Of a stretch of DNA of 64,000 nt, positions 1-64,000 are shown in pieces. Positions within the stretch are counted from its first letter, which is position 1. Each line of letters begins with the position of its first letter. Made by a program: the position numbers and the translations under genes. The stretch is from Desulfuromonadales bacterium. Lineage in GTDB: Bacteria; Desulfobacterota; Desulfuromonadia; Desulfuromonadales; Geopsychrobacteraceae. Below the pieces are notes generated by a model. The model searched no databases. It worked only from the letters and a program-made list of their open reading frames with translations, and was not told the origin of the DNA. The stretch is from the NCBI GenBank assembly GCA_019429255.1, contig JAHYIY010000006.1, forward strand, positions 1 through 64,000, given 5' to 3'.

Positions 1-1
1 G

Positions 2-403
2 CTTATTCCGGTAGAGTCGAGCAGGGCCAGCAGAAGGCTTGGCAGTTACGTTTTTCGCGGCAGTGAGCCGGTGTGTATCCGGTTGCAGTTCGCCCAGGAG
101 CCGGAGAATCTGCGCCAGACGTTCCTGCACGAGGTCGCCCATGCCTGTGATCATCTGCATCAGCGAGGAGGGGGACGACGCCGGCTCGGACATGGCACCA
201 GTTGGCGTCAGTGGGCCCTTGCCCTGGGGATCGCCAGTACCGCAACCGGTAGCAGTGCCGCTCTGGCCGCCTTGCATCAGCGGCGGCAGAAGTTGGTGGC
301 AATCTGCATGCTCTGTGGCGCAGAAATCTATCGGGTGCGACGCCTGAACTGTAACAATCGTTACCTTCATCCCCCCTGTGGTGGTGTCCTCAAGCCGTTG
401 TGA
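2..403 (+). CDS. SprT-like zinc metalloprotease domain protein, 3' part
   Basis: The frame is open from the window edge to the TGA at 401-403, so the N-terminus lies outside. The fragment contains HEVAHACDHLH, an HExxH-type zinc site with a further histidine, followed by HGTSWRQWALALG. This is the arrangement of the SprT/Spartan-like peptidase family. Two CxxC-like pairs near the C-terminus (CMLCG and a later PPCGG) fit the zinc ribbon that often follows the SprT fold. Substrate and role cannot be told from this fragment. A GTG at 71 is an internal codon rather than a convincing start, because the reading frame and the protease fold both continue upstream of it. Confidence 0.7.
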   Translation, partial: LIPVESSRASRRLGSYVFRGSEPVCIRLQFAQEPENLRQTFLHEVAHACDHLHQRGGGRRRLGHGTSWRQWALALGIASTATGSSAALAALHQRRQKLVAICMLCGAEIYRVRRLNCNNRYLHPPCGGVLKPL

Positions 404-429
404 AGAAGACTTGTCCTTGAGGGCTGGAG

Positions 430-897
430 TTAGCCGTTGGTCAAAAAATCAAGAACCTGTTGCGGATGTTCGGCGGCTTTAGTCACCTTGGGCCAATGTT
501 TGATGACGATTCCCTGCTCATCGATGAGTACCGTCGAGCGGATGCAGCCAATACCGGATTTGCCGTACATCTTTTTTTCTCCCCAGGCCTGATATTCTTC
601 CATCATGCTTATGTCCGGATCAGACAAGAGGGTAAAGGGGAGCTTGAACTGATTGATGAATTTGTCGTGAGAAGCAAGACTGTCCTTGCTGATGCCGAGC
701 AGCTTGACATTCATCTGCAAGAGTTGTTCATGCATCGCAGCAAAAGCACAGGATTCTTTGGTGCACCCCGGGGTGTTGTCTCTGGGATAAAAGTAGATGA
801 TGAGTTTGCTGCCGGTGTAATCTGTGAGCCGGTGCTGTCCGCCGTCACTCCCTGCCAGGCAGAAATCAGGCGCAGCCTGTCCTTCCTTGATCGCCAT
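430..897 (-). CDS. bcp: Thioredoxin-dependent peroxiredoxin (Bcp/PrxQ)
   Basis: A 155-residue thiol peroxidase of the Bcp/PrxQ family, expected to reduce hydrogen peroxide and organic hydroperoxides with electrons from thioredoxin in the cytoplasm. The motif PRDNTPGCTKESCAF places the peroxidatic cysteine at 45 and a candidate resolving cysteine at 50, the usual five-residue spacing of this class. Length matches the family. It starts 5 bp after the stop of the MazG-like gene on the same strand, so the two are probably co-transcribed, a plausible oxidative-damage pairing (removal of peroxide and of damaged nucleotides). Confidence 0.95.
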   Translation of the reverse strand: MAIKEGQAAPDFCLAGSDGGQHRLTDYTGSKLIIYFYPRDNTPGCTKESCAFAAMHEQLLQMNVKLLGISKDSLASHDKFINQFKLPFTLLSDPDISMMEEYQAWGEKKMYGKSGIGCIRSTVLIDEQGIVIKHWPKVTKAAEHPQQVLDFLTNG

Positions 898-902
898 GGT
901 GA

Positions 903-1181
903 TTATCCTTTCTCCTGCTCGTCTGTTTGGGTCAGCAGCCGGTTGAGTTTTTCCAGTTTGTTATTGATGGCTGCTTCAACCTGGTCGTTGCCGAACATCC
1001 AGCGCAATTGACCCAACATCAGGCTGGCATCAGCTAGCTCATCAATAACCGCTTGCCGGGAAATCTTGCCCCGTTTGAAATGTTTAAGGGCGGCAATCAG
1101 CTCGGCGCATTCTTCAATTGCCTGGTCATATTGGGCATCAATCCCCCAACGGGCAATGGTGGCCTGATAGATTTTTTCCAT
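903..1181 (-). CDS. MazG-like nucleotide pyrophosphohydrolase domain protein
   Basis: A 92-residue all-alpha protein. It shows the EExxE metal-binding helix (IEECAELIAAL, residues near 22-32) and a later DELADAS segment, the pattern of the MazG/all-alpha NTP pyrophosphohydrolase superfamily, which clears non-canonical nucleoside triphosphates. At 92 residues it is a single minimal domain rather than the tandem MazG protein. It lies immediately upstream of bcp with a 5-bp gap. The substrate cannot be predicted, and the family call rests on the helix motifs only. Confidence 0.65.
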   Translation of the reverse strand: MEKIYQATIARWGIDAQYDQAIEECAELIAALKHFKRGKISRQAVIDELADASLMLGQLRWMFGNDQVEAAINNKLEKLNRLLTQTDEQEKG

Positions 1182-1308
1182 TGATCGAGCCTTGTCGGAA
1201 GACTGGTATCAAGCTATTAATTGGTTATTGAGCCACGTCAGATGGGTGCAGTTGTTGCGTTTTCTTCATGCAGGAGCAGGGTTGTCAGATAAAACCTTGC
1301 GGCTTGGA

Positions 1309-2046
1309 TCAGATCGTGTCGGGACGCTCCTTATTTAAAAACATGGCCAGTTTTTCTTCTACCAGGGTCAGGTGTTCCATCATTTTCGCACGAGCCTGCT
1401 CCGGGTCGTGAGCTTCAATCGCTTCGAGGATTTCTCGGTGGTGATTGAGGAGTAACTCGACATATCCCTGTTTGCTGTAAAATTCACCCAAAGCGACCAT
1501 GATTGTCGCTTGAAACAGGGTCTGAATGGTGTTCAGTACATGAACCTGGATGGTGTTGTGGGTTGCCGCGGTGATGGTCAAGTGGAACTGGAAGTCAATT
1601 TCCGGATCCCATCCCCCGCTTTCGGCCTGTTCTTCCATCACCGTATAGATTTCGCGCAAACGGTCCAGTTCCGGTTTTTCAGCGCGTTTTGCTGCCAGGT
1701 AAGCTGACCAGGTTTCCAATCCCATGCGGACTTCAGTCAGGGCGTGGAGCATGCGTGGGTCACGGCGTTCGACCATACTGGTCAACGGATCAGTCAGGGT
1801 GACGTCGGTGAGGGAGCGGACATAGGTGCCTCCGCCCTGGCGCGACTCGAGAAAGCCCATCGCTTCGAGAACCATGATGGCTTCTCGCACTGACGGGCGA
1901 CTGACTCCCAAAAAGGTTGCCAGCTCACGCTCGGACGGGATGCGCTGGCCTGGACCAAGATCCCCCCGCGAGATCAGTTCCTTGATCTGGTCGACAATTT
2001 CTTCAGACAATTTTTTGGGACGAATCGGTTTGAATACGGTGGTCAT
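1309..2046 (-). CDS. GntR/FadR-family transcriptional regulator (FCD domain)
   Basis: A 245-residue DNA-binding regulator. Residues 10-75 form the GntR winged helix (PSERELATFLGVSRPSVREA), and the rest is an all-helical FCD ligand domain. The FCD metal-site pattern is visible as DFQFH, then NHHREI, then MMEHL near the C-terminus. This family commonly responds to carboxylic acids such as lactate, pyruvate or fatty acyl-CoA; PdhR and LldR are members, but nothing here identifies the ligand. The gene stands alone between the MazG-like gene and a two-component system on the same strand. The pyruvate dehydrogenase operon is about 55 kb away, so regulation of it would be a guess. Confidence 0.9.
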   Translation of the reverse strand: MTTVFKPIRPKKLSEEIVDQIKELISRGDLGPGQRIPSERELATFLGVSRPSVREAIMVLEAMGFLESRQGGGTYVRSLTDVTLTDPLTSMVERRDPRMLHALTEVRMGLETWSAYLAAKRAEKPELDRLREIYTVMEEQAESGGWDPEIDFQFHLTITAATHNTIQVHVLNTIQTLFQATIMVALGEFYSKQGYVELLLNHHREILEAIEAHDPEQARAKMMEHLTLVEEKLAMFLNKERPDTI

Positions 2047-2142
2047 GGCTGTCTCCAGTTTGCTTGGTAAGACCTTTTAGCACAGCCACTAAGTAAACAC
2101 AAGATGCGAGTTAGCCAGCGGTCAGTTGACGTCAGCCGTTGT

Positions 2143-2901
2143 TTACTGCCGACACTTCTGGCTGCGCTTATAACGCGTAAACCATTCCTGAAATTCCTTT
2201 TCTTCGTGTTCCATTTCAAAGGCATTAACTAATCCCCGGGCCAGAGATACGGCTACGGCACGGTTGCGTAGATTGAAGGAATCACCGTGCTTTTCGCTGT
2301 GAAACTGTTCCTGATCGAGGCCCAGCTTGTTGTAAAGTGAGTTGAGGCGACTTTGGATGCCACGGCGTGACAGGTAGCGGCGCTGCGCCATCAGGTTGTC
2401 AGTCAATCCCAGGGAAATGTCGAGCAGGGCCTCGTATTCAATATCGGACAAGGCTGTCAGGCTGTGACCAGCTCGCCCCTGAACTTTGCGGACTTCAGGA
2501 GCGATCCAGCACTGTTCATCGATCAGCACCGTGCGGATGGCTGAACTGATCTGTTCTTTGCTGGCTGATTTGAGGATATAGCCGTAAACGGTTTCCGGCG
2601 GAACGATTTTTACCAGGGAACGTACGTACATTTCATCTTTGAACTGGCTCCAGAAAACGATCCGTGCCTGGGGCTGTTTGCTCCACAGTTGCCGGGCAAA
2701 CTCAACGCCATTCATTTCCGGCATCTGGATATCGCTGATGATCAAGGGGCAGTCGCGTTCGCTGCCAATTTCCAGGGCAATCATTCCTGTTGGGGCACGG
2801 GTAACATTCACCTGTTCCGGCCATTGGGAAAAAAGCTGTTCGAGAAACTCCAGATCTTTGGGGTTGTCTTCTGCAATAAGGATTTCCAGAGGGGTGGACA
2901 T
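2143..2901 (-). CDS. Response regulator with C-terminal LuxR-like region
   Basis: A 252-residue protein. The receiver domain fills residues 5-125, with the acidic pair at 11-12, the phosphoacceptor Asp57 in ISDIQMP and the conserved lysine in LKSASKEQ. The C-terminal 110 residues hold a helical DNA-binding-like region (LSDIEYEALLDISLGLTD), which resembles a divergent NarL/LuxR HTH with an extended tail. It follows the histidine kinase gene with an 11-bp gap, so the two form a cognate pair. The output targets are unknown. The tail beyond the HTH is longer than in typical NarL proteins. Confidence 0.85.
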   Translation of the reverse strand: MSTPLEILIAEDNPKDLEFLEQLFSQWPEQVNVTRAPTGMIALEIGSERDCPLIISDIQMPEMNGVEFARQLWSKQPQARIVFWSQFKDEMYVRSLVKIVPPETVYGYILKSASKEQISSAIRTVLIDEQCWIAPEVRKVQGRAGHSLTALSDIEYEALLDISLGLTDNLMAQRRYLSRRGIQSRLNSLYNKLGLDQEQFHSEKHGDSFNLRNRAVAVSLARGLVNAFEMEHEEKEFQEWFTRYKRSQKCRQ

Positions 2902-2912
2902 GGTTGACTCCG

Positions 2913-4292
2913 TCAGCTTGAAATAGCGGTAAGCAGGGTCAGTTCAAAACGGGTACCGGTTGAGAAGCGTGATGGTTTCCATTGGACCTGAGCTCCAATG
3001 GCCCGCGCCCGCTCACGGATGTTATTGAGTCCGCGCCCTTGCTCCCTGATCAGATTGCTCTTAAAACCACAGCCGTTGTCCTCAACGGAAAATACCAGGG
3101 TTGCCTCACGCACTTCCAGATTCACTTCGTAGCGGCTGGCCGCAGCATGTTTGTGAACGTTCTGGATCGCTTCAATAGCAATACGATAAATGGCCAGCTG
3201 TTTGATGCGATCAAGTTTTAAATCAACTACCCGTGGGTCGATATAGAGGTGGCAGGCCGGGCCGCCATCGGGTTGCCCGAGCTGGTCGATATGGGCTTCG
3301 ATAGCAGCGCCCAGCCCAAGGATGTCGAGGGTTTGTGGGTGTAGATTGTTCATGATGTCGCGCAGGTTGGTGATCGCCTTATTAAGATCGTGCTCGAGGC
3401 CGATGATGCGGTCGTTGATATTGTCCTGATCCTGGCAGCCGGCCAGAGACTGCAGGCCGCGCAGAATGCCCGACAGATCCGATAGTGACTGGTCGTGGAG
3501 ATCCATGGCGATACGGCGGCGTTCTTCTTCCGCCCCTTCAAGGAGTTTTTCTGTGCCGACAACCTGGATCAGCCGGGTAGCCATGCGATTAATCGAACGC
3601 GCGAGGACATCCATTTCATCGTGAATGCGCTCGGGTGCCGGGGGCAGATCGAGGCTGCCGTCGGCAATGCGTGCGGCACTGGTGGAGATGGTCTGGATAC
3701 GGCTTAAGATTCGCCGGCTGAAATAGATGGAAATGGGCAACACCAGCAGGACAGCGACAATCAGTCCGACAATGGAAACCAGAACCGTGCGTTCAACCAG
3801 TTGGTTGATGTCTTGTTCATGAGCCTGACGCAAATGGTTGCGATGGTTCTGGGTCAGGTTGGAAAGACCGGAAAGTTCAGCACGCAGTTGGGCAAAGAGG
3901 GGTGCCGTGTCCTCCGGTTCGAGGCCGGCGGCGGGATTGAGGCTGCGCGCCAGATCGGCGAGATAGGCAATCTGCTCGGAGCCTTTTACCGTGCCAAAAG
4001 GCTCAATCCGGTCGATGGCAGAGAGTAGCCGTTCATAAAGATCAACGATCAAGGCCAGATCTTCAGGTGCCGCCATGCCACTGTGCTGAATCACACGCAA
4101 TAAGACATGTAAGCGTCGCGCCGCCATGTCGGCTTCGGCCAGGGCGACAAAGGTTGTTTCAACGGCCCTGATGCTGCGTCTTTTGCTGTTGAGATCCCAG
4201 TAGGTGTAGTGCATGAAACCCAGGAGCAGCAAGAGCAACAGCAGAATCATCCCTGGAGCGAGAAGTATTTGTTGTTTAACTGTTATGCGCAT
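2913..4292 (-). CDS. NarX-like sensor histidine kinase (HAMP, HisKA_3, HATPase)
   Basis: A 459-residue membrane kinase. A signal-anchor helix spans residues 8-28, followed by a periplasmic helical region of about 140 residues, a second membrane helix near 175-195, and a HAMP domain (RRILSRIQTI... to the DEMDVLARSIN segment). The dimerisation domain has the HisKA_3 signature EERRRIAMDLHDQSLSDL with the phosphoaccepting histidine. It ends in a HATPase domain with DNGCGF and GRGLNNIRERA. This is the NarX/DegS/LiaS class, which pairs with NarL-type regulators, as here. The signal is unknown. The periplasmic region looks like a four-helix-bundle sensor. Confidence 0.92.
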   Translation of the reverse strand: MRITVKQQILLAPGMILLLLLLLLGFMHYTYWDLNSKRRSIRAVETTFVALAEADMAARRLHVLLRVIQHSGMAAPEDLALIVDLYERLLSAIDRIEPFGTVKGSEQIAYLADLARSLNPAAGLEPEDTAPLFAQLRAELSGLSNLTQNHRNHLRQAHEQDINQLVERTVLVSIVGLIVAVLLVLPISIYFSRRILSRIQTISTSAARIADGSLDLPPAPERIHDEMDVLARSINRMATRLIQVVGTEKLLEGAEEERRRIAMDLHDQSLSDLSGILRGLQSLAGCQDQDNINDRIIGLEHDLNKAITNLRDIMNNLHPQTLDILGLGAAIEAHIDQLGQPDGGPACHLYIDPRVVDLKLDRIKQLAIYRIAIEAIQNVHKHAAASRYEVNLEVREATLVFSVEDNGCGFKSNLIREQGRGLNNIRERARAIGAQVQWKPSRFSTGTRFELTLLTAISS

Positions 4293-4360
4293 TCGCGGAT
4301 GCTACCATGTTCGCTGGTGGTTGAGACTGTGCAGATACGCAGATACATTATACAAATATA

Positions 4361-5959
4361 TTATTTTTTCAATCCGAGATGGCGAAATGCTGTGTCGGCA
4401 AGGTCGATCACCCCTTCAATGGTTTTTTTGTAGAGACGGCGGATAGGCACATCATTGACATGGAGTTGATTGTCGAACTTTTGCAGGAGAATTTTTTCGC
4501 CGGCGCCAAGGGTTGAAAGTGTTGCAGCAGCCTGTGGGTCGACGCCAATTAAAAAGCGGTAGTTGTGTTTTTCATGACGGGCGGAAATTAACAGCAGGGT
4601 GCGTTCAATTTCGCCACTGCGGAAATTGTGCCGCGATGTTTTCGCCAGCAGCCGAGCGATACAGCGTTGTTTTTCGCCGAGAATTGTCTCCAGGGTCACT
4701 GTTGCAGGTTTGAGCCGCCCAAGGAGGATCTCGTCCCTCGGCAGATTGGCTGATGGTTTGCGTTTGAGATAGCTTTGTTCGGTTTCCAGTAGCACCACAA
4801 CATTATTGTTGATCGGCCCGCCAATGGAATGTGATAGGGCGGCCTGATATTGACCACTTGTCAAAAACCGATGGTTTTCAACAATTTGCACCATGCCGGT
4901 TGCCCCGAGGGGGTGGCCGCGTCCTTTCAGGCCACCGGTCAGATTGGTTGGAAAACGTCCCATCGGTCCGGTAATAGCATCGTCGAGCAGGCAGTCAAGG
5001 AGTTGCCGGCGGGGGACAATACCGAGATCGACGAGGTTGATGGGACCAAAGCCATTGAATGGATCGTGCATATTGATATGGATGGATCCAGCCAGTTGAT
5101 CAAGGCTATTGAGTTTCGCCTTGCCCAGGGCTTGGGCAAGGGCAATCCGGGTTGCTGGAAAGCTGGTGAAGATCAAACGGTCAGCAATGGTCGGTATGTC
5201 TGTTCCGGAGCCGATGCCGCTGATCCGGACGGTGCCCGGTGTCGCTGTTAACAGACAGGCAGCGACGCCATCCGACATAGGGCAGAAATCGTAATAATGC
5301 AGTGGATCATAATAGAGATAATTTTTGCCGTTATTGATGTCGGCAAAATAGGTTTCAACGGGGATTTCATAATTCAGGTGAGCGTCAGGATTTTTCGCGG
5401 CATAACGCTGGGCACGTTCGGTCAGGCGCGCAGAATAAGAGGTCCATGCGTCATCTGACAGGTTGAACTCGTCCATCAGGCTGCGCGCCACCAGGGCTCC
5501 ACAAGCCGGCATGGTCAGACCGTATTCTGCTTCTTCACGATCAATAACGCCGGCGACGATGCGCGTTGCCGCAGCGGTTGTGGCATCAGTCATCTTCTGG
5601 ATGCCGATGGCCAGGACCTGGTCGTGCTGGCCGGAAGCAACCTCAAGGTAAGCGGCCTCGAAGGCGCTGGCGCCGGAGGACGAGGCGGTATCAACCAGGA
5701 TAGATTTGGCACCACTGATGCTGAGGCGGCCACTGATTTTTGCGGCCACATTGTCGATGCCGGAAAAAGCAAAGGGATTCTGGCTGCCGACAATAACACA
5801 GCCAATTTTCTGCTGGGCGACGCTATGGTTTTGCACCAGAGGCTTGAGCTGATCGACAAGCTCGAAGAAACTCATTGCCGGGCGATGATGGCCGTTATAT
5901 TTGCCGACCGGGAGCATGAAAGAGTCTGCCAGATAGACTGGTCGTGGCTGGAAGGGCAC
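4361..5959 (-). CDS. Thiolase-superfamily protein lacking the nucleophilic cysteine
   Basis: A 532-residue protein whose first 390 residues follow the thiolase fold of the SCP-x/acetyl-CoA acetyltransferase group. The histidine motifs are present: HDPF with His298, and GRGHPLGATG with His349. The position normally held by the acyl-accepting cysteine (ACASGG-type) reads TASSSG at 91-96, so Ser93 replaces it. The C-terminal SIGGP segment also lacks a cysteine. A further 135 residues (395-532) are unassigned. The GTG start at 5957-5959 is preceded by an AAGGTG ribosome site. It may be a non-condensing paralogue, a scaffold or an enzyme with altered chemistry. The gene is 68 bp upstream of the NarX-like kinase. 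Confidence 0.8.
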   Translation of the reverse strand: MPFQPRPVYLADSFMLPVGKYNGHHRPAMSFFELVDQLKPLVQNHSVAQQKIGCVIVGSQNPFAFSGIDNVAAKISGRLSISGAKSILVDTASSSGASAFEAAYLEVASGQHDQVLAIGIQKMTDATTAAATRIVAGVIDREEAEYGLTMPACGALVARSLMDEFNLSDDAWTSYSARLTERAQRYAAKNPDAHLNYEIPVETYFADINNGKNYLYYDPLHYYDFCPMSDGVAACLLTATPGTVRISGIGSGTDIPTIADRLIFTSFPATRIALAQALGKAKLNSLDQLAGSIHINMHDPFNGFGPINLVDLGIVPRRQLLDCLLDDAITGPMGRFPTNLTGGLKGRGHPLGATGMVQIVENHRFLTSGQYQAALSHSIGGPINNNVVVLLETEQSYLKRKPSANLPRDEILLGRLKPATVTLETILGEKQRCIARLLAKTSRHNFRSGEIERTLLLISARHEKHNYRFLIGVDPQAAATLSTLGAGEKILLQKFDNQLHVNDVPIRRLYKKTIEGVIDLADTAFRHLGLKK

Positions 5960-5986
5960 TACATCACCTTGTGTTGAATAAACGAT

Positions 5987-6029
5987 AAAAAAAACCCCGA
6001 AGACCTGGAGGGGGGGTAGGTCTTCGGGG
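5987..6029 (-). terminator. Rho-independent terminator of the OmpR-type two-component operon
   Basis: The arms at 5995-6006 and 6018-6029 are perfectly complementary (12 bp, CCCCGAAGACCT) around an 11-nt loop. On the minus strand the stem is followed by eight T (5987-5994). It lies just past the stop of the histidine kinase gene that ends at 6124, and just before the thiolase gene on the same strand. Confidence 0.92.
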
Positions 6030-6123
6030 CTGGAGTCTCCCGGAGGAGCTCCACTAATTTAAACACTACACGAAAACCTTATAAATGTAAAGTGAAAAAT
6101 AGCTGGGAAATTAATAAAACAGT

Positions 6124-7554
6124 TCAGGATTGTCCATTGGTGCGGCTGTGCTGGCTTTTGGGTAAGGTCATGGTGAAACTGCTCCCTTTTTCGGGGGTTG
6201 AGGAGACCGCGATGGTGCCATGGTGGGCGTCAACGACCCACTTAACGATGGCCAGACCCAGTCCCGTGCCGCCGTCGTATTGATGGAACTTTTTTTCCAC
6301 CCGGTAGAATCTTTCAAAGATATGCTCCAGGTGATGGTCCTTAATGCCGATACCGGTGTCACTGACACTAATGGTTACTGCAGATTCTGTAGTCGCAGCA
6401 GCGATGGTAATCTTCCCCCGGGTAGGGGTGTAGCGAACGGCATTGGTCAGCAGATTCAGAAGAGCCTGTCTTAAGCGTGGTTCGTCAGCGTGGATAACGA
6501 AGTCACGGTCCGGGCAGTGCAGCTCGACCAGAATCTCTTTTTCTCTGGCGAGAATCTGCCCCTGGCGGTGCAGGTCGACAAGCAACTGGTGCAGGTTAAT
6601 TTCTGCAGGCTGTAAGGGTATTTGTCCTAAATCGCTTTTCGACAAGGTCAGCAGATCGTCAACCAGAAAGCTCATACGTGTGATCTCTTCGAGATTTGAC
6701 TCAAGCACTTGTCGAATGTTGGTGGTTTTACTTTTACTGCGCAGGGCAATTTCTGTTTCGCCACGCAAAATCGTCAAGGGAGTGCGCAGTTCATGGGCCA
6801 CATGCGCGGCAAATTGCCGGGCTCGATGCAGAGCTGAAAACATCCGCTGGTTTGAACGATAACAGTTTTCAGCGAGTTGGCGTAGCTGGATTGAGCTGAG
6901 CTGGTCAGTGGGGAAGGGCTGTGGCGGGTGGTCAGGGCTGGTGTCGTTAATGTGTTTGAGCAATCGTTGCAGATCACTGGACTGCTGGTTGCTTCGCGGG
7001 TGGAGAAAATAGAGAGCCGCCGCCGCCAGAATAAGAAGTGATCCAATGAGCAATGCCAGACGCCAGCGCAGGAGTTGCGCCCTAAAGGGGGTCAGATCGG
7101 CACTGAGGAGCTGATAGGCGACAATCTTCTCTGCTTTTCTTGTCGGCCACAGCAGGGCGCGGCGGGATTCGCCCTGGCTGGCGGTGAAAAAAAAGGTTGC
7201 CTTGTCTGTTGGCAGTTGGCCAACCAGGGTGACCTGCGAATGGCTGTCCGATGTGGATAAGCAGATCAGGTTCCCGTTGGGTGAATAACGAGCAAAGTGC
7301 CACTCGTCGGTCAGCTGTTGCAGTGGTGCCGTGACCCATTCACAGGGTTGTCCCGTCGACGTCTCTTCAGGTGGCCGGGTCTGCTCGAGATAATCGAGTA
7401 TGCCGGCGGTCAGCTGCAGCTCAGCATCAAAGCGGTCAAGCATTCCCTGGTAGAGGGAAGACTGCCACAAAAAGCCGCCAATCCCCAGAATGACTGCCAG
7501 GCCCAACAGGGGGGCACAGAAAAGCTGTCTGCCGAAGGCTGAAAAGAAGGTCAA
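6124..7554 (-). CDS. OmpR-partner sensor histidine kinase
   Basis: A membrane-bound histidine kinase of 476 residues from the preferred start. The longest frame begins at a GTG at 7590, but a TTG at 7552-7554 has a strong AAGGAGG site 9 nt upstream and sits 1 nt after the response regulator stop, so it is preferred. It has an N-terminal membrane helix, a periplasmic loop of about 130 residues, a second helix (ALLIGSLLILAAAALYFL), a HisKA domain with the phosphoaccepting His in HVAHELRTPL, and a HATPase domain with NLLTNAVRYTP, DTGIGI and GTGLGLAI. The layout resembles CusS/CopS-type kinases, but the signal is not evident. Confidence 0.92.
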   Translation of the reverse strand: MTFFSAFGRQLFCAPLLGLAVILGIGGFLWQSSLYQGMLDRFDAELQLTAGILDYLEQTRPPEETSTGQPCEWVTAPLQQLTDEWHFARYSPNGNLICLSTSDSHSQVTLVGQLPTDKATFFFTASQGESRRALLWPTRKAEKIVAYQLLSADLTPFRAQLLRWRLALLIGSLLILAAAALYFLHPRSNQQSSDLQRLLKHINDTSPDHPPQPFPTDQLSSIQLRQLAENCYRSNQRMFSALHRARQFAAHVAHELRTPLTILRGETEIALRSKSKTTNIRQVLESNLEEITRMSFLVDDLLTLSKSDLGQIPLQPAEINLHQLLVDLHRQGQILAREKEILVELHCPDRDFVIHADEPRLRQALLNLLTNAVRYTPTRGKITIAAATTESAVTISVSDTGIGIKDHHLEHIFERFYRVEKKFHQYDGGTGLGLAIVKWVVDAHHGTIAVSSTPEKGSSFTMTLPKSQHSRTNGQS

Positions 7555-7555
7555 G

Positions 7556-8230
7556 CTATTCCGCCTCCTTGAGCATATAGCCGACGCCACGGACGGTATG
7601 GATCAGTTTTCGATCAAAGTCGCGATCGATTTTTTTGCGCAGGTAATTGACATAGACATCGATAATGTTGGTGAAGGTGTCAAAGGTGTAATCCCACACC
7701 TGTTCGGCAATCATTGTGCGTGTTAAGGCCTGATTCGGGTTGCGCATGAAATATTCGAGCAGGGCATATTCTTTGGAGGTAAGATCGATCTCCTTATCGC
7801 ATCTCCAGACCTTGTGCGATACAGGGTCGACGCGCAGGTCGGCAAATGCCAGTTCGGCACCACGATCCCTGGCGTTTCGGCGAATCAGGGCTTTAGCCCG
7901 AGAAACCAGTTCGGCAAAGGCGAAGGGTTTGGTCAGATAGTCATCGCTGCCGCTGTCAAGGCCGTCAATGATATCATCGATGCTGTCTTTGGCGGTCAGG
8001 CAAAGGATAGGAGTGGTGATGTTTTTCTCGCGGAGGGCTTTAATGACACTGAGCCCATCCATTTTAGGGAGCATAACATCCATCAGAATTAAATCGTAGT
8101 TTCCATTGCTGGCCAGGGACATTCCTTCCTTGCCATCCCCTGCCAGATCGACAGAAAAATCTTCTTCTTCAAGCCCGCGCTTGATAAAACCGGCGACTTT
8201 TTTTTCATCTTCAACAACCAGGATGCGCAT
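7556..8230 (-). CDS. OmpR/PhoB-family response regulator
   Basis: A 224-residue transcription factor. The receiver domain begins at MRILVVEDEKK, with the phosphoacceptor aspartate in LILMDVMLPKMDG and the conserved lysine in YLTKPFAFAEL. The C-terminal winged helix ends in VYVNYLRKKID and VRGVGYML, typical of the OmpR/CusR group. The start was moved 41 codons inside the longest frame, to the ATG at 8228-8230, because the receiver fold begins there and an AAAGGAGA site precedes it. It is the first gene of a two-gene operon with the kinase and is closed by the terminator at 5987-6029. Confidence 0.95.
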   Translation of the reverse strand: MRILVVEDEKKVAGFIKRGLEEEDFSVDLAGDGKEGMSLASNGNYDLILMDVMLPKMDGLSVIKALREKNITTPILCLTAKDSIDDIIDGLDSGSDDYLTKPFAFAELVSRAKALIRRNARDRGAELAFADLRVDPVSHKVWRCDKEIDLTSKEYALLEYFMRNPNQALTRTMIAEQVWDYTFDTFTNIIDVYVNYLRKKIDRDFDRKLIHTVRGVGYMLKEAE

Positions 8231-8568
8231 GGGACTGTCTCCTTTAACGTAGTACCAGCCGGGGATCTGTCTGTGATTGATTTTAATGTAAAAGAATAAA
8301 TTGTTAAGCTGACCAGGATGTCTGATCAGCTTTTTAGGAGGATACAGCCACAAAAATCTTTTTTGAGTAGTGTACGCTCATGAGAAACTTTCGGAGACTT
8401 TAACAGAGTCAGATGCTCAGTGCAAGGCAAATAAAAGATTTCTTTAATTTTTACCGCGAGGGAATGTTGTCAGGGTGCCGCGGATACCATCCGCGGCTTG
8501 CTATTGTCGTACAAATCCGGTCAAGGAGAGATTCTTTGTTGATTTTCATGCATAGATTCTGTTAATTA
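8231..8568. other. Divergent intergenic region with a short palindrome
   Basis: This region separates the response regulator (minus) from prmA (plus). It must hold both promoters, but no clear -35/-10 pair could be defended. The one distinct element is a GC-rich inverted repeat at 8477-8497 (GCCGCGGAT, 3-nt spacer, ATCCGCGGC). No T-run follows it on either strand, so it is not an obvious terminator. No coding frame of note was seen. Confidence 0.5.
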
Positions 8569-9501
8569 GTGGGAATGAAAGAAAATTACGTATCCATCGA
8601 TGTCGGGGTGAAAGGCGCATTCGTTGAACTGGCGAGCGCCGTGCTGATGGAGCAGGGGAGCTGTGGCATTGTTATTGAGGATCTGGAATTAGACACTTTT
8701 GATGTGCCCGACAATCCCCTGGAGGCTGACAAAGACTACACCCTTGTCGCCTATTTTGCCACCGAAACCCCTGTTGCAAGGTTACTTGACCAGTTAACAT
8801 CGGCTTTTGCCGAGTTGCCGGTGTTTGCCGCCGCAACGATCAGCCTGACGGTCAGTGAATCCTTGCCCAAGGTTGATTGGGCGCAGAGCTGGAAACAGAA
8901 CTTTACCAGCTTTCAGATTGGCAATCGCCTGATTGTCCACCCAAGTTGGGAAAATCCGCCTGTCGCAGAAAACCAGGTCGCTATTGAAATCGATCCGGGT
9001 ATGGCCTTTGGTACCGGCACCCATGCTACCACCCGACTCTGTCTGGAAGCCATTGCCGCGCAACTGGATAAAGGTCAGCGTCCGCTGCGCTTGCTCGATG
9101 TTGGTACCGGTTCCGGCATATTGGCCATCGGTGCAGCGGCACTGGGCTGTGATCAGGTGGTTGCAAATGACATAGATCCGATCGCTTGTGGCGTGGCGCG
9201 GGAAAATGTCGCTAGAAACAACCGGGAAAACCAGGTCACCGTTACGGATGAACCCCTGGAGAATATCGATGGCACCTATGATCTGGTAGTTGCCAATATC
9301 CTTGCCGAGGAAAATATCCGCCTCAAGGCGGCGCTGCTGCAGCGTCTGCGGCCTGGCGGATGGCTGATTTTATCTGGAATTCTCAAGGAAAAAGAATTCC
9401 TCGTGACGGCAGCTTTTGCCGGCGCGGAACTTCGGGCATTGCCACCATGCAGCCGTGATGGCTGGGTTTGCCTGGTGTATCAACGGCAACAAATGGCATG
9501 A
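8569..9501 (+). CDS. prmA: Ribosomal protein L11 methyltransferase
   Basis: A 310-residue SAM-dependent methyltransferase that trimethylates ribosomal protein L11. An N-terminal substrate-recognition domain of about 120 residues is followed by the Rossmann fold, with FGTGTHATTRLCL, the SAM loop LLDVGTGSGILAIGA and the catalytic-region motif VANILAEE. Length fits the PrmA family. The start could be GTG 8569 or ATG 8575; neither has a strong ribosome site. The stop overlaps the rsmE start (ATGA), so the two are translationally coupled; prmA-rsmE is a common bacterial pairing. Confidence 0.95.
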   Translation: MGMKENYVSIDVGVKGAFVELASAVLMEQGSCGIVIEDLELDTFDVPDNPLEADKDYTLVAYFATETPVARLLDQLTSAFAELPVFAAATISLTVSESLPKVDWAQSWKQNFTSFQIGNRLIVHPSWENPPVAENQVAIEIDPGMAFGTGTHATTRLCLEAIAAQLDKGQRPLRLLDVGTGSGILAIGAAALGCDQVVANDIDPIACGVARENVARNNRENQVTVTDEPLENIDGTYDLVVANILAEENIRLKAALLQRLRPGGWLILSGILKEKEFLVTAAFAGAELRALPPCSRDGWVCLVYQRQQMA

Positions 9502-10262
9502 GAAGTTTTTTTGTTGCGGATGTAGATTTTCGGTTTAATGATCGTATCCCGTTGCCGCAGGAACTGCATCATCATCTGGTGCGGGTGTTACGTCTCGCGC
9601 CTGGCGCTGAATTTCGGCTTTTTGATGGCCGCGGACAGGTTGCTGATGCGGTGTTGCAGGATGATGGTCGCGCCTGGCTGCGTTTGTTGCACGACAGTTT
9701 GCCGGCGCCCTGCCGGATCCGTTTGATTCAAGGAATTCCCAAGGGCGACAAAACCGAACTGATCCTGCAGAAAGGAACGGAGCTGGGGGTCAGCCAGTTT
9801 GATCTGGTTACCACTGAACGCAGTGTCGTGCGTTTCAAGCGCGAATCGCGCCAACGGTTGCGCTGGGAAAAGATTATCCAGGAAGCGGCACGTCAGAGTG
9901 GCCAGTATCATCTACCCCAATTGCAGTGCAGTGATTCCCTCGAAGCCACTCTGGCAGCGGATGAGGCGGATCTGAAACTGCTGCTGTGGGAGCAGAGTGA
10001 GGCTCCGTTGGCTGATCTGTTGGGCGATAAGAAACACCAGCGGATTTCGGTGATAGTAGGTCCCGAAGGGGGAATCTCTGAGACAGAGGCTGCTGTCGCC
10101 GTATCGAGCGGTTTTCAACCCGTCAGTCTGGGACCGAGAATTTTGCGGACGGAAACCGCCGGTCTTGCGATAATCGCTGTTTTACAATATCTTTATGGAG
10201 ATTTATCCGGTAGTTCAGGCTCAATAAAGCGAACCTATTCATCTGGAAAGGACATGTCATGA
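9498..10262 (+). CDS. rsmE: 16S rRNA (uracil1498-N3)-methyltransferase
   Basis: A 254-residue SPOUT-class RNA methyltransferase that modifies U1498 of 16S rRNA. An N-terminal PUA-like domain precedes the knotted domain, which shows IQGIPKGDKTELILQKGTEL, VGPEGGISETE and LGPRILRTETA, all hallmarks of RsmE. The start ATG at 9498 overlaps the prmA stop; the longer upstream frame adds ten residues with no family support. The stop (10260-10262) in turn overlaps the next start by 4 nt, so three genes run as one coupled operon. Confidence 0.95.
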   Translation: MRSFFVADVDFRFNDRIPLPQELHHHLVRVLRLAPGAEFRLFDGRGQVADAVLQDDGRAWLRLLHDSLPAPCRIRLIQGIPKGDKTELILQKGTELGVSQFDLVTTERSVVRFKRESRQRLRWEKIIQEAARQSGQYHLPQLQCSDSLEATLAADEADLKLLLWEQSEAPLADLLGDKKHQRISVIVGPEGGISETEAAVAVSSGFQPVSLGPRILRTETAGLAIIAVLQYLYGDLSGSSGSIKRTYSSGKDMS

Positions 10263-11533
10263 AGTGCCCCAAGTGTGGTTACAACAGCTTCGACTATCTC
10301 GACAGCTGCAAAAAATGCGGCAAGGATCTGGTAGAGTTTAAACAGCGCTTTGGAATCAAAAGTGTTCTGTTCCCGGGTGTTACCACGGCTACGGCTGCGA
10401 GTTTGGCTGAAGATGAAGGCCTGCTTGCAGTTGAGACTTCCGAACGTGCAGCGGCCACCGCGCTCGGTGCTGCGGATGTCTCTGCGGCTGCCAAAGCTCC
10501 GGCAGCAGCTGATGACAGTTCCTCTGGTGACGACTTTGGTTTCGATTTTATGGGCGAAAGCAGTGACGAGGAAGATCTCTCCTTCGATGAACTGTTTGAA
10601 GAGGCTCCACAAGAAGAGGATATGGAAGAGACACTCGAAGCCCCTAAGGGTGCCGCTGATGCCGAACCTGCAACAGCAGGGGGCGGTGACTTTGCTTTCG
10701 ATGTGCCTGAAGCTGATGACGAACTTGAGGACGATTTCGGTTTTGATGTCGAGGGTGTCGCAACGGAAGAAGCAGAACCAGGCAAGACCAAGGGCTCAGA
10801 GGAGGGCCCCTCCGACCCTTTTGACTTACCGGAGTCTTCAGCTGTCGTGGAGGCTCCGGTACCATCGATTCCAGCTAGCAACGTAACGACTGGAGCTGCC
10901 GCAATGGCGGAATCCGCGGTTGTGACAGGGCAACGACCGGATGATCAGTCAGCTGTGGAAGATAGGACTCCCTTCGCGGCAGGGGAAGAAGAGGATCTGT
11001 TTCACGATTCTGTTGTCGAACACAACCAGGGTTTTGTCCTCCCCGATGAAACAGCGGCTGAATTTCTCAGTCTGGAAGAGGGTGCGCCAGAGCTGCTGCC
11101 GGCCTCTCTGCGTGGACGTTTTGCCTCCTTTGTTTATGATGCTGCCGTTCTGCTCGTGGTCGGGGTTGGTTTTGTGGTTGCAGCCGAGGTTTCCATGTCC
11201 GGGCAGGCAGGGCCACTGCCGACACTGGACAGGCTGATTGATTTGTCGGTTCCCTACTTTCTGGTGCTCTTTTCCCTCACTTTCGGGTATTTCACCCTCT
11301 TCCATTTCCTCGCCGGGCAGACCCCCGGCAAAATGCTGACCGGTCTGCGCGTAGAAACCGATGGCGGTGAACCGCTGGCTTTTTCCCAGGCTTTTATGCG
11401 CAGCGTCGGTGGCTTGCTGCAGCTGCTCCCCCTTGGTGTGGGTTATCTGCAGTTGTTGTTCAGCGGCGATGGTCGTGGCTGGAATGACCGCCTCGCTGGT
11501 ACCCGGATTGTCATGGTCGCGTCAAAAAAATAA
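10259..11533 (+). CDS. Zinc-ribbon, acidic-linker, RDD-domain membrane protein
   Basis: A 424-residue protein of three parts. The N-terminus is a zinc ribbon (CPKCGYNSF then CKKCGKDL, two CxxC pairs). Residues about 45-275 form a low-complexity, strongly acidic and alanine-rich linker with repeated DDFGFD/DDFGFDV-like motifs. The C-terminal 140 residues are an RDD domain (LRGRFASFVYDAAVL, GQTPGKMLTGLRV, GWNDRLAGTRIV) with about four membrane helices. RDD proteins are linked to transport or stress, but the function of this fusion is unknown. It is translationally coupled to rsmE and ends 1 nt from the convergent metallo-hydrolase gene. Confidence 0.8.
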   Translation: MKCPKCGYNSFDYLDSCKKCGKDLVEFKQRFGIKSVLFPGVTTATAASLAEDEGLLAVETSERAAATALGAADVSAAAKAPAAADDSSSGDDFGFDFMGESSDEEDLSFDELFEEAPQEEDMEETLEAPKGAADAEPATAGGGDFAFDVPEADDELEDDFGFDVEGVATEEAEPGKTKGSEEGPSDPFDLPESSAVVEAPVPSIPASNVTTGAAAMAESAVVTGQRPDDQSAVEDRTPFAAGEEEDLFHDSVVEHNQGFVLPDETAAEFLSLEEGAPELLPASLRGRFASFVYDAAVLLVVGVGFVVAAEVSMSGQAGPLPTLDRLIDLSVPYFLVLFSLTFGYFTLFHFLAGQTPGKMLTGLRVETDGGEPLAFSQAFMRSVGGLLQLLPLGVGYLQLLFSGDGRGWNDRLAGTRIVMVASKK

Positions 11534-11534
11534 G

Positions 11535-12152
11535 TTACCCCATTCTCAAAGCAATAAAAGATTCCAGATCGGGACATTTGATAAACTCATTGTGCTCCAG
11601 CTCCCAGGCGATGGTGGAGTGTGGCAGCGGACCGTAGTCGTGGCCGGGATACACCCTGGTCGCCGGCGGCAGTTTTTTCAGGCGCTGCAAGCTGGTGTAG
11701 AGCTGGCGCACGTCACTGCCGGGCAGGTCGGCGCGGCCGCAACGGCTGACAAACAGGGTGTCACCGGAGATAATCGCATCTGTTGTGACGAACACCACGG
11801 AACCGGGGGCGTGTCCCGGAGTGTCCATGACGGTGACGGATGAATTGCCGATAGGTAGTTGCATTCCCTCTGCCAGCTGGATATCGGCATCGGGAATAGC
11901 GTCCGGGTGGGCGGCAAGCTTGATGTCCCCGGCGGCCAGAATGTCGCCATTGCCCTTGATGTGATCCTGATGGCCGTGGGTATTAAGCAAAAGGTGTACG
12001 GTGACCTCGCGCCGGGCGGCCTCAGCCAGAACAAGCTGAGGTCGCATCGACGGATCGACTACAGCTCCCTCGCGGGTTTGAGGGCAGTAGATCAGATAGG
12101 AGAAGTTCTCCATAGCGCTTGTTTTAAGTTGGACGATTTCGAGGGCTACCAT
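11535..12152 (-). CDS. MBL-fold metallo-hydrolase (glyoxalase II-like)
   Basis: A 205-residue metallo-beta-lactamase-fold hydrolase. It has the metal-binding THGHQDH motif, a later TPGHAPGS histidine, SGDTLF and the C-terminal VYPGHDYG. This order and the short length match the small glyoxalase II-like hydrolases that cleave thioesters such as S-lactoylglutathione, though persulfide dioxygenase-like relatives also exist. The start ATG at 12150-12152 overlaps the stop of the upstream 72-residue gene, so the two are coupled. Physiological substrate unknown. Confidence 0.88.
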   Translation of the reverse strand: MVALEIVQLKTSAMENFSYLIYCPQTREGAVVDPSMRPQLVLAEAARREVTVHLLLNTHGHQDHIKGNGDILAAGDIKLAAHPDAIPDADIQLAEGMQLPIGNSSVTVMDTPGHAPGSVVFVTTDAIISGDTLFVSRCGRADLPGSDVRQLYTSLQRLKKLPPATRVYPGHDYGPLPHSTIAWELEHNEFIKCPDLESFIALRMG

Positions 12153-12364
12153 GGGTAGGTTACCGGTTCCTGTTTGCCGATATGGCGGATTTCCATAGCG
12201 ACAACTTTAAAGCGGTCACCAGTTTTGTGTACTACCCACTCATCTCCTTCTTCAGGCGGTTGGGGAAACTCACGGGAACCTAAATAAACGTCTTCATTGC
12301 CGATCATCCCCCACCAGTCGAGGGAGCCGGTCTGCCAGATCTTGGTCTTGAGAAAAAAGGCCAT
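12146..12364 (-). CDS. Small hypothetical protein (72 aa)
   Basis: No family was recognised. The preferred start, ATG at 12362-12364, follows a good AGGAGAAACA ribosome site and shortens the longest frame by 36 residues. The product is a tryptophan-rich, mixed-charge small protein (DWWGMIGNEDVY, EEGDEWVVHKTGDRF) without signal peptide or membrane helix, reminiscent of a small beta-barrel. It is transcribed just upstream of, and overlaps, the metallo-hydrolase gene, and is divergent from dapF. Confidence 0.7.
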   Translation of the reverse strand: MAFFLKTKIWQTGSLDWWGMIGNEDVYLGSREFPQPPEEGDEWVVHKTGDRFKVVAMEIRHIGKQEPVTYPW

Positions 12365-12471
12365 TGTTTCTCCTGTGTTTGGCTGTAAGTGGTTGAGCGG
12401 TGTAAACTTAAACCTTATACTAGCAGAGAGGGTTGGGCAGCGACAACCATGGAAAATGGAGCGATGAGTCA

Positions 12472-13311
12472 ATGAAATTCACCAAAATGCATGGCGCCGG
12501 TAACGACTACGTTTATATCAACTGTTTTGAGGAGCAGATTGACGATCCGGTGAGCTTGTCTCAAGAAATCAGTCATCGCAACTTCGGCGTTGGTTCTGAC
12601 GGGTTGATCCTGATTTTGCCCTCAGGCCAGGCCGATTTGCGGATGCGCATGTTCAATGCCGACGGGAGTGAGGCAGAGATGTGCGGCAATGGCATTCGCT
12701 GCGTTGCCAAATATGCCTACGATCATGGCCTCACCCGAAAAACCGACATCAGCGTTGAAACCGGGAGCGGCGTTCTGGCGCTTCATCTGTTTGTCAATCA
12801 TGACGGTCGGGTTGATCAGGTGCGTGTCGCCATGGGTCGACCCCGTTTGACCAGAGCTGAGATACCAATGATCGGCCCGGCCGGCGAACAGGTGCTGAAT
12901 GTTCCTGTTGATATCGCCGGTCGGCGTCTCGAACTGACCTGCGTTTCCATGGGTAATCCCCATGCGGTGATCTATGTCGACGATGTGGAGCAGTTTCCGG
13001 TTCACCAGATTGGTCCGCTGATTGAGCATCATGCCTGGTTTCCCAGGCGCACCAACGTCGAATTTGTCCAGATTCTTTCTCCTGGTGAGGTAATTCAGCG
13101 CACCTGGGAGCGTGGTGCCGGTGAAACCCTGGCCTGCGGTACCGGCGCGGCCGCGGTGACGGTTGCCGGAGTGGTGACCGGGCGGTCCGAGGGCAGAATT
13201 ACCAACCACCTGCGGGGTGGAGATCTGTACCTGGAGTGGCTTGATGACGGTGAGGTGTTGATGACCGGTCCGGCGGTCGAAGTATTCAGCGGGATTTATG
13301 CCCCAGGCTAA
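12472..13311 (+). CDS. dapF: Diaminopimelate epimerase
   Basis: A 279-residue epimerase that interconverts LL- and meso-diaminopimelate for lysine and peptidoglycan synthesis. It has the N-terminal MKFTKMHGAGNDYVY motif, the first catalytic cysteine in EMCGNGIRC and the second in LACGTGAAA. The start ATG at 12472 was chosen because the family begins at MKFTKMHG; the longer frame adds 13 residues with no match. It opens a five-gene plus-strand run (dapF, HAD phosphatase, nfo, dtd, DUF4124-like). Confidence 0.97.
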   Translation: MKFTKMHGAGNDYVYINCFEEQIDDPVSLSQEISHRNFGVGSDGLILILPSGQADLRMRMFNADGSEAEMCGNGIRCVAKYAYDHGLTRKTDISVETGSGVLALHLFVNHDGRVDQVRVAMGRPRLTRAEIPMIGPAGEQVLNVPVDIAGRRLELTCVSMGNPHAVIYVDDVEQFPVHQIGPLIEHHAWFPRRTNVEFVQILSPGEVIQRTWERGAGETLACGTGAAAVTVAGVVTGRSEGRITNHLRGGDLYLEWLDDGEVLMTGPAVEVFSGIYAPG

Positions 13312-13324
13312 AAAAGGTTACAGG

Positions 13325-13984
13325 ATGAAAGCGGTACTTTTTGATCTGGATAACACACTTTATGCGCCGGGCTGTGATCTGTTTTCCTTGATTGATGTAC
13401 GCATCAACCGCTATATGGAAGAGGTAGCCGGTATTGCCCTGGCCGACGTCGATGGATTGCGGCGTCGCTACTGGCACGACTATGGGGCCACCCTGCTGGG
13501 GCTGATTCGTCATCATGAGGTCGATCCGGAGGATTATCTCGACTACGTTCATGATGTCGATGTTGCTAGTCGTCTGGTGCCTGATCCTGCCCTGCGCGCT
13601 GTTCTCAAGGATTCCGGCATCCCCAGCTATGTCTTTACCAACGGTTCGCGTGGTCACGCTGATCGGGTGCTGGGTGCTCTTGGTATCGCTGACCTGTTTG
13701 TTGATGTCTTTGATATCCGGATTGCGGGATACCAGCCCAAACCCAACCCTGACCCCTATCAGCAGGTGCTGGGGCGGCTTGCTCTGCAGGGAGAAGACTG
13801 TGTGATGGTTGAAGATCAGTTGCAGAATCTGCAAACGGCAAAAACATTCGGTATGACCACCGTCCTGGTTGCTCCTGAAGATCAGGCTGGAAGGGATGTT
13901 TCGTGGGTTGACAGTCATCTTCAGGCAGTGGGTGACATCGCGCCTTTACTCAGTCGTTGGTGTGCCGGTTTCGTTGATGGCTGA
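13325..13984 (+). CDS. HAD-superfamily pyrimidine 5'-nucleotidase-like phosphatase
   Basis: A 219-residue HAD phosphatase. Motif I is VLFDLDNTLYAP, motif II includes VFTNGSRGHA, the lysine motif lies in YQPKPNPDPY, and motif IV is VMVEDQLQNLQTAK. The FDLDNTLY signature and length fit the SDT1/pyrimidine 5'-nucleotidase subgroup. The start ATG at 13325 follows a weak AGG site and begins directly at the nucleophile motif, as in the family. The stop overlaps the start of nfo by 8 nt, so the genes are coupled. The nucleotide substrate is inferred. Confidence 0.85.
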   Translation: MKAVLFDLDNTLYAPGCDLFSLIDVRINRYMEEVAGIALADVDGLRRRYWHDYGATLLGLIRHHEVDPEDYLDYVHDVDVASRLVPDPALRAVLKDSGIPSYVFTNGSRGHADRVLGALGIADLFVDVFDIRIAGYQPKPNPDPYQQVLGRLALQGEDCVMVEDQLQNLQTAKTFGMTTVLVAPEDQAGRDVSWVDSHLQAVGDIAPLLSRWCAGFVDG

Positions 13985-14843
13985 GCCTGCCACCTCGCAA
14001 TTATTGCTCGGCACCCATGTGTCGATTGCCGGGGGAATGGAACAGGCTTTTTCCCGGGCCGGCGTCATCGGCGCTACCGCCATTCAGGTGTTTACCCGTA
14101 ATGCCAGTCGCTGGCAGGTTCCACCCCTGAGCGAAGAAACCGTTGCGGCGTTTCGTGCGGCACGAAAAACAAGTACAGTACGCTACGTTGCTGCCCACAG
14201 CAGTTATCTGCTCAATCTCGCCAGTCCCGATCCGGATCAACGGCAACGCTCGATTCTCACCTGCCTGGACGAACTTGATCGCTGTCGGCGGCTCGGGATC
14301 GAGTCACTGGTTATTCATCCCGGCTCGCACAAGGGGGAAGGGGTTACTGCCGGGTTGACAACCTTGTGTCGAAGTTTTGAGCAGATTTGCCGGCAAGTCG
14401 GTGATGAGGTAACCATCCTGTTGGAAAATACCGCCGGCCAGGGCCATTCCCTCGGGGCGTCGCTTGATCAGTTGGCCTGGGCGCTTGAACGCCTCGATCC
14501 CGGACGTTTTGGTGTCTGTCTGGATACCTGTCACGCCTTTGCTGCCGGCTACGATATCAGTACCTCTCAGGGCTACGAACAACTGATGGAGCTGATTGAC
14601 CGGTTGATCGGTATTGATCTTGTGCAGCTCTTTCACTTGAACGACAGTAAAAAACCCCTGGGTTCCAGGGTAGATCGTCACGAACATGTCGGGCAGGGGT
14701 TGATCGGCGTTGAGGGCTTTCGGTGTCTGATGCAGGATCAGCGCTTTGCCGATTGTCCCAAAATTATCGAAACGCCGCCGGGCGAAAGCAACTGTTACGA
14801 TCTGGAAAATCTGGCCCTGTTACGACATCTGGCGCAACCATAG
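13977..14843 (+). CDS. nfo: Endonuclease IV (AP endonuclease)
   Basis: A 288-residue TIM-barrel AP endonuclease that cuts DNA 5' to abasic sites in base excision repair. Family motifs are present: GTHVSIAGGM, VFTRNASRW, AAHSSYLLNLASPD, VIHPGSHKGEG, ILLENTAGQG, VCLDTCHAFAAGYD, FHLNDSKKPLGS and the RHEHVGQG zinc-site region. The start ATG 13977 is inside the end of the preceding phosphatase gene; the longest frame begins 36 codons earlier but has no family support. Confidence 0.97.
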   Translation: MAEPATSQLLLGTHVSIAGGMEQAFSRAGVIGATAIQVFTRNASRWQVPPLSEETVAAFRAARKTSTVRYVAAHSSYLLNLASPDPDQRQRSILTCLDELDRCRRLGIESLVIHPGSHKGEGVTAGLTTLCRSFEQICRQVGDEVTILLENTAGQGHSLGASLDQLAWALERLDPGRFGVCLDTCHAFAAGYDISTSQGYEQLMELIDRLIGIDLVQLFHLNDSKKPLGSRVDRHEHVGQGLIGVEGFRCLMQDQRFADCPKIIETPPGESNCYDLENLALLRHLAQP

Positions 14844-14870
14844 AGCTGAATCTTTAAAAGAGGACAAATC

Positions 14871-15320
14871 ATGCGGGCGGTAGTACAGCGAGTGACTCAG
14901 GCGGGAGTGACGGTAGCAGGGAAAAGAGTGGCAGATATTGCCATTGGATTGCTGGTGCTGATCGGGATAGAGCAGGGGGATGACCACAAGGACGCCGCTT
15001 ATCTCGCGGAAAAGATAGCTGGACTGCGGATTTTTGAAGATGCGGCGGGTAAGATGAATCTATCTGTCGCCGCTATTCAGGGAGAGGTGCTGGTGGTGTC
15101 GCAGTTTACCCTTCTTGCTGATTGTCGCAAAGGACGGCGCCCCGGTTTCTCACATGCGGCGCCGCCGGAATTGGCCGAGCCCTTGTGTGATCATGTTGTT
15201 GCGTTGTTAAAAGGTTCGGGGGTCAAGGTGCAGACCGGGGTGTTTCGTGCTGACATGGCAGTGGATCTGGTGAATGATGGGCCGGTGACCATGCTTATTG
15301 ACAGCAGAAAACTGTTATGA
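14871..15320 (+). CDS. dtd: D-aminoacyl-tRNA deacylase
   Basis: A 149-residue trans-editing enzyme that removes D-amino acids (and glycine from tRNA-Ala) from mischarged tRNA. Diagnostic motifs are MRAVVQRV at the N-terminus, the catalytic SQFTLLADCRKGRRPGF region, and the cross-subunit NDGPVTMLID segment. Length and both signature motifs are standard. The next open frame overlaps the stop by 4 nt, although a better start for that gene lies 15 nt after the stop. Confidence 0.97.
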   Translation: MRAVVQRVTQAGVTVAGKRVADIAIGLLVLIGIEQGDDHKDAAYLAEKIAGLRIFEDAAGKMNLSVAAIQGEVLVVSQFTLLADCRKGRRPGFSHAAPPELAEPLCDHVVALLKGSGVKVQTGVFRADMAVDLVNDGPVTMLIDSRKLL

Positions 15321-15334
15321 GCAGGAGTTTACAA

Positions 15335-15862
15335 ATGAGAATACTGATTCTGATGATTGTTTTTGTCTCTCTTCCACTGGTGGCGGCAGCAACGCTGTAT
15401 AGCTGTCGCGATAGTGAGGGGCGATTGCATGTGACTGATAATTTACAAGCGCTGCCGGATGAATGCCGGGCTGATGTACATGAAGTAGAGGCCAGTGATC
15501 CGGATAACCTTCATTTTGTTCCGGAGCGTACTCCTGCACCTGCAGTCGATCACCGTTCAGAATATCAGCGCCAGCTGCTTGAGCAACAGCGGCAGCAACA
15601 GGAGCAGCAGCAGCGCGAGGAGCAACTGATCAGAGAGGCGCAAGGGCTGGCTGACAGGTTTGATCGGGCGCAGCAGGAACGCCGCAATGCCATCAGGCGC
15701 TGGAGTGCCGAATCACGCCGGACGATTGAGTTTGCAGTGGATGAAATGGCTGCTGCCCGCAGCGGTAAGCAACGGATGCTGGCCGATCTTGAGCGGCAGC
15801 GAGTGTCGATCAGAACCTCAGAACAGGTACGGACGATTCTCGAGCAGATCCCCGAGCCCTGA
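15335..15862 (+). CDS. Secreted DUF4124-like protein with Gln/Glu-rich coiled coil
   Basis: A 175-residue exported protein of unknown role. A signal peptide (LILMIVFVSLPLVAAA) leads into a short domain with LYSCRDSEGRLHVTDNL, the pattern of DUF4124-type periplasmic proteins. Residues about 85-125 form a Q/E/R-rich coiled coil, followed by a charged helical tail. The ATG at 15335 is preferred over the overlapping ATG at 15317 because an AGGAG site lies 7 nt before it. It is the last gene of the dapF run. Confidence 0.75.
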   Translation: MRILILMIVFVSLPLVAAATLYSCRDSEGRLHVTDNLQALPDECRADVHEVEASDPDNLHFVPERTPAPAVDHRSEYQRQLLEQQRQQQEQQQREEQLIREAQGLADRFDRAQQERRNAIRRWSAESRRTIEFAVDEMAAARSGKQRMLADLERQRVSIRTSEQVRTILEQIPEP

Positions 15863-15970
15863 TTGTTCTAATAAAAGACACGCTATGAAGCCCTTCGATT
15901 GGCAACTGGCCAGGCACGAATATGCTGATAAAAAACCTAATCAAAGAGACAAAAGTGAGCTTGTTGATGA

Positions 15971-16090
15971 TCGCTGTTAGTTGCCGTAGCTGAATTGCGC
16001 CATCGCACCCTCTCTCCTGCAGCACACGCGGTTAAACAATTGATTGTTGAGACCCTTGCAGCAGAACAGATAGCAACCGGTGATGGCTGA
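15971..16090 (+). pseudogene. Possible remnant of a LysR-type regulator C-terminus
   Basis: An open frame of 39 codons, beginning after an in-frame stop and without a start codon, reads VAELRHRTLSPAAHAVKQLI and then VETLAAEQI. This resembles the last helix region of LysR effector domains, where a TLSPAA-like segment is common. Nothing upstream continues the homology. It is best read as a decayed gene end. The call rests on a short segment. Confidence 0.3.
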
Positions 16091-16103
16091 AGCGTGTGAC
16101 AGG

Positions 16104-16131
16104 GTTTTACGTAAAACTTTTAAACTATGAT
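16104..16131 (+). promoter_or_regulatory. Palindrome and -10-like box upstream of the PA2779-family gene
   Basis: A perfect 14-nt palindrome, GTTTTACGTAAAAC, occupies 16104-16117. A -10-like TATGAT lies at 16126-16131, about 70 nt before the PA2779-type start, which has its own AAGGAGAG site. The palindrome is well placed to be an operator overlapping a promoter. No convincing -35 box was found, so the promoter call is tentative. Confidence 0.4.
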
Positions 16132-16200
16132 ATGCTTAGCTTTTAAGGTTCTCGTCCGTTAACTGGTCAACCTCAATTCTAATAAAAAGGAGAGATATCG

Positions 16201-16617
16201 ATGAAACCGCGGATTCTTCAATATGTTGCTAAACCCATGTGCCTGCTGCTTGCTTTTTGCTTTCTTACCGTTGATGTCGGCATTCGTACCGCACAAGCCG
16301 GAATGATCAGCACCGATACAGTTCTGACAGCACAGACAAATGACGCTGCGCGGGAGCAGGTGATGGATTTTCTTGCCCGCGAGGAAGTGAAGCAGGCAAT
16401 GGCCAATCAAGGTGTTGCGGTCGATGAGGTAGCTGCCCGCGTGGCGACCCTCAGCGATGCGGAAATTGCTTTGCTTGCCAATGAGATTGAGCACTTGCCG
16501 GCGGGGGCATCTTTTGGAGCGGTTATTGGTGCGGTGGTTTTCGTTTTTATCGTGCTGCTGATTACTGATGTCTTAGGATTTACCAAGGTATTTCCCTTTA
16601 CCAAACCGATCCGTTAA
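16201..16617 (+). CDS. PA2779-family membrane protein
   Basis: A 138-residue protein with a signal peptide (LLLAFCFLTVDVG... ending at AQAG), a conserved helical segment with REQVMDFLAREEVKQAM, a VARVATLSDAEIALLANEIE motif, and a single C-terminal membrane helix (GAVIGAVVFVFIVLLITDVLG) followed by FTKVFPF. This matches the small protein family named after Pseudomonas PA2779, which is regularly next to a PA2778-type cysteine peptidase, as here. The two genes abut with no gap. Function is unknown; a shared membrane or export role is inferred from the pairing. Confidence 0.88.
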   Translation: MKPRILQYVAKPMCLLLAFCFLTVDVGIRTAQAGMISTDTVLTAQTNDAAREQVMDFLAREEVKQAMANQGVAVDEVAARVATLSDAEIALLANEIEHLPAGASFGAVIGAVVFVFIVLLITDVLGFTKVFPFTKPIR

Positions 16618-17580
16618 ATGCCGTCAGCTACAAATGGTGGCGCAGGTTGGCCTTGGCTTGCCTGCGCTCTTTTTTTTATTATTATCCTTTTTACCAGTGG
16701 CTGTAGCACCTATCAGTATCGGGATGTCTTGCGCCATGAGCAGGAGCGCCGGCAACTTGCCGGAGTTCCTTTCTTTGAGCAGGAAGAATATCAGTGTGGG
16801 CCGGCCGCGTTGGCCATGCTGTTAGCCTGGAACGGCGCCGAGGTGGAGTTGTCACAACTGGTGGAGCAGGTTTATTCACCGTCGATAAAGGGGAGTCTGC
16901 AGCCCTCTATCATTAGCGCAGCCCGCCGCCAGGGTTATGTGGCGTATCAGCTTAGCGGTTGGTCATCCCTGGTGGCTGAGCTTAACGGCGGGCAACCGGT
17001 GATGATACTCCAGAACCTCGGTTTATCCTGGTATCCCCAGTGGCACTATGCCGTCGTGATTGGTTATGATCAGGGTGCTGGAACGGTACTGCTCCACTCC
17101 GGGATCTATCCCGAATTGCGGATGTCTATGGGGGTGTTTGAACGCACCTGGCGCCGGGGCGATTATTGGGGGCTGGTGGTTGTTCCTCCGGATGTACTGC
17201 CGGCCAGCGCTACCGAAACCGCTTTTCTGAATGCCGTGGTCGGACTGGAGCGGGCGCAGCACTATGCGGCAGCCAAGACGGCCTATCTTACTGCGGTTAA
17301 TGCTTGGCCCAGCAGTTTTGTCGGCTGGATGGGAGTGGGCAACAGTAGTTACCAAGCTGGAGATATGGACACCGCCATCAGCGCTTTTCGCCAGGCGGCG
17401 GCGGTGCAACCGGACAACGGCATTCCGCTGAATAACCTGGCTTTGGTTCTGGCAGAAGCAGGTCAGCGCGCGCAGGCGCTGGAAGTGATTGACGAAGCCA
17501 TCTTCCGCGGGGGAGAATTTCAGGATGCGTACCAGCAGACCCGCCGGAAAATCCTTGCCGGCGAAGGACAGTCCAACTAA
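16618..17580 (+). CDS. PA2778-family lipoprotein: C39-like cysteine peptidase with TPRs
   Basis: A 320-residue protein. It has an N-terminal hydrophobic stretch with lipobox FTSGC, so it is probably a lipoprotein. A papain-like/C39 domain follows, with the catalytic cysteine in YQCGPAALAM and the catalytic histidine in WHYAVVIGYD. About three TPR-like helical repeats fill residues 205-310. This is the PA2778 family layout. It starts at the ATG directly after the PA2779-type stop, so the two are one transcription unit. Related C39 domains cut leader peptides at GG sites; the substrate here is unknown. Confidence 0.88.
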   Translation: MPSATNGGAGWPWLACALFFIIILFTSGCSTYQYRDVLRHEQERRQLAGVPFFEQEEYQCGPAALAMLLAWNGAEVELSQLVEQVYSPSIKGSLQPSIISAARRQGYVAYQLSGWSSLVAELNGGQPVMILQNLGLSWYPQWHYAVVIGYDQGAGTVLLHSGIYPELRMSMGVFERTWRRGDYWGLVVVPPDVLPASATETAFLNAVVGLERAQHYAAAKTAYLTAVNAWPSSFVGWMGVGNSSYQAGDMDTAISAFRQAAAVQPDNGIPLNNLALVLAEAGQRAQALEVIDEAIFRGGEFQDAYQQTRRKILAGEGQSN

Positions 17581-17613
17581 ATTGCGGGCCCGCCAAGCCA
17601 GCTGAACCAAGCG

Positions 17614-19518
17614 TCATTTAAGCAGTTTAGCGATAATTTCGCGGTACTTGGTTTCGATGACGTGACGCTTTTTTTTCAGGGTGTTGGTCAACTCTTCGCC
17701 GGCGGTAAATTCCTTATCAAGAAAATGAATGTTCTGCAGCTTTTCAAAGGGCTTGAACCCCTTTTTGGTATTCAGTAGTTTATTGATTTCTGCCTTCACC
17801 CGATCGAGGACCTTTTGGTCAGCAAGCAACTGGTCCTTGGTTTCTGCCAGTTGCTCAGCCTTGTCGGCGATAAACTCGCGTAACAGATCCAGATCGGGGA
17901 CGATCAATGCCCCCAGCCCTTTTTTATCCTGGCCGACCAGAACTGCGTCAGTAACAAAGGGGAGTTGGGTAATGGTCGATTCAATCCGGCTGGGATCAAT
18001 ATTCTCACCGCTGGCCAGGACAATGATCTCCTTCGAGCGGCCGGTGATCACCAACTCACCGCTCAAGGTCAGTTTGCCCAGATCACCGGTACGAAAAAAA
18101 CCGTCAGCGGTAAAAGCCGCAGCGTTTTCCTCATCATTTTCGTAGTAACCGGGGAACACCTGCTCTCCGCGCACCTGAATCTCCCCCTCTTCGCCGGCAG
18201 CCAGTATTTGGCCATCATCTGCGACAATGCGCAGCTCCGTTCCTTTGGTCGGTGGACCCAGGGTGCCGAAAATCTCGCAATTCAGGGCGCGCCCGGCAAT
18301 GGCCGGCGCGCATTCGGTCATACCGTAGGCGTTGACGATACGGATGCCGATGGCATCGATCCACTCATCCAGATAGGCAGGCAAACTGCCGCCGCCACTG
18401 ATCGCCATGCGTAAGCGTCCACCAAAGCGCATCTGCACTGCCGCGAGGTTTTTTTGGGCAAAACAATAAGGCAAAAACAGGGTGAGCAAGATACCAAAGG
18501 AAACCAGTTTTTGCCCGGCAGCAACCAGAGGATTGGGCTGGTGGAAGCGTGGTAGCTGGTTTTTCAGGCGGCGCCGGTGAAAACGGTAAGTGGCAGAGAT
18601 AGCTACAAGCTTTTTGAAAATGCGCGCCTTGCGCGGATTCTGCTTTTCGAGGGTCTGATTGATCTTGCTGTACATCGATTCCCACAGGCGCGGCACCGTT
18701 GCTACCAGGGTCGGCTGGTAGGTTTCCAGATCGGCGGCAAAGGTTTTAACCGACGAGTAAACGGTGCAGCACCCTTGTGACAGGGCCAGATATTCGCACG
18801 CCCGCTCAAAAATATGCCAGCTGGGCAGAATCGAGACAAAGCTGTCAGTTTCTTTCAGGGCGATGATTTCCGGCAGGGTGAGAACATTGTACATAATGTT
18901 GCGGTGGGTCAGGATGACCCCCTTGGGGTTGCCGGTGGTTCCCGAGGTGTAGATCAGGGTAAAGGTGTCATCAAGGTCCAGGGCGTAGCGCCGGGCGATA
19001 AATTCCTCGCGTTCGCTCGGGGAGATCGTGCGGTCGTCAAGAATGTCGTTGTAGCTATAGACAGTATCAAACCAGCGGTGGGTTTTCCCCCCTTCGATGA
19101 CGAAAATCGACCGTAGTTTCTTCGTCTTTTTGAGCATCGGGCTGTGGGCTTTGAGCAGCGCTTCTGTTTCTATTACCAGAAACTCGCAGTCGGCGTTTCC
19201 AAGAATATATTCGAGCTCCCGGGTGGGGGTGTCGCTGCCGCGCGGCACGCTGATCGCTCCTAGAGAGATCAGGGCAAAGTCGGTGACTATCCAGCCGTAG
19301 CGGTTGTCCGATAGCAGCATGACCTTGCTCCCCTTGCCAACCTTGTGGGAGGCAAAGGCTTTGGCAAGAATCAACGCATCATCAAAGAGCTTGGCATAAC
19401 TGACGTGAAATTCGCTGCCGGCGGCGCGGTAGGTAAAAGCGTTGTGGCCAGCGTAGTTCTCACAGCTGGCAAGTAAGGTGTCAAACAGGGTTCCCTGTGG
19501 CGCGACCGCGGTAACCAT
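17614..19518 (-). CDS. Long-chain fatty acid-CoA ligase (AMP-forming)
   Basis: A 634-residue acyl-adenylate enzyme of the long-chain FadD15-like group. The P-loop is TLIYTSGTTGNPKGV; the adenylate motif is VNAYGMTECAP, and RTGDLGKL and the C-terminal catalytic-lysine region (KKGFKPFEKLQNI) are present. It activates fatty acids with ATP and CoA for breakdown or membrane lipid recycling. The ATG at 19516-19518 is preferred; the frame extends to a GTG at 19539 that overlaps the upstream YchJ gene. The two minus-strand genes are 5 bp apart and probably co-transcribed. Confidence 0.93.
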   Translation of the reverse strand: MVTAVAPQGTLFDTLLASCENYAGHNAFTYRAAGSEFHVSYAKLFDDALILAKAFASHKVGKGSKVMLLSDNRYGWIVTDFALISLGAISVPRGSDTPTRELEYILGNADCEFLVIETEALLKAHSPMLKKTKKLRSIFVIEGGKTHRWFDTVYSYNDILDDRTISPSEREEFIARRYALDLDDTFTLIYTSGTTGNPKGVILTHRNIMYNVLTLPEIIALKETDSFVSILPSWHIFERACEYLALSQGCCTVYSSVKTFAADLETYQPTLVATVPRLWESMYSKINQTLEKQNPRKARIFKKLVAISATYRFHRRRLKNQLPRFHQPNPLVAAGQKLVSFGILLTLFLPYCFAQKNLAAVQMRFGGRLRMAISGGGSLPAYLDEWIDAIGIRIVNAYGMTECAPAIAGRALNCEIFGTLGPPTKGTELRIVADDGQILAAGEEGEIQVRGEQVFPGYYENDEENAAAFTADGFFRTGDLGKLTLSGELVITGRSKEIIVLASGENIDPSRIESTITQLPFVTDAVLVGQDKKGLGALIVPDLDLLREFIADKAEQLAETKDQLLADQKVLDRVKAEINKLLNTKKGFKPFEKLQNIHFLDKEFTAGEELTNTLKKKRHVIETKYREIIAKLLK

Positions 19519-19523
19519 AGACG

Positions 19524-20006
19524 TTATTGACCGCAGCACTTTTTGAATTTTTTACCACTGCCACAGCTGCACGGGTCGTTACGCCCGACCTTGGAAACCG
19601 TCACCGGTGGGGATTTGATCATTTCCCCTTCGGTAAACAGCCAATGACCATCGGCTTTGGTAAAATGACCGCGCTCATGGTGGTTACGAATGACCCCTTT
19701 GTCGCGAAAACGTGCAATAAACTCGACCTCACCACTTTCGTCGTCGTCGCTTCCGGCGCTGGTGGCAACGACTTCCAGGCCCAGCCACTGGGATTTTTCG
19801 GCCCAGCTTTTGGTTCCCTTGTGGTCGTAATTGCTGCGGTGGTCGGGATGGGTGCTGCTGTACAGAAAGTCGACAGCTATCTTCTCATGGGCACTGTAAC
19901 GGGCACGCATCAATTCTTCAGCTGTTGCCGCGATTCTGTTCCCCTTGATTACCGGCTCACAGCAGTCGGCATAATCCCTGTTTGTGCCGCACGGACAACG
20001 TCTCAT
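19524..20006 (-). CDS. YchJ-family protein with two SEC-C zinc motifs
   Basis: A 160-residue YchJ/UPF0225-family protein. It has a cysteine-rich N-terminal zinc motif ([13 protein letters not shown]), the central NTF2-like YchJ domain ([31 protein letters not shown]), and a C-terminal SEC-C motif ([17 protein letters not shown]). Two such motifs at opposite ends are typical of the family. Its function is not established. It lies immediately upstream of the acyl-CoA ligase gene. Confidence 0.92.
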
Positions 20007-20060
20007 GGGTGTCTCCTTGTTTCACTATGTTGCTGACAAAGAATGCCATCAGCGAACGTC

Positions 20061-20130
20061 TTTGTCGGGGATCCAGAATGTTCAAGCATTGCTGGACCGG
20101 ATTCCCGATGAATATCATTTCGGGAATGAC
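20061..20130. repeat. REP/MITE-like hairpin element (degenerate)
   Basis: ATTCCCGA at 20101-20108 pairs with TCGGGAAT at 20120-20127 around an 11-nt loop, followed by GACG. Upstream at 20065-20073 is a TCGGGGATCC segment. This is the look of the dispersed bacterial repeat with paired GGGGATCCAG and ATTCCCG...CGGGAATGACG arms. It sits between nosL and ychJ, both on the minus strand. It could fold in RNA but has no T-run. Confidence 0.55.
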
Positions 20131-20163
20131 GAATCGACAATTTCTGCAGAAGGCTCAACAAAA

Positions 20164-20685
20164 TTACTGATTCGCTGTTGTTTGCTCCGCTGCCATGCGT
20201 GCCCGCCGGGCTTTACGGCGTTCACGGATCATCCGCGTGTCTTCGTAAAGATCGGTATAGGCCGCCTGCAGGGCTTCTTCAAGGTTCGCCAGGTCGCCAT
20301 TGTTTTCTGCCAAGAAGTCTTCTGCGCCGGATTGGTCGGCAAAGGCCCATTTGGCACGGCGACTCATGACCCCGGGGCGGTCACCACCAATCACCCAGAT
20401 AGCAGTTTCAGCGTCAATCAGTTCATCGGTGAAATAGTCACCGACCAGCATCTGTACCGGTGCCTTGTCGAGATTGTTAACCATGTCTACTGCCGCACAG
20501 CGGACACTGCAGGTGCCAACTTCACTGCCGTCATCATAAATAAGCAGCATGCGGCTGAAGGAGAATTTGCTACGATCCATTCCGCAATAGGGGCAAGACG
20601 GGTGGTTGACAATGTCGCTCTGAGAGCTGATAACAAGGGTGGCCACAAGTAGCAGGGAAAAAAACAGCAGAATGGTTTTTTTCAC
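20164..20685 (-). CDS. NosL-family copper-binding protein
   Basis: A 173-residue exported protein. A signal peptide (LLFFSLLLVATLVIS) is followed by the NosL metal motif CPYCGMDRSKF, a CSVRCAA pair near residue 60 and the conserved GDYFTDELIDA segment. The C-terminal 40 residues are highly charged. NosL proteins bind Cu(I) and help metallate copper enzymes such as N2O reductase, but many bacteria have solitary NosL-like proteins. No nos genes are visible here. It is divergent from a SafE-like membrane protein with membrane cysteines, which suggests a metal-handling pair. Confidence 0.85.
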   Translation of the reverse strand: MKKTILLFFSLLLVATLVISSQSDIVNHPSCPYCGMDRSKFSFSRMLLIYDDGSEVGTCSVRCAAVDMVNNLDKAPVQMLVGDYFTDELIDAETAIWVIGGDRPGVMSRRAKWAFADQSGAEDFLAENNGDLANLEEALQAAYTDLYEDTRMIRERRKARRARMAAEQTTANQ

Positions 20686-20747
20686 GATAATCTCCTCTTA
20701 AGCTGAGGCGTCATTGACATAGCATAGGCACAAAAACCTGATCGCAT

Positions 20748-20765
20748 CCTTTTACCAGTAAAAGG
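20748..20765. promoter_or_regulatory. Inverted repeat between divergent nosL-like and SafE-like genes
   Basis: CCTTTTAC and GTAAAAGG are perfectly complementary around a 2-nt centre. The site lies in the 150-bp divergent promoter region, so it may be an operator shared by the two genes, possibly for a metal-responsive regulator. A weak hairpin role cannot be excluded. Confidence 0.4.
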
Positions 20766-20837
20766 CTTTAACGACAAGAGCCCGGCGAATTATTGCCCCA
20801 AGCCGGCTGATGCTGCAGCAGCGAAGGATGACAGCAG

Positions 20838-21512
20838 ATGGACCCCCTTTATTCCCTGGCATTGATGACCGGATTATTCGGTTCCGCCCACTGCATTGGC
20901 ATGTGTGGCGGTATTGTTACCGCATTGTCGCTGACGGCTGATGGGCGCAACAGCGGCCCCTTGTTCCATCTGCTTTATAATGTCGGCAGAACCATCACCT
21001 ACGGACTGATCGGCCTGGTGGTTGGCTGGCTTGGTGCGGCGCTGGCGCTGAGCGGCTCTTATCAGCAGGTGACCCTTGGTCTGTTGATTTTCAGTGATCT
21101 TCTTGTCATTCTTATTGGCCTTGGCAGCGCCGGGTTGTTCAAACGGATCAATCTCATGGCTCTTGAGTTTGCCGGCCCCGTTCAGTATCTCGCCCGTGCG
21201 GTCAAAGGGTTGCGTCGATTTCCGCCGGCGCTGTCAGCTTTGCCTCTGGGGTTGCTGTTCGGGTTTTTGCCCTGTGGCCTGTTATATGCCATGGCAATCA
21301 CCGCCGCCGGTAGTGCTGATCCGCTACGCGGCGCCGTGACGATGATCGCTTTCGGGGTTGGCACCATTCCGTCCCTGTTTCTGGTCGGCGGCGCAGCCCA
21401 GTGGTTCAGCCGCAAACGCAACTGGATGCTTAAAGCTGCCGGCTTGCTGGTGGCCCTGATGGGCTGTTACAATCTGTTCCGGCATCTGACCATGGGTATC
21501 GTTTGTCACTAG
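20838..21512 (+). CDS. Sulfite exporter TauE/SafE-family membrane protein (UreH/CcoH-like)
   Basis: A 224-residue polytopic membrane protein with about six helices. It has GSAHCIGMCGG in the first helix and LPCGLLYAMA in a later helix, the paired membrane cysteine motifs of the SafE-like (UreH_2) family related to the DsbD core. Members near cytochrome oxidase or heavy-metal genes are thought to move copper or electrons. The start ATG is preceded by AAGGATG. The divergent NosL gene supports a copper or periplasmic maturation role, but this is inference. Confidence 0.85.
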   Translation: MDPLYSLALMTGLFGSAHCIGMCGGIVTALSLTADGRNSGPLFHLLYNVGRTITYGLIGLVVGWLGAALALSGSYQQVTLGLLIFSDLLVILIGLGSAGLFKRINLMALEFAGPVQYLARAVKGLRRFPPALSALPLGLLFGFLPCGLLYAMAITAAGSADPLRGAVTMIAFGVGTIPSLFLVGGAAQWFSRKRNWMLKAAGLLVALMGCYNLFRHLTMGIVCH

Positions 21513-21551
21513 CGCTAGCGGGCGTTTTTTAAAAACGATCTGGAGAAGTCG

Positions 21552-22664
21552 ATGGAAGAATCAGTCAATAAAATCATTGTTCAGTTCTTGAATACACTTA
21601 ATCTCAGTGGAAATTATGCCTGGATCATCCAGGCTTTTATCATTGTCCTGCTGACATCCTTTGCCAGTTATGGGGTCAAAAGGATTTTTGATCGTCTTGA
21701 AAAAACGGCGCAGACTACCAAAACCTTCTGGGATGATTTGCTTATCAGCTCAGCACGCAAACCGGTAAGAATTTTTATCTGGCTCAATGGCCTGTTATGG
21801 GCGACTGAAGTTGTTCGTCAGGTTTCGAATGAGCCGATTTTTAATTTTATCGATCCGATCCGTGAAGTTTCCTTTATTGTGATCTTTGCCTGGTTTATGA
21901 CCGGCTTGATCAATAAGGGTGAAGCGACAATTCAAAGCCCAAAACGCGTGGAAAAGCCCCTTGATGCAACAACCGCATCGGCTCTGGGCAAATTATTACG
22001 ATTATCGGTGCTGATAACAACTGCACTGGTTGTCCTGCAGACATTGGGCTTCAGTATCTCAGGTGTTTTAGCCTTTGGCGGTATTGGTGGTATCGCTGTC
22101 GGTTTTGCCGCCAAGGATCTGCTCGCCAATTTTTTCGGTGGCTTGATGATCTATCTGGATCAACCATTCAGGGTCGGCGATTGGGTGCGTTCTCCTGATA
22201 AGGAGATTGAGGGGACAGTTGAAAACATCGGCTGGCGTTTGACTTGTATCCGTACCTTTGACAAACGCCCTTTATATGTTCCCAATGCAACGTTCGCTAC
22301 AATTTCTGTGGAAAATCCGTCGCGGATGACTAACCGGCGTATTTTTGAAAACATCGGGGTACGTTATGCCGATGGCAACAAAGTCGCCACGATCGTCAAA
22401 CAGGTCAAAGAGATGCTGTGCGCGCATCCGGACATCGCCGCCGATCTGACAATGATTGTCAATGTTAATCGCTTTGCCGCTTCTTCCATCGATTTTATGG
22501 TTTACACTTTTACCAAAACCACCAACTGGGTGGAATTCCATGGTATCAAGGAGGATGTGATGCTTAAGATTATGGGAATCATTGAAAATAACGGTGCCGA
22601 AATCGCCTTCCCGACCCAGACGATTCACCTCGAATCACCGGAACCCGATCCACAGGAGCATTAA
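21552..22664 (+). CDS. Mechanosensitive ion channel, MscS family (YbdG/YnaI-like)
   Basis: A 370-residue channel protein. There are four or more N-terminal membrane helices, then the pore-lining helix and MscS signature (GVLAFGGIGGIAVGFAAKD, NFFGGLMIYLDQPFRVGDWV), the beta domain (EGTVENIGWRLTCIRTFD, YVPNATF) and the C-terminal alpha/beta domain. It protects against hypo-osmotic shock by opening under membrane tension. The extra helices are typical of the medium-size YbdG/YnaI type rather than small MscS. Confidence 0.93.
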   Translation: MEESVNKIIVQFLNTLNLSGNYAWIIQAFIIVLLTSFASYGVKRIFDRLEKTAQTTKTFWDDLLISSARKPVRIFIWLNGLLWATEVVRQVSNEPIFNFIDPIREVSFIVIFAWFMTGLINKGEATIQSPKRVEKPLDATTASALGKLLRLSVLITTALVVLQTLGFSISGVLAFGGIGGIAVGFAAKDLLANFFGGLMIYLDQPFRVGDWVRSPDKEIEGTVENIGWRLTCIRTFDKRPLYVPNATFATISVENPSRMTNRRIFENIGVRYADGNKVATIVKQVKEMLCAHPDIAADLTMIVNVNRFAASSIDFMVYTFTKTTNWVEFHGIKEDVMLKIMGIIENNGAEIAFPTQTIHLESPEPDPQEH

Positions 22665-22717
22665 CTCCAGGCTGTCGGGTCATCCTCATACTTAAATGCG
22701 TAAGGAGATAGGACTAT

Positions 22718-22999
22718 ATGGCAAAAGCAAGCGCGCGGCATATTCTGGTGCCGTCAGAGGCAGATTGTAATACCTTGAAAAAAATGATTGAAGCCGGTGA
22801 GGATTTTGCCGCTGTGGCGAAGCAACATTCAAAATGCCCCTCCGGCAAACAGGGTGGCGCACTGGGAGAATTTTTTCCCGGACAGATGGTCAGGGAGTTT
22901 GACGAGGTGGTTTTTTCCGGCGACATCGGCAAGGTTCTGGGCCCGGTCAAAACCCAATTTGGTTATCATCTGATTGAAATTACCAGCCGTACGGGGTGA
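22718..22999 (+). CDS. ppiC: Parvulin-type peptidyl-prolyl isomerase
   Basis: A 93-residue stand-alone parvulin. It begins MAKASARHILV, contains the KCPSGKQGGALGEFFPGQMV loop and ends with VKTQFGYHLIEI, the classic PpiC/Par10 pattern. It catalyses cis-trans isomerisation of prolyl bonds in the cytoplasm. The AAGGAGATAG site before the ATG supports the start. The gene ends 23 bp from the convergent panE-like gene. Confidence 0.95.
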   Translation: MAKASARHILVPSEADCNTLKKMIEAGEDFAAVAKQHSKCPSGKQGGALGEFFPGQMVREFDEVVFSGDIGKVLGPVKTQFGYHLIEITSRTG

Positions 23000-23022
23000 A
23001 ACCGGTCAGAATCATACCAAGT

Positions 23023-23937
23023 TCAACGTCCTTCCAGCGCATGGAGGAGGTCAAGCATTATCCGGTTTGCTGGAACAGGGATACCGTATTTCTCACCGAG
23101 CCTGACCACCTTGCCGGCAAACATGTCGACCTCGGTACGGCGCCCTGCTTCCACATCCTGAAGCATGGAGGTTTTGCCCACCGGTGACAAGGCATTAAGT
23201 ACCGGCGGCCAGACCTCAAGATCCTGCTCGGTGAGATTGATTCCTTCCGCTTGTGCCAGGGTAATGACTTCCCGCATCAGGGTATCTACCACGGCGCGGG
23301 CACTGGCGGATTGCTGAAAAACCCCGTAAGGGGCCCGCAATATGGCCGAGGCCTGGTTGATGCCGACATTGACCATGAATTTCCACCACAACATCCGTAG
23401 CATGTCCGTTGGCGTTTCCCAGGACAGGTCGGCCTGGTCGAGGGCTTGCTGGACTGCGCTGACCAGGAGATCTTCCCCTTCATTCCAGGCTCTGCCGAAG
23501 ATTAACCGGCCGACATTGGTAACGGTCACCTGACCTTTGTCACGGACCGCGTCAATGCCGACGGCAACGCAGTAAAGCACCTGGCCGAAACCGCATCCGG
23601 CGGCGATCTGTTCTTCGCTGTCAAGCCCGTTCATCACCGCAAGAACGGCTGTTTCCGGGGCGACCTGAGAGCGAATCAGCGGCATGGCATCGGCTAGCTG
23701 ATAATCCTTGAGGGCGACGATGACCAGATCAGCAGGGCCCCGGCATTGGGACGGGGTGATAACGTCCACGCGGAAGTGTTGGCCGTTGACCCGCAAGCCC
23801 TCCTCGCGTAAGGCTTTCCCTCTGGCTCCTTCGGCAGTCACCGCAACGGAAAATGTGCCTGCACTGATAAAGCGACTGGCATAAAAAGCACCAAGGGCAC
23901 CGGCCCCGACAATAACGACTTTTTCAATGGAGCGCAT
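23023..23937 (-). CDS. panE: 2-Dehydropantoate 2-reductase family protein
   Basis: A 304-residue NADPH-dependent reductase. Its Rossmann motif is VVIVGAGALGAFYASRF; the catalytic lysine region is MLWWKFMVNVGINQASAIL and the C-terminal motif is TSMLQDVEAGRRTEVD. These fit ketopantoate reductase of pantothenate synthesis, although paralogues with other 2-oxoacid substrates share them. It is the third gene of a minus-strand series after the ACT protein and def. Confidence 0.85.
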   Translation of the reverse strand: MRSIEKVVIVGAGALGAFYASRFISAGTFSVAVTAEGARGKALREEGLRVNGQHFRVDVITPSQCRGPADLVIVALKDYQLADAMPLIRSQVAPETAVLAVMNGLDSEEQIAAGCGFGQVLYCVAVGIDAVRDKGQVTVTNVGRLIFGRAWNEGEDLLVSAVQQALDQADLSWETPTDMLRMLWWKFMVNVGINQASAILRAPYGVFQQSASARAVVDTLMREVITLAQAEGINLTEQDLEVWPPVLNALSPVGKTSMLQDVEAGRRTEVDMFAGKVVRLGEKYGIPVPANRIMLDLLHALEGR

Positions 23938-23982
23938 ATAAGTCTTCCTGAAAAACGGGAAATTTGCTGAGTTCAGCAGGGT

Positions 23983-24492
23983 TCAGGACGCTTTTTTACG
24001 CCGGAACAGTCCGGTTTTTAAACTCGAAACCCGATCAAGAAAGAGCAGGCCGTTCAGATGATCGATTTCGTGTTGGATGGCAATTGCCTCAAACCCTTCG
24101 GCGCGAATAACGCAGCGGGTGTTTTTTTCATCCTGATACTGGACAACAATGGCTTCAGCCCGGGTGACGTTGCCGGTATAGTCTGGAACTGACATACAGC
24201 CTTCACGGGCTTCGCACGACCCTTCGCGCTCAATGATTTCCGGGTTGACCATCTGCATCAAGCCATGATTTTCCTGTTTTTTTCCCAGTTTGCTGTTTGA
24301 TACATCCACCACAACAGCCCGGCGCAGATCGCCGATCTGTGGTGCCGCAATGCCAACCGAATGGCCGGCCGCGACCATAGTGTCAACCAGATCCTGGAGC
24401 AGACTGTGTATAGAGTCATCAAATTTCTCTACAGGCGCTGAAACTTCTTTGAGCAGTGGGTCCGGATACACCAGAACGGTTTTTACAGCCAT
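23983..24492 (-). CDS. def: Peptide deformylase
   Basis: A 169-residue metal hydrolase that removes the formyl group from nascent proteins. The three motifs are HSVGIAAPQIG (motif 1, with S-V before the GxAAxQ core in place of the usual G-x), EGCMSVP with the metal cysteine, and the QHEIDHLNG metal site. Motif 2 has Met in place of the common Leu (EGCLS). It starts 3 bp after the stop of the ACT-domain gene, so the pair is co-transcribed. Confidence 0.95.
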   Translation of the reverse strand: MAVKTVLVYPDPLLKEVSAPVEKFDDSIHSLLQDLVDTMVAAGHSVGIAAPQIGDLRRAVVVDVSNSKLGKKQENHGLMQMVNPEIIEREGSCEAREGCMSVPDYTGNVTRAEAIVVQYQDEKNTRCVIRAEGFEAIAIQHEIDHLNGLLFLDRVSSLKTGLFRRKKAS

Positions 24493-24495
24493 CAG

Positions 24496-25035
24496 TTACA
24501 ACTCCACTGCTATCAATGAGCGTACAGAAATATCCACCTGCAATTCCTTCTTTAACTCTGTCATCCAGTTTTCCACTGTTTCGATTTCAATCAGTGGTGG
24601 CAGTACTGCTTCAATCATCATGATGTAGACTGGTCTTTCCGCCGTACCGATCAGCTTGGTGTTGAGGTCGGTAATATTGATTTGGCGCTCACCCAGAACC
24701 CTGGCGACCTGATAGACGATTCCCGGTTTGTCGGCACCGTAGACTGAAATCATGCACTGTTCACCCTCAAGATCGGGGCGAATCTCGCCACCGGGTTTCA
24801 TGGTGCGGATGAAAACTGACAGGTTGGTCTCTTCGAGATGACGGAAATCCTCTTCGAATTGATCCTTGGAGGTGATGTGCGGGTTGGAGATGATCAGGAT
24901 CATGGAAAATTGACCACCTAAGATCGAACAGCTTGAGTCGGCGATATTGAAGCCGAGGTGGAAGAGAATTTTGGTTACCTGGGCAACAATACCAGGACGG
25001 TCACGGCCAATAATGGTCAGGGCAAAATATTGCAT
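24496..25035 (-). CDS. Tandem ACT-domain regulator (GcvR-like)
   Basis: A 179-residue protein of two ACT domains. The first starts ALTIIGRDRPGIVAQVTKIL, and the second includes ISVYGADKPGIVYQVARVLG with a following INITDLNTKL. This is the size and layout of the glycine cleavage repressor GcvR and related ACT proteins, which bind amino acids and act by protein contacts, not DNA. No gcv genes are nearby, so the regulatory target is unknown. It leads a minus-strand operon with def and probably panE. Confidence 0.87.
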   Translation of the reverse strand: MQYFALTIIGRDRPGIVAQVTKILFHLGFNIADSSCSILGGQFSMILIISNPHITSKDQFEEDFRHLEETNLSVFIRTMKPGGEIRPDLEGEQCMISVYGADKPGIVYQVARVLGERQINITDLNTKLIGTAERPVYIMMIEAVLPPLIEIETVENWMTELKKELQVDISVRSLIAVEL

Positions 25036-25446
25036 GGCTCCTCCTTATAAATAAGAAACTGACAGAAATCGATAATGCCTGAATTGTAATAGGCAGGCAA
25101 GAGCAGGGGTTTTTTAGATTCGCAGGGGGGCGGATCTTTTTCCGATGACGGATATTATTGCTTCGGCGACAAAACAGGTAAAAGTTGAACTCACATCGTT
25201 ATTCCGGCGAAAGCGGGAATCCAGTGAGATTTTAGGCTGTCAAAGAATGGATCCCCGATCCGCTGAAAAACAGATACTTTAATTTTTGACTGGTTCGATA
25301 GAACTTGCCAAGGGTCAACAGGTAACGCTAAAAATAGCCCGATACGGTTTTTTCGGACTATGACCGACTGGAGTTTCCTGGATTGATAACAGATCAACGG
25401 ATAAATCATCAGATCGTTTTGAACCTGCACCTAAAGAGGGTTTTTT
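25036..25446. other. Divergent intergenic region holding a REP-like element
   Basis: This 411-bp gap lies between the ACT protein (minus) and ccsA (plus). Apart from a degenerate REP/MITE-like element at about 25195-25265, no gene, terminator or promoter could be supported. A 79-codon frame on the minus strand ends in the repeat and reads like the common spurious peptide from such elements, so it was not called. Confidence 0.5.
25195..25265. repeat. REP/MITE-like hairpin element (degenerate, inverted)
   Basis: ATTCCGGC (25201-25208), a GAAA tetraloop and GCGGGAAT (25213-25220) form a stem with one mismatch, followed by CCAG and, about 25 nt later, AATGGATCCCCGATC. This is the same family as the element at 20061-20130 but in the opposite orientation. 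Confidence 0.6.
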
Positions 25447-26247
25447 ATGCCTGAACTACAACACGGGCTGATCTATGGAGCGTTTTTCTCCTATGTCGTA
25501 GCAGTGTTCCTTTATGTGTGCCATTTCCGCCGGCGTCTGACCTGGTTGTGGCGCAGTGCTTTTGTGATGGTACTCCTCGGTTTTGGGCTACAGACATTAT
25601 GCCTGGCATTGCGCTGGATTATCGCCGGCTACCTGCCGATCACCAATCTGTTCAATACCCAGTTTTTTTTCAGCTGGTGTCTGGCAGCGACCTATCTGTA
25701 CGTCGAATTACGTTACCGGATTCACGGCGCCGGCCTGTTTGTGATGTTTTGCTGTCTGCTGCTGTTTGCCAGTGTGCTGACCCGTGATCCGGCGATTCCA
25801 CCCCTGATTCCGGCACTGGATACCCCCCTGTTTACCCTGCACGTGACTACTTCGTTTGCCGGCTACGCTTTTTTTGCCATGGCGTTTTCCATGGGGGTGC
25901 TGTATCTGGCGCAGCGCTGGGTCGGCAGTTCCCTGCTACCGGAACTGAAGCTGCTGCGCAAAATCAACGAGGAGGCGGTTTTTCTCGGCTTTTGTCTGTT
26001 CACTCTGTGCCTGATCTTTGGCGGCATCTGGGCCTATGTTGCCTGGGGGTATTACTTCTCCTGGAATATCAAGGGGGTCTGGTCAAGTCTGGTGTGGCTC
26101 TTTTACGGCGGCATGTGTCACGCCAAGTTCGTGCGGCGCTGGCAGGGCACCGGTTACGCTATCCTGTCGATCGCCGGTTTTGCCCTGGTTCTGTTTACCT
26201 ATATCGGGATTGGTGTGCTGCTCAGCAGTAACCACCCCTTGACGTGA
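25447..26247 (+). CDS. ccsA: Cytochrome c biogenesis protein CcsA/CcsB (system II), divergent WWD
   Basis: A 266-residue protein with about eight membrane helices, of the CcsA/CcmC haem-handling superfamily that presents haem to apocytochromes c. External histidine candidates are present at 132 (LHVTTSFAGYA) and 225 (GGMCHAKF). The WWD segment at 200-212 reads WGYYFSWNIKGVW. The usual form is WGxYWxWDPKExW, so Phe replaces a Trp and Asn replaces the Asp. The ATG follows an AGAGGG site. It is followed directly by resB, as expected for a system II pair. Confidence 0.88.
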   Translation: MPELQHGLIYGAFFSYVVAVFLYVCHFRRRLTWLWRSAFVMVLLGFGLQTLCLALRWIIAGYLPITNLFNTQFFFSWCLAATYLYVELRYRIHGAGLFVMFCCLLLFASVLTRDPAIPPLIPALDTPLFTLHVTTSFAGYAFFAMAFSMGVLYLAQRWVGSSLLPELKLLRKINEEAVFLGFCLFTLCLIFGGIWAYVAWGYYFSWNIKGVWSSLVWLFYGGMCHAKFVRRWQGTGYAILSIAGFALVLFTYIGIGVLLSSNHPLT

Positions 26248-26258
26248 TGGAGGTTGGG

Positions 26259-27044
26259 ATGTCAGCAAACCTCTCATGGTTTCAGCGTCTTTGGTCGCTG
26301 CTCTGTTCGCTGAAGCTGGCGATTGTCCTGGCCAGTTGTGCTACCTTGATGGCAGTGGGTGGGTCATTATTGATGCCGGCAAACCCGCGGGTGTTTGCCC
26401 CCCTTGACGAGAAGATCCTCAAGGACTGGCTGGTTGACATTGCCCTCCAGTCGCCAGCCCTTACCTGGTGGGTGCCGGTGGCGGCAGTGCTGGTGCTGCT
26501 GCTTGGGTTAAACACCCTGTGCTGCGTGATTGACTGGTTGTTGCATCTCCGCTCGCGCTGGCGCAAAAGTGGCGAATATCTTATCCATTTCGGATTTTTT
26601 TTGATTGTCTGCGCTTTTTTGTGGGGCAATCTGGCCGGTTATCGCGCCGGCGGACAACCGATCTTTGTCGGTCAGAGGGTTGAATTACCCCCTTACGGGC
26701 TTGTTCTCAAGCTCGAGGAGGTGAAACCGCTGGCAGGCCCTGGGGGGCGCATCATGGAGCTGGCCAACACCTTGGCGCTGTATCGTGATGACTCATTGCT
26801 TAAACAGGTCGAGGCGCGGGTTAACCATCCCCTGACCTGGCGTGGGCTGGTGGTGATTCCGACCGATGCCGGTCAGGTCATGATGGGGGGGCGGTTGCGC
26901 ACCTACAGTTTAATGACCGTCAACTATGATCCTGGTGCCAATCTGGCCCTGGTGGGGGCTGTCGCCATGGGGTGCGGCGTGCTGGTTGCATTGTTTTCCT
27001 TTTATCGCAAACGCTCCAGCGGAGACCATCCTGACATTGAGTAA
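26259..27044 (+). CDS. resB: ResB-like cytochrome c biogenesis protein
   Basis: A 261-residue membrane protein with a short ResB layout. It has an N-terminal helix after LWSLLCSLKLAIVLAS, two further helices (WWVPVAAVLVLLLGLNTLCCV and YLIHFGFFLIVCAFLWG), a periplasmic domain of about 110 residues and a final helix. ResB works with CcsA to deliver and attach haem to c-type cytochromes. Of several starts, ATG 26259 is best because GGAGG lies 5 nt upstream. At 261 residues it is shorter than many ResB proteins, as in small system II variants. Confidence 0.87.
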   Translation: MSANLSWFQRLWSLLCSLKLAIVLASCATLMAVGGSLLMPANPRVFAPLDEKILKDWLVDIALQSPALTWWVPVAAVLVLLLGLNTLCCVIDWLLHLRSRWRKSGEYLIHFGFFLIVCAFLWGNLAGYRAGGQPIFVGQRVELPPYGLVLKLEEVKPLAGPGGRIMELANTLALYRDDSLLKQVEARVNHPLTWRGLVVIPTDAGQVMMGGRLRTYSLMTVNYDPGANLALVGAVAMGCGVLVALFSFYRKRSSGDHPDIE

Positions 27045-27101
27045 CCTTGGTCGGACACCTCTACTCGGCGATTATTATCGTTTTAGCGTGGGAGAAGCAC
27101 G

Positions 27102-27659
27102 ATGAAAAAACAAAATAGCCTGATCCTGACCATTCTGGTCGTGTTCGGTATTTTCACGAGCGCTGGTCCGCTCACGGCGCAGGAGTCCGATCCGATTGCG
27201 GTCAAGGTCGGTGGCGTAGGAACGAATCCGCTGACCCGTTCAGCGGCGGTGTTGCTTTATGCCGAGGCGGAGAATCTGGTCTTGCCGATTTTTATCGGCA
27301 GCACCGAAGCCGGTGCCATCAGCCGCTATCTGGATGGGGTACGCACACCGCGGCCGATGACCCATGATCTGATCAGCAATCTGCTGGATGTGTTCGATGG
27401 GCAACTCGAGCGGGTTATCGTCAGCGACTTTCGTGACAGTACCTATTTGGCGCTGCTGGTGGTCCGCGTCGACGACAAGATCATCCACATCGACGCCCGT
27501 CCCAGCGATGCCATTGCCGTGGCATTGAAACAGGGGGTGCCGATTGTTGTCGAACGCAGGGTGCTGGAAGCCCTTGGCTATCTGCACGATGGCGACGAAT
27601 TTGTGCCACCGGCACATCCTCCGGCGTTAGAAGAGATTCCACCCACTGAGTGGATTTGA
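27102..27659 (+). CDS. Exported DUF151 (bifunctional nuclease-like) protein
   Basis: A 185-residue protein with a signal peptide (LILTILVVFGIFTSAGPLTAQ) and a DUF151/bifunctional nuclease-like domain. Matching features are VLPIFIGSTEAGAI, RPMTHDLISNLLD and the IDARPSDAIAVALK motif. DUF151 proteins are usually cytoplasmic, so the signal peptide is a notable feature of this copy. Nuclease activity has been claimed for plant relatives only, so function here is open. The ATG has a GGAG site. Confidence 0.85.
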   Translation: MKKQNSLILTILVVFGIFTSAGPLTAQESDPIAVKVGGVGTNPLTRSAAVLLYAEAENLVLPIFIGSTEAGAISRYLDGVRTPRPMTHDLISNLLDVFDGQLERVIVSDFRDSTYLALLVVRVDDKIIHIDARPSDAIAVALKQGVPIVVERRVLEALGYLHDGDEFVPPAHPPALEEIPPTEWI

Positions 27660-27671
27660 AGGAATGAGCCT

Positions 27672-27808
27672 ATGAACTGGGCGGTACTGTGTGCCGCCGG
27701 ACTGTTTGAAATCGGTTGGGCGCTGAGCCTGTCGTCGCCGTCCGGCTGATCAGCCTGTGGTTGATTATTGCCGGGTTGATTGGTTTGAAGCTGATGCCAC
27801 CGGGTTAG
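27672..27808 (+). pseudogene. Decayed SugE-like small multidrug resistance gene
   Basis: An ATG at 27672 opens a frame beginning MNWAVLCAAGLFEIGWAL, the N-terminus of SugE-like SMR exporters, but it stops after 25 codons. In a second frame, the text just downstream (LISLWLIIAGLIGLKLM) is the SugE C-terminal helix, ending at 27806-27808. The three middle helices are missing. An internal deletion with frame change has therefore destroyed the gene. Confidence 0.75.
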
Positions 27809-27834
27809 TATCCGGTGCCTCATTTGGCCTGCGC

Positions 27835-28228
27835 GTGCCAAGGAGTTAGGATTTAGCCGGCGGACGGAACCAAGGTCTGGACCCTGGCGCAGGCCGGTGG
27901 GATTGATGAGCCGCGTATCCTTATGTCCAGGGTCCATCGCGACCGGCGGATGATCGACTATATGGACTTTATCCTGACGGTTGAAGATTATCCCCGTGCC
28001 AAACCCCATCCTGACCCTTATCTGAGTGCTTTGCGCCGGTTCCAAGTGGCAGCCGATCAAGCTATCGTGGTTGAGGATTCCGCCCGCGGGCTCAAATCCG
28101 CTGTGGCGGCGGGGGTTGACTGTATTGTCGTACATAATGACTTCACCGCCAGCCACGATCTCTCGGCAGCGACCCTGAAGATTGGCGATATCCGTGAGTT
28201 GCCGGTGATGATGAAGGCACTTATATAA
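27835..28228 (+). pseudogene. Truncated HAD-family phosphatase (beta-phosphoglucomutase-like)
   Basis: An open frame ending at 28228 contains the C-terminal half of a HAD phosphatase: DYMDFILTVEDYPRAKPHPD with the conserved lysine, then IVVEDSARGLKSAVAAG with the acidic metal site. The N-terminal nucleophile motif (DxDGT) and cap are absent, and an in-frame TAG lies just upstream. With the adjacent sugE remnant this marks a 600-bp patch of decay. The longest ATG frame starts at 27923. A short functional protein is unlikely. Confidence 0.65.
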
Positions 28229-28318
28229 CGGGGCGGCTAAGCAGGCTGAAGCGGTGCCCAATGGACCTGTTTTTGAGAATCACGACACACAACGTTTAAC
28301 GGTTAAAATGGAGAGCCC

Positions 28319-29323
28319 ATGCGGATATTTCTGATCATGTTTATCCTGTTGTTTTCAGGCACAGTGTCGGCTTCAGCGCAGGAGTTGATTCAGGTTAAAC
28401 CCTTGTACACCACAAACATGTCACCGATTATCCAGATTTATGGTCTGCCGGCGGCTGAAGCCGGCGATCTCACTGCCGTAGGGGAACTGTCATTACGGGT
28501 TGTTGCTGAAGTGGCGAGCCATTACACGAAAGATGATAAGGGCGCCGAATCGGTTCTTTTCGATGGAGAAACCAGCCGCGCCATTGTCTCCATGCGTTAT
28601 GGTTTAGCCGAGAGGTGGGAGGTTGGCGTTGATGTGCCGATGATCTCCCATGATGGTGGTATGCTCGACAGTTTCATTGAAGGTTGGCACGATTTCTTCG
28701 GTCTGCCGCAAGGGGGACGAGACCGTGCCAGTCGCGATCAATTGCGGTACTATTACCAGCGCAACGATTCGGCCGCCCTCGATTATTCGGGCAGTAACGG
28801 CGGTGTTGGTGATCTCGCCCTGTTTGCTTCCTACCAGTTGCTCGCTGCTGAACCGGCTGCGCGCCGCGGTGTCGCCCTGCGCACCGGCATCAAATTACCG
28901 ACCGGCAACAGCAGCCGTCTACGTAGTAGCGGCGCAATGGATGCCCATTTACGGTTAACCGCCAGTGATGCCGAGACCTTGGGTGAGTGGAACACCACTC
29001 TGTTCGCCAGTGGCGGGGTCTTGTGGCTGGGCAAGGGGGATGTTCTGGAAGATCAGCAGCGCCGCTGGGTCGGCTTTGGCTCGATTGGTGTCGGCTGGAT
29101 GCCGTTATCCTGGGTCGATTTCAAGCTGCAGCTTGATGGTCATACCTCCTTTTACGACAACAGCAATTTATCCGAGATCAACGCATCTTCGTTGCAGCTG
29201 GGGATCGGCGGTTCATTGCATTTTTCCGAGCAAGTCAGCCTGGATCTGGCGGTCATCGAGGATGTTGTCGTTGGTAGCGCCGCTGATGTAGTGTTCCACA
29301 GCGCCTTGAATTGGCGATTTTGA
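28319..29323 (+). CDS. DUF3187-family outer membrane protein
   Basis: A 334-residue protein with a signal peptide (IFLIMFILLFSGTVSASAQ) and alternating hydrophobic-polar strands ending in phenylalanine (LNWRF), typical of an outer membrane beta-barrel. Features such as LPTGNSSRLRSSG and TGIKLPTGN fit the DUF3187 family. Its role is unknown. The ATG is preceded by GGAG. It lies after the decayed patch and before the radical SAM gene. Confidence 0.8.
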   Translation: MRIFLIMFILLFSGTVSASAQELIQVKPLYTTNMSPIIQIYGLPAAEAGDLTAVGELSLRVVAEVASHYTKDDKGAESVLFDGETSRAIVSMRYGLAERWEVGVDVPMISHDGGMLDSFIEGWHDFFGLPQGGRDRASRDQLRYYYQRNDSAALDYSGSNGGVGDLALFASYQLLAAEPAARRGVALRTGIKLPTGNSSRLRSSGAMDAHLRLTASDAETLGEWNTTLFASGGVLWLGKGDVLEDQQRRWVGFGSIGVGWMPLSWVDFKLQLDGHTSFYDNSNLSEINASSLQLGIGGSLHFSEQVSLDLAVIEDVVVGSAADVVFHSALNWRF

Positions 29324-29345
29324 GGGTTATGATAAGGCGATCGCT

Positions 29346-29393
29346 ATGGGAGAAATCTGCAAATTCTGTCAGGCCGTGAATCTATGTTTGTAA
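29346..29393 (+). CDS. Possible 15-residue cysteine-containing leader peptide
   Basis: A short frame with AAGG about 8 nt before its ATG encodes MGEICKFCQAVNLCL. Its stop lies 10 nt inside the radical SAM gene, so ribosomes finishing it could start the gene. The CxxC and a third cysteine make it noticeable next to an unassigned radical SAM enzyme. It may equally be chance. Confidence 0.2.
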   Translation: MGEICKFCQAVNLCL

Positions 29394-31003
29394 GTCATGA
29401 TGATCTACTGTGGATGTTAAGACAAGTCTACGGTCAAAGATTCAGACAGGAAGAACTGATCCGTAGATTCAGCAACCGTGGCATGTCCAGTTTATTGCCA
29501 TATGTTGCTGGAATCGAATCACTCTACAATCATCATGATGATAAGACGGACGTTCTAAACAAAGCGGTTCGTGCTTTAGCCGCCAGGATCAACCGGGAGA
29601 TTGATTCTGATCTTTTTCCAACCACAATAGCCTTTGCTGATTTGCAAGATCAATTGCTGCCGACCCTTATCCGTTCTATCGAGGATGAGGATTCTTCTGC
29701 CTTGGAAAAAGGGGCGCGGGTCAGCGTGCGGCTGGATAGTGACAGTCGTTATGTCAGACCCGGCAGCGAAGGTTTTATCACCGAAAAATGCAATGGTTCC
29801 TCGAGGATCCGGTTTTACTTTGCGGCCGGGCCCTATGGTACTGATACCTTATCAATCGAGATTGCTGATCAGGAGCTTCAGCTGTTGACGGTTGAAAAAC
29901 TTATTGCGCGGCACGGCGATGTTCCGGGCGTGGCACAGTATTTCTATAACGATTCCTTTTTAAGGGCGATGAAATCCAGTCTTGATCCCGCCGTCTATTC
30001 TTTTAGCTCCAACCTCGCTGTTCAATTCCTGCTTGATGCGGGTTTCCTGAAGGTTGATGGTGACGAACTTGTCGGTGTTCCGGACCGGATTTTCCCCGTG
30101 CTTGCCCCCGGCTTTGATCGAGCCTACCAGGATCCGAGCCTGTTCAGTTCTCCAACCTTGTCCTGTCCGCCATCCGAGCGCAAAGCCCACGTCTTGCGTT
30201 TGGAGTTAACCACCGGCTGTGATTATAATCGTTGCACCTTCTGTTCTGAATATACTGACCTGCCGGCAGTGACTAAATCTTTCGATCAATTCAAGGACCA
30301 TGTCGACCGGGTGGCTGATATTATTGGTTCAGAAAAATCTCGGATCCAGCGGCTGTTTATCGGCAGCGGCAATTCCCTGGGGGTGGATACCGGGTTGCTG
30401 GTGCGATGCCTGGGTTACGCAACCGACGTTTTTAAGCCCGAGAAAATTTCCCTGTATGGCCGGACAACGTCAATCCTGGAAAAGTCCGCTGACCAGTTGA
30501 ACCGACTCAAGCAAGCCGGGTTGTCCCTTATTTACTGGGGGCTGGAAAGCGGTTCTGATGAGATTCTGCATTATATCCACAAGGATTGCACCCGCGATGA
30601 CATGATCGAAGCGTCGAAAAAATTGGCCGCAGTGGGCATCGAGGTGTCTGCGATGTTGATGCCGGGGGTGGGTGGCCTGAAGTTTTCGCAACAGCATATT
30701 GAGGGAACCCAGAAACTGTTGCACAATATGGACATTAAATATCTGACCCTGCTCTCGATTAACCCCTCAGAGTCTTCATTGTACGAAAAAAACATGCAAG
30801 CCGAATCTGACAATCGGCATTTAACCCCCTATGAGGTCAATGCCCAGGTTTACCAGTTACTTGCAGGCCTGAAGCCGATGGGATTTTACATCGGCATGTT
30901 CACCGAAGAAATTGATCAGGCCAGCAGCAATACCAAACGCTTTAATTGCCAATTTACCGAGGCCAATAAGGAATTTTTGTTACGGGAATTCTGGAATGCG
31001 TAG
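29384..31003 (+). CDS. Radical SAM protein with unassigned 270-residue N-terminal region
   Basis: A 539-residue protein. The cluster motif, GCDYNRCTFCSEY, has cysteines at 279, 284 and 287, that is CX4CX2C rather than CX3CX2C. This spacing is seen in some COG1032-type proteins. The following barrel contains RLFIGSGNSLGVDT and LIYWGLESGSDEIL. The first 270 residues match no family I recognise; they include a helical start, a beta-rich centre (ARVSVRLDSDSRYVRPG) and a winged-helix-like part. The substrate is unknown. No partner genes other than ssb downstream and DUF3187 upstream are seen. Confidence 0.8.
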   Translation: MFVSHDDLLWMLRQVYGQRFRQEELIRRFSNRGMSSLLPYVAGIESLYNHHDDKTDVLNKAVRALAARINREIDSDLFPTTIAFADLQDQLLPTLIRSIEDEDSSALEKGARVSVRLDSDSRYVRPGSEGFITEKCNGSSRIRFYFAAGPYGTDTLSIEIADQELQLLTVEKLIARHGDVPGVAQYFYNDSFLRAMKSSLDPAVYSFSSNLAVQFLLDAGFLKVDGDELVGVPDRIFPVLAPGFDRAYQDPSLFSSPTLSCPPSERKAHVLRLELTTGCDYNRCTFCSEYTDLPAVTKSFDQFKDHVDRVADIIGSEKSRIQRLFIGSGNSLGVDTGLLVRCLGYATDVFKPEKISLYGRTTSILEKSADQLNRLKQAGLSLIYWGLESGSDEILHYIHKDCTRDDMIEASKKLAAVGIEVSAMLMPGVGGLKFSQQHIEGTQKLLHNMDIKYLTLLSINPSESSLYEKNMQAESDNRHLTPYEVNAQVYQLLAGLKPMGFYIGMFTEEIDQASSNTKRFNCQFTEANKEFLLREFWNA

Positions 31004-31132
31004 GGGCAAAAATCTTTCGCCTCTGTCGTTGGTTTTGTGAATAGGCTTTTAGTCTGTCCCTCAACAGTGTAGTATGCCAAGCTCATGACATTCTAAGAGT
31101 GTGATTATTATGTATAACATAAGGAGGTTTTC

Positions 31133-31609
31133 ATGTCGGTTAATAAGGTCATTCTGGTAGGCAATCTGGGGAAAGACCCGGAACTTCGTTATACCCCGTC
31201 CGGCACGGCAGTGGCGACATTCTCGCTGGCGACCACAGAGCGCTACAAGGATCGTGAAGGTCAAAGGCAGGAAAAGACCGAGTGGCATAATATTGTCGCC
31301 TGGCGGCAACTGGCGGAAATCTGTGGCAAGTTTCTCCACAAGGGGAAACAGGTCTACATTGAGGGGAAAATCCAGACTCGTTCCTATGACGATCGTGATG
31401 GTAACAAGCGCTATATTACCGAGATTGTGATGGACCAAATGCAGATGCTTGGCAGCAAGGATGACGGACAACAGGGTGGCGGCGGTTACGGAGCCCAGCA
31501 GGACAGCGGCTCGTCTGCGCGCGGTGGCCAGCAGAAGTCGGCGGGCAGTTCGCGCGGGGAGGAGTTTGAAGAACCGGCATTTAACCCCGACGACGAAATT
31601 CCATTTTAG
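31133..31609 (+). CDS. ssb: Single-stranded DNA-binding protein
   Basis: A 158-residue SSB. The OB fold begins [21 protein letters not shown] and includes [23 protein letters not shown] glycine-, serine- and glutamine-rich linker follows, ending in the acidic tip DDEIPF that recruits replication and repair partners. A perfect AAGGAGG site precedes the ATG, and a terminator follows at 31642-31674, so it appears to be a single-gene unit. Confidence 0.97.
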
Positions 31610-31641
31610 TCGAAGGTGAACCAAATAAAAGTGTAAACTAT

Positions 31642-31674
31642 AAAGCGCAGCCTATTAAGGTTGCGCTTTTAATT
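31642..31674 (+). terminator. Rho-independent terminator of ssb
   Basis: AAAGCGCAGCC (31642-31652) pairs with GGTTGCGCTTT (31659-31669) with one G-U, around the 6-nt loop TATTAA. The stem runs into TTTTAATTTT. It lies 33 bp after the ssb stop. Confidence 0.9.
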
Positions 31675-31733
31675 TTCCTGCACGCATCAGGTGACCAATA
31701 TCATTTTTTTGAGGAGAGGATCTGAGATCAGAG

Positions 31734-32420
31734 ATGCCCCTACGTTTGGCCAGTTACAACATTCACCGTTGTTACGGACGTGCCGGGTTCTACGATCCGG
31801 AAAGTATCAAGGCAGTTCTTGACACCCTTGATGCTCACATTATCGCTCTGCAGGAGGTGGAACTGCTGCATCGCGACCCTGGTCTGCTCGACTTTCTCTG
31901 TGTCGGCAAACCCTGGCAGGCCCTGCACGATATCACCATGAACCGCACCAGCGGTCACTACGGTAACGCATTGTTAACCTCTTTACCGATACTCTCCATA
32001 GAGCGTCACGATCTCAGCGTTGCCGGCAGAGAACCACGGGGCGCGCTGCATGTTATTTTGGATAATCATGGGAAAAAAGTTGAGGTGATGGCAACCCATC
32101 TGGGCTTACGGCCCGCTGAACGGCGCGCGCAGATTCAGGCGTTACTGCAGCGGCTACAGGCATCTCCGGGAGAGCATACCAAGGTGTTGCTCGGGGATCT
32201 GAACGAGTGGTTTCTATGGGGGCGGCCGCTGCGGTGGTTACAACGGAATTTTTCAGCTACGCCTGCTCCGCGCACCTTCCCTGCGCGCTGGCCGTTGTTT
32301 GCCCTCGACCGAATCTGGGTCAAACCGCGGAGAAAATTAGTGCGATTGAGTGTGCCACGCAGTCCTCTGATCCGCCGGGCATCAGACCACTTACCGCTGG
32401 TCGCGGAGCTGTGTGATTGA
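31734..32420 (+). CDS. Endonuclease/exonuclease/phosphatase-family hydrolase
   Basis: A 228-residue EEP-fold enzyme. Typical motifs are LRLASYNIHRCYG (metal-binding Asn), ALQEVELL (catalytic Glu), GNALLTSLPI, ATHLGLRPAERRAQ, LLGDLNEWF (Asp/Asn pair) and RASDHLPLVAEL (terminal Asp-His). The superfamily includes nucleases, sphingomyelinases and phosphoinositide phosphatases; YbhP in E. coli lies near cardiolipin synthase. Here it precedes a VTT membrane protein by about 200 bp, so a membrane-lipid phosphodiester substrate is plausible but unproven. Confidence 0.88.
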   Translation: MPLRLASYNIHRCYGRAGFYDPESIKAVLDTLDAHIIALQEVELLHRDPGLLDFLCVGKPWQALHDITMNRTSGHYGNALLTSLPILSIERHDLSVAGREPRGALHVILDNHGKKVEVMATHLGLRPAERRAQIQALLQRLQASPGEHTKVLLGDLNEWFLWGRPLRWLQRNFSATPAPRTFPARWPLFALDRIWVKPRRKLVRLSVPRSPLIRRASDHLPLVAELCD

Positions 32421-32621
32421 CTGGTTTATAAATGCAAAATAGCTAACCTCCTGATTTATCGAAGCCAATGCTTAAGTTCACTCCTGTCTTTTTCTGTAAA
32501 AATACACACCCGTTGCCGCTGTCGAATCCGCTTCAATGAACACTGGAGCGTGGCGCAGTGGACATTGATATATATACAGCCGGTGATAGACTTTCCTGAT
32601 AATCACAAACTCAGGAATTAT

Positions 32622-33374
32622 ATGAATCAGGGTCCATTCAGACATGACCGCATGCGCAAACAATCACCGTTATTGGCCATTTCTGCCAGTGTGCTTTTCG
32701 TCGCGCTGCTGCTGGCAGTGATGGTCTATTTCGATGTTCATGAACAGCTGCTGCAGTTGCTACGCTGGGTCGATACCAAAGGGGCGTGGTCGGCGTTGCT
32801 GTTCATCCTGATTATGGCAGCTGTGGTTGTGCTGGTGCTGCCGGGGGTGCTGCTGACCACCGGTGCTGGTTTTGTTTTCGGCGTAGTCGAAGGTTCCATC
32901 TATGTCGTTATTGGGACAACCCTCGGTGCAACCTTTGCGTTTTTGATTGCTCGCTATCTTTTCGGACAGAGAGCACGATCTTTTGTCATATCCCGAGCTA
33001 AATTACGCCTGTTAAGTGACGAGCTCACACCGCAGGGGTGGAAGATCGTGCTACTGACGCGCTTGATCCCTTTTTTTCCGGGCAAGCTTTCCAACTATTT
33101 TTTCGGCTTGACGTCATTTTCGTTGCCCGGATTTGTTGCCGGTTCGCTGCTCGGTTTTGTCCCTTTTTCTATTCATAATGTCTATCTCGGTTCCATTGCT
33201 GTTGATATCAGCGCGCAAGCCGTCGGAAGTCTGGATCGTTCACCTCTGGGATGGGTTGTGTACGCGGCTGGTTTTCTAGCCACCGTCATCGCAGTTATTT
33301 ACTTTAACCACCTCGCTCGTCGTGCATTGAAAAAATATATGAGTCATGGCAGCGGTGAGGAGAAATCATTTTGA
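32622..33374 (+). CDS. TVP38/TMEM64-family (VTT domain) membrane protein
   Basis: A 250-residue protein with five to six membrane helices. It has the VTT/DedA-like signature: LPGVLLTTGAGFVFG, GTTLGATFAFLIARYL, and LLTRLIPFFPGKLSNYFFGLTSF. Family members are linked to lipid scrambling or proton-coupled transport. The ATG at 32622 with an AGGAA site is preferred over the longest frame from 32550; ATG 32652 is an alternative. Its stop overlaps the TTG start of the glycosidase-like gene (TTGA), so the two are coupled. Confidence 0.9.
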   Translation: MNQGPFRHDRMRKQSPLLAISASVLFVALLLAVMVYFDVHEQLLQLLRWVDTKGAWSALLFILIMAAVVVLVLPGVLLTTGAGFVFGVVEGSIYVVIGTTLGATFAFLIARYLFGQRARSFVISRAKLRLLSDELTPQGWKIVLLTRLIPFFPGKLSNYFFGLTSFSLPGFVAGSLLGFVPFSIHNVYLGSIAVDISAQAVGSLDRSPLGWVVYAAGFLATVIAVIYFNHLARRALKKYMSHGSGEEKSF

Positions 33375-35623
33375 GTGTGTTCAGGTGGTTGCCATGGCGT
33401 TTTTTTGTTCGCCGCATTGCCCGGAGCAAGGGGTTTCTCGACCCGTTCGCTCTGCTGGCTCGGCTGCACAGCTTTGCCCAGCCATCGGAAGTTGCTGAAC
33501 CGATCGAACTGTTGCGTGCCGGAGTCGTATTTCATGCCCGCGGCCTGATTAACAGCCGGGTTATTCAGCATAATCTTGACTGGGTCTGGCCTTATTGGAT
33601 CGAGCGGCAGTTTGATCCCCATGATGTGTCATTCATTCCACGGGCTTTTTCCCTGACCCACATCAATTTGACTCACCGCAACTGGACAGCTGTAGGTTAT
33701 CCCGATTGCACGGAATTGCCGATTGTCGACCCCCGGGGCCTGCTTACCCCCTTCCATGATGGCTGGTCAATCGATTCCTGGCTGATCTGCGAAGATGGGC
33801 GATCTCTGCTGCCGTCACGTGCCCCCGAGTGCCGGCAACGACAGGATCTTGTCCCTGATGTTTGCATCACCACGGAAACACAAGGTTCAGGGTTACAGCT
33901 GACCAGCAAAGCCTGGGTACAGCTCGAAGAGGGGTTGCCGGTATGCAAATTGCGGTTGCAGGCCTGCACCGACAGCGATGCCCGGTTGGTATTGGCACTG
34001 CGCCCTTATAACCCCGAGGGAATCAGCTTCATTCACGAAATTAGTCTGTCAGATGAGCGCACCGCCTGGATGATCGATCAGACCCACCGGGTCAAATTCA
34101 GCAGTCCCGTCAAACACCACCAGGTTTCCGATTATCACAAGGGTGACGTTTTCATTCACCTGAGCGATCCGATGGAACAAACTGCGGGTCGCTGCGCCGT
34201 CGGTATGGCGACGGCGGTGGCACTGTTCCCGGTTAAAGCAGGTGCTACAGCTGATGTGACCGTCACTATACCACTCACGCCTGCTGGTCCAGCAGGTGAA
34301 CATCTTGTTCCAGATGCGTGGCACAAGGAGAAGCAAGGGCTGTGTAAACTCACCTGCCCGGAACCGCGCTACCAGTTTCTCTACGACGCTGCAGTCACCT
34401 CGTTGATTCTGCATTCGCCTGATGATGTCTATCCCGGCCCCTTTACCTACAAGCGTTTCTGGTTCCGTGATTCAGCTTTTATTATTCACGCGCTCCTCTG
34501 CGTTGGTCTGACCAGTCGCGCCGAACGTGCACTGGCGCGTTTTCCGAAACGTCAAACGGTGCTGGGATATTTCCGTTCCCAAGACGGAGAGTGGGATTCC
34601 AATGGGCAGGTGCTATGGATTCTCAAGCGCTATTTTGATTTGACCGGACAGCCGTTTGACCCGATCTGGCTAAAATCGGTTAAGAGCGGGGCGCGCTGGA
34701 TTATGCGCAAGCGGCTTGCCGACGATCAAGGCCCCCCACATGCCGGACTGTTGCCGGCCGGTTTCAGTGCTGAACATCTGGGCCTTAATGACTATTATTA
34801 TTGGGATGATTTCTGGGGGATCGCCGGCCTGCGCGCGGCAGCGACCATGGTTCAGGAACTGGACCTCGACCATGGGCGGGAGTTTGCTAAAGACGCCGAC
34901 GCTTTCGCGGCGGCGGTTGAACGCAGCCTGGCTGGTTGTGCCGTGCGCCTGAAGCGTCCGGCCATGCCGGCGTCTCCCTATCGCCGTCTGGATGCCGGCG
35001 CGATCGGTTCACTGGCCTTCGGTTATCCAACCCAGCTCTGTGCCGCAGATGATCCCCGTCTCCTCGACTGCGTCGAGTTTCTGTTCGATCACTGCTTCGT
35101 CAATGGTGCCTTTTATCAGGATATGATTCATTCCGGCCTTAACGCCTACCTGACCCTGCACGTGGCGCAAATAATGTTGCGTGTCGGCGATGCGCGCTAC
35201 CTTGAACTGATGGATGCCGTTGCCGCCCTGGCAACTGCGACCGGACAATGGCCGGAGGCGATCCACCCGCACACTGGGGGCGGCTGTATGGGTGATGGTC
35301 ACCATGTCTGGGCGGCGGCTGAATGGGTCTTGATGGTGCGTAACTGTTTTGTCCGCGAAGAAGGTGAACAGCTGATCCTGGCGGCTGGGGTGCCTGAGCG
35401 CTGGCTTGCACACAGTGCGCCGATCCATTTTGGTCCGGCTCCAACAACCTTTGGCCCGGTATCCCTGAGTATCACGCTGGATTCCGGTCATTCGCCACGA
35501 ATCGAATGGCGGGGTGACTGGCATCACAACGAGCCCCCGATTGAAATCCGACTGCCCGGTTTCGAGACGACATCTGTTGCCGCCGGCAGCGGATCGGTTA
35601 TCCTGAGCAGAAAGGAATCATGA
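33371..35623 (+). CDS. Six-hairpin glycosidase-like protein (glucoamylase/GDE-like fold)
   Basis: A 750-residue cytoplasmic-looking protein with no signal peptide. An N-terminal beta-rich half (1-330) precedes an alpha-alpha-barrel half that shows FTYKRFWFRDSAFIIHALL, YFRSQDGEWDSNGQVLWIL, DYYYWDDFWGIAGLRAA and GQWPEAIHPHTGGGCMGDG. These resemble the GH15/GH63/debranching six-hairpin enzymes, but I cannot assign a GH family. The TTG start overlaps the VTT gene stop with a GAGGAG site upstream. The next gene is a GT4 glycosyltransferase 3 nt away, implying action on the same glycan or glycolipid. Confidence 0.72.
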   Translation: MSVFRWLPWRFFVRRIARSKGFLDPFALLARLHSFAQPSEVAEPIELLRAGVVFHARGLINSRVIQHNLDWVWPYWIERQFDPHDVSFIPRAFSLTHINLTHRNWTAVGYPDCTELPIVDPRGLLTPFHDGWSIDSWLICEDGRSLLPSRAPECRQRQDLVPDVCITTETQGSGLQLTSKAWVQLEEGLPVCKLRLQACTDSDARLVLALRPYNPEGISFIHEISLSDERTAWMIDQTHRVKFSSPVKHHQVSDYHKGDVFIHLSDPMEQTAGRCAVGMATAVALFPVKAGATADVTVTIPLTPAGPAGEHLVPDAWHKEKQGLCKLTCPEPRYQFLYDAAVTSLILHSPDDVYPGPFTYKRFWFRDSAFIIHALLCVGLTSRAERALARFPKRQTVLGYFRSQDGEWDSNGQVLWILKRYFDLTGQPFDPIWLKSVKSGARWIMRKRLADDQGPPHAGLLPAGFSAEHLGLNDYYYWDDFWGIAGLRAAATMVQELDLDHGREFAKDADAFAAAVERSLAGCAVRLKRPAMPASPYRRLDAGAIGSLAFGYPTQLCAADDPRLLDCVEFLFDHCFVNGAFYQDMIHSGLNAYLTLHVAQIMLRVGDARYLELMDAVAALATATGQWPEAIHPHTGGGCMGDGHHVWAAAEWVLMVRNCFVREEGEQLILAAGVPERWLAHSAPIHFGPAPTTFGPVSLSITLDSGHSPRIEWRGDWHHNEPPIEIRLPGFETTSVAAGSGSVILSRKES

Positions 35624-35626
35624 TGC

Positions 35627-36916
35627 ATGAATATACTTATTATCACCAATACCTTCACCCCGCACGTCGGCGGTGTGGCTCGCTCGGTGGAAGCGTTCGT
35701 TGCGGAATACCGCAAGCGTGACCATCGGGTGCTGGTCGTGGCTCCTGACTTTCCTGACATGCCGCAGGACGAAATTGACGTCGTGCGGATCAATGCCATT
35801 CAACACTTTAACGCCAGTGATTTTTCCGTCGCGTTGCCGATTCACCCGCATCTGACTAAAGCTATTGATGATTTTAATCCCGATATCGTTCATTCACAGC
35901 ATCCTTTCCTGCTGGGGCTCACCGCATTGCGCCTGGCACGTCATCGCGGGCTGCCGTTGGTGTTCACTCACCACACCCTGTATGAGCAATATACCCACTA
36001 TGTGCCGGGTAATTCCCCTAGGATGAAACGCTTTGTCATTGAGCTTGCTACCAGCTATGCCAATCTCTGCGATCAGGTTTTTGCTCCCAGCGAGAGCATC
36101 TGTGACCTGTTGGGCAAGCGTGGCGTCACGGCACCCATCACTGTGGTGCCGACCGGGGTGCGTTTGGACAGTTTCGCCAGCGGTGAAGGCGCCGCATTTC
36201 GCAAGCAGTTGAATATTCCGCAGGACGCCTTCGTTGTTGGTCACCTGGGCCGACTGGCGCAGGAAAAGAACCTGGCGTTTCTGGCGCGAGCGGTCGCAGA
36301 TTTTGTCAGTCGTCATCCACCAACACATTTTCTGGTGGTCGGAACCGGCCCCTCCATAGATGCTATTCGAGAGATATTTACCCGATCCAAATTGGCACAA
36401 AGGTTACACTTCGCCGGTATTCTGCAGCAGCAACAGCTAGCAGATGCATTACATGCGATGGATCTGTTTGCCTTCGCTTCAACCAGCGAGACCCAGGGTA
36501 TGGTGTTGACCGAAGCCATGGCGGCCGGTTTGCCGGTGGTCGCCCTTGATGCTCCAGGTGTGCGCGAAGTGGTGAAGGACAAAGACAACGGCAGGTTGTT
36601 GCACGATACCTCAGTGGCAGCTTTCAGTGCCGCCTTGCAGTGGGTGTACGAACGGACTACCCAGCAACGTCGTGCTCTGCAACAGTCAGCACTTGCCACG
36701 GCCTACGATTTTTCCATGCCTATTTCCGCAGATACGGCTCTGACCTGCTATGCAACCCTCAGCGAACAGCTACAGGTTAAAGCTGATGCTGATGCTGATG
36801 TAAGCAATCTGGATGAGATTTTGACCTATATCAAAACCGAGTGGGACATCCTTAAAAGCTTTGCAAGAGCAGGCGATTCTGCCATCGATACCCACCTTTT
36901 TTCAGAAAAAGATTGA
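35627..36916 (+). CDS. GT4-family glycosyltransferase
   Basis: A 429-residue GT-B transferase of family GT4. The N-terminal domain starts MNILIITNTFTPHVGGVARS and contains FTHHTLYEQYTHY, as in diacylglycerol glucosyltransferases and related lipid glycosylators. The C-terminal domain has GHLGRLAQEKNL, a VVGTGPSID loop and the E-x7-E motif in SETQGMVLTEAMAAGLPVVA. A charged helical tail of about 50 residues is extra. The gene is coupled to the six-hairpin protein upstream and to the phosphodiesterase-like gene downstream. A lipid acceptor is inferred from similarity to the DAG transferases. Confidence 0.9.
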   Translation: MNILIITNTFTPHVGGVARSVEAFVAEYRKRDHRVLVVAPDFPDMPQDEIDVVRINAIQHFNASDFSVALPIHPHLTKAIDDFNPDIVHSQHPFLLGLTALRLARHRGLPLVFTHHTLYEQYTHYVPGNSPRMKRFVIELATSYANLCDQVFAPSESICDLLGKRGVTAPITVVPTGVRLDSFASGEGAAFRKQLNIPQDAFVVGHLGRLAQEKNLAFLARAVADFVSRHPPTHFLVVGTGPSIDAIREIFTRSKLAQRLHFAGILQQQQLADALHAMDLFAFASTSETQGMVLTEAMAAGLPVVALDAPGVREVVKDKDNGRLLHDTSVAAFSAALQWVYERTTQQRRALQQSALATAYDFSMPISADTALTCYATLSEQLQVKADADADVSNLDEILTYIKTEWDILKSFARAGDSAIDTHLFSEKD

Positions 36917-36917
36917 T

Positions 36918-38594
36918 ATGACAGGTCGTATGGAAAACATGCTCAGGCACCTCCGTCGTGTTTTCAGCCGCAGTGTCTGGTTGGCGCGGCTTTTACGCCT
37001 TCCGGCTTCAGAAGGATCATCAACCCGTCCCGGGTTAATCATGGTTCAGATTGACGGGCTCTCGCAATGCCAGTTTGAACAGGCTGTTGCGCGCGGGGAA
37101 ATGCCCCTCTTACGCCGTTTGATCCAGCGCGAGGAGTATCAGTCCCACGCGCACTATTCAGGGCTGCCATCGACCACGCCGGCGGTTCAATCAGAACTCT
37201 TTTATGGTGTCAAAGGTGCGGTGCCGGCGTTCTCTTTCAGGGATCATGAATCAGGTCACATTGTTCGCATGTATGAGCCGGAAGCGGCTGCAAAGCTTGA
37301 AGAACATCACACCAAAACCGGTAACAGTCCATTGCTTCAGGAGGGCAGCGCCTATTCCGACATCTTTACCGGTGGTGCCGCAGAATCGCACTTCTGTCCC
37401 TCATCAATGGGTTGGGGTGCAACCCTCCGGGCAGCCAATCCCCTGGTGATGCTGGCGTTTCTGTTTGCCAATCTCTACAGTTTGCTCCGGGCTGCAGTTT
37501 TGCTGCCGCTGGAGCTGGGATTGGCGCTGTTTGATTTCGCCCGTGGACTGGTTCGCGGTCAGGATTTTATCAAAGAATTGACTTTTATCCCGACGCGGAT
37601 CGGCATCTGTATTCTGTTACGTGAATTCTGTGTGATTGGCGCCAAGATCGATATCAGCCGCGGCTTGCCGATCATCCATATCAACTTACTCGGTTATGAC
37701 GAACAAGCTCATCGCCGCGGGCCGAATTCGCTCTTCGCCCACTGGACGCTCAAGGGAATCGACGACGCTGTCGCCCGTTTGTGGCGAGCGGCCAACCACG
37801 CCCCATGGCGTGACTACGAGGTCTGGATTTATTCCGATCACGGTCAGATCAAAGTCCGCCCCTTTGACCAGGTTCAGGGGTATCCACTGGTTGAGGCCGT
37901 CAAGGCAACTTTTGCAAAATTGAATATCGCCCCTGAGAATATCCATGCCGAAAGTACCAGTAGCGTTCAGACCAGGCGGATTCGTCTTCTGGGGGGTAAC
38001 ACCATTCAACGTTTGTTTTCTGTCCTTGATGGAAATGGCAATATTCCGTACGACATTCAACCGATCATGACCGCTTTGGGGCCAGTCGCGCACCTCTACA
38101 TGGAAAAAGAAATTGCGCAGACAGAAAAAGCGAGCATCGCTGCTGAACTGGTACAGACTCACCAGGTTCCCGTCGTCATTAGACAGATCGCGCCTGGCAG
38201 GTTTCGCGCCTGCACCGCAACGGCTGAATTCCAGCTGCCGGAGGATATCATCGCCCTGTTTGGTGCAAATCATCCATTTATAGATGCTCTTGGTGATGAT
38301 CTGCTGCGTCTGTGTGAACATCCGGATGCCGGTGACTTTATATTGCTGGGCTGGTGTGACGGAGTAACTGCCCTGTCTTTTGCGGAAGAGAATGGCTCCC
38401 ATGGCGGTATCTCGCCTGAAGAGACCAATGGGTTTGCACTGTTGCCCAGGGATACCTGGTTGCCTGCGCGTGAATATAGCTACCTGCGCCCAGAGGATCT
38501 GCACAAGGCGGCGTTACATTATCTTGATCGGTCGTATGAAGGGAAAACTTTCAGTCGTCCGGGCGATGAACCCGTACCTGGAAAAATTACTTAA
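36918..38594 (+). CDS. Alkaline-phosphatase-superfamily phosphodiesterase-like protein
   Basis: A 558-residue member of the alkaline phosphatase/nucleotide pyrophosphatase superfamily. Metal and nucleophile positions are visible: VQIDGLS (Asp46), GLPSTTPAVQ (Thr86 or 87), INLLGYDEQAHRRGP, IYSDHGQ and GSHGG. One or two hydrophobic segments lie in the middle (LVMLAFLFANLYSLLRAAVLL), so it is probably membrane-attached. The start ATG is 1 nt after the GT4 stop. Relatives transfer or cut phosphoethanolamine, phosphoglycerol or nucleotides; a lipid or glycan headgroup reaction would suit the neighbours. Confidence 0.8.
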   Translation: MTGRMENMLRHLRRVFSRSVWLARLLRLPASEGSSTRPGLIMVQIDGLSQCQFEQAVARGEMPLLRRLIQREEYQSHAHYSGLPSTTPAVQSELFYGVKGAVPAFSFRDHESGHIVRMYEPEAAAKLEEHHTKTGNSPLLQEGSAYSDIFTGGAAESHFCPSSMGWGATLRAANPLVMLAFLFANLYSLLRAAVLLPLELGLALFDFARGLVRGQDFIKELTFIPTRIGICILLREFCVIGAKIDISRGLPIIHINLLGYDEQAHRRGPNSLFAHWTLKGIDDAVARLWRAANHAPWRDYEVWIYSDHGQIKVRPFDQVQGYPLVEAVKATFAKLNIAPENIHAESTSSVQTRRIRLLGGNTIQRLFSVLDGNGNIPYDIQPIMTALGPVAHLYMEKEIAQTEKASIAAELVQTHQVPVVIRQIAPGRFRACTATAEFQLPEDIIALFGANHPFIDALGDDLLRLCEHPDAGDFILLGWCDGVTALSFAEENGSHGGISPEETNGFALLPRDTWLPAREYSYLRPEDLHKAALHYLDRSYEGKTFSRPGDEPVPGKIT

Positions 38595-38664
38595 AAATTA
38601 AAAAAAGTCAGATAATCAACTGTTTAGATATTCCTCTTTACCACAATCTTTAAAGGGGGCATCG

Positions 38665-39528
38665 TTGCCCGCCATGTTGCGACAGCTTTTTATCTTCAGT
38701 GCCCATAACAAGCGTCTACTGCTTATAACAGCAGGCATTTGCCTTTTGTGGAGTGGCACGCTGGTGGGGCTCTGGTTAGCTATTGAATTCCTGCAAATGA
38801 CAGCCATCGGGTGGTCTGAGGTCTTTGTGCTGGTGCAGCTGTATCTGGCGGCGCAGATTATTCTGCCGGCCATCCAGTTGCAACCAGAAAAGCGCAATCG
38901 CGGATTTTATCTGTTCTGGCTGCTGCTTCTGGTTGCGCTGATCTGGTTGGTCAACCGTTTGTCAGTTGCCGAGCCCCGGTTGCTGGTGAGCGCCCTGGCC
39001 TCGGGTTTGCTGCTGTTTACCGGAACCCTGGTTGGTGTTGCACTGGCCCGTTACGTCAAGCGCCTGTGGGAAGTGCTTCCTTTGTGTCTGGTAATGATGC
39101 TCGCCGATTTTTCCAGCTGGGCAATTGGTCCAACGGCTGAGTTTGCCCGGGAGATAGAGGCCTACTACCTGGACCCTGTTGGCTCACCGCCTTTAATCGA
39201 TATGGTGCTGGTCAAATTTTCCTATCCGGGGGCACCAGATCTGGTGCCTGTATTCGGCGTGTCCGACTGGATCATGGTTGTTTTCTTTGCTGCGTTGGCA
39301 CGGCGTTACCGGATGAATGACAACCTGCTCGGCCCACCGCCAGGGTCTTATCCCGATCGATTATGTTGGCGCTATCTGCCGGTATCGGCTCTTGCCCTGT
39401 TTGTGGCGATCATGCTCGCCCACACCAGCGGTTCCTTTATTCCAGCCCTGCCGCTGATTGTCCTGGTTGTGGTTGTTTTTTACCTGCTGCGTACCCTGCC
39501 ACAAAAGCTGTTCAGGACGAAGAACTGA
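38665..39528 (+). CDS. Polytopic membrane protein with presenilin-like GxGD protease motifs
   Basis: A 287-residue membrane protein with seven to nine helices. I recognise no bacterial family. It does carry, in order, LADFSSWAIGP with Asp148, FGVSDWIMVVFF with Asp201 and IPALPLIVLVVVVFYLL with PALP at 260-263. Presenilin and signal peptide peptidase have the YD...P helix, GxGD and PAL motifs in that order. The Asp-Asp spacing (53) and Asp-PAL spacing (59) are near those of archaeal presenilin homologues. Ser replaces the middle Gly (GVSD). The TTG start has a GGGGG site; ATG 38674 is an alternative. It ends the glycan/lipid series, 70 bp after the phosphodiesterase-like gene. Confidence 0.6.
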   Translation: MPAMLRQLFIFSAHNKRLLLITAGICLLWSGTLVGLWLAIEFLQMTAIGWSEVFVLVQLYLAAQIILPAIQLQPEKRNRGFYLFWLLLLVALIWLVNRLSVAEPRLLVSALASGLLLFTGTLVGVALARYVKRLWEVLPLCLVMMLADFSSWAIGPTAEFAREIEAYYLDPVGSPPLIDMVLVKFSYPGAPDLVPVFGVSDWIMVVFFAALARRYRMNDNLLGPPPGSYPDRLCWRYLPVSALALFVAIMLAHTSGSFIPALPLIVLVVVVFYLLRTLPQKLFRTKN

Positions 39529-39990
39529 CATGGCTTTTAAGATGGTCAAAATGGCTCTGGTTGCGCAGGTCCTGTTCACCGCAATAGTGCGGATATATTT
39601 ATGGGCTTCGTCGTGCAGCGACAGCGCCTGATGCCAGTTGTCGTCAGCCTGATTTTCAGTTGGAACGATCTGCAGACAACAGCCGTAACTATTTACCACT
39701 GTCCTTGCGCAGGGTCGGGGGGGCTGTGACAAGGGTGTTTGTCGCCATGGATGGCGACAACAAGCGGTCAGGGATGACCCAACGGGAAACAATCGCGTCC
39801 CTTGACATAGGACGCGAAGATCCGGTGCTGAACAGATACGAATAATAAAGACTTGTGGATCCACGGAAAACACGGAAAAAGCAACTAAAACGCAACAACA
39901 GTTCCCTGAAAAGGGGACCCTGTGGTTTTATGCTCCCGCTTCTGGTTTCCCGTGTCTTGCGGCGCTTTAATATTATCAGAATCGTAACAT
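39529..39990. other. Convergent intergenic region with a MITE-like repeat
   Basis: The 460 bp between the presenilin-like gene (plus) and glgP (minus) hold a repeat at 39685-39840. The stretch 39535-39675 has open frames on both strands (for example a minus-strand run including ADDNWHQALSLHDEAHKY) but no start or family match, and may be a decayed gene. No clear terminator was seen for either gene. Confidence 0.5.
39685..39840 (+). repeat. MITE-like palindromic repeat, copy 1
   Basis: About 156 bp with imperfect terminal inverted repeats (GTAACTATTTACC at the left; the right end reads GTATCTGTTCAGC on the other strand). The core contains TGTCGCCATGGATGGCGACA, an almost perfect palindrome, and AAGCGGTCA...AACAATCGCGTCCCTTG. 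The same sequence recurs at 57090-57233 and, inverted and diverged, at 61811-61950. Open frames through it are repeat translations, not genes. Confidence 0.8.
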
Positions 39991-41703
39991 TTAATGGATA
40001 TAGGCCTCGGTGACATAGCGGCGCATCATCACATGGGTGTTGAAGTAATAGGCGTTTTTGCCGATGGCGTTTTTCATCACCTGAATCCATCCGGCACGAT
40101 CGTCGAAAAACAGCGGGATGATAATTTTCTCAAGTTTGTTATACATGTCTTCGAGATCTTCATCAGCATGGCTATTGCCGTCTTTAATGTCTTGCGGGGC
40201 CGGTCCGATGGCCCAGCCGGTGACTCCTTCAATGTGGCCCTCGATCCACCAGCCATCGAGAACGCTGAAGTTGGGAACGCCATTCAGGGCGGCTTTCATG
40301 CCGCTGGTGCCCGAGGCTTCAAGGGGCCGCATGGGGTTGTTGAGCCATAAGTCGACGCCGGGGATAAACTGGGCCGCTGTTTCCATGTTGTAATTTTCCA
40401 GATAAACCAGGGCAATGGAGCCACGCATCTGTTCGGCCTGCTGGATTATGTGCTGGATGACCTTTTTCCCTTCATTGTCCTGAGGGTGGGCTTTGCCGCC
40501 GAAGACAAACTGGAGTTTTCCCGCACCCATATCGAGCAGGCGGTCCAGGTTGCTGAAGATCAGGTCGCCGCGTTTGTAGGTGGCAGCGCGGCGGGCAAAA
40601 CCGATGGTCAAGAGATCGGGATCAAGCAGGGTGCCGGTCTTCTCGTGGATATACTGAAAAAACAGTGCTTTGGCACCGAAGTGGGCGTCCCAGATCTCAT
40701 CATCAGGGATGGTGTCAACCCGTACCAGCAGTTCCGGCTCGTTGGCCCAGCCAGGCAGGTAGCGGTTGAACAGTCTGACCATGAAGGGGGAACACCAGGT
40801 GTAGGGGTGAATACCATTGGTGATGGCGTGAATCTGAAAGCCGGGGAACATGTTCTGGGAGATTTGACCATGGCGTTTGGCAACGCCATTAATGAAACGG
40901 CTTAAGTTCATCCCCAGCATGGTCATATTGAGCTCGTCCTCGCCGGCAAACTTCTTGAGCGTGGCCAGGGGAATATCCCCCGGCAGAATCTTTTCCACCA
41001 GATCATAGGGGAAGCGGTCGTGGCCGGCGGGAACCGGGGTGTGAGTGGTAAAAACACACTGTTCAGCGACCTCGCCGATACTGCTGGCGCTGAAATCATC
41101 TGAATGGTCGCCCAGGTTCAGGCGGGTCTGGTTGAGCAGTTCCAGCGTCAGCAAACTCGCATGACCCTCGTTCATGTGGTACTTTTTGATCGAAAAATTC
41201 ATCGCCTGCAGGATGCGGGCACCACCAATCCCGAGGATAATTTCCTGCTTGAGGCGCAGCGCCTGATCACCACCATACAGATGATCAGTGAGGTGCCGAT
41301 CCTGATCGTCATTGCCGGGAATGTCGGTGTCAAGAAACAGCACCGGAACTTCACCACCGGCAGGGCTCTTAACCCGGTAGAGCCAGGCCTGGATCTTGAC
41401 ATCACGCTGCTCAATACTGATCAGTGCCTTCTGGGGGAGCAGCTGCAGGTAGCGTTCCGGTGCCCAGTTGATGTCGTGTTCGTGTTGCCAGCCGGTGTGG
41501 TCAAATTCCTGGCGGAAATACCCTTTGCGGTACAGCAGGGTCACGGCAACCAGCGGAATACTGAGATCGGCGGCGCTTTTGATGGTATCGCCGGCGAGCA
41601 CGCCGAGACCGCCACTGTAGGTGGGGATGTCGGCGTTCAGGCCGATCTCCATGGAAAAATATGCGATTCGTTGATTCTGGATATAGATATTGCGCCGTTC
41701 CAT
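39991..41703 (-). CDS. glgP: Alpha-glucan phosphorylase (short form)
   Basis: A 570-residue glycogen/maltodextrin phosphorylase of the short class found in archaea and many bacteria. It has AYFSMEIGLNADIPTYSGGLG, MNEGHASLLTLEL, VFTTHTPVPAGHDRF, ITNGIHPYTW, GFARRAATYKRGDL and the PLP-region SGTSGMKAALNGVPNFSVLDG. It releases glucose-1-phosphate from alpha-glucans using phosphate. It is divergent from the chelatase gene and convergent with the glycan/lipid series, whose six-hairpin enzyme might share its glucan chemistry. Confidence 0.94.
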   Translation of the reverse strand: MERRNIYIQNQRIAYFSMEIGLNADIPTYSGGLGVLAGDTIKSAADLSIPLVAVTLLYRKGYFRQEFDHTGWQHEHDINWAPERYLQLLPQKALISIEQRDVKIQAWLYRVKSPAGGEVPVLFLDTDIPGNDDQDRHLTDHLYGGDQALRLKQEIILGIGGARILQAMNFSIKKYHMNEGHASLLTLELLNQTRLNLGDHSDDFSASSIGEVAEQCVFTTHTPVPAGHDRFPYDLVEKILPGDIPLATLKKFAGEDELNMTMLGMNLSRFINGVAKRHGQISQNMFPGFQIHAITNGIHPYTWCSPFMVRLFNRYLPGWANEPELLVRVDTIPDDEIWDAHFGAKALFFQYIHEKTGTLLDPDLLTIGFARRAATYKRGDLIFSNLDRLLDMGAGKLQFVFGGKAHPQDNEGKKVIQHIIQQAEQMRGSIALVYLENYNMETAAQFIPGVDLWLNNPMRPLEASGTSGMKAALNGVPNFSVLDGWWIEGHIEGVTGWAIGPAPQDIKDGNSHADEDLEDMYNKLEKIIIPLFFDDRAGWIQVMKNAIGKNAYYFNTHVMMRRYVTEAYIH

Positions 41704-41871
41704 GAAGGCTCCTTATTATATGAAGAATGGAAGCCAGCCAACCATCAGGGTCACAGCTCAAGGATAACAAAAGGCGGGAGATCCTCAAGCGGATCTGGTA
41801 GCATTACAGCTGAACAAATCCGCTTTGGTGATAGATCAACACAACATCTTTGGCTATAGAGGCAAACAATC

Positions 41872-43047
41872 GTGAACAACTTCCCATTCAGCGCCATTGT
41901 CGGCCAGCAGGGGATGAAGATGGCGCTGTTGCTCAACGCTGTTGATCCCTCCATCGGCGGCGTCCTGATCCGCGGCCATAAGGGCACCGCCAAATCGACG
42001 GCGGCGCGGGCACTGGTGACATTACTGCCACCCATTTCCGTGGTGGCGGGTTGTCCCTATCATTGCCCACCCGATCAGCCGCAACAGATGCACCGGGAAT
42101 GCCTGGAAGCTTATCAGCTAAAGCAAGAACTCCCCCCCGCAATTGTCGCAACGCCCTTGGTTGAGCTGCCGTTGGGAGCAACAGAAGACCGGTTGGTCGG
42201 CACCCTGCACCTGGAAAAAACCCTGCAGAGCGGTGAGCGTCATCTTGAGCCGGGTTTGCTGGCGGCGGCGAATCGCGGCATTCTTTATGTCGATGAGGTC
42301 AATCTGCTGGAAGATCATCTGGTTGATCTGCTCCTGGATGCCGCTGCCTCCGGCATCAACCGCGTCGAGCGTGAGGGACTCTGCGTCACCCACCCGGCGC
42401 GGTTTATGTTGATCGGCACCATGAATCCGGAAGAGGGGGAATTGCGCCCGCAGTTTCTCGACCGTTTTGGTCTGTGTGTGACCGTCTCCGGACTCGAAGA
42501 CCCAGCGCAACGGAGGGAACTGTTACAGCGCCGTCTGGCCTATGAACAGAACCCTGCCGACTTTGTCGCTGACTGGTCCGGGCAGGACGCCTTTCTGACG
42601 GAGCAGGTCAGGGCGGCTCGGCAGCGCCTGGCGGATGTCTTCATCCCCGCGCAGATCTATACACTGATAACCGATCTGGCCCTGTCCCTTGGCGTCCAGG
42701 GACACCGGGCCGATATTGTTCTGCTCAAGGCGGCCCGGGCCCATGCCGCACTGCGTGAGCAAAAGCAGATCGATCAGCAGGATCTGCGCGAAGTGGCCTG
42801 GCTGGCGTTGCCCCATCGCCTGGCCGGTCCCTCTTATCCTGATACTCGGCGGCTTGATGAAGCCCTGCTGCCGTTTTTCACTGATAAGGATCAGCAAGGA
42901 CAGGATGCTGAAGCGGTTTCGGCTGTGGTAGCGCTGGACGATCTGGATTGCCTGCAGAATGATTACGAGTTTCCCGGAGCGGCAGCAGCCGGCAGCATGC
43001 TGTTCGAGACCTTTAAAAAAAAAGTCCGGAGCAATACCTTTTTCTGA
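41872..43047 (+). CDS. chlD: Chelatase AAA subunit ChlI-like (zero-frame product of chlD)
   Basis: A 391-residue AAA+ ATPase of the Mg/Co-chelatase small-subunit type. It begins FPFSAIVGQQGMKMALLL, with Walker A RGHKGTAKS (35-42), the ChlI-specific CPYHCPPDQP insert, Walker B GILYVDEVNLL (136-146) and LDRFGLCVTV. It ends 12 codons after a run of nine A at 43015-43023. A -1 shift there enters the frame of the next entry and would give a 665-residue ChlD. Ending without a shift gives a ChlI. In cobalamin producers without chlI such chlD genes serve CobN; no cobN is in view. Confidence 0.88.
   Translation: MNNFPFSAIVGQQGMKMALLLNAVDPSIGGVLIRGHKGTAKSTAARALVTLLPPISVVAGCPYHCPPDQPQQMHRECLEAYQLKQELPPAIVATPLVELPLGATEDRLVGTLHLEKTLQSGERHLEPGLLAAANRGILYVDEVNLLEDHLVDLLLDAAASGINRVEREGLCVTHPARFMLIGTMNPEEGELRPQFLDRFGLCVTVSGLEDPAQRRELLQRRLAYEQNPADFVADWSGQDAFLTEQVRAARQRLADVFIPAQIYTLITDLALSLGVQGHRADIVLLKAARAHAALREQKQIDQQDLREVAWLALPHRLAGPSYPDTRRLDEALLPFFTDKDQQGQDAEAVSAVVALDDLDCLQNDYEFPGAAAAGSMLFETFKKKVRSNTFF
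43012..43024 (+). promoter_or_regulatory. Candidate programmed -1 frameshift site
   Basis: The sequence TTT AAA AAA AAA G, spaced in the ChlI frame, offers A-AAA-AAA slippery codons. In the -1 frame a TAA at 43014-43016 forbids entry before the run, and the frame is open from 43017 to 43868. No perfect stimulatory stem or SD-like element was found by eye; CCGGAG (43026) could pair with CTCCAGG (43080) over a long loop. Confidence 0.6.
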
Positions 43048-43868
43048 ATGATGAAGCTGTTGATCCCCTGACGATCGAACTCCAGGCTTTTTCTTCAGCG
43101 ACTAGCACCAAATGTCGCCGTCAATCCATCGCCAGTCGTAATGGCCGACATCTGCGCAGTGAGCCCTTGACCGGTAAGCATCCGGGAGTGCTGCTGGACC
43201 CTTCAGCGACGGTGCGGGCGGCGTTGTTGCGGGCGGCGCTGACCCGACAACCGCTGCGGCTGGAGTTAGCAGATCTGCAGCGCAAAGTGTGCCGGCGGCA
43301 GCAACAGTCATTGGTTATTTTTGTCGTCGATGCGTCGGAATCGATGGCGACCGGCGCAAGGCAGCGGATGCTGGCGGCGCGCGACGCCATTTTCGGGTTG
43401 TTGACCGGCGCCTATCAGCGCCGCGACCAGGTAGCCCTGGTTGCGTTCCGGGGAGAGAAGGCCGAAGTCCTGTTGCAGCCGACCGGTAGCATTGCTCTGG
43501 CCCGCGAACGTTTGCGTCACCTTGCCATCGGTGGTGCTACCCCCTTCAGTGATGGCTTGCAGCGGGCGCACCGCTTGATAGCAGCCGCCCAGCGGCGTCA
43601 GCCTTTGCTGGTACCTACTCTGATCATTATCTCGGATGGCGAAGCCAACATTCCCCTGAAGGCGGGGGGCAATGTCATGGATGAATTGTGGCAGCTGGCA
43701 GGTCAACTGGCCGGAATGAAGATTGCGGCGGTGATTATCGATACCAGCACTGTTGCCGGTGGCAGCCATGTCCTGCGGCAATTGGCGCAGGTGTTGGGCG
43801 GGGTCTATCAACGCATCCGTGATTTGCAGGCCCGACAGCTTTACAGCATTGTTCGTCAGCTGGACTGA
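43017..43868 (+). CDS. chlD: Chelatase VWA domain, -1 frame part of ChlD
   Basis: The frame is open from the poly-A run to the TGA at 43868 and encodes a hydrophilic linker followed by a von Willebrand A domain. The MIDAS site is [11 protein letters not shown] (DxSxS) with [10 protein letters not shown] and IIISDGEAN. No plausible independent start with a ribosome site is seen before the conserved [21 protein letters not shown]-type region; a TTG at 43167 lies inside it. It is therefore best read as the C-terminal half of the frameshifted ChlD subunit, which in Mg- and Co-chelatases links the AAA ring to the large subunit. Confidence 0.8.
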
Positions 43869-44212
43869 GCGACCACAAATCCCCTCGTTTAGCAGGCGGA
43901 TGGTCCACTCTGCTGCCTCGTCACAACGCTGTTGATTCGAGTCAAGCTCTGCTGCCATCAGTTCAAGGATACCAAGTGCAGCCTGCCGTGCCGTGCAAGC
44001 CTATCGATGACGCGCTGCGCCAGCTTAAAACGTACCACATAGATCACTTTTATGGCCTCCTCCTGGGTCGTCTGTCGGGTTTTGGCCCTTGCCTGCTGAT
44101 AGCTACAAGAATAATGCACAATGGCAATCTATGTTATACACTACATGGATCCAGAACAATTTCCATCGATCAAATCATACCTGCAGCTGTTGAGCAGATG
44201 ACGGAGGTGATC
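43869..44212. other. Intergenic region upstream of glpK
   Basis: This 344-bp stretch shows no convincing gene. A minus-strand frame near 43973-44131 ([18 protein letters not shown]) is open for about 55 codons but lacks a good start and family. A strong GGAGGTGATC ribosome site for glpK lies at its right end. Candidate promoter boxes were too weak to call. Confidence 0.5.
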
Positions 44213-45706
44213 ATGAGTGCAGGCCATATCCTTGCTATTGATCAGGGGACAACCAGTACCCGGGCGATGCTTTTTTCGGTAACCGGGCACTGCGACATTG
44301 TTGCCCAGCAGGATTTGCAGCAACATTATCCCGCCGATGGCTGGGTTGAGCATGACCCGGAGGAAATCTGGCAGGCGGTGGTCAATGTCTGTCGTCAGGT
44401 GCTGGCGCAGGCGGCGCAAAAAGGAATTCAGGTGGCCGGAATCGGTATCACCAATCAGCGTGAAACCACGGTGGTCTGGGATCGTACCACATCAAAGCCG
44501 GTTTATAATGCCATCGTCTGGCAGGACCGGCGCACCGCTGATTTCTGTCATGACCTGCGCCGCGCCGGCCATGAGGAACAGGTGACCAGGGCGACCGGAC
44601 TATTGCTCGACCCCTATTTTTCCGCAACCAAATTACACTGGATTCTCGATCAGGTGCCGGATGCACGTCAGCGTGCCGAGGCCGGTGAGTTGGCTTTCGG
44701 AACGATCGACTCTTTCTTGTTGTGGCGTCTGACCGGTGGTCGCATGCATGCCACCGACGTCACCAATGCCTCGCGCACCATGCTTTACAATATTCATCAG
44801 TTGCAATGGGATGCGGCGTTGCTGGCATTGCTTCAGATTCCGGTTGCTGTACTGCCCCAGGTAAAAGAATGTGCCGATGACTTCGGCACAACTGATCCGG
44901 AACTGTTTGGAACAGCGCTGAGGATTGGTGGAATTGCTGGAGATCAGCAGGCGGCGGCTATTGGTCAGGGATGTCTCGACGCGGGGATGATCAAGAGTAC
45001 CTATGGAACCGGCTGCTTCATGTTGCTGAATACCGGCAAGGAAGCTTTTCGCTCACACCACCGCCTGCTGACCACCATCGCCTATCGCATCAATGGGGAA
45101 ACCAGTTACGCCCTGGAAGGGTCGATCTTTGTCGCCGGTGCGGCGATTCAGTGGTTGCGCGATGGCCTTAAACTGATCCGCAAAACCAAAGATATTGAAG
45201 AACTGGTGGCTGCCCTGCCGTCCAACCGTGGGGTCTATATGGTGCCGGCCTTTACCGGACTGGGGGCTCCTCATTGGGATCCCCATGCGCGCGGCGCGAT
45301 TTTCGGGTTAACCCGCGATACCGGAATCGCTGAAATCGCCCGGGCGACACTGGAATCGGTGGGTTATCAGACTGTCGATCTGATGACGTCGATGAAAAAA
45401 GATGTTAATACCGGTTCCTGGACGTTGCGGGTTGATGGTGGGATGGCCGCCAATGACTGGTTTCTGCAGTTTCTTGCCGACCTCCTTGATATGCCGGTGG
45501 AGCGCCCGCATAACACCGAAACAACCGCTTTGGGTGTTGCGTGGCTGGCGGCAGTGCAGTTCGGACTGTTGCCATCCCTGACCGCCGCCGCGAAGTATTG
45601 GCAATGTGCCAGTCCCTTTGCCGCACAGATTGATTCATCTGCACGGGCAGAATTGTTGCGTGGCTGGCAGAATGCGGTGTCACGGGTAGCTAGTGGGAGG
45701 ACTTAG
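44213..45706 (+). CDS. glpK: Glycerol kinase
   Basis: A 497-residue FGGY-family kinase that phosphorylates glycerol to sn-glycerol-3-phosphate. It has [71 protein letters not shown] and [17 protein letters not shown], exactly the GlpK pattern. The ATG at 44213 has GGAGGTGATC directly upstream; the longest frame adds 79 residues without homology. The 3' end overlaps the convergent methyltransferase gene by 4 nt. No glpF or glpD is nearby. Confidence 0.97.
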
Positions 45707-46527
45707 GGAGTGGGGAGTGGGGGCTTACGGGCGGCGAGGACGATTTTTCTTGAGAAGGCACGTTTGGCCTGACCATCAAGGTGAATAGGGGCGGGAACAA
45801 GGCCGCAGTCCTGGAGCAGTGTGGTGATTTGCCGGTGGGTGAAGATCTGTTTGTGGCCATAACGGATGGTCGAGTAGAACTGACTTAAAAATAACGGGAG
45901 AGTGCCACTGCTTAAGCGATTAACGACCTGGCTGAGGCGGTAGCTGAATACCTCACGATCGGGGGTGTCGAGACAGAGCAACCCGCCGGGTTTGAGCAAT
46001 GCCACTGCTGCAGCCAGGGTGGAATGTGGATCATCGACGTGTTCAATCACGTCCCACAGGGTGATCAGGTCGAAGCTTCTGGAGTAGCTGGATTGCCAGT
46101 AGGCATCCTCTGCCAGGTGTGGACTTAGTTCAAGATCGTTGGTTTCGCGGGCATAGGCGCGGCGTAATGCGCTCGGTTCAATGCCCAGCGCTGACGCTCC
46201 CTGCTGCTGCAACAGCAGGATAAACTGGCCGAGACCGGCGCCGATGTCGAGGGTCATGGCCCCAGCGAGGGAGCAGTGTTGCTCCACCAGTTGCAGTCGC
46301 AGGGGGTGGAGGTGCTTGCCCTCATCGATGCGTGATGCAATATAACGGCGTCCGGCAGAACTTAAGTTGGTGCTTTCTTCGCCGGCACTGCCGTCAAGCT
46401 GGTTAAGGAAATGAAAATCACAGTGGGGGCAACGGTAGATTGCCCCTTTGTCCAGGCGATAGGTCGGGGTGCTGCCGTCCTGGCCACACAGTTTGCAGCG
46501 GCTGAAGGGATCCTGGTAAGTTGGCAT
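45703..46527 (-). CDS. Class I SAM methyltransferase with N-terminal zinc ribbon
   Basis: A 274-residue protein. An N-terminal zinc ribbon (CKLCGQDG and CPHCDFHF, two CxxC pairs) precedes a Rossmann methyltransferase domain with [29 protein letters not shown] and [14 protein letters not shown], of the Methyltransf_23 type. Such proteins often act in surface-polysaccharide or quinone-like pathways. The substrate is unknown. It is divergent from coaE (64 bp) and overlaps the glpK end. Confidence 0.87.
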
Positions 46528-46591
46528 AGATATGATTGATCATAAAATTTGTATTTGTGTCAATTGGTAAAATTGAATCAAGGGAGTCGTT

Positions 46592-47194
46592 GTGATTCTT
46601 GGTGTTACAGGTAATATCGCCTCGGGCAAAAGTTCGGTCTGCCGTGAACTGGCGCGTCGCGGGGCACAAGTGGTGGACGCCGATCAGTTGGCGCGTGAGG
46701 TGGTGGCGCCCGGCAGCCCGGTGCTGGAGCAACTGGTTGCTGCCTTTGGTGAGGATATACTCAAGGCTGACGGCAGTCTGGATCGTCAGTGTCTGGGTGA
46801 CCTGATCTTTTCTGATCCGTCAGCGCGCGAACGCTTAAACGCCATTATCCATCCGGCGATTGCCGCATTATCGGCGCAGCGCCTGCAAAAGCTGCGTGAT
46901 AGCGCCCCACTGGTTATTTATGAAGCGCCACTGCTCTATGAGGTGGGTGCCGAAACGCGGGTCGATAAGGTGCTGCTGGTGACCATCGACCCTGAGGTGC
47001 AACTGGCCCGCCTGATGGAGCGGGATGGTTTAGATGTTAGGAGTGCGCAGCAACGAATCGCAGCCCAAATGCCGCAGGAGCAGAAAATTGCCCGCGCTGA
47101 TTACCTGGTTGATAACTCCTCCGGTCGCGCAGAAACCATTGCTCAGATTGAAGAACTCTGGCCATTATTGATGGGGGAGTTGCTGAATTCCTGA
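46592..47194 (+). CDS. coaE: Dephospho-CoA kinase
   Basis: A 200-residue P-loop kinase that completes coenzyme A synthesis. It has MILGVTGNIASGKSSVC (Walker A), VVDADQLAREVV, IHPAI and YEAPLLYEVG, typical of CoaE. The GTG start follows AGGGAG. Its last 52 nt are antisense to the end of the esterase gene, a sizeable convergent overlap. Confidence 0.96.
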   Translation: MILGVTGNIASGKSSVCRELARRGAQVVDADQLAREVVAPGSPVLEQLVAAFGEDILKADGSLDRQCLGDLIFSDPSARERLNAIIHPAIAALSAQRLQKLRDSAPLVIYEAPLLYEVGAETRVDKVLLVTIDPEVQLARLMERDGLDVRSAQQRIAAQMPQEQKIARADYLVDNSSGRAETIAQIEELWPLLMGELLNS

Positions 47195-47967
47195 TTCATG
47201 AATTCAAGGCAGCGTTGCAAAACATCATCGAGTTCGGGGTTTTCTGCGGTGGTGAGAACATGAGGAACATTATTGCCGTAAGTATGAAGTATTTTATGTG
47301 GGGTGCCGAGGCGCTCATAGAGCTTGAGGGCGGTGCCGGGAGCAATGGTCGCGTCGCCAGTGGAAGTCAGCACCAGCGTCGGTGTTTTGATCTGCGGCAG
47401 TATGCGGGGTATGTCCCGTAGTAGACGATTAATCTGGCTAATCGCCTTTAACGGGCGCAGGCTGTAGTAAAAATCCCTCTCGGACTGGTCGACAACACTC
47501 TTCTGATAAGGAAAAAAAAAGCTTAAAAAGCCGGCAAAAGGAGCAAGGTGATGACGCAATTGCAGAAAAGGGGAAAATAGCAGCAGTTTGTGCAGCGGTC
47601 GTTGTGAGGCCAGGGTCAGGGTAACCAGAGCGCCAGTACTTAAGCCGCCGACGCTGACGTTCATGCCACGGTCAGCGAGTTCGTCAAATGCGGCGCAGGC
47701 TGTTGTTACCCACTCGGCCGCCTTGCGCTTTTTCAGATCGTCAGGGCTGGTGCCGTGGCCGGGGAGCCGCACTCCGGCAACGGTATAGCGGTGATTATAA
47801 AGTGCTGTGGCGACCGGAAAGATCGATCTCGGGGTCGCGCCGAAACCGTGAATCAATACGACCGCTTGACCATTGGGTTGTTCCGGCGTCAGTAGAAAGG
47901 GAAAATTCTCGGGATGAATAACCCCTTCAGTCCGGGCGCGTTCCCGTTCTTCCTCAATCCAGCTCAT
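47143..47967 (-). CDS. Alpha/beta hydrolase (carboxylesterase/lipase-like)
   Basis: A 274-residue serine hydrolase. It contains VVLIHGFGATPRSI (oxyanion), GVRLPGHGTSPDDL, the nucleophile elbow GGLSTGAL, VLTSTGDATIAP (acid) and NVPHVLTTAENP (His). This matches the monoacylglycerol lipase/EstD-like group. Start ATG 47967 or TTG 47982; neither ribosome site is strong. The 3' end overlaps coaE on the other strand by 52 nt. Physiological ester unknown. Confidence 0.9.
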   Translation of the reverse strand: MSWIEEERERARTEGVIHPENFPFLLTPEQPNGQAVVLIHGFGATPRSIFPVATALYNHRYTVAGVRLPGHGTSPDDLKKRKAAEWVTTACAAFDELADRGMNVSVGGLSTGALVTLTLASQRPLHKLLLFSPFLQLRHHLAPFAGFLSFFFPYQKSVVDQSERDFYYSLRPLKAISQINRLLRDIPRILPQIKTPTLVLTSTGDATIAPGTALKLYERLGTPHKILHTYGNNVPHVLTTAENPELDDVLQRCLEFMNQEFSNSPINNGQSSSI

Positions 47968-47991
47968 AGTGTTTACCCGCAAATTTTTCTC

Positions 47992-48022
47992 ACAAAAAAG
48001 GCCCCTGCTGCTAAGGGGCCTT
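47992..48022 (-). terminator. Rho-independent terminator of the IclR-type gene
   Basis: AAGGCCCCT (47998-48006) and AGGGGCCTT (48014-48022) form a 9-bp stem with a 7-nt loop. On the minus strand it runs into TTTTTTGTG. It is between the IclR regulator stop (48046) and the esterase start. Confidence 0.92.
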
Positions 48023-48045
48023 CAATCTACTGTTGCTGGAACAAA

Positions 48046-48828
48046 TCAGCCCGGGAAGCCGAGGCGGGTCGACAGCTCTCTGGCAGATTCAAGTACCAGC
48101 GGGGTCAGTTCACTTTGAATCCGCTCGTTGGAAACCCTCATGGTTGGACCGGAGATACTGATGGCACCAACGATGCGCCGGGTATAATCGCGGATAGGGG
48201 CAGCCAGACAGCGAACACTTTGATCAAGTTCCTCATCGTCAAGGGCGTAGCCCTGTTCGCGGATTTGCTGCAGTTCTTTGCGCATGGCTTCAGGACTGCT
48301 GATGGTGGTCGAAGTGTGTTGAACGTAGTCGATCTGCGGTAACAGGTCGTCGAGTTCCTCGTCGGTCATAAAGGCCAGGTGGACTTTGCCGGCAGCAGTA
48401 CAATAGGCCGGTAGCCGCGAACCTACGCGAGAAACAACGCGAACAGTCAGGTTGGTCTCGACCACATCCAGATAGACAACGTGACGATCCTTATAGATGA
48501 CAACGTAGGACGTTTCGTTGCTTTGCTCAACCATCCGTTCGAGAATCGGTTTGGCCTGACGCAACAACCCCATCTGCCTGATAAAGGTCTGCCCCAGTTC
48601 AAGCGCCTTGAGACCGAGACGATAGTTTTCCGTCGCCTTGTTCTGTTCAATATAACCCCGCGACTCAAGGGTGGCGAGCAGGCGAAAGACGTTATTTTTG
48701 TGGAGCTTAAGGCGCTTGCTCAGCTCTGTTACGCCAAGTTCATCCACGTCTTCATGAAACTGCTCAAGCAGATCCAGGGCATGGGAAACTGCCTGGATAA
48801 TATATTCTGACTTGTCCTTTTTGACCAT
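48046..48828 (-). CDS. IclR-family transcriptional regulator
   Basis: A 260-residue regulator. The N-terminal winged helix (residues 10-75) contains LGVTELSKRLKLHKNNVFRLLATLE, and the effector domain has SRLPAYCTAAGKVHLAF, RGYAL-like EQGYALDDEE and CLAAPIRDYTRRIVGAISISGP, a standard IclR profile. Such proteins govern aromatic, acetate or glyoxylate pathways. The ligand is unknown. It has its own terminator and lies apart from catabolic genes. Confidence 0.93.
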   Translation of the reverse strand: MVKKDKSEYIIQAVSHALDLLEQFHEDVDELGVTELSKRLKLHKNNVFRLLATLESRGYIEQNKATENYRLGLKALELGQTFIRQMGLLRQAKPILERMVEQSNETSYVVIYKDRHVVYLDVVETNLTVRVVSRVGSRLPAYCTAAGKVHLAFMTDEELDDLLPQIDYVQHTSTTISSPEAMRKELQQIREQGYALDDEELDQSVRCLAAPIRDYTRRIVGAISISGPTMRVSNERIQSELTPLVLESARELSTRLGFPG

Positions 48829-49004
48829 AGCTTCAACACCCCTATTTTTTCTGTTATGACTGTATAAAACGGCCCGGAGATTCTAGACCCGTACTGGAAA
48901 CCTGTCAACGACTATCGGATCGTACATAAAAATACCATCGCTGTGAACCGAAAGTATAGAATGGTGTTTTACTTTTGTCTACAGAGAAGATTGGCTCATG
49001 GCGA

Positions 49005-50201
49005 TTAATGGACAGATTTCATCAATTCTGCCAGCACGCTGGTCGCATAACTTCCCTTGGGAAGAGCAAATTCCAGGGTCAGACTGTCCGTTGTGGCACT
49101 GACAATTTTTGCTAGCTCCAGTGGTATCCGGAGCGGACGGCGCTCTCCCGGCATGGCCAGTCCGGGTGCCGGCTTCCAGCTGTCCAAGGTCAGGTCCGCA
49201 GCTTTGAGCAGCTCTGTTTCCGCTGCGCCCGGCTCGCCGGTCGCGATCATCACTTTGTGGCCGAACAGTGGCGCCGTCGGGCTGATCTCAAAGGTGTCGG
49301 CGCGCGGTTGTTCCAGCTCTGCTGATGCAACCAGAAAACAGGCGCCATTGACGTGTTTGTAGGCAATATCTCCGTCTTTGAGTTTTCCCAGTGTCGCAAT
49401 CCGTGCATCCAGCAACTGATCAAAATAACGTGATTGCAAGGCTGATAAAAAAAAACGCAGACGTTGCTTTGGTAACCCATAAACAGCCTGCTTGTGAGAT
49501 TTCCCCCGCAGCAGGTCACGTAACAGTCGTTGTTCGAGGCGCATAGCGCCGGGCAACTCTTTAAGCGCCTGTTCGAGTAGTCCGTGGCGGTAGGCCAATG
49601 CCGCTTTTTTCCAGCCTGGGTGATTGATTTTTTGTGGGTCGCCGAGCAGTTCCCGGCAGAATTCTTCATTGTCACCAAGTAGCAGCAGCTGTCCCAGTAT
49701 CGCAGAGTTGCCCAAGACACCGTAACGTTGCTCGCCAAAACGATTGGGAACTCCGCATCGATGCAGCTTCGCGAGAATGGCTTCAGCCCGTGGTGCCGCG
49801 TTGGGTTTAACCTGGCCTACACGGATGGAGAAACGGTTACCGGCCAGATGGCCGAGGCGCAGTTTGTTGGTGTGGCGTTGAACATCAAGGATACGGGCAT
49901 TGTTCAGATGAAGATGTTCCAGTTCCGGCTGTTTTGTCGCCGGGATGCTGAGCCACTGGCGAGTTAGGGCGCGACTGTCTTTCAGGCCGGCATAACCGAT
50001 GTCGTTTTCCTTGAGTTGTAGCCCTCGTGCTAAGCGACTGATGAGCTCAGAGGTGCTGATCCCGCTTTTTTCGATCCACAGATACAGATGCTCGCCGCTG
50101 CCACAGCAAGGGTAAAGGGGTATTTCTTCAACCTCAAAATCTGTCGGAGTTTCTTTGTAGCTGCCACCAATACCGGGCAGATCGGCGGTGGCAAACTTCA
50201 T
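49005..50201 (-). CDS. truD: tRNA pseudouridine(13) synthase
   Basis: A 398-residue TruD-family enzyme that converts U13 of some tRNAs to pseudouridine. It has DFEVEEIPLYPCCGSGEHLY at the N-terminus and the catalytic motif GYAGLKDSRALTRQWLS, with the catalytic Asp in GLKD. The NRFGEQRYG and LEQRLLRDLLRG segments are also typical. Residues about 230-330 form the inserted TRUD domain. The gene overlaps trmB by 4 nt (ATGA), so translation is coupled. Confidence 0.94.
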   Translation of the reverse strand: MKFATADLPGIGGSYKETPTDFEVEEIPLYPCCGSGEHLYLWIEKSGISTSELISRLARGLQLKENDIGYAGLKDSRALTRQWLSIPATKQPELEHLHLNNARILDVQRHTNKLRLGHLAGNRFSIRVGQVKPNAAPRAEAILAKLHRCGVPNRFGEQRYGVLGNSAILGQLLLLGDNEEFCRELLGDPQKINHPGWKKAALAYRHGLLEQALKELPGAMRLEQRLLRDLLRGKSHKQAVYGLPKQRLRFFLSALQSRYFDQLLDARIATLGKLKDGDIAYKHVNGACFLVASAELEQPRADTFEISPTAPLFGHKVMIATGEPGAAETELLKAADLTLDSWKPAPGLAMPGERRPLRIPLELAKIVSATTDSLTLEFALPKGSYATSVLAELMKSVH

Positions 50202-50887
50202 GCGTCCTCCTGTGGCCAGGGGATGCGAAACCCTTTACTGATCGTTGGCGGTGCGATGGTCAGTCCTGCTTTTTTGATATAACGACTGAGGTAAATGGGC
50301 TGATGCAGATCGAGGAAGCGGCGCATATATTTGGAGACCGGATAATCTCCCAGATCGTTGGTGTAAGGGGTGCTGTTCAGGTTATCCAGGCGCGGGTCGT
50401 TATTGAGCAGCTCTGCTACTTCTTCGCCATAGTCGGTGAAATCGGTAGAGAAATTAAAAATGCCGTTGTCCTCCAGGCTATAAAGGGCGAGATCAATAAA
50501 TTCGCTATTGACCAGGCGGCGTTTACGATGGCGCTTTTTCGGCCAGGGATCGGGGCAATTGATGTAAAGCGCCCGCAGGCTATTGCCACCAAGATAATGG
50601 TACAGCAGGTAGCGGGCCTCCATGCGCATGACGCGGATGTTATCCAGTCCGGAATCTTCAACACGGGAACAGGTCGAGCGGCATCCCTGATTGAAAATAT
50701 CGATGGCGAGAAAATTGTGTTCAGGTCGTTTGGCGGCTATCTGGACAATGAAATCGCCGATGCCGCAGCCGATTTCCAGTTCCAGCGGGCGCTGGTGAGG
50801 AAACAGGGCAGCACAGCTACCCCGCTTTTTCAGGGTTGCTTCCGCTACAAATACCGCTGAGTTGATCAGAATCATTCGCTGGGACAT
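50198..50887 (-). CDS. trmB: tRNA (guanine-N7)-methyltransferase
   Basis: A 229-residue SAM enzyme that methylates G46 of tRNA. It has LEIGCGIGDFIVQIA, NFLAIDIFNQGCRSTC, the family motif INCPDPWPKKRHRKRRLV and FNFSTDFTDYGEEV. The first of two minus-strand genes; truD follows with a 4-nt overlap. Length and motifs are standard. Confidence 0.94.
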   Translation of the reverse strand: MSQRMILINSAVFVAEATLKKRGSCAALFPHQRPLELEIGCGIGDFIVQIAAKRPEHNFLAIDIFNQGCRSTCSRVEDSGLDNIRVMRMEARYLLYHYLGGNSLRALYINCPDPWPKKRHRKRRLVNSEFIDLALYSLEDNGIFNFSTDFTDYGEEVAELLNNDPRLDNLNSTPYTNDLGDYPVSKYMRRFLDLHQPIYLSRYIKKAGLTIAPPTISKGFRIPWPQEDA

Positions 50888-50902
50888 GGGATCTATTCTT
50901 TG

Positions 50903-51238
50903 TTAGCGCAGGTTGTAGAGATAGTTGCTGAGTTTATCGATTTCTTCAGCGGACAAGGTGGTATAGGTCAGCATTGACCGGCTTGCATCGCTGCCGGGAT
51001 GGGCCACCAGGAACTTTGCGATTTCCGCGGTGGTTAAGCGCGTGCCAACCTCGGTCAGATCTGTTGCCGTCGATCCACCATATCCCAGGATGCGATGGCA
51101 ACCGCGGCAGCCGAGGGCTTCGACCAACTGGATCGCCGAACCATCGGCGGCTGGAGGTGAGGAGGCGCTGACCAGGGCAGCAAAGGTCAGGGCGCTGCCC
51201 ACAATGAGCAGTATACAAACGGTTAAAGAATGTTTCAT
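50903..51238 (-). CDS. Small class I c-type cytochrome
   Basis: A 111-residue monohaem cytochrome c. After a signal peptide (SLTVCILLIVGSALTFAALV) comes the haem site GCRGCHRILG, then GTRLTTAEIAKFL, a likely axial methionine in RSMLTYTTLS and the C-terminal helix EIDKLSNYLYNL. It is probably a periplasmic electron carrier, matured by the system II genes at 25.4-27 kb. ATG 51238 is preferred; the longest frame begins at 51340 with no homology. It lies 15 bp upstream of trmB on the same strand. Confidence 0.9.
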   Translation of the reverse strand: MKHSLTVCILLIVGSALTFAALVSASSPPAADGSAIQLVEALGCRGCHRILGYGGSTATDLTEVGTRLTTAEIAKFLVAHPGSDASRSMLTYTTLSAEEIDKLSNYLYNLR

Positions 51239-51400
51239 GGGAGTCGTCCTTGGACATTTTAGGGACAACTGTACCTGTAGAGTAACGGCAATGCAACGGG
51301 AATTGCGGACGCCGATGTGGCGGTAAAAGGTTGCATTCACCGCAGGTGACGATTAATCTTTAGCGCGAAGACCGACGAAGCGGTTAACTAGTTTGAGGTT

Positions 51401-52567
51401 ATGATGGAAATTCCCTTATCCCGACGTACTGCCCAGATCAAGCCTTTTCTTGCCATGGAATTGATGGAACGGGCTAATGTTTTGCAGGCTCAGGGACGCG
51501 ATGTGATTTACCTGTGTCTCGGTGAACCCGATTTTCCGACACCGGCTGCTGTGGTTGCCGCTGCTGCTACGGCATTGGCGGAGAACGCAACCTCGTACAC
51601 CCATTCCCTTGGTCTGCTCGAATTAAGGGAGCAGATCTGCCGGCACTACCTTCAGGTCTATGGTGTCGATATTGTGCCGGAACAGGTGATGGTGTCGGCC
51701 GGCACCAGTCCGCTGCTGCTGCTGCTTTTTTCAGTTTTGCTGGAGGAAGGGGATGAATTGATTTTCAGTGATCCCGGCTACGCCTGTTACCCAAGTTTTG
51801 TCCGTTTTGCCGGTGGGGTGCCGGTAGCGGTACAGACTGCAGCGAAAAATGGTTTTCAGCCACGGGTTGACGAGGTTCGATCAGTGTTATCGGAGCGTAG
51901 CCGAGGCTTGCTCATCAACTCCCCCTCGAATCCGGCCGGATCCACCTTGTCGCCACGGGATCTGGCCGAACTGGCGGAACTACCGATACCGATTATTTCT
52001 GATGAGATCTATCACGGTCTGACCTATGCTGGTGAAGAGCAGAGTATCCTCCAGCATACCCAGGAGGCTTTTGTCCTTGGTGGCTTCTCCAAGGCCTATG
52101 CCATGACCGGTTGGCGCCTGGGGTATCTGATTGCGCCACTGGCAGTTATGCGCCGCCTGCAGATCCTTCATCAGAACTTTATGATCTGCGCCAATCACTT
52201 CGTTCAGCGCGCCGGCATCGTGGCTCTCCGCGATTGTCAGGCCGAGGTTGCAGCGATGCGTGCTGTCTATAATCAGCGCCGCATCAAGCTGATTCAAGGT
52301 TTACGCCGCCTTGACTTCGGCGTGCATTTCGAGCCACAGGGGGCTTTCTACGTGCTCGCCGATGCCCGTCACATCGATGGTGATTCGCAACGGCTGGCTC
52401 TTGATATTCTCGAACAGACCGGGGTCGCTGTGACTCCGGGAGTTGACTTTGGTGCCGGCGCCGAAGGTTTCTTGCGCTTTTCCTATACCCGCCCGCAAGA
52501 GGACCTTGACCAGGCTCTGGAGCGAATTGCATTGTACCTGAAGCGGCGGGGTTGCCTGCCGGCCTGA
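51401..52567 (+). CDS. Class I/II pyridoxal-phosphate aminotransferase
   Basis: A 388-residue fold-type I aminotransferase. It has LCLGEPDFPTP, SYTHSLGLLELREQI, SAGTSPLLLLLFSVLLEEGD, INSPSNPAGST, ISDEIYHGLTY and the PLP lysine in GGFSKAYAMTGWRLGYL. It resembles aspartate/aromatic aminotransferases. It directly precedes DAHP synthase with a 19-bp gap, so a role in aromatic or aspartate-family amino acid metabolism is plausible. Substrate not determined. ATGATG at the start leaves one residue of doubt. Confidence 0.92.
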   Translation: MMEIPLSRRTAQIKPFLAMELMERANVLQAQGRDVIYLCLGEPDFPTPAAVVAAAATALAENATSYTHSLGLLELREQICRHYLQVYGVDIVPEQVMVSAGTSPLLLLLFSVLLEEGDELIFSDPGYACYPSFVRFAGGVPVAVQTAAKNGFQPRVDEVRSVLSERSRGLLINSPSNPAGSTLSPRDLAELAELPIPIISDEIYHGLTYAGEEQSILQHTQEAFVLGGFSKAYAMTGWRLGYLIAPLAVMRRLQILHQNFMICANHFVQRAGIVALRDCQAEVAAMRAVYNQRRIKLIQGLRRLDFGVHFEPQGAFYVLADARHIDGDSQRLALDILEQTGVAVTPGVDFGAGAEGFLRFSYTRPQEDLDQALERIALYLKRRGCLPA

Positions 52568-52586
52568 ACACGAAAGGACAGCTGTT

Positions 52587-53606
52587 ATGCTGATTGTCAT
52601 GCATCCTCATGCAACAAAAGAACAGATCGATGCGGTAGTTGCTGCCGTTAAGACCATGGGATTGATTGCCGAACCGATTCCCGGGAGCTTGCGCACGGCC
52701 ATAGGCGTGCTGGGCAATCAGGGATATGTTGATGATTCCTCTATCCGCAATCTGTCCGGGGTGCGCGAGACCATCCATGTCAGCAAGCCCTACAAGCTTG
52801 CTTCGCGCGATTTTCACCCCCAGGCAACCATTGTCGATGTTGGCGGGGTGCGCTTTGGCAACGGTCAGAGGCCGGTGATGATTGCCGGCCCCTGCTCCAT
52901 TGAGAGTGAAGAGCAGATGCAGGCGGCGGCGGCGGCGGTGAAGGCCGGCGGTGGCCAGATATTGCGCGGTGGCGCTTTTAAACCCCGCACCGGCCCCCAT
53001 TCGTTCCAGGGGTTGGGGGTGGATGGCCTGGCATTGCTGCAGCGTGCCGGTCAGGCGCAGGGGTTGCCGGTGGTGACCGAGGTGATGCGCATTGAACAGC
53101 TTGATGCGGTTATGCGCCATGCCGACATGATCCAGATCGGTGCCCGTAATATGCAGAATTTCGATCTGCTCAAAGAGGTCGGCAAGTGTGGCCACCCGGT
53201 TCTGCTCAAGCGTGGAATGAGCGCGACCCTGGAGGAGTTTCTGGCGGCGGCGGAGTATATTCTGGCTGAAGGGAATCCCAGGGTGGTGCTGTGCGAACGC
53301 GGTATCCGCACCTTTGAACGGGCTACCCGTAATACCCTCGATTTGTCGGTTGTTCCCCTGATCAAGGAGCTCAGTCATCTGCCGATTATCGTTGACCCCA
53401 GCCATGCTACCGGCAAGCGCTCCCTGGTTGCGGTCATGACCCGTGCCGCTTTGGCAGCCGGTGCCGACGGCATCATGGTCGAGGTTCATCCTGATCCGGC
53501 CAGGGCACTGTGTGACGGTGCCCAGAGTCTGTCCGGTCCCGAGTTTTGTGATCTGATGGAGAGCGTCCGCAAGCTGCTCGGGTTTCTTGGTTTTGCGACT
53601 AACTGA
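52587..53606 (+). CDS. aroF: 3-deoxy-7-phosphoheptulonate synthase
   Basis: A 339-residue DAHP synthase of the type I-beta kind: an N-terminal ferredoxin-like regulatory domain (1-70) and a TIM barrel with MIAGPCSIESEEQM, ILRGGAFKPRTGPHSFQGLG, IGARNMQNFDLL, LLKRGMSATLEE, CERGIRTFERATRNTLDLS and VDPSHATGKRSLV. It makes the first shikimate-pathway intermediate from PEP and erythrose-4-phosphate. The N-terminal domain usually gives tyrosine or phenylalanine feedback inhibition. Confidence 0.96.
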   Translation: MLIVMHPHATKEQIDAVVAAVKTMGLIAEPIPGSLRTAIGVLGNQGYVDDSSIRNLSGVRETIHVSKPYKLASRDFHPQATIVDVGGVRFGNGQRPVMIAGPCSIESEEQMQAAAAAVKAGGGQILRGGAFKPRTGPHSFQGLGVDGLALLQRAGQAQGLPVVTEVMRIEQLDAVMRHADMIQIGARNMQNFDLLKEVGKCGHPVLLKRGMSATLEEFLAAAEYILAEGNPRVVLCERGIRTFERATRNTLDLSVVPLIKELSHLPIIVDPSHATGKRSLVAVMTRAALAAGADGIMVEVHPDPARALCDGAQSLSGPEFCDLMESVRKLLGFLGFATN

Positions 53607-53656
53607 TATGCCATTGATGAACCCGGGCTGCTCATCAGCAGCGGATATGTGAGGCG

Positions 53657-55849
53657 ATGACAAGTTTGCTGGCGGATATTGCCGTTAATGCGCCGGTGCG
53701 CAACCTGTTCAGCTACCGGGTGCCGCCAGCGCTGGCTGACAAGCTGGCGGTCGGAGCACGGGTGCAGGCCCCCTTCGGACGGCGCGCCATCATCGGTGTT
53801 GCAGTGCGTCTTTATCAGGGCGATGGCAGCGAGCTCAAGGAGTTGCGGGATTGCCTTGATGAGTCTCCTCTACTCGATGACCAACTGCTGCGCCTGTTGC
53901 GCTGGGCTGCTGACTATTATCACTATCCCTATGGTCAGGTGATAAAAAACGCCCTGCCCGGTGGCTTGATGAGAAGCAGCGGTCAGACCGAAATTGCCAC
54001 TGAACACCGGTATCGGCGGATCAATAGTGACATCCGGCCTGCGGGACGGCGGCAACAGCAGATTCTCAGCTGGATTGAACAGCAGGGTGGTGCCGGCGTC
54101 AGTCAGATCCGCACAGCATTTCCCTCCCCGACCGCCGTGTTGAAACGCCTGGTGGAACTCGGTTGCCTGGAACAGCGTGCCGGTGAGCGTTTGCGTGATC
54201 CTTTTTTGCTTGAACCGATTCCCCAGGATAAACAGCTGACCCTCAATGATTTTCAGCGTCAGGCCCTCGAACAGATTACCGCAGCGTTGAGCGCCCGGCG
54301 GTTCCAACCCTTCCTGCTGCATGGCGTGACCGGCAGCGGGAAAACCGAAGTCTACTTGCGCGCTGTTGCCGAATGTCTGCAACAGGGGCGCCAGGCGTTG
54401 ATTCTGGTGCCTGAGATTTCGTTGACCCCACAGCTGGTATCACGTTTTCGTGCCCGTTTTGAGCCCCTCGGGGAGCAGATTGCCACCCTTCATAGCGGTC
54501 TGTCTGCCGGTGAACGTTACGATGCCTGGCGCGCCATTACGCGTGGGCAGGTTAATATTGTCATCGGCGCGCGGTCGGCGATTTTTGCCCCCTTGCCACA
54601 GCTTGGCCTGATCATTGTTGATGAAGAACACGACGCCAGTTACAAGCAGGGAGAAGGTTTCCGCTATCATGCCCGTGACCTGGCGCTGGTGCGTGGACAG
54701 CAACAGCAATGCCCGGTGGTTCTCGGCAGCGCGACGCCCTCATTGGCCAGCTATTATCGCTGCGAGCAGGACAACTGCACCCTGTTGCCTTTGCCCGAGC
54801 GGGTACATGCCGGTGCCCTGCCGGCGGTTGAACTAGTCGATCTGCGCAGCGAAACGCTGCGCGGGGTCCTGGCAGAATCCTTGATCGCCGCTATCACGAC
54901 CGCACTGGAACAGCGCCAACAGGTGCTGCTGTTGCTCAATCGTCGTGGCTTTGCCCCCTTTTTGCTCTGTACCGACTGTGGCACCAGTTTTCACTGCCCC
55001 AACTGTGAAATTACCTTGACCTATCATCAACGCCAGCGCCGCATGATCTGTCATTATTGCGACTATCAGGATCAGGTTCCGGAAGTCTGCCCGGCGTGTC
55101 GCGGAGAACGGATCATCCCGCAGGGAGCAGGGACCGAACGTCTTGAGGAGGACCTGGCGGAGTTGTTCCCTGCGGCACGAATTGCCCGCATGGATCGCGA
55201 TACCACGCGCACCAAGGGCAGCCACCAGCGCATTGTTAACGGGATGATGACAGCAGAGGTCGATATCCTGGTGGGTACCCAGATGATTGCCAAGGGGCAC
55301 GACTTTCCCAATGTCGCGCTGGTCGGCGTTCTTGGGGCCGACAGTCTGCTGAACCTGCCCGACTTTCGTTCCGCTGAGCGCAGCTTTGCCCTGCTGACCC
55401 AGGTTGCCGGGCGTGCTGGACGGGCCGTTGGTGGTGGCAAGGTATTTATTCAGACCTATCACCCCGAGCATTTTTCCCTGACCTGTGCTGCCGCTCAGGA
55501 TGTTGAGGACTTTTACCTGCAGGAGCTCCCTTTTCGGCGTGAACTGGGTTACCCTCCTTGCGGTCACCTGGTTAATCTGATCTTTTCCGGTAATAATGGC
55601 GATCAGGTCAACAGTAGCGCGACCAAATTGGCTCGTCATCTGCAGTCGGTTGCCGGTGATGTCGAAATTCTTGGGCCGAGTCCATGTCCCTTGACCCGCC
55701 TGCGCGGCAAATACCGTTACCAGATTCTGCTCAAATCCCCCTCACGCCCCCCTTTGCGGCGCATGTTGGTCGCTGTAGACAGCGCCGCCACTGAATTGCC
55801 GCGGCAGGTTTCGATCCATATTGATATTGATCCCCTGGATATGTTCTGA
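53657..55849 (+). CDS. priA: Primosomal protein N' (replication restart helicase)
   Basis: A 730-residue PriA. It has an N-terminal 3'-binding domain, Walker A LLHGVTGSGKTEVYLRAV, the DEEHD Walker B, the eight-cysteine zinc-binding region (CTDCGTSFHCPNC, CHYCDY, CPACRG) and the C-terminal helicase motifs (GTQMIAKGHDFPNVALVG, QVAGRAGRAVGGG). It restarts stalled replication forks. Starts 50 bp after aroF; ends 57 bp before mltA. Confidence 0.96.
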   Translation: MTSLLADIAVNAPVRNLFSYRVPPALADKLAVGARVQAPFGRRAIIGVAVRLYQGDGSELKELRDCLDESPLLDDQLLRLLRWAADYYHYPYGQVIKNALPGGLMRSSGQTEIATEHRYRRINSDIRPAGRRQQQILSWIEQQGGAGVSQIRTAFPSPTAVLKRLVELGCLEQRAGERLRDPFLLEPIPQDKQLTLNDFQRQALEQITAALSARRFQPFLLHGVTGSGKTEVYLRAVAECLQQGRQALILVPEISLTPQLVSRFRARFEPLGEQIATLHSGLSAGERYDAWRAITRGQVNIVIGARSAIFAPLPQLGLIIVDEEHDASYKQGEGFRYHARDLALVRGQQQQCPVVLGSATPSLASYYRCEQDNCTLLPLPERVHAGALPAVELVDLRSETLRGVLAESLIAAITTALEQRQQVLLLLNRRGFAPFLLCTDCGTSFHCPNCEITLTYHQRQRRMICHYCDYQDQVPEVCPACRGERIIPQGAGTERLEEDLAELFPAARIARMDRDTTRTKGSHQRIVNGMMTAEVDILVGTQMIAKGHDFPNVALVGVLGADSLLNLPDFRSAERSFALLTQVAGRAGRAVGGGKVFIQTYHPEHFSLTCAAAQDVEDFYLQELPFRRELGYPPCGHLVNLIFSGNNGDQVNSSATKLARHLQSVAGDVEILGPSPCPLTRLRGKYRYQILLKSPSRPPLRRMLVAVDSAATELPRQVSIHIDIDPLDMF

Positions 55850-55906
55850 TAGCAGCTTGTTGGTGCTTGTCTGTTTGCTCCCCTGACAGTAGTTAGAGGT
55901 TGTGGT

Positions 55907-57079
55907 ATGTGTTTTCGTGCTTTGCTGATCGCAGGTCTGTTCCTGGTATTGATTGCCGGTTGTGCCAAAAGGCCGCCAGTCGATATTGAACCGCCGGTCG
56001 TTGAACCCCCAGTCTTTGAAGTGCCGGCACTGACGCCGGTCGAGTGGGAACATCTTGACGGTTGGCAGGATGATTATCCGTTGCCGGCGCTGGAGGCCTT
56101 TCGTAACAGCTGCGTGTCCCTGAAATGGCGTGATCAATGGCGCGAAGTTTGCTCTCTGGCCGCTCAGCTCGATGTGGTTGACGTGCTGACGGTGCGCCAT
56201 TTTTTTGAGCAATATTTTACCCCCCATCAGGTACGTAACCTCGATGGCAGCACCAGCGGCCTGATGACCGGCTATTATGGGCCCGAGTTGCTGGGCAGTC
56301 GCGTACCGACGGAGGAATATCGCTATCCACTGTATCGGCAACCCGATGATATGCTGATTATCGCCCTCGATTCGGTCTATCCTGAACTTGGCAATTACCG
56401 TTTGCGTGGGCGCCTGGAAGGCAACCGCGTGGTTCCCTATTTTGACCGTGAACAGATTGATTTCGGCGAAGACCCGTTGGTTGGCCATGAACTCTTCTGG
56501 GTCAAAGATCCAGTTGATCTGTTTTTTCTGCATATTCAGGGCTCCGGCAGTGTACGTCTGCCCGATGGCGAGCGGGTGATTGTTAATTATGCCAACCAGA
56601 ATGGCCACCCTTATCGCTCCATCGGCCGCTTGCTTCTTGATCGCAACGAAATGACCCGTGACCAGATGTCGATGCAGAATATCAGGCGCTGGGTTGCCAA
56701 CAACCCCGAGGCGGGGCAGAAACTGCTGGCGGAAAATCCCAGCTATGTGTTTTTCCGGGAACTGCCGGCCGGCACGATTTCTCCGCCGGGTGCTATGGGG
56801 GTGCCTCTGACCCCGTTACGCAGTCTGGCGGTTGATCCGCGTACCATTCCGCTGGGGGCGCCGGTTTTTTTGTCGACCATTTTCCCCGGCACCGAAGATC
56901 AGCCCTTGCGCCAACTGATGGTTGCCCAGGATACTGGTGGGGCGATCAAGGGGCGGGTGCGTGGCGATTTCTTCTGGGGGATGGGCAACGAAGCCGGAGA
57001 ATTCGCCGGGCGGATGCGTCATCCGGGAGAGCTTTGGGTGCTCTTGCCGCGAACGTTGGAGAATCCTCAAGTCAAATGA
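55907..57079 (+). CDS. mltA: Membrane-bound lytic murein transglycosylase A
   Basis: A 390-residue outer-membrane lipoprotein. The lipobox is VLIAGC after a hydrophobic leader, followed by a proline-rich spacer. It has TSGLMTGYYGPELLGS, LHIQGSGSVRLPDG and the C-terminal 3D domain (VAQDTGGAIKGRVRGDFFWG, with the three aspartates), typical of MltA. It cleaves peptidoglycan glycan strands with anhydro ends. It is followed by repeat copy 2. Confidence 0.95.
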   Translation: MCFRALLIAGLFLVLIAGCAKRPPVDIEPPVVEPPVFEVPALTPVEWEHLDGWQDDYPLPALEAFRNSCVSLKWRDQWREVCSLAAQLDVVDVLTVRHFFEQYFTPHQVRNLDGSTSGLMTGYYGPELLGSRVPTEEYRYPLYRQPDDMLIIALDSVYPELGNYRLRGRLEGNRVVPYFDREQIDFGEDPLVGHELFWVKDPVDLFFLHIQGSGSVRLPDGERVIVNYANQNGHPYRSIGRLLLDRNEMTRDQMSMQNIRRWVANNPEAGQKLLAENPSYVFFRELPAGTISPPGAMGVPLTPLRSLAVDPRTIPLGAPVFLSTIFPGTEDQPLRQLMVAQDTGGAIKGRVRGDFFWGMGNEAGEFAGRMRHPGELWVLLPRTLENPQVK

Positions 57080-57089
57080 TAGTCAAAAT

Positions 57090-57233
57090 GTAACTATTCA
57101 CTGCTGACCTTGCGCAGGGTCGGGGCTCCTGTGGCAAGGGTGTTTGTCGCCATGGATGGCGACAACAAGCGGTCATGGATGACGAAAAGCGTCCCTTGAA
57201 ATAGGATCCCCGAGCCGGTGCTGAACAGATACG
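57090..57233 (+). repeat. MITE-like palindromic repeat, copy 2
   Basis: About 144 bp, beginning GTAACTATTCACTG and ending TGAACAGATACG. The ends match as inverted repeats at 9 of 11 positions. The centre shares TGTTTGTCGCCATGGATGGCGACA and CAAGCGGTCA with copy 1. It lies between mltA and the Nudix gene. Orientation is as in copy 1. Confidence 0.8.
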
Positions 57234-57293
57234 TCAAAATATTTGAACTCAGGAACCTGACCCCCATCCCGGCGTAGTGACTGGAGCAGATTG

Positions 57294-57734
57294 ATGACGG
57301 AACAACCTAAACATGTTCTGGTGACCAGCGGATTAGTCCGTAACGATGAGGGTCAGTTACTGCTGGTCAAGCATCGTCTGCGGGGGTGGGAGCTGCCCCA
57401 GGGGCGGGTGGAAGAAGGGGAGGGGCTGGTTTTCGCCTTGAGTCGCGAAATTCTTGAAGAAACCGGGGTGACCGTGAGTCATGCGCGGCTGGCGGTTATC
57501 TGGTCGAAGGTGAGTCATCCTGCCGCTGTTATTTTCTGTTTTGTTGCCCGCTATGCTTCCGGTAGCCTGCAGCCGAGTGACGAGACCCCTGAGGTCATCT
57601 GGTGCAGCGATGCCGACGCAAAACGGCTGGTGAGCCATCCGGTCAACCGCGATCGGATGGCATCAGTCTTTACTTATGCCGGCACCCTGAGATTACATAG
57701 CTATGCGACGGGACCCTATCGGGTTTTGAGCTGA
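57294..57734 (+). CDS. Nudix hydrolase
   Basis: A 146-residue Nudix protein with the full box GRVEEGEGLVFALSREIL followed by EETGV. The front part (LVTSGLVRNDEGQLLLVKHR and WELPQG) is typical of the MutT-like/ADP-ribose group; the substrate cannot be told. The ATG at 57294 has GGAG 7 nt upstream, so it is preferred over TTG 57291. The next gene, aceE, is 44 bp downstream and could share a transcript. Confidence 0.9.
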   Translation: MTEQPKHVLVTSGLVRNDEGQLLLVKHRLRGWELPQGRVEEGEGLVFALSREILEETGVTVSHARLAVIWSKVSHPAAVIFCFVARYASGSLQPSDETPEVIWCSDADAKRLVSHPVNRDRMASVFTYAGTLRLHSYATGPYRVLS

Positions 57735-57778
57735 TAGATTGCTTTACCTGACAGGCTTGCGAAAGGAGTCAGCTGGTT

Positions 57779-60466
57779 ATGAATGACGATAAACCAAAGA
57801 CATCATCACAACATGTGCAGGAAATCGAGAATCAGGAATGGCGGGAGTCCCTCGATTATGTGCTTAAGGAGCATGGGCCTGAGCGAGTGCAGCAGCTTCT
57901 GCGCCAATTACAGATTCGTGCCCAGGAACAGGGGGTCAGTGTTCCTTTTACCGCCAACACGCCCTATATCAACAGTATTCCCCGCGCCCAGCAGCCGATT
58001 CATCCGGGCAATCAGGAGCTGGAGCGGAGAATCAAGTCGATTGTGCGCTGGAATGCCATGGCCATGGTGGTGCGCGCCAACCGCGAATCAAGTGGCATCG
58101 GTGGCCATATATCAACCTACGCCTCGGCGGCGACCCTGTGGGAGGTGGGTTTTAACCATTTCTGGCGCGGGCGCACCGACGATTTTATCGGCGACATGGT
58201 TTACTTTCAGGGGCATGCCGCACCGGGGGTCTACGCCCGGGCCTTTTTAGAGGGGCGCTTAAGTGAAGATGACCTGAAGAATTTCCGTCGGGAGCTGGAC
58301 CCGAAGGGTGGTCTGTCGTCTTATCCTCATCCTTTTCTGATGCCTGATTTTTGGGAGTTCCCTACCGTTTCCATGGGGTTGACCGCCTTAAGTGCGATCT
58401 ATCAGGCGCGCTTTAATCATTATCTGGTTGACCGCGGGCTGCGCAAGTCAAGCGGGCGCAAAGTCTGGGCCATGCTTGGTGATGGTGAAATGGATGAGCC
58501 GGAATCTTTAGGTGCCATCACCCTGGCGTCACGGGAAAAGCTCGACAATCTGATCTTTGTCGTCAACTGCAATCTGCAGCGTCTTGATGGGCCGGTACGT
58601 GGCAACGGCAAGATCATGCAGGAACTGGAAGCGGCCTTCCGCGGTGCCGGCTGGAACGTTCTCAAGGTGGTCTGGGGGGGAGATTGGGATCCTTTGCTGG
58701 AGGCAGACCGCTCCGGTAAGCTGGTCAAACGTATGGACGAAGTTCTTGATGGCGAGATGCAGCGCTATACAGCCACCAACGGCGCCCATGTACGCAACGA
58801 TTTCTTTGGTCGTTACCCCGAGCTGCTGGAGCTGGTGAAGGATTTCACCGACGAGCAGCTCGGTGCTTTAAGAAGGGGAGGCCACGATCCGGTCAAGGTG
58901 CATGCAGCCTACAAGGCGGCGGTGGAGCACAAGGGTTCGCCAACAGTGATTCTCGCTCAAACGATTAAGGGCTATGGTTTGGGTGAGGCAGGAGAAGGGA
59001 AGAACATCACCCATTCCCAGAAAAAACTCAACGAGGATGAGCTCAAGGAATTTCGTACCCGGTTCAATATCCCGATCAGTGATGATCAGATCGCCGCTGC
59101 GCCCTTCTACAAACCGGCGGATGACAGCCCGGAGATGCAGTATCTTAAACAACGGCGTAAAGAACTTGGTGGATCCCTGCCGAAGCGTTTTTCCGGCAGT
59201 CAGCCGATGGCCTGTCAGACTGACTGGCTGGTACAGGAGTACCTCGGCGGTTCAGGTGAGCGTGAGTTGGCAACCACCATGGCATTTGTCCATCTGCTGG
59301 CCAAATTGTTGCGGGATGATGAGATCGGCAAGTTGATTGTTCCTATCGTGCCGGACGAGGCACGGACCTTCGGCATGGAGGGGCTGTTCCGGCAGGCGGG
59401 GATTTACAGTCATGCCGGCCAGCTCTATGAGCCGATCGACAAGGGTAGTTTGCTGTTCTACAACGAAAAAAAGACCGGCTCCATTCTTGAAGAGGGGTTA
59501 AGTGAAGCCGGTTCCATGGCTAGCTTTATCGCCGCCGGTAGCGCTTATTCCAATAATCAGGTGCAGACCATCCCCTTCTATACCTTCTACTCCATGTTCG
59601 GGTTCCAACGCGTTGGCGACCTGATCTGGCAAGCCTGTGATAGCCGGGCCCGCGGTTTTCTGATCGGTGCGACCGCTGGCCGTACTACCCTGGCCGGCGA
59701 GGGGCTGCAGCATCAGGATGGTCACAGCCAGGTGCTGGCCCTGACGCCGACCAAGATCAAGGCCTATGATCCGGCCTTTGCCTACGAACTGGCCCTGATA
59801 ATTCAGGATGGCCTGACCCGCATGTATTGCCATCAGGAGGATCTGATCTACTACCTGACGGTCACCAACGAAACCTACCAGATGCCTGCCATGCCAAAGG
59901 AAAAGGGGGTGCGCGAGGGAGTGCTCAAGGGGCTCTACCGGTTCCGTGGGACCGGACTCAAAGGACAACAGGCCCGGGTTCACCTGTTCGGTAGCGGCGC
60001 GATTCTGAACGAGGTGATCAAGGCGCAGACATTGCTGGAGGAAAACTACGATGTGGCTGCCGATGTCTGGAGTGTGACCAGCTACAAAGAGTTGTATCAG
60101 GATGCCATCGAGGTTGAACGCTGGAATCTGCTGCATCCAGGCAAGAAACCGCGTAAACCCTACCTTGCCCAGGTGCTGGAGAAAGAGGAGGGGATCTTTG
60201 TTGCTGCCTCCGATTATATGAAGGTGCTGCCGGCCGTTCTGGCCAAGTGGCTGCCCGGACCTATCCATTGTCTTGGGACCGACGGATTCGGTCGCAGTGA
60301 CAGTCGTGAGCGCCTGCGTGACTTCTTTGAGGTTGATCAGCGTTATATCGCCCTGGCGGCGCTGTACCAGTTGGCGGAACAGGAAGGCGGCTCGATGAAA
60401 ACGGTGCAGCAGGCTCTCAAGGATTTCAATATTGATCCCGATAAATTAAACCCGCATCAGGACTAG
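57779..60466 (+). CDS. aceE: Pyruvate dehydrogenase E1 component (homodimeric)
   Basis: An 895-residue thiamine-diphosphate enzyme of the homodimeric AceE kind. It has SGIGGHISTYASAATLWEVG, QGHAAPGVYARAFLEG, the TPP motif GDGEMDEPES...NCN and the C-terminal transketolase-like domains (TIPFYTFYSMFGFQRVGDL, GRTTLAGEGLQHQDGHSQ). It decarboxylates pyruvate and passes the acetyl group to lipoyl domains of E2 or E3. The AAAGGAG site precedes the ATG. aceF starts 10 bp after. E1p of this type is typical of Proteobacteria. Confidence 0.97.
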   Translation: MNDDKPKTSSQHVQEIENQEWRESLDYVLKEHGPERVQQLLRQLQIRAQEQGVSVPFTANTPYINSIPRAQQPIHPGNQELERRIKSIVRWNAMAMVVRANRESSGIGGHISTYASAATLWEVGFNHFWRGRTDDFIGDMVYFQGHAAPGVYARAFLEGRLSEDDLKNFRRELDPKGGLSSYPHPFLMPDFWEFPTVSMGLTALSAIYQARFNHYLVDRGLRKSSGRKVWAMLGDGEMDEPESLGAITLASREKLDNLIFVVNCNLQRLDGPVRGNGKIMQELEAAFRGAGWNVLKVVWGGDWDPLLEADRSGKLVKRMDEVLDGEMQRYTATNGAHVRNDFFGRYPELLELVKDFTDEQLGALRRGGHDPVKVHAAYKAAVEHKGSPTVILAQTIKGYGLGEAGEGKNITHSQKKLNEDELKEFRTRFNIPISDDQIAAAPFYKPADDSPEMQYLKQRRKELGGSLPKRFSGSQPMACQTDWLVQEYLGGSGERELATTMAFVHLLAKLLRDDEIGKLIVPIVPDEARTFGMEGLFRQAGIYSHAGQLYEPIDKGSLLFYNEKKTGSILEEGLSEAGSMASFIAAGSAYSNNQVQTIPFYTFYSMFGFQRVGDLIWQACDSRARGFLIGATAGRTTLAGEGLQHQDGHSQVLALTPTKIKAYDPAFAYELALIIQDGLTRMYCHQEDLIYYLTVTNETYQMPAMPKEKGVREGVLKGLYRFRGTGLKGQQARVHLFGSGAILNEVIKAQTLLEENYDVAADVWSVTSYKELYQDAIEVERWNLLHPGKKPRKPYLAQVLEKEEGIFVAASDYMKVLPAVLAKWLPGPIHCLGTDGFGRSDSRERLRDFFEVDQRYIALAALYQLAEQEGGSMKTVQQALKDFNIDPDKLNPHQD

Positions 60467-60476
60467 AGGATAGGTT

Positions 60477-61796
60477 ATGGCGATTGAAATAGTTGTCCCG
60501 CAAGTCTCCGATGGTGTTACCTCCGGAACGGTAATTTCTCTGGCGGTGGCGGTCGGTGATGAGGTGACGGAAGATCAGACCCTGCTGGAACTTGAAACCG
60601 ATAAAGCGGTCGTGGCGATCCCGTCGCCACAGGCCGGAAAAATCAGCGAGATCCGGGTTGCGGAAGGCGACCAGGCCGAGGTCGGTGCGGTGATCATGTT
60701 GTTGGAAGCTGCCGGTAAAGAAGAAAAAACGCCTGAGGTTGATCGTGAAAATGATGAGCCGCAGAAAGACGTCGCTGCACAACCAGCAACTGCGCAGCGT
60801 CCGAAACCGTCTTCTTCCACTGATGAAGAAGAACAATCAGCCGACCAGCCCCCTCTCGATCTGACAACGCGGCGTAGCGCCGATCTGGTGGCCCCGGCGG
60901 CACCCTCGGTGCGACGCATTGCGCGCGAACTGGGGGTTGATATTTATCAGGTGCAGGGCTCCGGTCCCGGTGGGCGGGTCAGTGAAAAGGATGTGCGCGA
61001 GTTTGTCCGCACAACCATGGAGCGGGTGACTGGTGGGGTTGCGGTCAGTACCGGTGAATTCCGTGGTCTTCATGCCCAGCGCCTGCTGCCCGATTTCAGT
61101 CAATGGGGCAAAATAGAACGCAAACCCCTGTCACGGGTGCGCCAGGTGACCGCTGATGCCATGGGCTATGCCTGGTCGACTATTCCGATGGTGACCCAGT
61201 ATGACCGGGCGGCTGTGGGTGCGCTGGAATCCTATCGGCAGGAGTACAACAAGACCCATCCCGATCAAAAATTGACCATGACCGCTATCCTGCTGAAAAT
61301 CTGTGCGGTGGCGTTAAAGCGCTTTCCACAATTTAACAGCAGCCTCGACCTGGCAGCGCGCGAATTGATCTACAAAGACTATGTGCACATCGGTGTCGCG
61401 GTTGATACCCCCGGTGGCTTGCTGGTACCGGTTGTGCGTGATGCGGACAGCAAGGGGATTGTTGCTCTGGCGGCCGAGCTTAACGAACTGGCGGAAAAAA
61501 CCCGTGAGCGCAAAATCAGTCCGGTGGAGCTGGAAGGGGGCACCTTTACCATCAGTAACCTCGGCGGAATAGGAGGTAGCGCCTTTACCCCGATTGTCTA
61601 CGCACCCCAGGTGGCGATCCTCGGCGTGTCGCGTACCGAAACCCGGCCGGTCTGGAACGGTCAGGAGTTTGTACCGCAGCAGATGATGCCCTTGAGCTTG
61701 AGTTACGATCACCGGGTGATCGATGGTGCTGATGGCGCACGTTTTCTGCGCTGGATTTGCGAGGCACTGGAACAGCCGCTTAACCTGGTGATGTGA
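60477..61796 (+). CDS. aceF: Pyruvate dehydrogenase E2 (dihydrolipoamide acetyltransferase)
   Basis: A 439-residue E2 with one lipoyl domain (LELETDKAVVAIPSP, the lipoylated Lys in DKA), a charged and proline-rich linker, an E3-binding domain (VRRIARELGVDIYQVQGSGP) and the catalytic domain ending in LSYDHRVIDGADGARFL with the HxxxDG site. A single lipoyl domain is at the low end for Gram-negative E2; the E3 next door adds another. Starts 10 bp after aceE. Confidence 0.97.
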   Translation: MAIEIVVPQVSDGVTSGTVISLAVAVGDEVTEDQTLLELETDKAVVAIPSPQAGKISEIRVAEGDQAEVGAVIMLLEAAGKEEKTPEVDRENDEPQKDVAAQPATAQRPKPSSSTDEEEQSADQPPLDLTTRRSADLVAPAAPSVRRIARELGVDIYQVQGSGPGGRVSEKDVREFVRTTMERVTGGVAVSTGEFRGLHAQRLLPDFSQWGKIERKPLSRVRQVTADAMGYAWSTIPMVTQYDRAAVGALESYRQEYNKTHPDQKLTMTAILLKICAVALKRFPQFNSSLDLAARELIYKDYVHIGVAVDTPGGLLVPVVRDADSKGIVALAAELNELAEKTRERKISPVELEGGTFTISNLGGIGGSAFTPIVYAPQVAILGVSRTETRPVWNGQEFVPQQMMPLSLSYDHRVIDGADGARFLRWICEALEQPLNLVM

Positions 61797-61810
61797 GGAA
61801 ATTGTTGGTG

Positions 61811-61950
61811 GGCGGGTGTGGCATCGGGACTCCCATGCCAAGGGACGCGATTGTTCCCCGTAGGGTCGTCCATGACCGCTTGACTGTCGCCGTCCATGGC
61901 GACAGATACCCTTGGCACGGGAGCCCCGACACCACACCGAGGCAAAGTGG
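61811..61950 (-). repeat. Palindromic repeat, copy 3 (inverted), inside the PDH operon
   Basis: GTGTGGCATCGGGACTCCCA at the left and the reverse of GTGTGGTGTCGGGGCTCCCG at the right make a long imperfect inverted repeat. The interior, read on the minus strand, matches copies 1 and 2 (TGTCGCCATGGACGGCGACA, AAGCGGTCATGGA, AACAATCGCGTCCCTTG). It fills the aceF-lpd gap. Ends differ from the other copies, so it may be a related subtype. Confidence 0.75.
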
Positions 61951-61997
61951 TGGAAGATCCATTAAGCTGACATTCCTGGAAAGATAGAGAGTTTTTT

Positions 61998-63764
61998 ATG
62001 AGTATTGATGTAGTAGTGCCGCAGGTTTCGGATGGTGTGACATCGGGTACGGTAATTTCCGTGGCGGTCAGTGTTGGTGATCAGGTTGAAGCGGATCAGA
62101 CCCTGATCGAGCTGGAAACAGACAAGGCGGTGGTGGCAATTCCTTCGCCATCAGCAGGTCGTGTCCGTGATCTCAAGGTCGCGCAAGGAGATACGGTGGA
62201 GGTGGGGGCGGTAATTGCCGTGCTGGAGGAATCAGCAGCGGGCATTTCAGCAGTTAAAACTGATAAATCACAAGAGGCTGCTGCGGACGAAAAGCTTGAA
62301 GAGACTGACCGCGATGAAGCAGAAAAGCAACCATCTGGCGCGAAGCCTGCCGCACATTCAAAAGTGCCGGGCAAGGACCTGGTCGTTATCGGTGCCGGTC
62401 CCGGTGGTTACCATGCAGCTTTTAAGGCGGCGGAGTTAGGGCTCTCGGTAACCTTGATCGATCCCGAGGAAAATCCCGGCGGGGTCTGTCTGCACCGCGG
62501 CTGCATCCCTTCTAAAGCACTGTTGCATGTTGCCAAACTGATTACCGAAACACAGGAGTCAGCAGCTATCGGCATCACATTTTCCAGACCGAAGATCGAT
62601 GTCGACCGGGTCCGCGCATGGAAAAATGAAGTGGTCGAAAAGCTGACCGGTGGTCTGGGGGCAAAGGTCGAGAAGCAGAAATTGACCTATATCAGAGGGA
62701 CGGCACGATTCCAGGATGCTCACCATCTCGAAGTAACGGATATGAACGGCAAAACCAGCGAGCTTGAATTTTCTCAGGCGCTTCTGGCGACCGGGTCGCG
62801 GCCGATCATGCTCCCCGGTATTGCCGCAGGCAGTCAACGGATTATCGATTCGACCGGAGCCTTGAATCTGGTCGATGTCCCTGGTTCCCTCCTGGTGGTT
62901 GGTGGTGGTTACATCGGTCTTGAGCTTGGCAGTGCCTATGCGGCGCTGGGGAGCAAGGTCACCGTAGTGGAGATGACCGATGGTCTGCTCCCCGGTTGTG
63001 ATCGCGATCTGGTGTCCTTGTTGAAACGGCGGTTGGATAAAACGTTCGAAGAGATTCTGCTGAAAACCAAGGTTGTTGAATTGAAAGAACAGAAAAATGC
63101 GGTCGCTGTTACCCTGGAGGATAAAAAAGGGCAGTCGACTAGCCGGCGCTTCGACAAGGTCCTGATCGCCATTGGGCGTAAACCCAACACCGAACAGCTG
63201 GGTTTGGAAAAGACTCAGATTAAAAAGAATGAAAAAGGTTTTATTGACGTTGATGGTCAGCAGCGCACTGCTGAATCCCATATTTTTGCCATCGGCGATA
63301 TCGCCGGTGAACCGATGCTTGCCCATAAAGCCTATGCTGAAGCCGAGGTTGCTGCAGCGGTTGCCGCCGGTGGCATGGCAGTTTACGAGCCGCGGGCAAT
63401 TCCGGCGGTGGTATTTACCGATCCGGAAATCGCCTGGTGCGGGTTGACCGAAACGCAAGCGCGCGAGCAGAAGATCAAGGTCAAAACCGCCAAGCTGCCA
63501 TGGCGGGGAAACGGCCGTTGCCTGACCCTGGGGCGTGATGACGGGCTGACCAAGCTGATCGTTGATCCTGATACTGATCGTATTTTAGGTGTCGCTGTTG
63601 CCGGACCGGGTGCCGGCGAGCTGATCGCTGAAGGGGTGCTGGCGATGGAGATGGCGGCGCTTTCGGAAGATCTGCGCAAGACCATTCACCCTCATCCGAC
63701 CCTGTCAGAAACGCTCTATGATGCAGCGAGGATGCTGTTTAAGGGGGAATCGGCTTCCCGCTAG
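61998..63764 (+). CDS. lpd: Dihydrolipoyl dehydrogenase with N-terminal lipoyl domain
   Basis: A 588-residue E3. Residues 1-80 form a lipoyl domain very like that of aceF (SIDVVVPQVSDGVTSGTV, ELETDKAVVAIPSP). A linker follows, then the flavoprotein: LVVIGAGPGGYHAAFKA, the redox pair GGVCLHRGCIPSKALLH, VGGGYIGLELGSAYA (NAD), FAIGDIAGEPMLAHKA and the catalytic HPHPTLSETLYDAA. This matches the lipoyl-E3 fusion found in some Proteobacteria. It reoxidises dihydrolipoamide with NAD+. It is separated from aceF by repeat copy 3. Confidence 0.96.
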   Translation: MSIDVVVPQVSDGVTSGTVISVAVSVGDQVEADQTLIELETDKAVVAIPSPSAGRVRDLKVAQGDTVEVGAVIAVLEESAAGISAVKTDKSQEAAADEKLEETDRDEAEKQPSGAKPAAHSKVPGKDLVVIGAGPGGYHAAFKAAELGLSVTLIDPEENPGGVCLHRGCIPSKALLHVAKLITETQESAAIGITFSRPKIDVDRVRAWKNEVVEKLTGGLGAKVEKQKLTYIRGTARFQDAHHLEVTDMNGKTSELEFSQALLATGSRPIMLPGIAAGSQRIIDSTGALNLVDVPGSLLVVGGGYIGLELGSAYAALGSKVTVVEMTDGLLPGCDRDLVSLLKRRLDKTFEEILLKTKVVELKEQKNAVAVTLEDKKGQSTSRRFDKVLIAIGRKPNTEQLGLEKTQIKKNEKGFIDVDGQQRTAESHIFAIGDIAGEPMLAHKAYAEAEVAAAVAAGGMAVYEPRAIPAVVFTDPEIAWCGLTETQAREQKIKVKTAKLPWRGNGRCLTLGRDDGLTKLIVDPDTDRILGVAVAGPGAGELIAEGVLAMEMAALSEDLRKTIHPHPTLSETLYDAARMLFKGESASR

Positions 63765-63782
63765 CAGGCGAAATGATGGGAG

Positions 63783-64000
63783 TCAGCTTGTGAGCAGACT
63801 CAGGGTTTCCTGGGCGGCAGCTTCAAGGACCTGAGCGTGAGCCGCAAAGTCGAGAACGGTAATCCGTTCGCGGATGGTGCGGGCATTACGGGCGGCCAGA
63901 AGAAATTCTTCTTCCGTCAGGCGCAGTTCCGTCAAGGTAAATCCGGCGCCTACGCGTCGGAACAGGTCGACAAAAAACTCCGGTGAACGTACTCCGGCAA
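63783..64000 (-). CDS. Probable glycerol-1-phosphate dehydrogenase-like protein, 3' end
   Basis: The C-terminal 72 residues of a protein that continues past the window edge. The text FRRVGAGFTLTELRLTEEEF and ARTIRERITVLDFAAHAQVL resembles the end of sn-glycerol-1-phosphate dehydrogenase/iron-containing alcohol dehydrogenase-type proteins, where an IRxRxTVLD segment is common. The metal and NAD sites are outside, so this is a tentative family call. It converges on lpd with a 19-bp gap. Confidence 0.45.
   Translation of the reverse strand, partial: AGVRSPEFFVDLFRRVGAGFTLTELRLTEEEFLLAARNARTIRERITVLDFAAHAQVLEAAAQETLSLLTS

Follow-up and report, generated by a model that had tools for sequence, protein, structure and literature searches.

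The gene at 38665–39528 on the forward strand of the window (the whole analysed stretch of DNA, 64,000 nucleotides long, from a bacterium of a sulfur-reducing type) probably encodes a bacterial di-aspartyl protease of the signal peptide peptidase (SPP) type that cuts within the membrane and stands alone, with the presenilin/SPP fold and a relaxed Gx[S/A/T/V/G]D motif. A presenilin/SPP-like protease had been put forward as a candidate in a preliminary description made from the DNA alone; two AlphaFold2 (AF2) folds and a fixed set of putative catalytic residues support it, and we infer proteolysis from these. The mechanism and substrates proposed below are conditional on it.

Presenilin and SPP are enzymes that cut proteins within membranes, presenilin being involved in Alzheimer’s disease, and their superfamily is known from eukaryotes and archaea. 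The protein and its homologues probably form a new, divergent bacterial branch of this superfamily (MEROPS A22), which lies outside the existing Pfam families and departs from the strict YD and GxGD motifs and from the nine-helix layout. Archaeal members are treated in a review of the superfamily (PMC9263693), and a review of membrane proteases names the archaeal PSH and no bacterial presenilin (PMC12067869). In the reviews consulted, PSH serves as the model of a prokaryotic presenilin, and bacteria are credited with no enzyme of the presenilin/SPP type. No description of a bacterial presenilin/SPP was found in the open-access literature; an earlier mention is possible. A bacterial family of more than 100 members that is invisible to sequence profiles would give the superfamily a wider distribution.

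The gene and its conserved residues

Translation confirms the 287-residue open reading frame described earlier, with D148 in LADFSSWAIGP, D201 in FGVSDWI and PALP at residues 260–263. Its features are listed below; D1 and D2 are the first and second putative catalytic aspartates, and the helices are those of the AF2 model.

38665–39528, + strand: presenilin/SPP-like membrane protein gene, 287 aa; TTG start, alternative ATG at 38674
38701–38793, + strand: TM helix 1, residues 13–43 (AF2 secondary structure), outside the presenilin-aligned part
38812–39048, + strand: TM helices 2–4, residues 50–70, 79–99 and 105–128
39064–39123, + strand: helix 5, residues 134–153, with the first proposed catalytic Asp; presenilin TM6 equivalent
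39106–39108, + strand: codon of D148 (D1), conserved in 118/118 and paired with PSEN1 D257
39124–39258, + strand: D1–D2 loop, residues 154–198 (AF2, charges, alignment), net negative and predicted periplasmic
39256–39267, + strand: G198-V-S-D201, GxGD equivalent with the second putative catalytic Asp; G198 and D201 conserved in 117/117
39259–39306, + strand: helix 6, residues 199–214; presenilin TM7 equivalent
39382–39429, + strand: helix 7, residues 240–255; presenilin TM8 equivalent
39442–39453, + strand: P260-A-L-P263, PAL equivalent opening the last helix, identified by conservation and paired with PSEN1 P433
39445–39522, + strand: helix 8, residues 261–286; presenilin TM9 equivalent

Most homologues start near residue 4, and its ATG at 38674 is therefore as likely a start as the TTG at 38665. 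Within the genus, dN is 0.14–0.31 against a dS of 0.73–1.38 (dN/dS ~0.2), and the reading frame is therefore a constrained coding gene under purifying selection. Compared with two relatives from the genus (L032 and L066), the gene is 62–66% identical and the neighbouring glgP and glpK are 90–92% identical; it diverges much faster than they do, yet the putative catalytic residues are fixed.

Dozens of columns are invariant among 26 close relatives, and most of these are lost with growing divergence. In an alignment of 118 sequences, D148, S151 and G155 are fixed (118/118), as are P195, G198, D201 and P260 (117/117), while L262 is kept in 116 of 117 and most other columns vary. Because D148, G198, D201, P260 and L262 are kept against this variable background, the motifs are not due to chance. 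A separate, diverse alignment (n = 23) has as its invariant columns D1, a Ser, a Gly, a Pro, a Gly, D2 and the Pro of PAL. As far as the alignments can tell, fixed D148, D201, first Gly and PxL are the pattern to be expected if these are working parts of the protein. Close homologues lacking the aspartates or PALP had been named beforehand as evidence against the protease reading; both aspartates and PxL are kept in close and distant members alike (n = 118).

The remaining motif positions are relaxed. PALP is replaced by PVLP, PALV or PGLV in relatives, so the core is PxL. The strict YD is replaced at D148, where Ala precedes D1 in most members, and the strict GxGD at D201, where the window protein has GVSD with the first Gly invariant. 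Position 200 is S in 92, A in 16, T in 7, V in 1 and G in 1 of 117 sequences, and the single member with Gly (L126) has FGVGD, a canonical GxGD. The initial view was that Ser for Gly (GVSD) and Ala for Tyr indicate a divergent or new branch; the divergent branch stands, and Ser as a fixed novelty does not, since position 200 drifts. With this drift, nature supplies a mutation series for the second GxGD glycine.

Mutants of human SPP offer a comparison: G264A is mild and G262A strong, the effect is severe in D219A and in L319A, which alters the PAL leucine, and Y218A gives a strong defect; the motif common to SPP and presenilin is given loosely as a hydrophobic residue followed by D (PMC13252537). 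Variation in the family parallels these effects, in that the position equivalent to G264 drifts and the equivalents of G262, the Asp and L319 are fixed; the Y218A defect, with Ala before D1 in most members, counts against the protease reading.

The spacing of 53 and 59 residues between D148, D201 and PALP was as first described, and the match to archaeal homologues claimed along with it is only rough. D162 and D220 of PSH are 58 residues apart, and a haloarchaeal PSH homologue has a long, acidic loop insertion between its two aspartates. The latter is encoded on a haloarchaeal megaplasmid (L088:1441–2529; Natrinema thermotolerans plasmid CP031304.1) and is annotated as a hypothetical protein.

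It is unlikely that the presenilin fold serves here a purpose other than proteolysis, e.g., in a channel, a scaffold or a lipid enzyme using two buried carboxylates. The absence of the strict YD/GxGD signatures, the lack of visible partner genes in the neighbourhood and the lack of a known substrate or activity would agree with such a use. However, pseudoproteases usually lose an Asp, and it is exactly the catalytic set (two Asp, the first Gly, and the Pro and Leu of PAL) that is fixed while the rest drifts, as protease function predicts.

Predicted fold and sequence register

Structure prediction, recommended earlier as a check, gave the presenilin/SPP fold in two independent AF2 models. The model of the window protein (26 family members) has a pLDDT of 82.5 and a pTM of 0.84, and that of a relative, L082 (41 members), 91.4 and 0.89, respectively; presenilin structures were included in the training of AF2. 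L082 is 31% identical to the window protein in pairwise alignment, comparable members being 26–31% identical.

Z scores were obtained by structural realignment of candidates supplied by Foldseek. With the window model, the top 23 rows are all PSEN1, PSEN2, SPPL2a or PSH (Z 13.3 to 7.8), and the next row, which is unrelated, has 4.6; PSEN1 scores 13.3 over 205 residues, SPPL2a 11.1 and PSH 8.1. With the L082 model, the top 19 rows are all presenilin-clan (Z 14.2 to 8.9) and the best unrelated row has 5.5; PSEN1 scores 14.2 (rmsd 3.1, 199 residues), SPPL2a 12.5 and PSH 10.7. The presenilin/SPP core fold is thus found in both AF2 models, and its matches are set apart from all later rows by over 3 Z. 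Foldseek by itself was weak for the window model and gave no E ≤ 0.001 for either model; for L082, two presenilin chains ranked first with a probability of 1.00 and E 0.016–0.046.

The window protein has eight predicted helices rather than nine, with one fewer before D1 than presenilin, and its structural alignments with presenilins start only at model residue 46–53. L082, a Desulfobacterota member, has nine helices, of which the extra one is C-terminal. TM2–4 of SPP are likewise unalignable with presenilin (PMC13252537). According to the AF2 model and the alignment, the two invariant aspartates lie on neighbouring helices (residues 134–153 and 199–214), and PALP (260–263) opens the last core helix, as PAL does in the superfamily. 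The L082 model has paired strands (189–192 and 201–205) just ahead of D2, and the window model has short ones at 182–184 and 196–198. Residue 287 of L082 pairs with PSEN1 452, which places P268 of L082 on PSEN1 P433 if the stretch is ungapped.

Neither the window protein nor divergent members matched anything when scanned against Pfam and NCBIfam, phmmer and hmmsearch against PDB sequences returned chance matches only, and PF01080, PF06550 and PF04258 gave no score above the curated cut-off (hmmscan, genome search). PF01080 and PF06550 had no match in the window’s own genome, a negative that for PF01080 is weak by itself because this profile matched no control genome either. The significant profile match that had been suggested as a check was not found, and its absence is uninformative at such distances. 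Failure of profiles is expected, since single-sequence searches do not connect the known branches well either: human SPP reaches presenilins only at E ~0.1–0.2, and PSH does not reach PSEN1 at E ≤ 10.

Unconstrained hhalign E-values against single known sequences were 0.04–0.15, which is not significant, and individual scores were barely above those of decoy membrane proteins; it is therefore the register, and not the score, that carries the sequence evidence. D257 of PSEN1 was aligned with D148 and its PAL with P260-A-L, and helix 4 of the window protein was paired with the helix preceding PSEN1 D257 (unconstrained profile alignment). D201 was aligned with the GxGD Asp of SPPL2a and with D265 of SPP (HM13), whose sequence was checked only in part; the PSEN1 and PSH queries were exact against the PDB. 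D220 of PSH fell on D201 with one family alignment, a register that was lost with a wider alignment, and the haloarchaeal PSH homologue was never in register with the family. A chance best local alignment would land on such a position only rarely.

These results bear on two further explanations. An unrelated multi-helix protein that carries two intramembrane aspartates, and resembles presenilin by convergence or accident, would be missed by the profiles of known families, as the window protein is, and moderate Z scores can arise by chance for helical bundles. We nevertheless consider this very improbable: the top rows of two independent searches belong without exception to the presenilin clan and score far above the rows that follow, and the registers of PAL, D1 and D2 agree between sequence and structure. 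Membership of the type IV prepilin peptidase/FlaK enzymes (A24), which form the other group of aspartyl proteases with GxGD in the membrane, is also very improbable. One of their membrane helices likewise bears a motif of the GxGD type, but they are not known to have a PAL helix, and the structural match of the window protein spans the A22 core through that helix; nor is there a PF01478 match. A24 folds do not occur in either structural match list, which does not prove that they are absent.

Predicted orientation, proposed mechanism and possible substrates

Across 95 members, K+R per 10 aa is 0.9–3.2 in the N-terminus, loops 2–3, 4–5 and 6–7 and the C-terminus, and 0.06–0.5 in loops 1–2, 3–4, D1–D2 and 7–8; the D1–D2 loop has a net charge of −1.3. 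Under the positive-inside rule, this alternation predicts a cytosolic N-terminus and a periplasmic D1–D2 loop. This computed count (n = 95) puts the loop on the non-cytosolic side, as in SPP/SPPL, and favours an SPP-type orientation, opposite to that of presenilin, for the family. In presenilin the D1–D2 loop is cytosolic; SPP/SPPLs sit the other way round in the membrane, and their substrates are of the N-in kind (type II) (PMC7768045, PMC13252537). PSH has many positive charges in its D1–D2 loop, which suggests that it takes the presenilin orientation.

A presenilin-like protease that sits in the presenilin orientation, with a cytosolic D1–D2 loop, and cuts N-out (type I) helices, perhaps freeing a regulator, is decidedly unlikely for the family. 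PSEN1 scores slightly higher than SPPL2a in the structural comparison, and the GP following D1 resembles PSEN1; against this, the charge pattern over the 95 members puts the loop outside.

With the SPP-type orientation, an N-in substrate helix would enter laterally. In the window model, the D1–D2 loop contains a conserved S/GPT region, an amphipathic helix (156–169) and strands 182–184 and 196–198. This helix and the two strands, together with P260–L262, may unwind the helical substrate and keep it in place as an additional strand, as happens in SPP and presenilin. Inside the membrane, D148 on helix 5 and D201 on helix 6 would hold a water between them and activate it, and this water would cut the substrate.

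From the SPP orientation, N-in helices would be the expected substrates, either signal peptides that have served their purpose or membrane proteins with a single N-in helix. Spent signal peptides are the most abundant N-in single helices in bacteria, and clearance of signal peptides and small membrane proteins is therefore our leading guess, the signal-peptide role taken alone being tentative. General replacement of SppA by the family was rejected, as SppA is present in 128 of the 136 genomes of the order. Since SppA is near-universal there, the family enzyme would be an addition and not a replacement, with some redundancy in any role on signal peptides. The family gene does occur in two near-complete genomes that lack SppA (G038 and G058), which are too few to carry meaning. 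The family raises the question of whether some bacteria use an SPP-type aspartyl protease plus SppA for signal peptide clearance.

No conserved gene neighbourhood that could serve as a substrate clue was found beyond the genus, and the gene context therefore indicates no dedicated substrate. Just upstream in the window lies a tight same-strand run (32550–38594, +) encoding a VTT/DedA-type membrane protein, a 750-aa protein, a GT4 glycosyltransferase and an alkaline-phosphatase-type phosphodiesterase. The best NCBIfam resemblance of the glycosyltransferase is to glucosyldiacylglycerol synthase, and the run is perhaps an envelope glycolipid operon; it is not beside the protease gene in most relatives. 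The 750-aa protein (33371–35623, +) has a toroid-glycosidase look (WFRDSAFIIHALL..., GYFRSQDGEWDSNGQVLWILKRYF) but matches nothing in Pfam or NCBIfam at E ≤ 1. The gene directly downstream of the family member in two Desulfobacterales-type genomes (L082:8670–9266 and L085:8643–9209) encodes proteins that are similar, as judged by eye, with one N-terminal membrane helix (YKD..GxxHF..DYQVIYxP), and these are possible substrates.

Distribution and comparison with known systems

In the window’s own order, Desulfuromonadales, family members occur in 72 of 136 genomes, normally in single copy, with Pelovirga terrestris, Malonomonas rubra and Desulfuromusa kysingii among the named carriers. A Desulfobacterales-type order has it in 19 of 242 genomes, and the divergent set of the family comes from Desulfobacterales and relatives. 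Thin samples of the wider phylum gave almost none (2/297 and 2/394 genomes), also with a wider profile; outside the phylum, coverage was one pattern scan of genome contigs. Relatives were looked for on viral contigs and plasmids and none were found. PF06550 matched in two bacteria and two archaea among the control genomes, above the cut-off in two of the four, and from these bacterial matches A22 members may exist elsewhere in bacteria.

A quick tree grouped the sequences mostly by order and contained two very long branches, L126 and L127. These very divergent members (L126:1209–2066, with FGVGD; L127:1474–2304, with VGITD and PVLP) are possible links towards the classical A22 families. One genome (G899) has two divergent family copies, L120 and L128, and one member (L107; G821:C505) is split across two reading frames, either as a decayed gene or through an assembly error.

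A fuller placement, as an undescribed bacterial presenilin/SPP branch with SPP orientation and relaxed GxxD that acts as a true bacterial signal peptide peptidase beside SppA and is sister to eukaryotic SPP rather than to archaeal PSH, is conceivable and on balance doubtful. The family in any case offers small single-component enzymes for structural and mechanistic studies.

Among the known systems, SPP/SPPL (A22B; human HM13 and SPPL2a) share with the family the fold (SPPL2a Z 11–12.5), a D2 motif in register, PxL in the last core helix, a D1–D2 loop that is predicted to be outside, and an apparently single-component make-up. They differ in that the family has S/A/T/V for the second Gly of GxGD, Ala for the Tyr before D1 and eight helices instead of nine, without an N-terminal extension or PA domain and with no PF04258 match. 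Presenilin (A22A; PSEN1/PSEN2 of gamma-secretase) is the best structural match (Z 13.3–14.2), has small strands near the active site as the family does, and pairs its D257 with D148 and its P433 with P260. Unlike presenilin, the family has no large, cut D1–D2 loop and no PF01080 match; the opposite orientation is predicted, and nicastrin, APH-1 and PEN-2 would not be expected as partners. The archaeal PSH/MCMJR1 (PF06550) has the same fold (Z 8.1 and 10.7) and a similar distance between the aspartates (53 vs 58), and is likewise prokaryotic and stand-alone, whereas its sequence likeness to the family is undetectable and PSH has the canonical YD, GMGD and a positive D1–D2 loop.
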